DNA of 44,235 nucleotides from Holosporaceae bacterium. Its GTDB lineage: Bacteria; Pseudomonadota; Alphaproteobacteria; UBA3830. Positions 1-44,235 of the stretch are shown here, piece after piece. The position numbers and the translations under genes were made by a program. How positions within the stretch are numbered: position 1 is the first letter of the stretch; each line of letters starts with the position of its first letter. The stretch spans positions 1 through 44,235 of the forward strand of contig JAIRMQ010000013.1 in NCBI GenBank assembly GCA_031258575.1, given 5' to 3'. The notes beneath the pieces are model-generated. The model was not told the DNA's origin, did not search any database, and saw nothing but the letters and a program-made list of their open reading frames with translations.

Positions 1-50
1 ACCTCTACATAAACTATATAAGAACGTATTAGTTATCGCGTTAACTGACA

Positions 51-79
51 TTGCTACTAAAAAAGAATTATGCAAGAAT
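51..79 (+). promoter_or_regulatory. candidate promoter for tRNA-Pro
   Basis: TTGCTA at 51-56 and AAGAAT at 74-79 are separated by 17 bases and would start transcription near 86, just before the tRNA. The -10 box is poor, so this is a weak call. Nothing else is recognisable in bases 1-94. Confidence 0.25.
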
Positions 80-94
80 GAGGCCCGCGAGCAT

Positions 95-171
95 CGGAGC
101 ATAGCTCAGCCTGGTAGAGCACAGCCTTCGGGAGGCTGGGGCCGGAGGTTCGAATCCTCTTGCTCCGACCA
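95..171 (+). tRNA. tRNA-Pro (anticodon CGG)
   Basis: A full cloverleaf is visible. The acceptor stem CGGAGCA pairs with TGCTCCG, the anticodon stem CAGCC/GGCTG encloses the loop TTCGGGA (anticodon CGG, reading CCG), and the T arm contains GGTTCGAATCC. The 3' CCA is encoded in the DNA. The GTG start of the downstream efflux gene lies only 22 bases after the CCA with no terminator between, so the two may share a transcript. Confidence 0.97.
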
Positions 172-193
172 TCAGCGAGTAACTGGGGGGAAT

Positions 194-1372
194 GTGAAAG
201 TGAAGTTTAGTTTTTCAAAATGCAAAATAGGAATTGTGGTGCTAGTAATCGCTATAATTGTCGCATTGATTGTTTATTTAATGATAAGTAAATCTAAGGG
301 CGACGATAAAGACAAAATGCTGTTTTCTCCTCCAGCAGTTACAGCAAGTAAGGCGGTATTTGGTCCTGTCGCTAGACATATTAACGCAATTGGAACATTG
401 CGTCCCCATGACTCAGTCATTATAAAATCAGAAGTTGATTCTAAAATAGAGAAAATTCATTTTTCCGAAGGTGGTTTGGTAGAGGAAAACGATTTGTTAA
501 TAGAATTAGATGATTCCATTGAAAAAAGCCAACTCATGGAAGCCGAGGCAATTTATAAAAAAACCAAAAGTGAATTGGATCCAATAGAAAAATTAGCGGA
601 TAAAGGAGCTGCCGCTCGTGTTCAAAGAGACGTAAAACGAGCTGAATTAGCTCAATGTGCCGCTAAAATTAATTTACATGAAACTAGATTAAAAAAACAT
701 AAGATCCACGCTCCTTTCAAAGGAGTTATCGGTCTTAGAGAAATCAGTAAAGGGCAATTTGTAACTCCAGGTAATGAATTAGTGAAAATAGTAGATTGTT
801 ATCCGCTCAAAGTAGATTTTAAAGTTGCAGAGAAAGATATCAGTAAAGTCTATGTCGGTCAGGAAATATTGATTTCTATGGGAGGAGATGATGACCAGCA
901 ATTTTCAGCGAAAATCATAGCTATTGATCCAGAAAGCGAAAAGATAAGTCATAGTTTTAACGTAAGAGCAGTTTTGAATATACCAGAGGAGGTCGCTATA
1001 AGTTCAATATCTTTGAAACCGGGGCGATTCGTTAGCGTAAAAATTCCGATAGATGGAGACCAGCAAGGAATTTTAATTCCTGAAAGTTCAATTGAGAAAG
1101 TCGGTGAAGAAGACGTGGTATTCCGAGTAGTCGAAGGAGGAATTGCGATACGAACTCTTATTACTGCAGGTATGCGAAAAGACGGAAATGTGGAGGTTAT
1201 TACCGGCATAAACGATGGAGATTGGGTGATAACAAGTGGTCAATCTAACGTCCTAGACGGAAAACCGGTATCGGTGAAAAATAGCGAATCAGTTTCTGAC
1301 GTCGCAAAAGCAGTTAAAGAGTTGCAAAAGCAGCAGAAAGCAGCTACTCAGCAAAATTCTATAAGGAAATAA
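194..1372 (+). CDS. RND efflux periplasmic adaptor (HlyD/MFP family)
   Basis: This is the periplasmic adaptor subunit that links an inner-membrane RND pump to an outer-membrane channel. One N-terminal membrane segment (about residues 10-30) is followed by a lipoyl/barrel-sandwich half (about 65-105), a short helical hairpin, the second lipoyl half with HAPFKGVIGLREIS (about 170-185), and beta-barrel and membrane-proximal domains up to about 350. The C-terminus is Gln/Lys-rich. The GTG start follows a G-rich ribosome site (ctgggggg). The RND pump gene begins 4 bases after the stop, so the two form an operon. The substrate cannot be told from sequence. No outer-membrane factor gene is present in the window. 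Confidence 0.9.
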   Translation: MKVKFSFSKCKIGIVVLVIAIIVALIVYLMISKSKGDDKDKMLFSPPAVTASKAVFGPVARHINAIGTLRPHDSVIIKSEVDSKIEKIHFSEGGLVEENDLLIELDDSIEKSQLMEAEAIYKKTKSELDPIEKLADKGAAARVQRDVKRAELAQCAAKINLHETRLKKHKIHAPFKGVIGLREISKGQFVTPGNELVKIVDCYPLKVDFKVAEKDISKVYVGQEILISMGGDDDQQFSAKIIAIDPESEKISHSFNVRAVLNIPEEVAISSISLKPGRFVSVKIPIDGDQQGILIPESSIEKVGEEDVVFRVVEGGIAIRTLITAGMRKDGNVEVITGINDGDWVITSGQSNVLDGKPVSVKNSESVSDVAKAVKELQKQQKAATQQNSIRK

Positions 1373-1376
1373 AGAT

Positions 1377-4300
1377 ATGGAACTTACAGAATTTTGTGTT
1401 AAAAGACCAGTTTTTTCCACAGTACTCACAATCATGATTGTTGTGTTAGGAATAGTTTGTCAATCGAGGTTACAAGTACGAAAAGATCCGAAAGTAGAGC
1501 GATCGATTATTTCAGTAGAATCAGAGTTTCATGGGGCTAGTCCTAGAGTAGTTGAATCGCAAATCACAAAATTATTAGAGGGACAATTTGCGACAATTCC
1601 AGGCGTTGATTTAATAAGATCCGAAAGTAAAAATGAAAAAAGCGAAATAACCATTGAATTCTCTCCGGAAAGAACGCCGGATGGCGCTGCTTCAGATGTG
1701 AGAGATAGACTTTCGCTGGTGCGAAATCAGCTACCGCATGGTATTCCAGAACCAATTATAAGAAAAGATAGCTCTGATTCGGGCTCAGGAATAGTCATAG
1801 GTTTTACAAGTGATAGGCATCCAATAGATGATTTGAGAGATTATATAGAAAGATACATAAAATCGAGATTTGAAGTTTTATCTGGCGTTGGGCATGTTTT
1901 TGTAGCTGGTGGAAATATAAAAAGCGTAAGAGTGTACCTTGATCCTCAGAAACTAGCTGCCTATGGATATACTCCATCGGATGTTGTCGAGGCAATTGGA
2001 TATCAGCATATACAAAGACCTTGTGGTCGACTTATAAGCAAAGATCGCGAGTATATGTTAGTTACAAACGGAGAATTATATAAGCCCCAAGAGTTTGATG
2101 AGATCGCTTTACCTTCCAATGGAAGGGACAAAATAGTTAGAATAAAAGATGTTGGGCAAACTGAACTTGTCGCGGCTGATATTCGTTCAGGATCCTGGCT
2201 CAATGGAAAAGAATGCGTAAGTTTATCAATAACTAAACAATCCACTGCCAACCCTCTTGACCTAAGCATTACAGTAAACAAAATCATGCCAGAAATAAAG
2301 GACTTACTGCCTAGCGGGGTGAAGGCGGTAATAGCGATGGATGAAGCAAAAGATATAAAAGCATCAATGTCAAACGTTTATAGAGCGATTTTTGAAGCGA
2401 CATTCCTTGTTATTTTGGTTGTTTTTCTTTTTTTGTGGTCTTTCAGAGCGACTGTGATCCCAATAGTAATAATTCCAGTTTCTCTTTTAGGAACGTTAAT
2501 ACTTCTTTGGGCTTTTGATTTTTCAATAAATTCTTTTACATTATTAGCCATGGTTTTGGCTGTAGGATTAGTTGTTGATGATGCCATTGTTGTTCTAGAA
2601 AATATACATAGATATATGGAAGAGAAAGGTCTGTCAAGATTTAAGGCTGCAATAGTCGGATCAAAAGAAATATTTTTTTCGATAGTAGCCATGACTCTAA
2701 CCCTCGCAATCGCTTATATACCAATAGCTCTTACTCCTGGTAAGATAGGGAAATATTTCCGTGAATTCGCATTAACTCTTTCGGGAGCAGTATTGTTTTC
2801 CGGATTTGTTGCTCTGACGTTATCTCCTATGATGTGTTCTAAATTACTTAGCGTAGAAAGAAAACAAAAGGCTATTGGTTGGGCGAAAAAAGCCGCGCTT
2901 TTCCAAGAACATATTTTAAGTTCAATAGACTCAGGGTATTTAAAAATTCTTACCGTCGCCTTAAACGCAAAATGGATAATTATAACAATTGGATGCATTG
3001 TAGCAATTATTGGAGTAATTACTTCCAGAATTTTACCCTCTGAAAGCCGTCCGTTTGAGGATCAAGGAATGGTGGTAATAAAAGGACAGGCTCCTATAGG
3101 AGCGAGTTATAAATTTATGGAAAATTGCGCCAAAAAAGTTGATGCTATTCTTACAAAAACTCCTTTTTTAGAAAACAAATGGGTTAGTGCAGACACCAGT
3201 AAGATAGAAGGTTGGGTAAAATTAGTCGATTGGAAAAAAAGAGACTTATCTTCAAAAGACATAGCGGAGAAGATGCAATCTATGCTTAAGGAAGTTCCCG
3301 GAGTCTCCTGTTCTGCGTCTGCTGGATCAACTGGATCGGATAAAGATACGGTAGACTTTATTTTACAAACTAATCAGAGCTTAGAATACCTGGAGAAATA
3401 CGGAGGAAGGTTTTTTTGGTCTTTGCAAAGCAATTATGCAGGGATACAGCCTCATATGATGACATCTATTGTGCCACCTCAGAGGGATTATGTTATCGAT
3501 ATAGACAGAGATCGAGCAGCCTCTCTGGGAGTTTCTGTCTATGATATCGTAAATACCATTGAATGCTTTGTCGGTGGGAAAAAAGCTGCAAACGTACAAA
3601 GAGAATCTAAAAGAGACGAATTATTTGTGCAAGCTCCAAGCTCATTGCGTCAATCTCCTGAAGATTTATCCAGAATGCAAGTGAAGTCAAAAATGCTTTC
3701 GAAAGATAATGAGACAAAAATGGTTCCAGTTACCGATTTGATAAGTATCAATGAGAGACGATCGCCTTTAAGTTTAAGCCATTATAACCAAATGCTGTCG
3801 GTTAGCGCTTTTTGCGATGTTGCAAAAGGATATAGCTTAGGGCGGGTTGTAGAAGATATAATCGCATTCAAAGACAAACAACTTCCAGATACTGTACAGC
3901 TTACTTTTTCAGGAATCACAAAGAATTACTTGGAGGAGAGTAAACAAATAGTTCTGGTTTTCGCTTTGGCTTTACTCTTTGTATTTTTGGTTTTAGCTGC
4001 CCAATTTGAAAGTTTTATAGATCCGCTGGTAATAATGTTAAGTGTGCCTTTTTCGATCACCGGCGCTTTAATCGTCTTGTATTTTATAACCGATGGAAGC
4101 CTAAATATCTTTTCCAAAGTAGGTCTTGTAACTTTAATAGGATTAATTACTAAACATGGAATTTTGATTGTGGATTTTGCTAACAATATTGTTGAACAAG
4201 GAGTGTCTGTGATCGAAGCAGTGAAACGAGCGGCGTATTTAAGGTTACGTCCTATCCTTATGACTACGTTTGCCATGGTCATAGGAAGTGTTCCATTGGC

Positions 4301-4454
4301 TTTAGCAACTGGAGCAGGAGCAGGAGCAAGACGGCAAATCGGATGGGTGATTGTAGGAGGAATGTCGTTTGGTACACTTTTTACATTATTTATTGTACCT
4401 GTAATCTATACCATTTTTTCACGACTGAAATCTAAAAAGTCTATTCAAGAATGA
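1377..4454 (+). CDS. RND multidrug efflux transporter, AcrB/HAE-1 type
   Basis: This is a proton-driven inner-membrane exporter of 1025 residues, the normal length for the family. It has TM1 at about 12-30, a large periplasmic porter domain, a TM2-6 block at about 335-490, a second periplasmic domain, and a TM8-12 block at about 860-1015. The proton-relay residues are present: the Asp-Asp pair in TM4 (GLVVDDAIVVLENIHR) and the Lys in TM10 (LIGLITKHGILIVDFAN). It starts with FCVKRPVFSTVL, typical of the family. It is translated 4 bases after the adaptor gene. The 205-base gap after it (4455-4659) shows no gene; a TATATT box at 4631-4636 might serve gatA, but no good -35 box was found. Confidence 0.93.
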   Translation: MELTEFCVKRPVFSTVLTIMIVVLGIVCQSRLQVRKDPKVERSIISVESEFHGASPRVVESQITKLLEGQFATIPGVDLIRSESKNEKSEITIEFSPERTPDGAASDVRDRLSLVRNQLPHGIPEPIIRKDSSDSGSGIVIGFTSDRHPIDDLRDYIERYIKSRFEVLSGVGHVFVAGGNIKSVRVYLDPQKLAAYGYTPSDVVEAIGYQHIQRPCGRLISKDREYMLVTNGELYKPQEFDEIALPSNGRDKIVRIKDVGQTELVAADIRSGSWLNGKECVSLSITKQSTANPLDLSITVNKIMPEIKDLLPSGVKAVIAMDEAKDIKASMSNVYRAIFEATFLVILVVFLFLWSFRATVIPIVIIPVSLLGTLILLWAFDFSINSFTLLAMVLAVGLVVDDAIVVLENIHRYMEEKGLSRFKAAIVGSKEIFFSIVAMTLTLAIAYIPIALTPGKIGKYFREFALTLSGAVLFSGFVALTLSPMMCSKLLSVERKQKAIGWAKKAALFQEHILSSIDSGYLKILTVALNAKWIIITIGCIVAIIGVITSRILPSESRPFEDQGMVVIKGQAPIGASYKFMENCAKKVDAILTKTPFLENKWVSADTSKIEGWVKLVDWKKRDLSSKDIAEKMQSMLKEVPGVSCSASAGSTGSDKDTVDFILQTNQSLEYLEKYGGRFFWSLQSNYAGIQPHMMTSIVPPQRDYVIDIDRDRAASLGVSVYDIVNTIECFVGGKKAANVQRESKRDELFVQAPSSLRQSPEDLSRMQVKSKMLSKDNETKMVPVTDLISINERRSPLSLSHYNQMLSVSAFCDVAKGYSLGRVVEDIIAFKDKQLPDTVQLTFSGITKNYLEESKQIVLVFALALLFVFLVLAAQFESFIDPLVIMLSVPFSITGALIVLYFITDGSLNIFSKVGLVTLIGLITKHGILIVDFANNIVEQGVSVIEAVKRAAYLRLRPILMTTFAMVIGSVPLALATGAGAGARRQIGWVIVGGMSFGTLFTLFIVPVIYTIFSRLKSKKSIQE

Positions 4455-4659
4455 GTACAATGTCCTTATTTTAATACTTCTGACGCGTAATGTATCTGTT
4501 TTTTAGGTCTATTGTTTATGAAATAGCGTTTTAACAAAAGAGCTTGAAAGGATTCGAATAAGAATGACTGTTTTTATTAAGAAGAACGCGAAACTTAGCG
4601 AGTAATGTTTCTTTTTTAGAAAAAACTGTTTATATTCTGCATGTTGATTGGAGGTTTTT

Positions 4660-6114
4660 ATGTATGACCTATCGCTCTGCGAAACTAGAGATAAGCTTAA
4701 AAGTAAAAAAATCTCCTCTGTCGAATTAACTAAATGTTTTCTTGAGAGAATCGATAAATTCCGCAATTGGAATACCTTTATTACAATGTGCGCAGATAAA
4801 GCTTTGGATGCCGCTCAAAAAGCTGACAAAAAAATTGCCTCTGGTCAAGCCGGAGAGTTGGAGGGTATTCCACTTGCTATTAAAGATCTATTTCTTACTA
4901 AGGGAATTAGAACTACAGCGGGATCGAAAATGCTTGAGAATTTTATACCTCCGTATGAGTCAACCGTATCGAAAAAAATATTGGAAACGGGAGCGTTTTT
5001 TCTTGGAAAAACTAATATGGACGAATTCGCGATGGGTTCTGCGAATATAACAAGTTATTTTGGTAAGGTTATCAATCCCTGGAGTAAAGATAAAAAACTT
5101 GTTCCAGGCGGCTCTTCTGGGGGATCAGCTGCTGCAGTAGCCGGACATCTTTGTGTTGCTGCTATAGGTTCTGATACTGGAGGATCTGTTAGGCAGCCGG
5201 CAGCTTTTTCAGGAATTGTCGGGCTAAAGCCAACATATGGGAGATGTTCTCGTTATGGAATGGTTGCGTTTGGATCGTCTCTAGATCAGGCTGGACCAAT
5301 GACTAAAACGGTTAAAGATGCTGCAGCTTTTTTAAAAGTAATCGCTGGCTATGATGAAAAGGATTCCACTTCATCCAGAGAGAAAATTCCAGATTTCGAA
5401 TCTTTCGCTGGAAAATCTATCAAAGGACTAAGAATTGGAATTCCTAAAGAGTATCGTGTAGATGGAATATCTGACGAGATTATAAATTGTTGGCGCAACG
5501 GTGCGAATTGGCTGAAAGAGGCCGGAGCAGAGATAATTGATGTTTCATTGCAATATTCCAAATACGCTCTTCCAGTTTATTATATTATTGCTCCATCAGA
5601 AGCCTCAGCTAATTTAGCTAGGTTCGATGGCGTAAGATATGGTTTTAGAGCCGCTGGAGAAACGATTGATGAAGTTTATGCTAATACAAGAGAAGAAGGC
5701 TTTGGGGAAGAAGTAAAACGCAGAATTTTAATCGGAACTTATGTTCTTTCTGCTGGCCATTATGATGCATATTATACGAAAGCGCAAAGAATCAGACAAT
5801 TAATAACACAGGATTTCCTCTCCATTTTTAAAAGTGTTGATGTTTTGCTTACCCCGACAACTCCGACAAGCGCTTTTGCTTTCGGAGAAGAACCAACGAA
5901 TCCGGTAACTATGTACCTGAATGATGTCTTTACTGTAACGGCCAACATAGCTGGTCTTCCCGCAATTTCTGTTCCAATCAATTTAGATAGACAAGGAAGG
6001 CCGCTAGGATTACAGTTGATAGCACCACATTTTAGAGAGGAGCTTTTGGTTCAAGTAGGAAGTGTGTTAGAAAAAGAAGCCTGTTTCCCTAAATGGAAGG
6101 AGGCTTGTCAATGA
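4660..6114 (+). CDS. gatA: Asp-tRNA(Asn)/Glu-tRNA(Gln) amidotransferase subunit A
   Basis: GatA is the glutaminase/amidase subunit of GatCAB, which converts mischarged Glu-tRNA(Gln) and Asp-tRNA(Asn) to the amidated forms. The amidase-signature catalytic triad is visible: Lys75 in PLAIKDLF, the cis-Ser in GGSSGGSAAAVA (about 152) and the nucleophile Ser in SDTGGSVRQPA (about 176). The protein has 484 residues, a normal length. The ATG at 4660 is chosen because GGAGG lies five bases upstream; an in-frame TTG at 4648 precedes the ribosome site and is rejected. The stop overlaps the gatB start (ATGA). No gatC lies upstream, and the 205-base gap is too small and not open for one. Confidence 0.97.
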   Translation: MYDLSLCETRDKLKSKKISSVELTKCFLERIDKFRNWNTFITMCADKALDAAQKADKKIASGQAGELEGIPLAIKDLFLTKGIRTTAGSKMLENFIPPYESTVSKKILETGAFFLGKTNMDEFAMGSANITSYFGKVINPWSKDKKLVPGGSSGGSAAAVAGHLCVAAIGSDTGGSVRQPAAFSGIVGLKPTYGRCSRYGMVAFGSSLDQAGPMTKTVKDAAAFLKVIAGYDEKDSTSSREKIPDFESFAGKSIKGLRIGIPKEYRVDGISDEIINCWRNGANWLKEAGAEIIDVSLQYSKYALPVYYIIAPSEASANLARFDGVRYGFRAAGETIDEVYANTREEGFGEEVKRRILIGTYVLSAGHYDAYYTKAQRIRQLITQDFLSIFKSVDVLLTPTTPTSAFAFGEEPTNPVTMYLNDVFTVTANIAGLPAISVPINLDRQGRPLGLQLIAPHFREELLVQVGSVLEKEACFPKWKEACQ

Positions 6115-7577
6115 GTTATATCGAAACATCAACTGGGAAGTGGGAAGTTGTTATTGGTTTAGAAGTTCATGCTCAGGTAATATCGAAATCTAAGTTATTC
6201 TCAGCTGCGTCGACAAAGTTTGGCGTTTCTCCTAACGAAAATGTTTCTTTTGTAGATGCTGCGCTTCCAGGAACATTACCGGTAATCAATTCATTTTGCG
6301 TCGATCAAGCAATAAAAACAGGCCTAGGACTCAATGGAAGAATTAATAGAATCTCTCGATTTGATCGAAAAAATTATTTTTATCCAGACTTGCCCCAGGG
6401 ATATCAAATATCTCAGTTTTATTCTCCAATTATAAGTGGAGGATATGTGGAAATAGAGGACAATGAAGGTAATTCAAAGAGGGTTAATATTGATCACATC
6501 CATCTTGAGCAAGATGCGGGAAAGTGCATTCATGATCAGAGTCCAACGAAATCTTTTATAGATTTAAATCGCGCAGGTATTGCTCTTATGGAGATTGTAA
6601 CAACGCCTGATATGCATAGTGCAGAAGAAGCTGCCTTTTTCTTACGTAAATTAAGGTCTATTTTGCGCTATCTGAAAACTTGCGACGGTAATATGGAAGA
6701 AGGCAGCTTACGAGCTGATGTTAATGTTTCTGTTCATTGCCCAAATACGGATTATGGTACACGCGCTGAAGTAAAAAACGTAAATTCCATAAAATTTTTG
6801 ATGACAGCGGTAAATTTTGAAGTAGAAAGGCAAATAGCGATTTTAGAATCCGGAGAAGCAGTTGAGCAGGAAACACGGCTATTTGATAGTAGTACCGGAC
6901 AAACGCGTAGTATGAGATCCAAAGAGAATTCTCAGGATTATCGTTATTTCCCAGATCCAGATTTGCTTCCACTCATGCTTGAAGAGTCTAGAATAGAAGA
7001 AATTCGAAAAACAATTCCGGAATTACCAGATGCGAAAGCCGAGCGCTTCCAACGAGATTATAATTTATCTCATTACGATGCTTCTTTAATAACGTCTGAG
7101 ATCGAAATAGCTGATTTTTATGAAAAAGCTCTGGAAAGTGCTAACTTGGATAACGATTCAGCGAAAATTCTTTCTAATTGGATTCTCAGTGAGCTGTTTG
7201 CTCTTTTTAATAAACATGGCAAGTCTATAACAGACAACCATATTCCTCCGGAACATATGGGAGAGTTAGTAAAATTGATAAAAACTGACGTTATTTCAGG
7301 AAAGATAGCCAAGGATATTCTCGAATTAATGTGGGATACCGGAGAGTCTCCAAGCACTATAATAGAAGAAAAAGGATTAAAACAGATTACTTCAGCAAAA
7401 GAAATTGAGATTTTTTTAAGAGAAGTACTTGATAATCATTCTGATAAAGTCGCAGACTACAAAAGCGGAAAAGATAAACTTTTTGGCTTTTTCATAGGAG
7501 AAACTATGAAAAAAACCCAAGGAAAAGCTAATCCGCAGGTATTAAACGAGATTTTAAAAAAGCTTCTAGAAAAGTAA
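6111..7577 (+). CDS. gatB: Asp-tRNA(Asn)/Glu-tRNA(Gln) amidotransferase subunit B
   Basis: GatB is the kinase and tRNA-binding subunit of GatCAB. It starts with WEVVIGLEVHAQV, the conserved N-terminus, followed by YPDLPQGYQISQ, HLEQDAGK, DLNRAGIALMEIVT and EEGSLRADVNVSV of the catalytic cradle. The C-terminal YqeY-like helical tail (about 340-488) ends with GKANPQVLNEILKKLL. The ATG at 6111 overlaps the gatA stop by four bases and has AAGGAGG at 6097-6103, which supports this start and translational coupling. The length (488) is normal. It probably works with the glutamyl-tRNA synthetase encoded at 27894. Confidence 0.97.
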   Translation: MSYIETSTGKWEVVIGLEVHAQVISKSKLFSAASTKFGVSPNENVSFVDAALPGTLPVINSFCVDQAIKTGLGLNGRINRISRFDRKNYFYPDLPQGYQISQFYSPIISGGYVEIEDNEGNSKRVNIDHIHLEQDAGKCIHDQSPTKSFIDLNRAGIALMEIVTTPDMHSAEEAAFFLRKLRSILRYLKTCDGNMEEGSLRADVNVSVHCPNTDYGTRAEVKNVNSIKFLMTAVNFEVERQIAILESGEAVEQETRLFDSSTGQTRSMRSKENSQDYRYFPDPDLLPLMLEESRIEEIRKTIPELPDAKAERFQRDYNLSHYDASLITSEIEIADFYEKALESANLDNDSAKILSNWILSELFALFNKHGKSITDNHIPPEHMGELVKLIKTDVISGKIAKDILELMWDTGESPSTIIEEKGLKQITSAKEIEIFLREVLDNHSDKVADYKSGKDKLFGFFIGETMKKTQGKANPQVLNEILKKLLEK

Positions 7578-8152
7578 TGGAGGAAAAATTGTCAGAAAAA
7601 AACCAACAATCAAAAGAAACAACGGAGAAGTGCCGTTGCAAAAATTTTCGGTGTCTATTATCCGCATCGGTTTTTGTAATAGTTAGCGTTTGTATCTCGT
7701 GTATTTATTGCAGATTTTTTATCGAAAAAGATGTTGAGCCCTCGATTCATAAGTTCATTTGCAACAACATTGAAAAAGTGTATTCTCAAATATCCGCTTT
7801 GAAAGAAGAGATTTCCGATATAAAGAAACAAATTGAGGTAATTCACCAATCTGGGAATCAAGGAACTATCAAAGAAACCATAAAGTTACGTTTGAAATGG
7901 AAAGCGTGGATGGATTTACGGGCCAAAATAGAAACAGAATCGATCACAGAAGAGGATATAGCGAAATTTAATTTCATTTTCTCAGATGATAAAGAAATCC
8001 TCGAGCTCGTAAAAAGCGTTGTTTTGATTGAGACCTCCGATGAAAAAGCAAAGGATGGTAAGATATTGGGAATGTTAAAGAAAATTATAAAAAAGGTTGA
8101 TGAAAAGAAACTATTAGAGATTGATGGGTATGTTTTGTCGTCAGAAAACTAA
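7577..8152 (+). CDS. membrane-anchored coiled-coil protein, position of alphaproteobacterial Mic60
   Basis: I do not recognise this by sequence. It has a basic Cys-rich N-terminus, one membrane segment at about residues 27-46, a predicted coiled coil at about 60-95 (EKVYSQISALKEEISDIKKQ) and a charged helical C-terminus. ATG 7577 shares one base with the gatB stop. An in-frame TTG at 7589 has GGAGG exactly five bases upstream, the same spacing as gatA, and may be the true start. In many alphaproteobacteria the gene just before hemY encodes a mitofilin/Mic60-like protein of similar topology, but those are usually much longer than 191 residues. The link is by position and topology only. Confidence 0.6.
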   Translation: MEEKLSEKNQQSKETTEKCRCKNFRCLLSASVFVIVSVCISCIYCRFFIEKDVEPSIHKFICNNIEKVYSQISALKEEISDIKKQIEVIHQSGNQGTIKETIKLRLKWKAWMDLRAKIETESITEEDIAKFNFIFSDDKEILELVKSVVLIETSDEKAKDGKILGMLKKIIKKVDEKKLLEIDGYVLSSEN

Positions 8153-8166
8153 GTCAGGAGTAAACA

Positions 8167-8328
8167 ATGAAAAAAAGTTTGATTGGTATTTTAGTTCCGG
8201 GTTTAATCGTTGGGCTGATAATGGCTGCCGCTTATCTTACAGGAAATTGGGACACACTGGTTGGTATGGGAATAATGATCGTGAATCATTTTTCAGAAGC
8301 CATAGATCAAGTTAAAGGAATGATGTAG
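8167..8328 (+). CDS. small membrane protein, 53 residues
   Basis: A short gene lies between the coiled-coil membrane protein and hemY. It has a strong ribosome site (AGGAG at 8156-8160, six bases before ATG) and encodes a peptide starting MKKSLIGILVPGLIVGLIMA, with one hydrophobic segment (residues 4-23), a second moderately hydrophobic stretch (about 30-42) and the end DQVKGMM. Its spacing (14 bases from the previous stop, 18 to the hemY start) fits an operon. I recognise no family. It could be a small partner of its neighbours; the position suggests this but does not prove it. Confidence 0.65.
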   Translation: MKKSLIGILVPGLIVGLIMAAAYLTGNWDTLVGMGIMIVNHFSEAIDQVKGMM

Positions 8329-8346
8329 ACGAATGCTTAGAAGCGC

Positions 8347-9579
8347 ATGTGGACTTTTCTAAAATTAAGTATTGTAGCCTTTGTGATCTTTTGTTACGGA
8401 AAAGGAAACGTAATTATTCGTCTGGATAATAGCTCTTTTAGCTTTAGTATAGTAAGCTTGGCATTGTTATATGGAAGTTTTCTCTCTTTTTATAAAATAA
8501 TTCTAAATTTTAGTTCTAAAATCTTCCCAGGTAAATCGAGAATCGAAAAAGGACTTGATTCTCTTCAATCGGCTTTTTTCAGTATGCTCATGAAGGACAA
8601 ATCATCATTGGAAAAATTTATAGCAAAATCTCGACGGTATCTTGGAGATATTCCAATAATCTCGTGGATAGAAGGTCAACGAAATCTTCTCAATGGAAAT
8701 ATCCATCAAGCAAAAGCTATTTTCTATAGTCTGTGTCACAAAGAAACGAATACCGCACTGGGGGCGTATGGCCTTTGTCAGTTAGCAGTCAAAGAAAGAT
8801 CGGATGATGACACCATAAATGCAATAAATTCAATTTTGAAGAAAAATCCCAGTCAAGATTTAGCGCTGCAAGCTATCGCAATATTAGTAAAAAATAAAAA
8901 TTTCTTGGAGGCAAAATCTTATCTGCCTCTGATAAAAAAAATGCGTAAATATAGCTTAATTGAAGCCATTGTATATTCAGAAGAAGGATTTTATAAAAAA
9001 GAACCGAAATTACTAAAAAAGGCCTTTAAGTTAGCTCCGGAGCTATCTAATAATGCTATTGGCTACGCAAGTTTTCTTGCGGAAAATGAAGAATATCGTA
9101 ATGCTCGAAGAATATTGAAAAAGACTTTCCAAATTTTTCCTAATCAGGAACTTTTTCATAAATACATATCTCTCGAACAAAACTTATCTATTTCAGATAA
9201 AATAAAACTTGCTAAAAAATTAGTAGATGCGAATCCAAATTCCTGGATAGGATACTTTGAATTGGCAAAACTCTTAATACAAAACGAAATGTTTGCTGCT
9301 GCTTTTCAAAATTTGAAAATTGCCTATGAAAAAGAACAATATGATTTTATCGGTCGTGAATTAATAAAAACAGCACAGAATTTAGAAAATCCAAAACCTC
9401 CGGAAGCGATGGATATTTTATCTACTCCCCTAAAAACAAAACATATAGATTTTGTCTGGAGATGCGGATATTGTGGAGCACAAGAGAACAATTGGATTGC
9501 TGTCTGTAAATGCTGCAGTAGAATCGCTGAATACAATCTAGCCGCCGCTGAAAGTTTACTTTCCAGTTGGGTGCGCTAG
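8347..9579 (+). CDS. hemY: HemY-like TPR inner-membrane protein
   Basis: HemY is a tetratricopeptide membrane protein encoded near haem biosynthesis genes in proteobacteria; its exact role is unsettled. Two N-terminal membrane segments (about 4-20 and 33-52) precede helical TPR-like repeats spanning about 75-350. The C-terminus has a zinc-ribbon-like motif, WRCGYCGAQENNW then VCKCC (Cys at about 373, 376, 387, 390), characteristic of alphaproteobacterial HemY. No haem synthesis gene is in the window. The ribosome site before the ATG at 8347 is poor, so the start is less certain than the gene. Confidence 0.82.
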   Translation: MWTFLKLSIVAFVIFCYGKGNVIIRLDNSSFSFSIVSLALLYGSFLSFYKIILNFSSKIFPGKSRIEKGLDSLQSAFFSMLMKDKSSLEKFIAKSRRYLGDIPIISWIEGQRNLLNGNIHQAKAIFYSLCHKETNTALGAYGLCQLAVKERSDDDTINAINSILKKNPSQDLALQAIAILVKNKNFLEAKSYLPLIKKMRKYSLIEAIVYSEEGFYKKEPKLLKKAFKLAPELSNNAIGYASFLAENEEYRNARRILKKTFQIFPNQELFHKYISLEQNLSISDKIKLAKKLVDANPNSWIGYFELAKLLIQNEMFAAAFQNLKIAYEKEQYDFIGRELIKTAQNLENPKPPEAMDILSTPLKTKHIDFVWRCGYCGAQENNWIAVCKCCSRIAEYNLAAAESLLSSWVR

Positions 9580-9630
9580 GATTTTATATTTGTTTGGGAT
9601 ATAATTTTTCAATAAATTTGGTATGTCAGA

Positions 9631-10671
9631 ATGGATTTCAGAAAAAGCGAGTTAGATACCGTAGTTCCTACTCGTATAATTGGTCCTATTAAAATAAATT
9701 ATGATAACTCAACGGAGTTAATTTATATTCCTCTTGCTACTTTCGAAACACCGATATGGAGCTCCGTAAAACGAGGCGCTTTGGTATCTCAAAAGACTGC
9801 TGGCATAAATATAGAGGTTATTGATGATCTTATGACAAGATCAATAGTTGTTGAAGCTCCTGATTTAAAGAAAGCCATAGAGAACAAGAAAAAAATTGAA
9901 AAGAATAAAGAATCTCTAGCGAAAGAGATAGAAAAAACAAGTCGTTTTTTGAAATTCAGAAATTTATCAATCGAAAATGTCGGCAAGCTTCTCTATGTTC
10001 GTTTGGAATTCAGTACAGAAAATGCTTCTGGTCATAACATGGTTACCAAAGCAGCCGATTCGGCGATTGATTGGATTATTTCGAATTGCGAAGGTATAAG
10101 GGACTTATCTGTTTCTGCAAATTACTGTGTTGATAAAAAAGTATCGGCAATAAATGGAATATTAGGAAGAGGGAAGCGTGTATCGGCAGAAATTATTGTT
10201 CCGAAATTAATTTGCAAGCAGATTTTAAGAGCTTCTCCTACAAAAATAATTGATTTGAATGTGAAAAAGAATTTTATCGGAAGCATTTTGTCCGGCGGTA
10301 TACGTACCGCTAATGCTCATTATGCAAACGTTGTTTTAGCGGCTTATATTGCGACTGGGCAGGATCCTGCCAATGTCGTTGAAACATCTCAAGGAGTTAC
10401 ATTCGCTGATTTTTCTGGAGAAGATTTATATTTCTCCGTGAGTATTCCAAATGTTATAGTAGGAACCGTTGGAAATGGCAAAAAACTGCCTTTTGCTTTA
10501 AAAAATCTTGAAGAAATGAAATGTTATCCAAATGATTCTTCATCTTCTAAACGACTAGCTGCTGTAATTGCTGCTGGAGTCTTATGCTCGGAGCTTTCTC
10601 TTTTATCCGCTCTCACAAATCGTGGGGAATTGATGTCTTCTCACCTAAAACTGGAAAGAACCGAAATATGA
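9631..10671 (+). CDS. hydroxymethylglutaryl-CoA reductase, soluble catalytic domain
   Basis: The enzyme makes mevalonate from HMG-CoA using NAD(P)H. Signature motifs are ENASGHNMVTKA (about 130-141), ANYCVDKKVSAING (about 163-176), GQDPANVVE and GTVGNG. All four catalytic residues can be matched: Glu39 in ATFETP, Lys169 in DKK, Asp245 in GQD and His338 in SSHLKL. The DKK and C-terminal His motifs resemble class I enzymes, but at 346 residues it lacks any membrane anchor. A TATAAT box at about 9601 precedes the gene without a clear -35. The stop overlaps the HMG-CoA synthase start (ATGA). Mevalonate genes are uncommon in alphaproteobacteria, so gene transfer is likely. Base composition looks like the neighbours. 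Confidence 0.9.
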   Translation: MDFRKSELDTVVPTRIIGPIKINYDNSTELIYIPLATFETPIWSSVKRGALVSQKTAGINIEVIDDLMTRSIVVEAPDLKKAIENKKKIEKNKESLAKEIEKTSRFLKFRNLSIENVGKLLYVRLEFSTENASGHNMVTKAADSAIDWIISNCEGIRDLSVSANYCVDKKVSAINGILGRGKRVSAEIIVPKLICKQILRASPTKIIDLNVKKNFIGSILSGGIRTANAHYANVVLAAYIATGQDPANVVETSQGVTFADFSGEDLYFSVSIPNVIVGTVGNGKKLPFALKNLEEMKCYPNDSSSSKRLAAVIAAGVLCSELSLLSALTNRGELMSSHLKLERTEI

Positions 10672-11777
10672 AAGTAGGAATAGACGCTATTGCATTTTCT
10701 ACATCGAAATATTTTTTGGATTTAAATGCCCTTGCTGTAAATCGAAACGTTGATCCTAAAAAATACCATGTTGGAATTGGACAAAGGAAAATGTCGATAT
10801 TCCCTCCCAACGAAGATATCGTTACTGTAGCGATCGATGCTGCCCAGAAAGCTCTTTCATCAATAGGTGACCTTGCAAGTATTGATATGCTGATTTTCGC
10901 TACAGAATCATCTTTTGATTTGTCTAAATCTACGGGAATATACGTGCATCATTTTCTAGGACTAAGAGAAGATTGTAGAGTTTTCGATATAAAACAAGCG
11001 TGTTATTCGGCCACTGCCGCATTGCGCTTAGCGCAGTCCTACGTGTCAGAAAATCCAAGTTCAAAAGTATTGGTAATAGGATCCGACATAGTAAGATATT
11101 CAATCGGAACGCCAGGAGAACCGACTCAAGGAGGAGGAGCCGTTGCGTTCATAGTTGCTCAAAATCCGCGCATCATTGAAATAGAGAATTGCGCTGGAGT
11201 TCATACCAACAATGTTATGGATTTTTGGCGTCCGAATTATCTAGATGAAGCAATTTTTGACGGGAAGTTATCTGCCTATAGCTATTTAAAATCATTGGAT
11301 ATATCCGTCAATAGATATTTTGAAAAAACAAAACAATCCCCTGCCGATATAGATCATGTATGTTTCCATACTCCTTTCTGTAAGCTTACTCGAAAGGCGA
11401 ATAATCAACTTTTTAGGAAAAATTCAATAGAAGATACTTTAATTTATAATTCGCTCATTGGTAATAGCTGTTCTGCCTCACTTTATATATGCTTTATATC
11501 GCTTTTAGATAATATAAAAGAGAATCTAGCGAGAAAAAAAATAGGTTTTTTTAGCTATGGAGCTGGTAGCGTCTCAGAGTTCTTTAGTGGAATAATTTCT
11601 AAAAATTATACCAAAAGTGATTTCGGGGCCTCCATTCTTAATGATAGAAAGGAAATCTCCTTTCAAGAATATGAAACTCTCTACACTAGCAAATCTCCAA
11701 TTTTTCATCTGTATGAAAATATTGGAAAAATAAAACTATCAAAGATAGAAAATCACAAACGAATCTATATATTGTAG
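10668..11777 (+). CDS. hydroxymethylglutaryl-CoA synthase
   Basis: This enzyme condenses acetyl-CoA with acetoacetyl-CoA to HMG-CoA, the substrate of the preceding reductase. It starts MKVGIDAIAF, typical for bacterial HMG-CoA synthases. The catalytic triad can be placed: Glu80 in ATESSFD, the acyl-enzyme Cys112 in KQACYSATAAL and His234 in CFHTPFCK. GGGAVAF and the late GSxC-like segment (SLIGNSCSASLY) are also present. The ATG at 10668 overlaps the reductase stop by four bases; earlier in-frame starts lie inside the reductase gene. The length of 369 residues is a little short of the usual 385-390. The remaining mevalonate enzymes are not in this window. Confidence 0.92.
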   Translation: MKVGIDAIAFSTSKYFLDLNALAVNRNVDPKKYHVGIGQRKMSIFPPNEDIVTVAIDAAQKALSSIGDLASIDMLIFATESSFDLSKSTGIYVHHFLGLREDCRVFDIKQACYSATAALRLAQSYVSENPSSKVLVIGSDIVRYSIGTPGEPTQGGGAVAFIVAQNPRIIEIENCAGVHTNNVMDFWRPNYLDEAIFDGKLSAYSYLKSLDISVNRYFEKTKQSPADIDHVCFHTPFCKLTRKANNQLFRKNSIEDTLIYNSLIGNSCSASLYICFISLLDNIKENLARKKIGFFSYGAGSVSEFFSGIISKNYTKSDFGASILNDRKEISFQEYETLYTSKSPIFHLYENIGKIKLSKIENHKRIYIL

Positions 11778-11788
11778 GAGCGTTATAA

Positions 11789-12364
11789 ATGATCAATAGA
11801 TGCCAATGGGCCAATTCAAGCGAATGGTTAAAAAAGTATCATGATGAAGAATGGGGAGGAAAACCCTTTCACAATGATCAGAAGCTATTTGAAATGTTGA
11901 TTTTAGAAGGAAAATCCTGTGGGTTAAGTTGGGAATTAATTCTAAAAAAACGAGATCATATGAAAAAAGTTTTCGATAATTTCGATCCCGAAATTCTGAT
12001 CAAATATGACGAAATTAAAATACAATCGTTGATGAGTGATGCTGGAATCATTCGAAACAAATTAAAAATCAGTGCAGTTATTGAAAATGCTAAAGCATAT
12101 CTACGTTTAAAAGAACGCCAAACTTTTGACGATTTTCTGTGGAAATATGTAAATTACGAGCCTATCGTAAACGACGGTTCACAAAGAATCGCCAGAAACA
12201 AAATATCTGATAGATTGAGTAAAGATCTGAAAAAATCCGGATTCAAATTCGTAGGCTCGATTATTATTTATTCATTCATGCAAGCTATCGGAATGGTAAA
12301 CGATCACGAGAACATGTGCTTTTGCAAATTCCGCTCTCCCCAAAGTCATAATATAAAGAATTAG
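11789..12364 (+). CDS. tag: DNA-3-methyladenine glycosylase I
   Basis: This base-excision repair enzyme removes 3-methyladenine from alkylated DNA. It matches the family along its whole length: RCQWANSSEWLKKYHDEEWG at the N-terminus, EGKSCGLSWELILKKR, and FVGSIIIYSFMQAIGMVNDH near the end. The zinc ligands of the family can be assigned (Cys5, His18, and His/Cys in NDHENMCFC). A GGAG ribosome site lies 11 bases after the HMG-CoA synthase stop region, so it may share that operon without a functional link. It converges on xerC, with only two bases between the two stop codons. Confidence 0.95.
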   Translation: MINRCQWANSSEWLKKYHDEEWGGKPFHNDQKLFEMLILEGKSCGLSWELILKKRDHMKKVFDNFDPEILIKYDEIKIQSLMSDAGIIRNKLKISAVIENAKAYLRLKERQTFDDFLWKYVNYEPIVNDGSQRIARNKISDRLSKDLKKSGFKFVGSIIIYSFMQAIGMVNDHENMCFCKFRSPQSHNIKN

Positions 12365-12366
12365 GA

Positions 12367-13269
12367 TTAATGCTTTTCCAGTGGATGAGTTTTTTCGTAT
12401 ATTTTCAATAAGTTATAATCATCTATGTTGGTATATATTTGAGTGCTGGAAAGTGATTCATGTCCAAGAAGTTCTTGTATAGATCTCAAATCCGCGCCTC
12501 TATTTATAAGATGGGTTGCGAAACTATGACGAAACGAATGTGCACTGGTATGATCAGGTAATCCTGTGAACGTAAATCTTAGCTTTCTTAAGCGATTATC
12601 GACGTAAGAAGCTTGCAATTTCTTCCCTTTTAATCCGATAAAAAGAAAATTATTTTTTAAATCATACGGACACGTTGCAATATAAAAATTTATTTTTTCC
12701 AAAACAAATGGAAGAATTATAACTATTCGGTCCTTTTTGCCTTTTCCACAGGTTCTTATTTCTGAATTTACTTCTTTTGTTTTGATATTCAAGGCCTCGT
12801 TAATTCTTAGACCTGTGCAATATAATAGTGAAAAGAGAGCGCAATCTCTTGCTGTTATCCACTTCGGATCTTTTTCAAAAAAGAAATCAGAATTTAAAAA
12901 ACGTAAAATAACCTCCTCTTCTATAGGTTTAGGCAGAAGCTTTAGTAGCTTAGGTCTTCTAACAGAATTTATAGCTTTTAAATCTACTAAATTTAGCTTT
13001 GCCAGATACCGAAAGAATGATTTCAATGAAGATAAAGCTCTCACATTGGATCTGGGGGACAAACCGCTTCCAATCCTATTTGAAAACCACGATCGAAAAT
13101 CTGCAACTTTCAAATCTTGGAGAGCTTTTAGATCGATATCTTCAGCAAGATGTTGTTGTAAGAATAGTTTGAAGTTTAGCACGTCTGCACGATACGCATC
13201 GACGGTATGCGTTGAATAATTATACTGAATTCTTAGGCCTTCAATCCAATTTTTAATGAGAGTTTCCAT
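12367..13269 (-). CDS. xerC: tyrosine site-specific recombinase XerC
   Basis: XerC and XerD resolve chromosome dimers at dif. An N-terminal SAM-like core-binding domain (about 1-95) and a catalytic domain (about 115-300) are present. The catalytic residues are Arg155 (CTGLRINEAL), Lys178 (GKGKKDR), His244 and Arg247 (HSFRHSFATHL), His270 (LLGHESLSS) and the nucleophile Tyr279 (QIYTNID). The segment SPRSNVRALSSLKSFFRYL is closer to XerC than to XerD of alphaproteobacteria. The gene is transcribed away from pal and has its own promoter at 13294-13322. Nothing suggests a phage integrase: no att site or phage gene is nearby. Confidence 0.88.
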   Translation of the reverse strand: METLIKNWIEGLRIQYNYSTHTVDAYRADVLNFKLFLQQHLAEDIDLKALQDLKVADFRSWFSNRIGSGLSPRSNVRALSSLKSFFRYLAKLNLVDLKAINSVRRPKLLKLLPKPIEEEVILRFLNSDFFFEKDPKWITARDCALFSLLYCTGLRINEALNIKTKEVNSEIRTCGKGKKDRIVIILPFVLEKINFYIATCPYDLKNNFLFIGLKGKKLQASYVDNRLRKLRFTFTGLPDHTSAHSFRHSFATHLINRGADLRSIQELLGHESLSSTQIYTNIDDYNLLKIYEKTHPLEKH

Positions 13270-13293
13270 TGTGCCTATTAATCATATGTTGTT

Positions 13294-13322
13294 ATTTTAC
13301 CACTAAATTTATATTTTACCAA
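13294..13322 (-). promoter_or_regulatory. promoter of xerC
   Basis: On the minus strand TTGGTA and TAAAAT are separated by 17 bases, ending about 25 bases before the xerC start. A 10-base direct repeat (TATTTTACCA at 13293 and 13312) covers the same bases and comes from the similarity of the two boxes and their flanks. Confidence 0.5.
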
Positions 13323-13386
13323 AGATTGAAGACTTTCTCGGAAATTCTTATGAAGAAAATGATATAAAATCGCTGAAAATTCAGGC

Positions 13387-13403
13387 ATGCATCTAAGATG
13401 CAT
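13387..13403. promoter_or_regulatory. 17-bp dyad between xerC and pal, possible operator
   Basis: ATGCATCT and AGATGCAT flank a single A: an 8-bp perfect inverted repeat. It lies 30 bases upstream of the pal -35 box, in the divergent xerC/pal region. It is not followed by a T run on either strand, so a terminator is unlikely; an operator or a chance palindrome is possible. Confidence 0.35.
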
Positions 13404-13432
13404 AAAAATATGTTGAAAAAAACGAAGAATTC

Positions 13433-13461
13433 TTGAAAAAGTAACAATTGGTCAATATAGT
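13433..13461 (+). promoter_or_regulatory. pal: promoter of pal
   Basis: TTGAAA (13433-13438) and TATAGT (13456-13461) are separated by exactly 17 bases, a near-consensus sigma-70 arrangement. The predicted start near 13468 gives a leader of about 32 bases, and a good ribosome site (AGGGAGAG, 13488-13495) precedes the GTG start. Confidence 0.65.
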
Positions 13462-13499
13462 ATTCTTATAATTGTTTATAGTTATATAGGGAGAGTAAA

Positions 13500-13976
13500 G
13501 TGAATAAAGTAAAAGGTATATTAGTTCCTCTTGCATGTTTGGCGTTTTTAGTTGGTTGTGAGAGTGATTCAGATAAGAAGTCAGAGAAAGTAGAGGTTAT
13601 AGAAGATGAGTCCTTAAAAGGGACAGCTGCGGACTTCATTGCAAACGCGGGAGATAGAGTTTTTTTCGCGTATGATAAGTCTAATGTTTCGCCAGAAAGC
13701 GAAGCGACTTTAACGCGTCAAGCAGAATGGCTAAAGCATCATGAGTCTAGAAAGGTTCTTATAGAAGGGCATTGTGATGAGCGTGGAACTCGTGAGTATA
13801 ACCTTGGTCTAGGAGAAAGAAGAGCTGATGCTGTAGCAAAATTCTTGGTAGATCATGGAATAGCTGGCGATAGAGTTCGAACAGTTTCCTATGGAAAAGA
13901 TAAGCCTATTGCGGCTCAAGGAACTCCGGAAGAAGTTTACAGAATGAATAGAGTCGGAATTTCTGTTATAGAGTAG
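13500..13976 (+). CDS. pal: peptidoglycan-associated lipoprotein Pal
   Basis: Pal anchors the outer membrane to peptidoglycan in the Tol-Pal system. The signal peptide ends in the lipobox LVGC, with the lipidated Cys at residue 20. A short acidic linker is followed by an OmpA-like peptidoglycan-binding domain with EGHCDERGTREYNLGLGERR and KFLVDHGI. Length 158 is normal. The GTG start is set by the AGGGAGAG site. It has its own promoter and terminator. Neither TolB nor TolQRA is adjacent; the partner CpoB is encoded about 29 kb away at 43117. The Tol-Pal genes, usually clustered, are therefore dispersed here. Confidence 0.96.
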   Translation: MNKVKGILVPLACLAFLVGCESDSDKKSEKVEVIEDESLKGTAADFIANAGDRVFFAYDKSNVSPESEATLTRQAEWLKHHESRKVLIEGHCDERGTREYNLGLGERRADAVAKFLVDHGIAGDRVRTVSYGKDKPIAAQGTPEEVYRMNRVGISVIE

Positions 13977-13995
13977 TTTCTTTTTAATTATTTTA

Positions 13996-14021
13996 AAGCC
14001 CCTGTTTAGGGGCTTTTTTTA
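13996..14021. terminator. rho-independent terminator after pal
   Basis: The stem AAGCCCC/GGGGCTT (13996-14002 with 14009-14015) has a six-base loop and is followed by a T run on the plus strand. A short A-rich flank upstream may let it also act for the convergent DsbA-like gene on the minus strand. Confidence 0.9.
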
Positions 14022-14043
14022 TTTTTTGTGTTTATGAATGGCT

Positions 14044-14697
14044 TCAAAGTCTATTAAGTGTGTTGTTTTTTATGTTTATGGCTTTTCGTTTCGAGAATAG
14101 CATTTGATCTATCTTTTCTACATCTATTTTCCCCTGATGCACTTTACCATTAATAACAAATGCCGGAATAAGATGTATTTCTTTGGCGACTATTGTATGA
14201 GCATCTTCCAGATTTTTTTTAAGAGGCTCATTCGTTAGACATCTCTTGATATCGCCGATTCGATAATTGCTCTTCTCTATATTTTTAATCAAAAATGCTC
14301 TTGGATCGCTAGATTTTTTCCACTCATCTTGTTCTTCGAAAATTTTCGCTGCTAAGTTAAGTATTTCGTCTTGATGGCTTCCTAAGCATCTCACTAAAAG
14401 AGTAGCGTCTAAAGAGCCAAGATCATCTAAGAAAAAACGTATATAAATACTAGCTTTGCCGGTATTTGCGTATTTTTTTTTCAGCTCTGGAAGCGTTTCT
14501 TTGCAAAAATCTCTGCAGTGAGAGCAAGTAAACGATATATATACAATAATCGTGTTAGGAGCTTTCGGATTACCGATTATTATTTCTTGTAATTGAGTAA
14601 CATTTTGCGAAGTGTTATTTTGAGGTTCTGTATGCCAACATATTACATGCTCTGAAGAGCTCAAAAAAAACAGTATCGCATATGTGACTTTTTTCAA
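14044..14697 (-). CDS. DsbA-like periplasmic thiol-disulfide oxidoreductase
   Basis: This is an exported thioredoxin-fold protein, probably making or isomerising disulfides in the envelope. An N-terminal signal segment (about 1-20, ending near VICW) is followed by IGNPKAPNTIIVYISFTCSH with the redox pair Cys58-Ser-His-Cys61. The helical insertion lies at about 90-170, and the cis-proline strand is LIPAFVING (Pro178). This arrangement matches DsbA/Com1 proteins of alphaproteobacteria. CSHC differs from the CPHC of E. coli DsbA and is common in this clade. The gene ends facing pal and lies about 30 bases downstream of ychF in the same direction. Assignment to one Dsb subfamily is uncertain. Confidence 0.85.
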   Translation of the reverse strand: MKKVTYAILFFLSSSEHVICWHTEPQNNTSQNVTQLQEIIIGNPKAPNTIIVYISFTCSHCRDFCKETLPELKKKYANTGKASIYIRFFLDDLGSLDATLLVRCLGSHQDEILNLAAKIFEEQDEWKKSSDPRAFLIKNIEKSNYRIGDIKRCLTNEPLKKNLEDAHTIVAKEIHLIPAFVINGKVHQGKIDVEKIDQMLFSKRKAINIKNNTLNRL

Positions 14698-14728
14698 TTT
14701 ACAAACAGTACCTTAAAGATTATATTAA

Positions 14729-15811
14729 TTATACATTAAATCTAAAATGAAATATATCTCCATCTTTTACATAATAGTCCTTACCTTCAAGCCGCATTTT
14801 TCCTGCTGTTTTTGCACTATTTTCTCCGTTATATAAAACATAGTCTTCATAACTTATCGTTTCAGCACAGATAAAACCTCGCTCAAAATCAGTATGAATT
14901 ACTCCCGCAGCACTTGGAGCTTTTGCTCCCTGATGAGTAGTCCAAGCATGCGCTTCAGTCGGTCCGACGGTAAAAAAAGTTATTAGATTCAGAAGATTAT
15001 ATCCTCCGCGAATAACTCGCGCTAGACTAGATTCTGACAAACCAAGAGAACGAATATACTCTATTTTTTCCGTTTCATTCTGGATGAGAGCTATCTCCGA
15101 TTCAATTGCAGCAGAAACTATAACTACAGACATTCCTCTGCTTCTCGCGAGATTTTCCACGGATTTCACATAGCTGTTTCCGCAGGAAACATTTTTTTCA
15201 TTGACGTTACAAACGTAAAGTATCGGTTTTTTCGTAATCAAATGTAACGAATTGATGAGAGGATCATTCCGATATTGAAATTGATTAAGAAGCTTTCCCT
15301 CTTTTAAATGAAAAATAGCGGCCTCAATTATTTTTTTTTCGTCAGTGGATTCCTGATTATGTTTTTTGGAGTTGGATAATTTTTTTTCTAGACTTTCCAT
15401 GTCTGCAAAAATTAGCTCAGTTTCAACAGTTTCTATATCGCGAATTGGGTCAATGCTACCTTTAACATGAATAATATCGTCATTTTCGAAGCATCGAACA
15501 ATGTGCAAAATTGCGTCCGTACTTCTTATATGCCCTAGAAATTGATTGCCTAGCCCTTCTCCTCGGCTTGCTCCTTTAACTAATCCTGCAATGTCAATCA
15601 CCTCCAATTGGGTCGGAATAATCTTTGCGCTTTTCGCTATCTTCGCAAGAATAAATAATCGTGGATCTGGCACTCCGATTTTCCCAACGTTTGGTTCTAT
15701 AGTGCAAAAGGGATAATTGGTAGCTTCGGCCGCCGCAGTCTGAGTTAACGCGTTAAACAAAGTCGATTTTCCAACGTTTGGAAGGCCAACTATCCCACAA
15801 TTAAATCCCAT
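14729..15811 (-). CDS. ychF: ribosome-binding ATPase YchF (Obg family)
   Basis: YchF is a universally conserved P-loop NTPase that binds ribosomes and prefers ATP. The protein starts MGFNCGIVGLPNVGKSTLFN with the P-loop at residues 8-16. G2/G3 motifs are NYPFCTIEPN and DIAGLVKGASRGEG, and the G4 position reads CNVNEKN, the NxxE form linked to ATP use. A coiled-coil insertion lies at about 130-200 and a TGS domain at the C-terminus (FFTVGPTEAHAW). The ATG at 15811 has GGAG six bases upstream; an in-frame ATG at 15823 overlaps that site and is not chosen. A nine-base A tract (15331-15339, minus strand) lies in frame inside the gene. Confidence 0.96.
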   Translation of the reverse strand: MGFNCGIVGLPNVGKSTLFNALTQTAAAEATNYPFCTIEPNVGKIGVPDPRLFILAKIAKSAKIIPTQLEVIDIAGLVKGASRGEGLGNQFLGHIRSTDAILHIVRCFENDDIIHVKGSIDPIRDIETVETELIFADMESLEKKLSNSKKHNQESTDEKKIIEAAIFHLKEGKLLNQFQYRNDPLINSLHLITKKPILYVCNVNEKNVSCGNSYVKSVENLARSRGMSVVIVSAAIESEIALIQNETEKIEYIRSLGLSESSLARVIRGGYNLLNLITFFTVGPTEAHAWTTHQGAKAPSAAGVIHTDFERGFICAETISYEDYVLYNGENSAKTAGKMRLEGKDYYVKDGDIFHFRFNV

Positions 15812-15943
15812 TTTTATCTCCATTGTTGTCTTAAAACTGAAATAGACTATGAATTTAGTTTATATCACGCAACTCTCGTATCATAAAGTACCTGATCCAC
15901 CGTTGTTAATTAATTAGTAGTATATTTTTGTGATAATTCATTT

Positions 15944-24863: not shown

Positions 24864-25604
24864 ATGTATAGATATAAAATTATCGTTGAATATGACGGCT
24901 CTCCTTTTGCTGGATGGCAAAGACAAAACGGATTGGACACAATTCAACAACGACTTGAAGAAACTTTACTTTCTTTATCAAAAAAGCCTGTAATTCTATA
25001 CGGGGCAGGACGCACAGATGCTGGAGTCCATGCTTTGAGGCAAACCGCACATTTTGATATGGAACGCGATATAGATTGCTTCCGCGTATTAGAATGTATG
25101 AATGCTCATCTTCTAAATATTCCGATCGGAGTTCTATCAGTTGAAAAAGTCACAGAAGATTTTGATGCGAGATTTAGTGCGATAGAAAGAACTTATATCT
25201 ATAAAATCCTAAATCGTAGGACTAAACCGTGTATTGATGCTCAAAAAGTCTGGCATGTTATTCAGAAGCTTGATGAGGGAAAAATGAATACTGCAGCGCA
25301 ATGTTTGGTTGGGAAACATGATTTTTCCTCTTTTAGAGCGGCTGGATGCCAATCAAAATCTCCTATAAAAACCGCAAATAACATAGCTGTTGAGCGAAAA
25401 GGAGATATTATCTTTCTAGAGATATCCGCCAAATCTTTTTTATATCATCAGGTAAGGAATATTGTAGGGTCACTTGTTCTTGTGGGCATTGAAAAATGGA
25501 GTAGAGAGAATTTCGAAGATCTTTTGATACAAAAAGATAGAAAAAAAGCTGGCATAACAGCCCCCGCCTGTGGATTATATTTATCCAATGTAATTTATCC
25601 CTAA
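24864..25604 (+). CDS. truA: tRNA pseudouridine38-40 synthase
   Basis: TruA converts uridines 38-40 of the anticodon stem-loop to pseudouridine. It starts YKIIVEYDGSPFAGWQRQ, and the catalytic Asp sits in GAGRTDAGVHALRQTAHF. FDARFSAIERTYIYKILNR and FLYHQVRNIVGSLVLVG are further family motifs. Length 246 is normal. It follows valS by 10 bases with no separate promoter. The 301-base region after it (25605-25905) holds the rne promoter and leader; see those entries. Confidence 0.97.
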   Translation: MYRYKIIVEYDGSPFAGWQRQNGLDTIQQRLEETLLSLSKKPVILYGAGRTDAGVHALRQTAHFDMERDIDCFRVLECMNAHLLNIPIGVLSVEKVTEDFDARFSAIERTYIYKILNRRTKPCIDAQKVWHVIQKLDEGKMNTAAQCLVGKHDFSSFRAAGCQSKSPIKTANNIAVERKGDIIFLEISAKSFLYHQVRNIVGSLVLVGIEKWSRENFEDLLIQKDRKKAGITAPACGLYLSNVIYP

Positions 25605-25682
25605 TGTTGCAGATTAAGCGATGAGGAGAATTACAATCGTTAATATGCCTTAGCGACAAGTGTGAATACTAATTCCGAATAT

Positions 25683-25711
25683 TTTACATACTCCATACGA
25701 TATACTATAAT
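25683..25711 (+). promoter_or_regulatory. rne: strong promoter of rne
   Basis: TTTACA (25683-25688) and a perfect TATAAT (25706-25711) are separated by exactly 17 bases. The predicted start near 25718 leaves a leader of about 188 bases before the rne ATG at 25906. Confidence 0.75.
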
Positions 25712-25717
25712 TCACTT

Positions 25718-25905
25718 TTATATACTGCGAAAGCGGTTGCTATGAGTGTTAGAAGGAACCTATTGAGAGTGGGTATGCTGTTGTATGAAAAAGAATAAGT
25801 CTTTACTAGATGATCGGATTGATTTTTCATCAGCTATTTGTCGGTATATTAAGCTGCTCCCCGTAATATTCTCACTTGTTCCTAAAAGGAAGTATGAGGT
25901 AAAAA
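25718..25905 (+). promoter_or_regulatory. rne: long 5' leader of rne with a GNRA hairpin
   Basis: The region between the rne promoter and the ATG holds no convincing gene. Just after the predicted start, ACTGC-GAAA-GCGGT (25724-25737) can form a five-pair hairpin with a GNRA tetraloop. In E. coli the rne leader mediates feedback control by RNase E; a similar role here is inferred. Short open frames at 25742 and 25785 are present but unsupported. Confidence 0.45.
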
Positions 25906-27702
25906 ATGTCAAAGAATATGCTGATAGACTCAGCTCATTTGGAAGAAATTAGGGTTGCAGTAGTTGATGGAGATAAGTTAGATAAATTTGTCCTTGAGAC
26001 TTCTTCAAAAGCGCAAACAAAAGGAAATATTTACTTAGCTAAAATCATTAGAGTAGAGCCGTCTTTACAAGCAGCTTTCCTAGACTATGGAAATGAAAAA
26101 CATGGTTTTTTAAGCTTTAGTGAAATACATCACGATTATTTCCAGATTCCAGTAAACGATCGTCAAGATTTAGAAGAACACATTCAAAATGCTACTGCTG
26201 CTTTAACCGGGGAAACTGGGGAATTAGAAGGGGAAATTGATCCGAGAGAAATTTCTAGAATTAGATATCAGTTTTATCAACGATACAAAATCCAAGAGGT
26301 TATCAAAAAAAGACAAATAATGCTCGTTCAAGTTATGAAAGAGGAAAGAGGAAATAAAGGAGCGGCTCTGACTACTTATATTTCTTTGGCTGGACGATAT
26401 TGCGTATTGATGCCTAATACATCAAAAGGAAGTGGAATTTCCAGAAAAATAGGGAATCAGGCTGATCGAATGAAATTAAAAAAAATTATTGCAGACCTTC
26501 GTATCGAAAATGGCAGTACGGTTATTCGCACTGCAGGTATTGGACATACTAAAGCGGAAATTATAAAAGATTTTAATTATCTAAAAACACTATGGAACGA
26601 AATAAGAGAAACAACTCTGAAATCTACAGCCCCGTGTTTAATTCACGAAGAGGCAGGAATAATAAAACGCGCTATTCGTGACTTGTATTCTAGAGATATA
26701 GAATCGATTTTTATTGAAGGAGATGAGGGATATAGAATTGCAAAAAATTTCGTAAAGAAACTAATGCCGAATCATGCGAAGAAAGTAAAGTTATATGAAG
26801 ATAAAAAGCTTCCTCTTTTTAGTAAATTCAAGGTTAATGACCAGATAAATCAGATCTATTCAACAAAGGTTGATCTACCTTCTGGAGGATATTTAATAAT
26901 TAATACAACAGAAGCTCTTGTTTCCATAGATGTAAATTCGGGAAAAGCAACGAGAGAGAGAAACATTGCTGAAACAGCTTTAAAAACTAACCTTGAAGCA
27001 GCAGTGGAAATCGCTCGCCAGTGTCGTCTTAGAGATATCGCTGGGTTAATAGTAGTCGATTTTATCGATATGGAAGAGAAAAAAAATAACACTCAAGTGG
27101 AAAGAGCATTAAGAGATGCCTTGCGAGATGATAAAGCCAAGATTCAAATTGGAACAATTAGTAGTTTTGGACTATTAGAGCTTTCAAGACAGAGACTGAG
27201 ATCCAGTATCACCGATATCAATATGGCTTCTTGTCCTCATTGTGGAGGAAGCGGACTTGTTTGGTCCGATGAATCGATAGCTCTTCAAGTTTTGAGGAAA
27301 ATAGAGGAAACAGCCGCTGTGATAGAAGAGGAAGTTGTAGTTACTCTATCGGCAGAAACTGCATTGTATTTAATGAACCAGAAACGCTCTTTTATTTCTG
27401 AGGTAGAAAAAAAGTCAAAATCGAAAATAGTTTTTAAAATAGATCGTCTAGCATCGGTATCAGATTTCAAAATAGAGTCTTCAGTCTATAATATCAGCGA
27501 GGAAGAACGAAAAAGGAAAGCAAAAGAAACTACGCATCTTTTGAAAAATAAAGATACCTCTCCTGAAAATGTATCTAATTCTGAGCAGGGTGGTAGTATT
27601 ACTGAAGAATTGCCAGATAATAGTTTAAAAGTTTTTTCGGTCCCTTCCAAAAAGAAAAAAAAAACAAAATACAGGGAAAGGAAATACCAGCAGGAAAAGT
27701 AG
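25906..27702 (+). CDS. rne: ribonuclease E/G (uninterrupted frame; see extended frame to 27893)
   Basis: This is the endoribonuclease that processes rRNA and tRNA and starts mRNA decay. An S1-type RNA-binding region (about 35-165) is followed by 5'-sensor and DNase I-like domains. The catalytic metal ligands are Asp342 in IDVNSGKA and Asp385 in VVDFIDME; the zinc link is Cys443/Cys446 in ASCPHCGGSG. The frame ends at 598 residues in a Lys-rich tail just after a run of ten A (27655-27664). A -1 shift within that run opens 76 more codons ending at 27893, with GGWWKKLL near the C-terminus, the GWW motif that binds PNPase in alphaproteobacterial RNase E. The functional product may therefore have about 662 residues. 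A strong promoter lies at 25683. Confidence 0.93.
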   Translation: MSKNMLIDSAHLEEIRVAVVDGDKLDKFVLETSSKAQTKGNIYLAKIIRVEPSLQAAFLDYGNEKHGFLSFSEIHHDYFQIPVNDRQDLEEHIQNATAALTGETGELEGEIDPREISRIRYQFYQRYKIQEVIKKRQIMLVQVMKEERGNKGAALTTYISLAGRYCVLMPNTSKGSGISRKIGNQADRMKLKKIIADLRIENGSTVIRTAGIGHTKAEIIKDFNYLKTLWNEIRETTLKSTAPCLIHEEAGIIKRAIRDLYSRDIESIFIEGDEGYRIAKNFVKKLMPNHAKKVKLYEDKKLPLFSKFKVNDQINQIYSTKVDLPSGGYLIINTTEALVSIDVNSGKATRERNIAETALKTNLEAAVEIARQCRLRDIAGLIVVDFIDMEEKKNNTQVERALRDALRDDKAKIQIGTISSFGLLELSRQRLRSSITDINMASCPHCGGSGLVWSDESIALQVLRKIEETAAVIEEEVVVTLSAETALYLMNQKRSFISEVEKKSKSKIVFKIDRLASVSDFKIESSVYNISEEERKRKAKETTHLLKNKDTSPENVSNSEQGGSITEELPDNSLKVFSVPSKKKKKTKYRERKYQQEK

Positions 27703-27893
27703 AGGATTTTCATGGTTTTATCACAAAGGTAACGAAAGCTTCGAAAGATGTTATTCTCAATGTACCGCAGAGTGATAATTTACTAAGTCCTAAGCCGGAA
27801 ACAACTCTCAGAAGTTCTGGAACCAAGAAAGAAAGGAAAAAAGGCGGATGGTGGAAAAAATTACTGAAAAAGGTCGACGTATTTGAGGAGTAA
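27655..27893 (+). other. rne: A10 slippery tract and out-of-frame C-terminal extension of rne
   Basis: Ten A residues (27655-27664) follow TCC AAA AAG in frame. Read with a -1 shift (or one extra A), translation continues from AAC at 27663 for 76 codons without a stop to TAA at 27891-27893. The extension is polar and ends with KKERKKGGWWKKLLKK then an acidic tip, as expected for the PNPase-binding end of RNase E. The gltX ATG at 27894 follows this TAA directly, and GAGGAG inside the extension is the gltX ribosome site. Three explanations fit: polymerase or ribosome slippage on the tract, a recent frameshift mutation, or a homopolymer sequencing error. Confidence 0.75.
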
Positions 27894-29237
27894 ATGGAGA
27901 AAGTCCTAGTTAGATTTGCGCCGTCTCCTACGGGGCTATTGCACGTTGGAAATGTGCGTATAGCTCTTTTCAATTATCTTTATACAAAAAAGAATGATGG
28001 GAAATTCATTCTAAGAATAGATGATACAGATCGAGAAAGATCTACGCAAGCTTTTGAAGATTTTATCTTCGAAGATTTAAAATGGCTTGGTATACAATGG
28101 GACGAAGTCTATAGACAGTCGGATAACATTGAGAAGTATCAAAAAGCGATAGATTATCTAAAAGAAATTGGACGCGTATATCCTTGTTATGAAAAGAAAG
28201 AAGAACTTTCTTTAAAAAGAAAAATACAAATTTCTACCGGAAAAGCACCTGTATATGATCGAGCAGCTCTTAAAATGTCCGGGGAGAAAAGAAAAGAACT
28301 CAAAAATGCAGGAATAAACCCTTATTGGCGGTTTAAGCTAAATGATTCTGAAATAGCTCAATGGAATGATTTAGTTCATGGAGAAGTATCGATACCTCTC
28401 AACAGCGTTAGCGACCCCATTCTAGTAAAACCAGACGGATCGTTTGTCTACGCATTTGCATCGGTTGTAGATGATATAAACATGGGAATAACCCATATTA
28501 TTCGTGGAGACGATCATATCACCAATACTGCAGTACAGATAGACATTTTCAAAGCGCTGTCTGGAAAAATTCCGGATTTTGCTCATATTCCTTTATTGTC
28601 CTCGTTAGATGGACAAGATGTTTCCAAAAGATCTGGCTCTTCATTAAGCGTTGGAAACATGAGAAACGAAGGAATTGAAGCAAGAGCCATTGTCTGCATC
28701 TTGGCGACGCTAGGAACTTCGGATAACGTTTGTGCCAGCGACAATTACGATTCGCTTATAAATAAGTTTTCTTTCGGGAAAATAAGTCTTTCACCTCCTA
28801 AATTTAATTTGGAAGAGGCTAAAGCTTTAGCGAAGAAAATCCTAGGGACAAAAACTTTCAGCGAAGTAAAAAGCAGCCTAGAAAAAATGAATTTAGAAAA
28901 TATTTCAGAGAAGTTTTGGTATACAATACGAGAAAATCTATCATCCTTACAAGACGCGGTTCTCTGGGACAAAGTTTTATCTGATAAAAACATCGCAGTA
29001 AAGGAAGATAAGGTATTCGTTGATCAAATGCTAAAAAGTTTACAATATCCTTTTAATTTCGATCAATGGATTAGTGATTTAAAACAGATTTCCAATAGAA
29101 AAGGAAAAGACTTATTTCATCCTATTCGATTAGTTTTAACTGGTATTGATCATGGTCCGGAATTAAAAAAAATAACTGAACTAATGGGATATGAACGGGT
29201 AAAAAAAAGAATAGAGAGTAACCTAACGACTGAATAA
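27894..29237 (+). CDS. gltX: glutamyl-tRNA synthetase
   Basis: This class I synthetase charges tRNA(Glu) and, with GatCAB in the same window, probably also tRNA(Gln). The HIGH-type motif is in RFAPSPTGLLHVGNVRIALF, the DDTDRERS segment follows, and the KMSKS-type loop is GQDVSKRSGS. The anticodon-binding helical domain occupies about 320-447. Length 447 is slightly short but in the range of the family. It starts directly after the stop of the extended rne frame, with GAGGAG at 27885-27890. Its last base is the first base of the cysS ATG (TAATG). Confidence 0.96.
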   Translation: MEKVLVRFAPSPTGLLHVGNVRIALFNYLYTKKNDGKFILRIDDTDRERSTQAFEDFIFEDLKWLGIQWDEVYRQSDNIEKYQKAIDYLKEIGRVYPCYEKKEELSLKRKIQISTGKAPVYDRAALKMSGEKRKELKNAGINPYWRFKLNDSEIAQWNDLVHGEVSIPLNSVSDPILVKPDGSFVYAFASVVDDINMGITHIIRGDDHITNTAVQIDIFKALSGKIPDFAHIPLLSSLDGQDVSKRSGSSLSVGNMRNEGIEARAIVCILATLGTSDNVCASDNYDSLINKFSFGKISLSPPKFNLEEAKALAKKILGTKTFSEVKSSLEKMNLENISEKFWYTIRENLSSLQDAVLWDKVLSDKNIAVKEDKVFVDQMLKSLQYPFNFDQWISDLKQISNRKGKDLFHPIRLVLTGIDHGPELKKITELMGYERVKKRIESNLTTE

Positions 29238-30607
29238 TGAAAAAATTGCAAATACATAATTCTCTTTCGGGAAAGATAAAAGATTTCATTCCATTGGACG
29301 ATAAAAACATTCGAATTTATGCTTGCGGACCAACGGTCTATTCAAGTCCTCATATAGGAAATGCAAGACCTCTCGTGATATTCGATGTTCTTTTCCGTTT
29401 ACTAAAAACAATGTATCCGACTGTCATTTATGTTAGGAACATCACTGATGTTGACGATAAAATTAATGCTGGAGCGAAAGAAAAAAATATCTCGATAAAA
29501 GAACTGACTGACGAAGTAATAAAGGAATTCCATCAAAATATAGAATTAATTAATGTTCTTCCGGTTACGCATGAGCCTAGGGCTACGGCTCATATCAAAG
29601 AAATGCTTGAAATAATAAGTACGTTAGTTGCTAGAGAATTCGCTTATGTGGCTGATAATCATGTTTTATTCCGCGTACGAAAAATGTCGAATTACGGAAT
29701 GTTATCCAAAAGAAATTTAGACGATATGATTGCCGGAAGTCGCATTGAAATCGCTCCTTATAAAGAAGATCCTTTGGATTTTGTATTATGGAAACCCGCA
29801 GAAATTGGAAGTCCGTCTTGGGATAGTCCGTTTGGTAAGGGACGTCCAGGGTGGCATATAGAATGTTCCGCGATGAGCAAAAAATATCTTGGGAATAAGT
29901 TTGATATTCATGCCGGTGGACAAGATTTGATTTTCCCCCATCATGAGAATGAAATCGCCCAAAATTTCGGTATTTGTGATTGTGTTCCTGCAAATTACTG
30001 GATGCACAATGGAATGCTGTTAGTAAATGGCCAGAAAATGTCTAAATCCTTGGGGAATATCATATCCTTAAAAGATATACTGCAGAGATACGACGGAGAA
30101 ATCATTCGTTACGTATTATTATCTTCCCATTATCAGAAAACGCTGAATTGGACAGATGAAGCTGTATCTCAAGCAAAGCGAGCACTGAATAGATTATACG
30201 GAGCCTTAGAATTATCCACCGAATCCACAGTAGATGAAAACGATGATTCAAATATTTCCGAGGCTTTACTCGGAAACTTAAACACACCATTAGCATTACG
30301 TCGTCTACATGAAATTGCCGATCAAATTTATAAATCTTCCGATCAAACTAAAATCAATGTGCTTAGCGAGCGCTTAAAAAATAGCGCAAATTTACTTGGC
30401 CTTCTGAATAAAGAGAGTAAAAGTTGGTTCAAACAACATGATCAAAGAATCTCCAGCGAAAAAATAGAGCAATTACTAGCAAAGCGCCAAAAAGCCAAGG
30501 CGGATAAAAACTTTGCGCTTGCAGATAAAATCCGCAAAGAACTATTAAGCGATAATATCCTCGTTGAGGATACCAAAAATGGATCGACCTGGAAGATTTT
30601 ACGATGA
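29237..30607 (+). CDS. cysS: cysteinyl-tRNA synthetase
   Basis: This class I synthetase charges tRNA(Cys). The HIGH-type motif and first zinc ligand are in YACGPTVYSSPHIGNAR, the substrate-binding segment is FGKGRPGWHIECSAMS, the zinc His residues lie in FPHHENEIAQ, and the loop is GQKMSKSLGNIISL. DALR-like helices end with ADKNFALADKIRKELL. Length 456 is normal. It is coupled to gltX by a one-base overlap and to rpiB by an ATGA overlap, so the three genes form a tight unit. Confidence 0.97.
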   Translation: MKKLQIHNSLSGKIKDFIPLDDKNIRIYACGPTVYSSPHIGNARPLVIFDVLFRLLKTMYPTVIYVRNITDVDDKINAGAKEKNISIKELTDEVIKEFHQNIELINVLPVTHEPRATAHIKEMLEIISTLVAREFAYVADNHVLFRVRKMSNYGMLSKRNLDDMIAGSRIEIAPYKEDPLDFVLWKPAEIGSPSWDSPFGKGRPGWHIECSAMSKKYLGNKFDIHAGGQDLIFPHHENEIAQNFGICDCVPANYWMHNGMLLVNGQKMSKSLGNIISLKDILQRYDGEIIRYVLLSSHYQKTLNWTDEAVSQAKRALNRLYGALELSTESTVDENDDSNISEALLGNLNTPLALRRLHEIADQIYKSSDQTKINVLSERLKNSANLLGLLNKESKSWFKQHDQRISSEKIEQLLAKRQKAKADKNFALADKIRKELLSDNILVEDTKNGSTWKILR

Positions 30608-31011
30608 AAGTTTTTATCGCTTCAGATCATGCAGGATTTTTATTGAAAGAGTATCTAAAACCTCAAGTGGATATGGTAGACCTCGGAACCGACGGTCCAA
30701 TATCGTGCGATTATCCGGTGTTCGCAAAAAAATTAATTTCACATGTAGCTGAAGATGAAAAGAATCGAGGAGTATTAATTTGTTCGACTGGAATTGGCAT
30801 GTCGATTGCTGCTAATAGAAACAGAAAAATTCGTGCCGCTTTGTGCTGCAATGAAAAAATGGCCGAAATGTCCAGATGCCACAATGATGCAAATGTAATA
30901 ATTTTCGGAGCTTCCATAATCGAGGACATAAATGCACTGGAATGTCTTCGGATATTTTTAAAAACGGAGTTTGAAAAAGGACGGCATTCCAGAAGACTTG
31001 CCTTAATTTAG
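30604..31011 (+). CDS. rpiB: ribose-5-phosphate isomerase B
   Basis: RpiB interconverts ribose 5-phosphate and ribulose 5-phosphate. It starts MKVFIASDHAGFLLKEYL, with DLGTDG, the active-site Cys region LICSTGIGMSIAANR and the late segment KTEFEKGRHSRRL. Length 135 is slightly below the usual 140-150. The family normally reads CGTGIG; here Ser replaces the first Gly, a mild change. The ATG overlaps the cysS stop by four bases. In alphaproteobacteria rpiB more often precedes glyA; here it closes a synthetase operon. Confidence 0.93.
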   Translation: MKVFIASDHAGFLLKEYLKPQVDMVDLGTDGPISCDYPVFAKKLISHVAEDEKNRGVLICSTGIGMSIAANRNRKIRAALCCNEKMAEMSRCHNDANVIIFGASIIEDINALECLRIFLKTEFEKGRHSRRLALI

Positions 31012-31035
31012 GGTATTCCGCCTAACATAAATTCT

Positions 31036-31989
31036 CTAAGGAACGTTAATTTTCATTTCGCCATTGTTAATTACTACCTGCGCATTATAGATCAGTGGCA
31101 TATTTTTATCTCCATGTCCAAATTGATCTGTAATATAAACGGGAACATTTAAAAATTCAGAAAACTTTTTGAAAAGTTCATAGAATCTAGGGTCTTCTCC
31201 AAAATATCCGAAAATCAAAGCTTTTATTCTAGATAATTTTCCTGCGTCTATCAGATGATATAGAGTTCTGCAGATTCTTTCTGGACTTTCATTAACATCT
31301 TCTAAAAAGAGGATTTTCCCTACAGTCTCTATTTCCCAGCAAGTTTTTAGGCTACGCTGTATGATAGTAAGATTTCCTCCAGTTAATTTTCCACTGATAC
31401 TTACGGAAGTCGCTTTTTGGTTTAACGGATAAAGTCCACTAATTTTGTAGGAGTTTATTTTTGTTTCTAGAATATCAAGTAGAGTATCGAATTTTTCTTT
31501 AGTGAATTTCCTTCTATCAAGATAGCTAAGCGTAGGTCCATGGATAACCATGCAACAAGGAAAATTTTGCGAAATAAATATGTTGAAAGCGGTAATATCG
31601 CTAAATCCAATGAAAATTTTTCTTAACTTTTGCCTATTACAAATATGTTTTTTCAGAGAACTAATCAGTTCTGAAGTTCCATATCCCCCTCTTAAACTCC
31701 AGATAATCTTCTTTTCAGAATTAATAGCTTTTAACAGGTCGTATAGTTTATTGTTTTTTTTGTTAGGAATTATTAAGCCCAGGTTTTTCAATCGCTGAGC
31801 AGTTTCAGTATTCAAATCTGCTCCCGGAGTAACAGTAATTACATTTAACCTGGAAATTCTCTCGTATATTTCTTTAATTTCGGCATTTTCCAGGACTTGC
31901 ATACTATCAGTACGACGCTCAACACATCCGCAGCATAGACAACACAGCAGTAATACATAAACTTTTTTTAACATAAACAATTGTAACAT
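31036..31989 (-). CDS. LD-carboxypeptidase (S66 family) with lipoprotein-like signal
   Basis: S66 peptidases remove the terminal D-Ala from muropeptide tetrapeptides during cell-wall recycling. The catalytic triad can be placed: Ser130 in IGFSDITAF, Glu230 in LFLEDVNES and His292 in FGHGDKNMPL; the RGGYG motif is at about 100-104. The N-terminus is unusual: after Met there is VYVLLLCCLCCGC, a Cys-rich hydrophobic segment that can act as a lipoprotein signal. Classical LdcA is cytoplasmic, so this copy may act in the periplasm. The segment before RGGYG is shorter than usual. A second in-frame ATG lies at 31974; neither start has a good ribosome site. Confidence 0.88.
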   Translation of the reverse strand: MLQLFMLKKVYVLLLCCLCCGCVERRTDSMQVLENAEIKEIYERISRLNVITVTPGADLNTETAQRLKNLGLIIPNKKNNKLYDLLKAINSEKKIIWSLRGGYGTSELISSLKKHICNRQKLRKIFIGFSDITAFNIFISQNFPCCMVIHGPTLSYLDRRKFTKEKFDTLLDILETKINSYKISGLYPLNQKATSVSISGKLTGGNLTIIQRSLKTCWEIETVGKILFLEDVNESPERICRTLYHLIDAGKLSRIKALIFGYFGEDPRFYELFKKFSEFLNVPVYITDQFGHGDKNMPLIYNAQVVINNGEMKINVP

Positions 31990-32003
31990 ACCAATGCGGA
32001 GAA

Positions 32004-32032
32004 TTGTTAGTTCTAAGAAATGTTTTTATATG
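32004..32032 (+). promoter_or_regulatory. candidate promoter of trcR-tldD
   Basis: TTGTTA (32004-32009) and TATATG (32027-32032) are 17 bases apart, giving a leader of about 62 bases before the trcR ATG. A second, weaker pair lies downstream (TTGAGG and TAATGT). Confidence 0.4.
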
Positions 32033-32100
32033 CCTTGGATGATTGAGGTTTACTGGTAAAAAGTGTAATGTATACACCAGAATTAACAGTTGGAGCAAAA

Positions 32101-32622
32101 ATGGCTACTCCCATTATGCCGCAAGGAACGGCAGTTTGGCTTATAGAAAATACTTCTCTTACCTTTGAACAAATAGCCCAATTTTGTGGATTGCATACAC
32201 TTGAAGTGCAGGCCATTGCAGATGAGCAGATTTCCCAGGGAATAATTGGTGTAGATCCGCTTAAACTTGGTCAATTAACGAAAGAAGAAATAGAAAGATG
32301 CACTAAAGATCCAACGGCAACGTTGAACTTATCTCCTCCTCAATTTCAGGAAAAGAAAAAAACGAGGAAAAAGTATATACCTCTCTTGAAAAGACACGAT
32401 CGTCCGGATGCTATAGCATGGATTGTGAAGTTTCATCCAGATATACCTGATAGCGATATTTGTTCTTTGCTGTCTACTACTAAGAGCATGGTACTTTCGA
32501 TACGCGACAAGACCTATGCAAGAATAAATGAATTAAAACCTCGCGATCCTGTATTGCTTGGATTTTGCAGTCAAATGGAACTAGATGCTGCTATTGCGAA
32601 AATAAAGAAAGAAGAGCAGTAA
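32101..32622 (+). CDS. trcR: cell-cycle transcriptional regulator TrcR (DUF1013)
   Basis: This DUF1013 protein is nearly confined to alphaproteobacteria and is annotated as a cell-cycle transcriptional regulator. The conserved block is GTAVWLIENTSLTFEQIAQF followed by CGLHTLEVQAIADEQ and QGIIGVDPLKLGQLT; the C-terminal half holds a second helix-turn-helix-like region (RPDAIAWIVKFHPDIPDSDI). ATG 32101 is chosen because GGAG lies five bases upstream; an ATG at 32068 would add 11 residues before the conserved start. The tldD ATG follows its stop directly. Confidence 0.9.
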   Translation: MATPIMPQGTAVWLIENTSLTFEQIAQFCGLHTLEVQAIADEQISQGIIGVDPLKLGQLTKEEIERCTKDPTATLNLSPPQFQEKKKTRKKYIPLLKRHDRPDAIAWIVKFHPDIPDSDICSLLSTTKSMVLSIRDKTYARINELKPRDPVLLGFCSQMELDAAIAKIKKEEQ

Positions 32623-34035
32623 ATGTCTTTAGTGGAAGCCGACGTTTTCCTTAATAAAATATGTGATTTATCTACAATCGAAAAGATTTCTCTCGAAGCT
32701 TTTTCAAAAGAAAATTCTGGAGAATTATTTGTGGAATACAGGGCAGAAGAATCAATAAAAATAGAAAATGGTATTGTACAAAGTCCCATTTTGAATGTTA
32801 GTAGAGGATTTGGATTGCGCACTTTTGAAGAAGAAATATCAAGATATTCCTATTCGTCTTCTCTTGATGAAAAAGCCGTTCGGAAAGCACTAGAAACCGT
32901 AAAAAAAGGAAAAGACGGTTGTGAAGTAAAAATTGCAGAAAATCATAATAATCTTTACGATCAAAGCCTTTTTATTGATTCGATTTCTCTAGAGAATAAA
33001 ATAAAATTTCTGAAGGAAATTGATTCGTATGCACGCGGCAAATCCGAACATATTAAGCAGGTTATTGCAAGTATAAACAGTGTCTGGCAGATTGTATCCA
33101 TATTGAGAGACGATGGAGAAAAAAGATATGATGTACGACCTTTGGTTCGTTTATCCCTCTTCATAGTAATTGAAAAAAACGGTGTTTTTGAAAATGGAAT
33201 GTATGCAGGTGGAGGTCGCTTTGGATATGACTCGATATTCAGTGAATCCACAAAAATCGACTATGTGAATGAAGCTCTAAGACAAGCCGAGTTAAAAGCG
33301 GAAGCGATAAAAGCTCCAGCAGGCGAGATGCCAGTTGTTCTTGGTAACGGATGGACCGGAATTTTATTACATGAAGCGATCGGACATGGCTTAGAAGGCG
33401 ATGCAATTCGTAGAAAAACGTCCTCTTTCCATAGTCTGCTTGGAGAAATGATCGCGGCTCCCAATGTCACGGTTATAGATGATGGAACTATTCCCAATCG
33501 TCGAGGTTCTCTAAATATAGATGATGAAGGAAATGATACTCAGCGTAATGTTTTAATCGAAAAAGGTAAATTGGTTGGATTAATGCAGGATAGAATGAAC
33601 GCTCAGTTAATGTCTTCTTCCGTGACTGGTAATGGACGTAGAGAGAGCTATGAACACACCCCCATCCCAAGAATGACTAATACTTTTATGTTAGCCGGTG
33701 ATTATTCAAGAGAAGAAATTATATCCACTGTCAAGAAAGGAGTTTTTGCGAAATCATTTTCTGATGGGCAGGTTGACGTTGCTTCCGGAAAGTTTGTTTT
33801 TTCTGCTTCTGAGGCATATTTGATAGAAAACGGTAAAATTACTTTTCCAATAAAAGGCGCAATGTTAATAGGAGACGGTCCAAGTATTTTGAAAAAAATA
33901 TCAATGGTAGGAAATGATTTTTCATTAGACAATGGTATAGGAACCTGCGGAAAGGATGGACAACAAGTTCCTGTGGGAGTAGGAGAGCCAAGCGTTTTAA
34001 TAGATAAAATCACAGTTGGTGGAGCGGATTTATAG
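32623..34035 (+). CDS. tldD: metalloprotease TldD
   Basis: TldD with TldE forms a zinc protease that clips unfolded peptides. The HExxxH zinc motif is in [13 protein letters not shown] (about residue 249-255). N-terminal [19 protein letters not shown], then [27 protein letters not shown] and the Gly-rich end [19 protein letters not shown] match the family. Length 470 is normal. It starts directly after the trcR stop. No tldE/pmbA is in the window. Confidence 0.96.
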
Positions 34036-34043
34036 AGGGAATT

Positions 34044-34601
34044 ATGATTCTGTGTGATAGATTAATAAGAAAAACGGTTCAAGAAAATAACATGATAGAT
34101 CCGTTTGTAGAGAAATTATGCCAGAAATCCATAATATCCTATGGCCTGTCTTCATACGGATACGATGCGCGCGTTGCCGATGAATTTAAGATTTTCACTA
34201 ACGTTGATAACGCCATTGTTGATCCGAAGAATTTTTCAGAATTTGGAGTTGTTGATAAAAAAACTGATTGCTGCATTATTCCACCTAATAGTTTCACTCT
34301 GGCAAGAACAATCGAATATTTCCGAATACCAAAGGATATATTTGTTCTCTGCGTTGGAAAGTCCACCTATGCGCGCTGTGGAATTATAGTAAACGTAACT
34401 CCGTTAGAACCCGAATGGGAAGGGCATGTAACTCTAGAATTTTCAAATACAACTCAATTACCAGCGAAGATTTATGCTAATGAGGGCGCTTGTCAATTTC
34501 TTTTCTTCCAAGTAAGCGAGATTTGCGAAATTTCGTATAAAGATCGCGGAGGAAAATATATGGGACAGCGCGGTGTAACTCTTCCTAAAATTTATACTTG
34601 A
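34044..34601 (+). CDS. dcd: dCTP deaminase
   Basis: Dcd converts dCTP to dUTP, the main route to dTMP in many proteobacteria. The family blocks are [57 protein letters not shown] with the catalytic Glu in [15 protein letters not shown], and the C-terminal [12 protein letters not shown]. Length 185 is normal. It lies eight bases after tldD and ten before the Tim44-like gene, so it is probably in the same transcript. GGGA precedes the ATG. Confidence 0.97.
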
Positions 34602-34611
34602 TAGGCACCGT

Positions 34612-35205
34612 ATGTTTTGGATATTTCTTTTGCTAACTTTATTATTGATAATAAAACTAAATGAAATATTAGGAATGAAAGTAGGTTTTCAAGCGCCAAA
34701 AGAGAATCGTCCTAATGTTTTTGAAAAATCCTCCGAACAGTCAATCGATATTTCTGCCTCCGATAGAAAAATAGGGAAAATCCAAGCTATTTATCCGTCT
34801 TTTAATCCCGTGGACTTTTTAGATAAGGCTAAAAAAGTTTTCGAAATGATTTTTACTGCCTATTCGAAAGGAGATCTAAAGACGTTAAAAGGTTTAATGT
34901 CTCCACGTATTTTTTATGCATTTTCTATGGCGATTTCCGATAGAAAAAAACGAAAGGAGACGCTTGAAGGTATACTTGTTCGTATTATTAAAGCAGATAT
35001 TGTTGACGCTCAGGAGACGAATGGCGATATTTTAATAACGGTGCAATTTGAAACCGAGCAAAGTAACGTCCTGAAATCAGAAAGTGGAGAAGTCTTAGAA
35101 GGAAACTCCGATTTTATTGAAAATCGCGTTGATACATGGGACTTTTCACGGAAAAAAACATCCACAGATTCACGTTGGTATCTAAACGAAATTAAATCAG
35201 ATTAA
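34612..35205 (+). CDS. Tim44-like domain protein
   Basis: An N-terminal membrane segment (about 2-18) is followed by a short linker and a Tim44/TimA-like domain (about 65-197): FNPVDFLDKAKKVFEMIFTA, then GDLKTLKGLMSPRIFYAF and a final strand DSRWYLNEIKSD. Alphaproteobacterial homologues are related to mitochondrial Tim44 and localise to the inner membrane; their role is not well settled. In many alphaproteobacteria mltA follows this gene. Here the 196-base gap downstream holds only an 18-codon frame (35205-35261) whose ATG overlaps this stop and which reads like the start of a signal peptide. Confidence 0.87.
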   Translation: MFWIFLLLTLLLIIKLNEILGMKVGFQAPKENRPNVFEKSSEQSIDISASDRKIGKIQAIYPSFNPVDFLDKAKKVFEMIFTAYSKGDLKTLKGLMSPRIFYAFSMAISDRKKRKETLEGILVRIIKADIVDAQETNGDILITVQFETEQSNVLKSESGEVLEGNSDFIENRVDTWDFSRKKTSTDSRWYLNEIKSD

Positions 35206-35401
35206 TGTTTAAGATTTTCATTGGATTTATTTTTTTAACTCTTTTGCACACCAAAAAATAATGTATGTCAAATATTCACAACATAGAAACAATTTCGGAC
35301 CACGAAGAAAAAGAAAGAATCAATCTTCAGACTCAACTTTCACGCTCCTACGGTGTTCTTATGTACAACACTTTAGGAATATAATTCCCGCTTGATCGTT
35401 A

Positions 35402-36178
35402 TTATAATAAGGTGCCTAGGCTAAGCAGACGGTAAATTATTATTGGTAATAGAGAGTGACGTTTCAGAAATTTCACGACAAAGTCAACAAAAATCAACCC
35501 GCAAATAAATGCTGAAAAAGCTCCTATGATAACACATGTCCAGTTTTCAACTACTATTTTCCCTGTAAAAACTTTCAGTAATTTCAAAAAACAAGCTCCA
35601 GTCACAGGCGGAATAGATAATAACATTGAATATTTAAAACTTTCGTCTCTTAGACAGCCCTTGTATCTTAAAACCGATAGGCATAGCCCCAATCGGCTAG
35701 CTCCTGGGAAAAAAGATAAAATCTGAGCGGCTCCCACTAAAATACTGTCTTTTCGTGAAATATTTTCCCTACTATTTTCCTTTTGATCGCAAAAATATAA
35801 AACAATTGAGAAGAAAAGAGTTGAAGCAAACATAATCCAACGAGAATTAACGTCTACCTCGAAGAGAATTTCTAAAATCCCAAATACAACAATCACCGGA
35901 AGACTAGATAAAAAGATGGTGACGAAAAAATATCTATTTTCTGTTTTCTTTTTGGAAACGAAATCGTTTATTCCTTGCAAGATGCTCCATACGCGCAATC
36001 TGAAATAAACAATAACTGCTAAAAGTGAGCCGATATTTAAAAAAATATCGAATTCCTTACCTTGATAGGTAATTCCTAAAAGTTTTGGAATAATCACTAA
36101 ATGTGCAGAAGAACTAACGGGAAGAAATTCCGTAATTCCCTGAATTGCTCCAAGGAATACCGCTTCTATTAAGCTCAT
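35402..36178 (-). CDS. uppP: undecaprenyl-diphosphatase UppP/BacA
   Basis: UppP dephosphorylates undecaprenyl diphosphate to recycle the lipid carrier for peptidoglycan and other wall polymers. It starts MSLIEAVFLGAIQGITEFLP followed by VSSSAHL, the first active-site motif. The second motif reads FFPGASRLGLCLSVLRYKG, where the usual form is PGTSRSG; the key Ser and Arg are kept. About seven membrane segments are visible. Length 258 is normal. The ATG overlaps the accC stop by four bases, so it is the third gene of accB-accC-uppP. Confidence 0.94.
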   Translation of the reverse strand: MSLIEAVFLGAIQGITEFLPVSSSAHLVIIPKLLGITYQGKEFDIFLNIGSLLAVIVYFRLRVWSILQGINDFVSKKKTENRYFFVTIFLSSLPVIVVFGILEILFEVDVNSRWIMFASTLFFSIVLYFCDQKENSRENISRKDSILVGAAQILSFFPGASRLGLCLSVLRYKGCLRDESFKYSMLLSIPPVTGACFLKLLKVFTGKIVVENWTCVIIGAFSAFICGLIFVDFVVKFLKRHSLLPIIIYRLLSLGTLL

Positions 36179-37524
36179 AAATCAGTACCGGTTTCAAATT
36201 CTCTTTCTAGAAAATGAATGTCGAAATGCCCCGCTATCACATCAGGATGACAGACAAGTTTTAGATGGAGCGGAATAAGCGTATCAATTCCGTCTATAAC
36301 ATATTCCCTGAGAGCTCTCCGAATTCTTGCAAGACACTGATCTCTATCGTTAGCGTAAACGATCAATTTTGCGATTAAGCTGTCGTAGTAAGGAGGCACC
36401 TTGCATCCATCGTAAAGCGCGCTATCTATTCTTACTCCTGGTCCTCCTGGGCAATGATAATTAACAACCGTTCCTGCGGATGGGATAAAAGTCTCTGAAT
36501 TTTCTGCGTTAATTCTGCATTCTATTGCATGTCCTTGGAATTTTACATCTTCTTGAGACAATGAAAGCCGATCGCCGTTTGCTATGAGAATTTGCTCTCT
36601 AACTATATCAACTCCGGTTATCATCTCAGTAATAGGGTGTTCGACTTGTATACGGGTATTCATTTCGATGAAATACAAGCGGCCCTCTTCATATAAAAAT
36701 TCCAGAGTGCCCACTCCTAAATATCCTAACTGTCCGACACTTTCCGCGACTTTCCTACCAAATTCATCACGAAAATCAGGGCTTAACGCTGAACTCAGCG
36801 TTTCTTCCCAAACTTTCTGATTTCTTCTTTGGAGAGAACAATCTCTTTCCCCAAGATGGACTGCATTTCCAAATTTATCAGCCATAATTTGGAACTCTAT
36901 ATGACGAGGATTAGTGAAATACTTTTCTAAATAAACTTGATCATTTCCAAAAGAAATTCCTGCCTCTCTACGAGCTGTCTCATATGCTTCTGCGAAATCG
37001 GTTTTTGACTTGGCGACTTTCATGCCACGTCCACCTCCACCTCCGGCAGCTTTTATCATTAGTGGATATCCTATTTCATCTGCTACCTTTAGCGCTTTAG
37101 TAATATTTGAAACTGCTCCATCTGATCCTGGCACTGTCGGAAGCCCAAATTTCGAAAAGGTCTTTTTCGCCGTTATCTTATCTCCCATCATTGCTATGTG
37201 ATCTGCTTTCGGACCTATGAAAATCAACTGGTGCTCCTCAACCATATGCGCAAAAGTAGAATTTTCACTTAAGAATCCGAAACCTGGATGAATTGCATCT
37301 GCTCCTGAAACGCAAGCTGCAGAGATAACAGACGGAATATTTAAATAGCTTTCGCGAGGAGGAGGAGGACCGACACACACACTTTCATCCGCCAATCTAA
37401 CATGCATTGCATCAGCATCCGCTGTGGAATGAATCGCAACAGTCTGTATACCAAGATCTTTACATGCTCGTAAAATTCTAACAGCTATTTCTCCTCTATT
37501 GGCTATTAGTATTTTTTTTATCAT
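36175..37524 (-). CDS. accC: biotin carboxylase subunit of acetyl-CoA carboxylase
   Basis: AccC carboxylates biotin carried on AccB, the first step of fatty acid synthesis. It starts MIKKILIANRGEIAVRILRA. ATP-grasp motifs are KAAGGGGGRGMKVAKS, HLGERDCSLQRRNQKVWEE and FIEMNTRIQVEHPITEMITG. ATG 37524 matches the family start; an in-frame TTG at 37539 would add five residues. Length 449 is normal. It follows accB by 22 bases and overlaps uppP. Confidence 0.97.
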   Translation of the reverse strand: MIKKILIANRGEIAVRILRACKDLGIQTVAIHSTADADAMHVRLADESVCVGPPPPRESYLNIPSVISAACVSGADAIHPGFGFLSENSTFAHMVEEHQLIFIGPKADHIAMMGDKITAKKTFSKFGLPTVPGSDGAVSNITKALKVADEIGYPLMIKAAGGGGGRGMKVAKSKTDFAEAYETARREAGISFGNDQVYLEKYFTNPRHIEFQIMADKFGNAVHLGERDCSLQRRNQKVWEETLSSALSPDFRDEFGRKVAESVGQLGYLGVGTLEFLYEEGRLYFIEMNTRIQVEHPITEMITGVDIVREQILIANGDRLSLSQEDVKFQGHAIECRINAENSETFIPSAGTVVNYHCPGGPGVRIDSALYDGCKVPPYYDSLIAKLIVYANDRDQCLARIRRALREYVIDGIDTLIPLHLKLVCHPDVIAGHFDIHFLEREFETGTDL

Positions 37525-37546
37525 TTTACCGCTTTTCAATTAATAA

Positions 37547-38014
37547 TTAATCAATAATAATAATTGGATCGCCATATTCTACTGGCTGAGAATCTTGTAC
37601 AAAAATATGCTTCACGATGCCGGAACGCGGAGCTTTTATCATGTTCATTACTTTCATTGCCTCAATTATAAAAAGAGTTTGCCCCTGTGTTACTGTGTCT
37701 CCCACTGAAACAAAAGCTTCTGCATCAGGACCTGGCGATAAATAAACCGTACCTACCATCTGCGCTTCTATTACACCAGGATGATTTTCCAAATTATCGT
37801 TTCCAGCATTCCTTGATACAGCCGGGGAAGATTCGCTTACCGGGTTAGCCGCTGGTATTTGCGAACTTACAGTAACAACGTTTTGCGGAATGCTCCGAGA
37901 AACTTTGATTTTTATATTATCAGTTTGGTATTCAATCTCTGTTAGGTCGGTTTCTTTCAGAAGCCCTGCTAGTTGCCTAACTGCTTCCGCGTTTACTTCT
38001 ACCTGTTGAGCCAA
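37547..38014 (-). CDS. accB: biotin carboxyl carrier protein of acetyl-CoA carboxylase
   Basis: AccB carries biotin between the carboxylase and carboxyltransferase. An N-terminal helical region (LAGLLKETDLTEIEYQTDNI) and a Pro/Ser-rich linker lead to the lipoyl-type biotinyl domain (about 80-155) with AQMVGTVYLSPGPDAEAFVS and the biotinylated Lys in IEAMKVMNMIKAP. Met-Lys-Val replaces the more common Met-Lys-Met, which is tolerated in the family. Length 155 is normal. The first gene of accB-accC-uppP; it starts 28 bases downstream of the tRNA-Val 3' end. Confidence 0.97.
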   Translation of the reverse strand: MAQQVEVNAEAVRQLAGLLKETDLTEIEYQTDNIKIKVSRSIPQNVVTVSSQIPAANPVSESSPAVSRNAGNDNLENHPGVIEAQMVGTVYLSPGPDAEAFVSVGDTVTQGQTLFIIEAMKVMNMIKAPRSGIVKHIFVQDSQPVEYGDPIIIID

Positions 38015-38041
38015 AATTATTACTCCCGATTAGTTCAACGA

Positions 38042-38116
38042 TGGTGGGCGCAGCAGGGATCGAACCTACGACCACTACGATGTCAACGTAGTGCTCTACC
38101 GCTGAGCTATACGCCC
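38042..38116 (-). tRNA. tRNA-Val (anticodon GAC)
   Basis: On the minus strand the acceptor stem GGGCGTA pairs with TGCGCCC, the D arm is AGCTCAGCGGTAGAGC, the anticodon stem CTACG/CGTAG encloses TTGACAT (anticodon GAC), and the T arm is GTAGGTTCGATCCCTGC. CCA is encoded. It lies upstream of accB on the same strand without a terminator between them. Confidence 0.97.
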
Positions 38117-38130
38117 AAATATACTCGAAT

Positions 38131-38159
38131 GATATATATCTTTTCTCATAATTTTGCAA
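38131..38159 (-). promoter_or_regulatory. promoter of tRNA-Val
   Basis: On the minus strand TTGCAA and TATATC are separated by 17 bases, placing the start about 7 bases before the tRNA 5' end. It may also drive accB-accC-uppP. The 136 bases between this tRNA and the end of glyS hold nothing else I recognise. Confidence 0.5.
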
Positions 38160-38252
38160 GGGGAGAGTTTGAAAGCTTCAATATGACGCGAAGCAGACGG
38201 CTCCTATGAAGAATTGTCGGAAAACTAGTTGTAACGTGTATGTTGTCACAAA

Positions 38253-40289
38253 TCATAGTGGAATAAGTGTATCGGCAATGTTAATTAATTTGGTTAATAA
38301 GTTAATTCTATTCTGTTTTATTCTTAACTCATCTGAGTTTATAAGTATTTCATCGAAAAAATCTGATACGCTTCTATGAAGCTTTGCACATTCCCATAAT
38401 TTTTCTTGTAATTTTTCGGAAAAATTTTTGCTAGAATTCCGATCTATCTCGACAATAACATGCTCGAATTTTTTAATCTGATCCAGAAGATTCTTTTCTT
38501 CTTTAGTTTGAAATAAACTCTCATCTACGCAGGAATTTCGATTATCTAGGATAATATTTTTTATCCGCTTGCACATCGCGATGGTTTTTTTCCCGAGATC
38601 GCTTTGAAGAAAATTATTCAAAATTCCAGCTCGTAAAAAAGTATTCAAAGGAGTGTCGCCAGCCTCAACAACTGCAATCGCGATTTCGTGTTCTATTTCG
38701 GAATCTTCTAGAATGCTTTTAAAACGTTCGTTAATGAAAAAGCGAATTTTTTCTACGATTTTCTCTATTACGCTTGCTTCTGAAAGCTTTAAAAGAGCTT
38801 TTCGAATAATCTCACTCAAATCAATGTCTATACTAAATTTTTTTATGATCTTTAAAATGCCTATAGCCGCTCGCCTTAACGCAAACGGATCTTTTGATCC
38901 CGTCGGTTCTTTGCCTATAGCAAAAAGACTAACTATGATTTCAATTTTATCAGCCAAAGAAAATAAAGCACTCAGATGATTACTAATATCATTCGTAGAA
39001 TGATATTGTTCTTTTATAATCTGACATACCTCTGATTTTTCTCCTTGGATTTGAGCGTAACATGCTCCGATAATTCCTTGAAGTTCAGGGAACTCGCTAA
39101 CCATATTGGTCGCTAGATCACATTTTGCCAGAAGAGAAGCTCTCCTTAGAAAAATAGCAGTATTTTCATTAGGAGAATCGGGAGATCTTTGTTTTAAATC
39201 CTCACAAATATAATCGCATATGCTGCTTATCCTATTTACTCTTTCAAAAACCGTTCCCAATTTATCGTTGAAAACAATTTTCTTAAGCTTTTCGAGACGT
39301 GATTCAAGAGAAACTTGTAGATCCGTTTCAAAAAAGAATAAAGCATCTTCAAGTCTAGCGTTCAGTACTCTTTCGTTTCCTCTAATTATGTTTTTCCCTC
39401 CATCCACGGCGATATTATTGGATACAAACGCAAAAAATGGGGCTAATTTTCCATCAATTCTTACAGGAAAATATCTCTGATGAACTCGCATTGGAACAAT
39501 TATTGCTTCCTCCGGAAGTTTCATGAATTTCTCGGGAATTTTTCCGACTAGAACCACCGGATATTCGACTAATCCAACGACTTCTTCCAAAAGCTTTTCA
39601 TCTATCTCTATCGGAAAGTTCAATTTAAATGAATTAAGAATTAAATTTTTTCTTTCGCAGGAATCGACTATTACAAAAGCATTTCTCATTTTATCTAGAT
39701 AACTCTCGATATTTTCTGCATGAATCTTTTGAGGAGCTAGAAAACGATGTCCAAAAGTAAAATTGCGAGATTCTAATTCTATTTCGTCGATCCCCATTTT
39801 AAAATGTTTCCCGTTATAAATCGCCATAATCCCACGTAGAGGTCGCACAAAATAAAATTGATGCTTTCCCCAGTGCATGGATTTTTCCCATGGAATTTTA
39901 TAAATAGCGTTTTTAATAATGTCTCCAAGAAGCTTGGCGGTGTTAATTGATTCGTGTTTTATTTTTACGAATAAGAAGTTCTTTTTGTTTATCTCTTTTT
40001 CAAAACAATCACTTCTGGATACTCTATTCGCCTTTAGAAAATTGGAAATTACTTCGGGTGAAGCGTTAATTTGAGGTCCTTTCTTTTCCTCAAAGAACTC
40101 TTCGCTTTTGGCCGCTAACTTCGCTCCAAAAACTATTCTTCTGGGAGAAACATACGACTGAAGATTATCGAAAACTATCCGATACTTTTCCAATTCCTCC
40201 GTCATTAATTTCTCAAATGTGGATATTCCCATCGATTGTATTCTCGATGGAATTTCCTCAACCATTAATTCTAATAGGAAATCATTCAT
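38253..40289 (-). CDS. glyS: glycyl-tRNA synthetase beta subunit
   Basis: GlyS is the tRNA-binding beta subunit of the heterotetrameric bacterial glycyl-tRNA synthetase. It starts [18 protein letters not shown]. Conserved blocks are [60 protein letters not shown] and the late DALRRA-like segment ([16 protein letters not shown]), followed by a C-terminal DALR-like anticodon domain. Length 678 is normal. It overlaps the end of glyQ by eight bases. Confidence 0.97.
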
Positions 40290-41142
40290 GATTTTTTACC
40301 TGCGTTTCACAGCATAGCTTTGCCAAAGCACGGACTCTTGCTATTCGATCGACTCTTTCTGCGACGCTTAATGATCCACGTGCATCCAACAAATTAAATA
40401 GATGACTTGCTTTCATGCATTGGTCGTAAGCCGGCATAACCAGCCCTTTTTGAGTTAATTTTTTGCATTCCTCCTCTGCATCTGAAAAATGATGTTTAAG
40501 ATTTTCAATATCCGCGAATTCAAAAGAATACTTTGAAAATTCAACTTCTTGCTGTTTACAAACATCTCCGTAAGTAATTTTCTCTGCTCCTTCTTTCCCA
40601 TTCCAGTTTAAATTATAAACGTTATCTTCCGATTGTAAAAACATTGCTAACCGCTCCAGACCATAGGTCAATTCGACCGTCACAGGATTACATGGAACAC
40701 CTCCGATCTGCTGGAAATAAGTGAATTGCGTGATTTCCATACCGTCGCACCATACTTCCCATCCAAGTCCTGTTGCGCCTAAAGTTGGACTTTCCCAATC
40801 GTCCTCCACAAATCTTATATCATGTAATTTATAATCAATTTCAACAACTTCCAGACTTTTTAAGTAAATATCCTGTATATCATCCGGAGAGGGCTTGATA
40901 ACAACCTGAAATTGATGATGTTTATGAACACGATTGGGATTCTCCCCATATCGACCGTCAGCAGGACGTCTTGAAGGTTGCACATAAACAGCTCTCCAAC
41001 TATCCGTTCCAAGCGCTTTCAAAAATGTGTACGGACTAAAAGTTCCCGCTCCAACCTCCATATCGTAAGGTTGGAGAATTGCACAACCATAATTACTCCA
41101 GTATTTTTGGAGCAAAAAAATCATATCCTGGAAACTTTTCAT
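40282..41142 (-). CDS. glyQ: glycyl-tRNA synthetase alpha subunit
   Basis: GlyQ is the catalytic class II alpha subunit. It starts [20 protein letters not shown] and contains [38 protein letters not shown], the [20 protein letters not shown] region and LERLAMFLQ. Length 286 is normal. It lies just downstream of the tmRNA gene on the same strand, with about 20 bases between, so read-through from the strong tmRNA promoter is possible. The alpha/beta type of GlyRS is usual in alphaproteobacteria. Confidence 0.97.
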
Positions 41143-41159
41143 GTGTTACCTGAGTCTAT

Positions 41160-41449
41160 AGAAACAAGCGGGGAATTCTGTTGCCCGGCTTCCCCTGACC
41201 GCGTCTACTTAACCATTAACGACGGAACGAACTGCTCCATCTATGTAATGATTATCGTTGCATGCATAAACATTATCGTTCGCATTTATATTTGTGGTCT
41301 TATAACGTAAACCATCACGAGTGAAAATCATGCCCTTCAAAGCGCGTCGAATCTATTCATCCCCTTAATTGGTGGAGATGTCGGGCTCTGCCCCCGAGTC
41401 CACGTCATCTAATAACCATAATCTTTATCACCATAGCCGAAATAACGAC
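41160..41449 (-). ncRNA. ssrA: circularly permuted two-piece tmRNA
   Basis: tmRNA rescues stalled ribosomes and tags the nascent peptide. On the minus strand the acceptor piece comes first (about 41449-41370), with a T-arm-like stem TCGGG/CCCGA and the 3' end CATCTCCACCA. Only five bases later the coding piece starts GGGGATGAATAGATTCGACG. GGGGATG pairs with CATCTCC, leaving G-U as the third pair, the alanine identity element. The resume codon GCG (41283-41281) opens a tag beginning ANDNVYA that ends at TAA (41211-41209), 24 codons in all. A GGGGAA/TTCCCC stem lies near the 3' end. Outer ends are approximate. The tag is odd, ending in VVNG rather than ALAA. Confidence 0.88.
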
Positions 41450-41455
41450 TTTTTT

Positions 41456-41484
41456 ATTATATACTGAATTAAACGAAAATGCAA
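41456..41484 (-). promoter_or_regulatory. ssrA: promoter of ssrA
   Basis: On the minus strand TTGCAT (41484-41479) and a perfect TATAAT (41461-41456) are separated by 17 bases; the predicted start is near 41449, setting the 5' end of the acceptor piece. Confidence 0.75.
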
Positions 41485-41526
41485 ATAAAGCGCATTACAG
41501 TTCGCTGCTCTTGTTTGGAAAGATAT

Positions 41527-41814
41527 TTAATCAATTTGGATAACTTTTATGTGGATGAATACTTTTTGTCCCAGGAATTTATGGATTAATGACAGAATTT
41601 TCCCCGTTTCGTGTAAAATTTCCATACTACAGCCTTTTTCTACCTTTAGAATTAGTATTTTCCCTCCATTTAGATTACTGACTTTATACGGAGAACACAA
41701 CTTAGAGTAATGACCGCCAACGATTTGAGACCAATTATAAAAAACTCTCTGATAGTCAGGTGGATTAATTTTTATTTTTTTTACAACATTCATAATTTGC
41801 GTAGGGAAATTCAT
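41527..41814 (-). CDS. DUF721 / DciA-like protein
   Basis: This is a 95-residue protein of the DUF721 family, whose member DciA loads the replicative helicase in bacteria lacking DnaC. The characteristic pattern is present: VFYNWSQIVGGHYSKLCSPY, a hydrophobic strand GGKILILKVEKGCSMEILHE and the end FLGQKVFIHIKVIQ, a KH-like fold. AAAGGA lies just before the ATG. It is shorter than most DciA proteins and lacks a C-terminal tail. It lies 11 bases after the HAD gene. Confidence 0.8.
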   Translation of the reverse strand: MNFPTQIMNVVKKIKINPPDYQRVFYNWSQIVGGHYSKLCSPYKVSNLNGGKILILKVEKGCSMEILHETGKILSLIHKFLGQKVFIHIKVIQID

Positions 41815-41825
41815 ATCCTTTAAAC

Positions 41826-42350
41826 CTATTTGAACAACAGATAATCACGGCCGCGCATTCCTCTTAAAGCGCTTTTTGTTGGAGTTACTAATATACACTC
41901 GCTACTTTTTTTCCAAACTTTCAGGTCATCTACGGAATTACCCGCATATATAAATCCTTTCTCTCCAAAAATCGTGCTTAACGCTTTCGCTTTCGCTTTA
42001 GAGCGAAGGTTAATCTGATCGGAACTCGCAAAAATTCCATCGAAAAGTTTAAGATGACTCGCCACTTTATTTGCATATATCTGATTGCATGCCGTTGCTA
42101 AAAAAATTTTATGCCCTTCCCGTTTTTTCTTAATAATATATTCTAGAAGTGTCTTATTATACGTCAGAGACGATACATCGATTTCTACGCATTTTCCAAG
42201 CATGTGCTTAAGATGCGCTCTTCCTTGAATTAGCCACCCAAATATAATAAATATGTTAAAGTAATTACGCTTAATGAAAATTTTGCACGCTTCAAAAGTT
42301 ACGTCTTCTTTTATTAATGTTCCATCGAGATCTATGCAAATAGGATTCAT
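41826..42350 (-). CDS. HAD-superfamily phosphatase, like the N-terminal domain of UbiA-type fusions
   Basis: The catalytic motif I is DLDGTLIKEDVTFEA, with the nucleophile Asp and acid/base Asp; motif II is FLATAC, the Lys is in LRSKAKAKAL, and motif III is YAGNSVDDLKVW. The arrangement (RNYFNIFIIFGWLIQGRAHLK as the cap helix) resembles the HAD domain that is fused to UbiA-type prenyltransferases in many proteobacteria. Here the protein stops at 174 residues and no prenyltransferase follows. The substrate is unknown. The ATG shares one base with the stop of the TadE-like gene. Confidence 0.82.
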   Translation of the reverse strand: MNPICIDLDGTLIKEDVTFEACKIFIKRNYFNIFIIFGWLIQGRAHLKHMLGKCVEIDVSSLTYNKTLLEYIIKKKREGHKIFLATACNQIYANKVASHLKLFDGIFASSDQINLRSKAKAKALSTIFGEKGFIYAGNSVDDLKVWKKSSECILVTPTKSALRGMRGRDYLLFK

Positions 42351-42979
42351 TAATTAACTATCCCGATTCCGCGGCTCCACAATAAATACTTTGTTCCCTT
42401 TTGACCGCTTTTAATAGTATTGCTCCCTCCTGAAAAGAGCATTTTAACAAATGAACTTGAAAACGGATAATCTATAACAAAAGTAAGTACGAAAGCTTTA
42501 CCGCTTGCAAGCAATTCGCCGGTTGTATATTTTATTACATTTGCATAATTATCATCAAATCCAACAGCTCTTAAGTGAGTTTTACTGCCGTCGGTATCTA
42601 TGAAATCTATGCTATTGCCATTTCCTACCTCAGCATGCCCAGCAGCATTGGGATCAGTGTAATCAGGATAGGCTATTTCTTCTCCTCCATATGGAGAATT
42701 AGCACACATTGTCGCCAAATCGTTATAAAATCGAAACCAATATCTTACTCTATCTTTAGGAATAAATTGAGGACGAAACTTATCGATAATCTTTTCAAAA
42801 TTAGCTATCGTTTCACTAGCAATATAATCATATGTTGCTTCAGCAGCAATCGCATCCAAAGCCGACTGAGTTGTATTTATTTTTATAAGTTCCAATAAGA
42901 AGAAAATCAAGTAACACAAAATTGGCAGAGTAAAAGCCACTTCTATAAGAATAACTCCTTTGGATTTTGATCGAAACAT
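42350..42979 (-). CDS. TadE-like pseudopilin
   Basis: A type IV pilin-like N-terminus is present: a short basic leader, then GVILIEVAFTLPILCYLIFF, where Glu5 after the Gly is the pseudopilin signature. The rest (about 40-210) is a globular, mostly exported domain with a single Cys and no recognisable domain. TadE and TadF are minor pseudopilins of Flp/Tad pili, but no other tad gene is in the window. ATG 42979 is chosen over a TTG at 42991 because it puts the basic leader directly before the cleavage site. It is linked to the HAD gene by a one-base overlap. Confidence 0.75.
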   Translation of the reverse strand: MFRSKSKGVILIEVAFTLPILCYLIFFLLELIKINTTQSALDAIAAEATYDYIASETIANFEKIIDKFRPQFIPKDRVRYWFRFYNDLATMCANSPYGGEEIAYPDYTDPNAAGHAEVGNGNSIDFIDTDGSKTHLRAVGFDDNYANVIKYTTGELLASGKAFVLTFVIDYPFSSSFVKMLFSGGSNTIKSGQKGTKYLLWSRGIGIVN

Positions 42980-43061
42980 CTTCAAACTCAAGCGCTAATG
43001 CAATTGACGCATATAGTACACGAAAAAGCATAACTAGTTAAGCACATACCGTTTAAAAAAC

Positions 43062-43089
43062 TTGCAAGCCGCACTGCATATGGTAAATT
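43062..43089 (+). promoter_or_regulatory. candidate promoter of cpoB
   Basis: TTGCAA (43062-43067) and TAAATT (43084-43089) are 16 bases apart, with a predicted start near 43096. This would leave the in-frame ATG at 43090 outside the transcript and supports the ATG at 43117. Confidence 0.4.
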
Positions 43090-43116
43090 ATGGAGATTGC
43101 AAAAAGATGGTCAACA

Positions 43117-43686
43117 ATGAAAAAGATAGCTTACTTTATGATTTTCAGTGTTTTTATAGTAGTTAGCGTTAGGGGAGTAGATGAAGACTTGTCCGACTCT
43201 ATAAGAGAGCTTACAGGAAGAATGGAAGTCTTAGAAAAAAAGATAGAAGAACAAGATCAGAAGATTGTAGCGCTTGAAAACGCTGATCAAAAGAAGGAAG
43301 AAGTTTCCAATAAAACTCCAGAAGAGGTTTTGAAAATCGCAAAAGATAAAATAGAGGAGAATAATCTTTCGGAAGCCAGGAAAATGTTAAATGCTTTCAT
43401 TTCAAAGAATCCCGGCAATGTATACTGTGGAATAATGCAATTTTATATAGGAAATACATATTATCTTGAACGTGATTACAAAAACGCCGCCCTAGAGTAT
43501 ATGAAAGGATTCAAAGCTAATCCAAATGGATCAAAAGCTGCAGAAACCCTTTACAAATTAGCTCTATGCTTTAAAAATATGAAAGAAAAGGAGAAGTATA
43601 TACTAACTCTCCAAAAAATAGCCGCATCCTATCCTGGAGAATTTGCAAATAAAGCTACAAATGATCTAAAAAAATCTAAAAAATAA
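43117..43686 (+). CDS. cpoB: Tol-Pal system protein CpoB (YbgF)
   Basis: CpoB links Tol-Pal constriction to peptidoglycan synthesis at the septum. A signal peptide (MKKIAYFMIFSVFIVVSVRG) is followed by a trimerising coiled coil (about 22-60: ELTGRMEVLEKKIEEQDQKI) and a C-terminal TPR domain (about 70-185) with YIGNTYYLERDYKNAALEYM and KAAETLYKLALCFKNM. ATG 43117 gives a clean signal peptide; ATG 43090 would add nine residues before it. It lies away from pal and close to the rRNA operon, toward which it is transcribed. Confidence 0.88.
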   Translation: MKKIAYFMIFSVFIVVSVRGVDEDLSDSIRELTGRMEVLEKKIEEQDQKIVALENADQKKEEVSNKTPEEVLKIAKDKIEENNLSEARKMLNAFISKNPGNVYCGIMQFYIGNTYYLERDYKNAALEYMKGFKANPNGSKAAETLYKLALCFKNMKEKEKYILTLQKIAASYPGEFANKATNDLKKSKK

Positions 43687-43690
43687 AACT

Positions 43691-43721
43691 AAAAAAGAGA
43701 GGCTTTTGAAAAAACCTCTCT
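43691..43721 (-). terminator. terminator of the rRNA operon (minus strand)
   Basis: AGAGAGG (43696-43702) pairs with CCTCTCT (43715-43721). On the minus strand the stem is followed by six T, the expected form for the end of the 5S transcript. On the plus strand there is no good T run, so effect on cpoB is uncertain. No tRNA-fMet lies between 5S and this site. Confidence 0.85.
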
Positions 43722-43745
43722 AATCTTGAACATTGACTGTAGAAA

Positions 43746-43894
43746 ATCCTGATTTTACTAAGTCCGGCAGTGTGCTACTCTCCCACATCTTAAGACGCAG
43801 TACCATTGCCGCAGGAGGCTTTCGCTTTCCAGTTCGGAATGGGATGGAGCGTTTTATCCTCCGCCATGACCACCGAACCAAATAAAATCAGGAT
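43746..43894. repeat. 12-bp inverted repeat flanking 5S rRNA (processing stem)
   Basis: ATCCTGATTTTA (43746-43757) and its exact reverse complement TAAAATCAGGAT (43883-43894) lie on either side of the 5S gene. In the transcript they would pair and extend the terminal 5S stem, a likely substrate for RNase maturation. Confidence 0.8.
43762..43878 (-). rRNA. rrf: 5S ribosomal RNA
   Basis: On the minus strand the sequence runs GTTCGGTGGTCATGGCGGAG to CACTGCCGGAC, with CCATCCCATTCCGAACT and GTGGGAGAGTAG in the conserved places. The two ends pair (GTTCGG with CCGGAC). Ends are accurate to a few bases. Confidence 0.93.
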
Positions 43895-43934
43895 GACAAA
43901 CTGTTTCAAAAAAGAAACTTGCGACTGATTGCTG

Positions 43935-44235
43935 TGTATCAAGCCAATTGAGCTATTAGTACCGATTAGCTACATGCATTACTGCACTTCCACACTCGGC
44001 CTATCAACGTGGTAGTCTTCCACAGCTCTGATGGCGAGAACTTATTTTGAGGCGAGTTTCCCGCTTAGATGCTTTCAGCGGTTATCTCTTCCATGTTATG
44101 GCTACCCGGCGCTGCAACTGGCGTCACAACCGGTACACTAGTGACATGTCCACTCCGGTCCTCTCGTACTAGGAGCAGCTCCTCTCAATTCTCGAACACC
44201 CACGGCAGATAGGGACCAAACTGTCTCACGACGTT
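43935..44235 (-). rRNA. rrl: 23S ribosomal RNA, 3' end (partial)
   Basis: The last 300 or so bases of 23S rRNA lie on the minus strand and run off the window end. The sarcin-ricin loop AGTACGAGAGGACCGG is at about 44156-44171, and the 3' end reads GGTACTAATAGCTCAATTGG. The mature 3' end is estimated. The spacer to 5S (about 43880-43934) has a small GTTTC/GAAAC hairpin (43903-43918) and no tRNA. Confidence 0.95.

Follow-up and report, generated by a model that had tools for sequence, protein, structure and literature searches.

An apparent one-base break at an A10 tract of rne places the predicted PNPase-binding tail of RNase E out of frame in a Holosporaceae bacterium

We analyzed a window of 44,235 nucleotides (the whole stretch of DNA under study), which is contig 41 of a Holosporaceae bacterium genome assembled to 874 kb in 47 contigs (95% complete, 36% GC). 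The close relatives of this genome are Holosporaceae and Alphaproteobacteria MAGs, several of them from ruminants; going by the relatives only, the source genome of the window presumably belonged to a gut symbiont. The window carries rne, the gene for RNase E, directly upstream of gltX, with the following features.

25906..27702, + strand: rne zero frame, 598 aa, catalytic part intact, C-terminus TKYRERKYQQEK and then TAG
27655..27664, + strand: A10 tract, with G27654 before it and C27665 after it, within a lysine run of the linker
27657-27663, + strand: slippery heptamer A AAA AAA, inside the A10 tract
27663..27893, + strand: tail displaced to the -1 frame, 76 sense codons followed by TAA at 27891-27893
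27700..27702, + strand: zero-frame stop TAG of rne, derived, with 191 nt untranslated up to gltX
27843..27866, + strand: GGWWKKLL, predicted PNPase-binding motif, part of the tail profile match described below; motif function from PMC3376730
27885-27890, + strand: GAGGAG, ribosome-site-like, for gltX, within the last codons of the rne tail
27894..29237, + strand: gltX, glutamate--tRNA ligase, ATG at 27894, next gene of the conserved rne-gltX pair

The zero frame of rne retains the RNase E/G catalytic domain, matching TIGR00757 over residues 14-464 (E 2.3e-156) and PF10150 (E 3.3e-98). In the window sequence, the A10 tract reads in phase as the lysine codons AAA AAA AAA, and the -1 reading from 27663 runs AAC AAA ATA ... 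GAG GAG TAA. Translation of the slipped RNase E product predicts 662 aa. GGWWKKLL is absent from the zero frame and is encoded in the -1 frame only; the tail peptide that would carry the predicted PNPase dock is KKGGWWKKLLKK. The tail stop TAA adjoins the gltX ATG with a gap of 0. A preliminary description of this DNA had placed the end of rne at 27702 and the A10 tract at 27655-27664, and every one of these coordinates is borne out by the sequence. It had further proposed that a -1 shift opens 76 codons, with GGWWKKLL near their end and a TAA at 27891-27893 touching the gltX ATG, and we find the same.

Scoring codon usage over 27666-27890, we obtained +19.6 bits for the tail frame, while the true genes of the genome gave 23.5 ± 7.4 bits and the other two frames of the same region -63.0 and -50.2 bits. 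Within the genes of the genome, only 0.2-0.4% of 75-codon stretches read out of frame are free of stops. We also made a profile from the rne tails of 26 relatives. In the six-frame translation of the whole genome, the single significant match to this profile was the tail frame (19.6 bits, E = 0.0011); the second-best match had E = 2.5. The tail frame contains neither an internal stop nor a second indel. Moreover, the gap between rne and gltX is 191 nt when measured from the short stop vs 0 from the tail stop. Since the codon usage is gene-like, the profile match is the sole one, and the rne-gltX spacing is restored, the -1 tail is genuine displaced coding sequence. The codon usage and the profile match, along with the in-frame tails of the relatives, thus uphold the earlier proposal that RNase E has had its PNPase-binding end displaced into this tail, and the frame is lost exactly at the A10 tract, as proposed too. 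We searched all 76 codons of the tail frame for ATG, GTG, and TTG and found none. Thus, ordinary initiation cannot produce the tail separately, and a separate start for it was rejected. The nearby ATG that follows GAGGA at 27701-27713 lies in a different frame.

Complete rne is a single open frame of 665-974 aa in 32/32 other family genomes. The rne genes of G010, G026, G027, and G035, which are cut, and of G028 and G064, which are broken at other sites, were left out as uninformative. The C-terminal motif of the complete family rne is GWW in 29/32, with AWW in G008, SWW in G014, and GLW in G001 as near variants. The in-frame tail that the preliminary description had suggested looking for in relatives is therefore carried by all 32 complete genes, and its refuting case, a relative with the same short stop and no tail, occurs in 0/32. 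Among the family rne compared, the short stop and an A tract of this kind at the site are both absent from every relative, and this frameshift is missing from all other species compared. The distance from the rne stop to gltX is -14 to +19 nt in 22/23 relatives that have gltX next. The 32/32 complete genes open to the motif and the tight rne-gltX spacing in relatives together indicate, on sequence comparison, that the short stop is derived and confined to this genome. RNase E identity to the nearest relatives is only about 75%, and in a tree of the catalytic part, the source genome is sister to all other members of its genus, with a branch length of 0.21 changes per site, which bounds the age of the break only loosely.

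Two rne genes of the relatives were noted separately. In L193 (G028:C78), the rne frame changes in the catalytic part, distant from any long homopolymer, and this break looks like an assembly error or a pseudogene. L009 (G003), from a genus member, carries an A10 at rne codon 612, at a different place in the linker and in frame with the GWW tail; slippage there would shorten RNase E.

The PNPase gene of the source genome, L182 (G000:C21:6077-8110), is intact, scoring 998.7 bits against TIGR03591 and containing no stops. In Caulobacter, the GWW peptide occupies a pocket of PNPase, and deletion of the GWW site led to PNPase being largely lost from RNase E pull-downs, while other partners were kept (PMC3376730). 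RNase E tails dock PNPase and alter its activity in condensates, and once the GWW-PNPase contact is lost, RNase E condensates no longer stimulate PNPase (PMC10412687). The contact positions V104/I220/E224/F233 of Caulobacter PNPase are H/D/K/V in the source genome. Of these residues, H104 and V233 are typical of the family PNPases. In comparison, E224 is present in 32/37 family genomes and is K in the source genome. An acid at position 220 was found in 4/5 genomes without E224 (the source genome, G014, G016, and G062) and in 0/32 with E224, counts that are uncorrected for relatedness. G001 has K at both 220 and 224, and its rne motif is GLW, with one tryptophan lost. Positions 220 and 224 lie about one helical turn apart. 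This pattern suggests that the acid of the GWW pocket moved from 224 to 220, and that the PNPase of the source genome could still dock the RNase E tail. The loss of E224 as a sign of decayed docking is weakened by the acid at 220 in 4/5 genomes lacking E224. We rejected the idea that E224 and motif loss co-vary cleanly, since G016 and G062 lack E224 yet retain an intact GWW.

Performing synonymous resampling, we find that sense-strand A runs of at least 10 in genes number 2 vs 37.6 expected, an avoidance of about 19-fold, and that runs of at least 9 number 28 vs 92 expected. Runs of at least 10 As are thus costly in the genes of this genome. The rne tract is the only A10 deep within a gene of this genome and the longest such A run; the second A/T10 in a gene model sits at codon 3 and probably lies outside the true gene. 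Under free codon choice, an A10 at the rne lysine run has P of about 0.68, and so nothing special is needed to build it.

As the rne A10 is the only one deep in a gene, the A9/T9 tracts stand as indirect controls for its length. For this, we took genes whose G006 homologue extends well beyond the tract, and 11/11 A9/T9 tracts checked against homologues were in frame. Possible frame breaks numbered 3 among the 533 G006 genes matched in this genome. These two results indicate that the assembly is not generally frame-damaged; a general homopolymer error is not evident at A9/T9 tracts. Candidate breaks relative to G006 homologues are at about 1475 of G000:C19 and about 1000 of G000:C25; of these, one is close to an A7 and the other has no homopolymer. 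Most other tracts with a frameshift-like signature that we inspected were set aside, lacking a convincing homologous continuation in an alternate frame. A short helix-turn-helix, transposase-like ORF at L122:2359-2757, minus strand (G000:C21:22359-22757), ends in an A9 tract, beyond which the -1 frame matches 13 residues of a related protein; this A9 is possibly an insertion-sequence slippage site.

G/C runs behave differently in number. The source genome has 9 runs of at least 9 vs 0.44 expected, and 3 of at least 12 vs about 0. The runs of 9-13 include, among others:

C20:5579-5591: G/C run (L085)
C25:4377-4388: G/C run (L090)
C47:8960-8972: G/C run (L111)
C44:19348-19357: G/C run (L181)
C19:12844-12852: G/C run (L084)

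These are possible phase-variable (contingency) loci, and the gene that holds one of the runs encodes an RcpC/CpaB pilus-assembly domain.

The explanation we propose, at about even confidence, is that the A10 of rne is a genuine one-base frameshift partly rescued by RNA-polymerase slippage. The ancestral rne would have given a single RNase E of about 660 aa, with a C-terminal GWW docking PNPase. The A run in the linker lysine stretch would then have altered in length in this lineage, such that DNA-encoded translation would end at 598 aa and the 76-codon tail would be left in the -1 frame. The catalytic half is unaffected, and the cell would retain RNase E activity. RNA polymerase would add one A (or lose two) at A10 in part of the transcripts, and ribosomes may occasionally slip -1 there as well. 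A minority of full-length, PNPase-binding RNase E would probably still be produced. The sequences establish the layout of the locus, the descent of the tail, the restriction of the break to this genome, and an intact PNPase gene; we infer the presence of exactly ten As in the DNA, slippage at the tract, and the importance of the product.

Slippage on poly(A) corrects 12-50% of transcripts of frameshifted Buchnera and Blochmannia genes (PMC5009743), and eight genes of Blochmannia vafer carry frameshifts of this type (PMC3017870). In A/T runs, most changes are single-base insertions, which become exponentially more frequent with run length (PMC5574713). Partial rescue is thus expected from the length of the A10 run, and the slippage that the preliminary description invoked is biochemically expected at such a tract (PMC5009743, PMC5574713). 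However, in a genome-wide Buchnera transcriptome, no indel was found to restore a frame (PMC5574713), which weakens the case for slippage rescue of rne. Docking in the full-length RNase E would be less secure owing to the replacement of PNPase E224 by K, which the acid at 220 may offset. The loss of mismatch repair was rejected as the cause, as mutS and mutL are present in the genome. Searching the literature on rne with slippage, we found nothing relevant.

The live question is whether rne carries a real frameshift with leaky rescue or whether its tract was miscounted, and we treat the miscount as a serious rival, although a less probable one. The preliminary description had itself listed a sequencing error and a fresh mutation as alternatives, and both keep some probability. 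In that case, the length of A10 would have been miscalled, or strains differing in tract length collapsed, and the real rne would be intact and ordinary. The A10 is the longest A run deep in any gene, the kind of place most prone to errors in reads and assembly; all relatives have an intact rne, the tail is without decay, and the rne breaks of the G028 and G064 family MAGs look like assembly trouble. Against a miscall, the informative A9/T9 tracts are 11/11 in frame, few frame breaks occur elsewhere, and an in-gene A11 would depart even more from the avoidance of A runs. A recent real truncation with no meaningful rescue is unlikely in our judgment. The PNPase-docking tail would then be lost and soon decay, a loss that would be tolerated because RNase E catalysis remains. 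This reading is consistent with Caulobacter RNase E without the GWW site, which largely lost PNPase and kept its other partners (PMC3376730), with the loosened motifs of three relatives (GLW in G001, SWW in G014, and AWW in G008), and with the changed pocket residue E224 in the source-genome PNPase. The tail, however, has acquired neither a stop nor a second indel, and its codon usage is gene-like. Some slippage is hard to avoid at A10, and docking may persist, as PNPase combines D220 with K224 here and G014, G016, and G062 likewise pair an acid at 220 with a WW tail.

A programmed, regulated -1 frameshift or a phase-variable switch setting how much short relative to long RNase E is made is very improbable. 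The A AAA AAA heptamer at 27657-27663 is in the correct phase for it, the docking of PNPase by RNase E tails changes PNPase activity in condensates (PMC10412687), and the site would divide a shorter from a longer product much as in dnaX. However, the RNA downstream of A10 folds no better than shuffled sequences (z = 0.35), no Shine-Dalgarno-like stimulator is found in 27640-27654, the short stop and any similar tract at the site are missing from all relatives, and the presence of mutS and mutL lowers the expected replication slippage. A conserved programmed shift site was rejected, being unshared by relatives and without a stimulatory structure. For the same site, we give scarcely any credence to a maintained tunable device in which slippage sets the fraction of RNase E with a PNPase dock, as in dnaX; if true, heterogeneous transcripts, and not gene dosage, would control degradosome composition. 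The preliminary description had the tract deciding how much RNase E binds PNPase, which is not supported for a site that is unshared, lacks stimulators, and is known from a single genome. Of its two products, the slipped 662-aa form is indeed predicted, while regulation through two isoforms is unsupported.

Returning to the frameshift with leaky rescue, the rne case joins the known poly(A)-tract frameshifts, provided that the DNA is right. Like those of Buchnera and Blochmannia, it concerns an AT-rich, host-associated genome in which an otherwise intact, conserved gene breaks once, at an A tract about 10 long, and keeps its downstream frame. Unlike there, where such runs are abundant, this 36% GC genome strongly avoids A runs of at least 10; one such gene was found here, the break spares the catalytic domain, and the case is known from the DNA of one genome. 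With Caulobacter RNase E (PDB 4AIM, 4AID), the gene shares the catalytic part, the linker, and the terminal basic GWW peptide, and PNPase is present, whereas the GWW motif falls in the -1 frame here. Across the family, most of the PNPase contact positions given in PMC10412687 carry residues other than those of Caulobacter, and E224 is K in this genome. The likeness to dnaX tau/gamma lies in an A-rich slippery site that parts a short product from a long one with a partner-binding tail. In dnaX, the zero frame gives the long product, and the site has stimulators. In rne, the zero frame gives the short product, stimulators are absent, and the site is unshared by relatives.

If the tract was miscounted, a single MAG homopolymer can hide a degradosome component. 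With the short stop in place, the 191-nt untranslated gap upstream of gltX could lower gltX expression. If the A10 is real, the break leaves catalysis intact and endangers partner docking alone, and the poly(A) frameshifts described in insect endosymbionts would gain a case in RNase E and in a Holosporaceae-like lineage. The locus would then be a natural test of the need for RNase E-PNPase coupling in a reduced genome.
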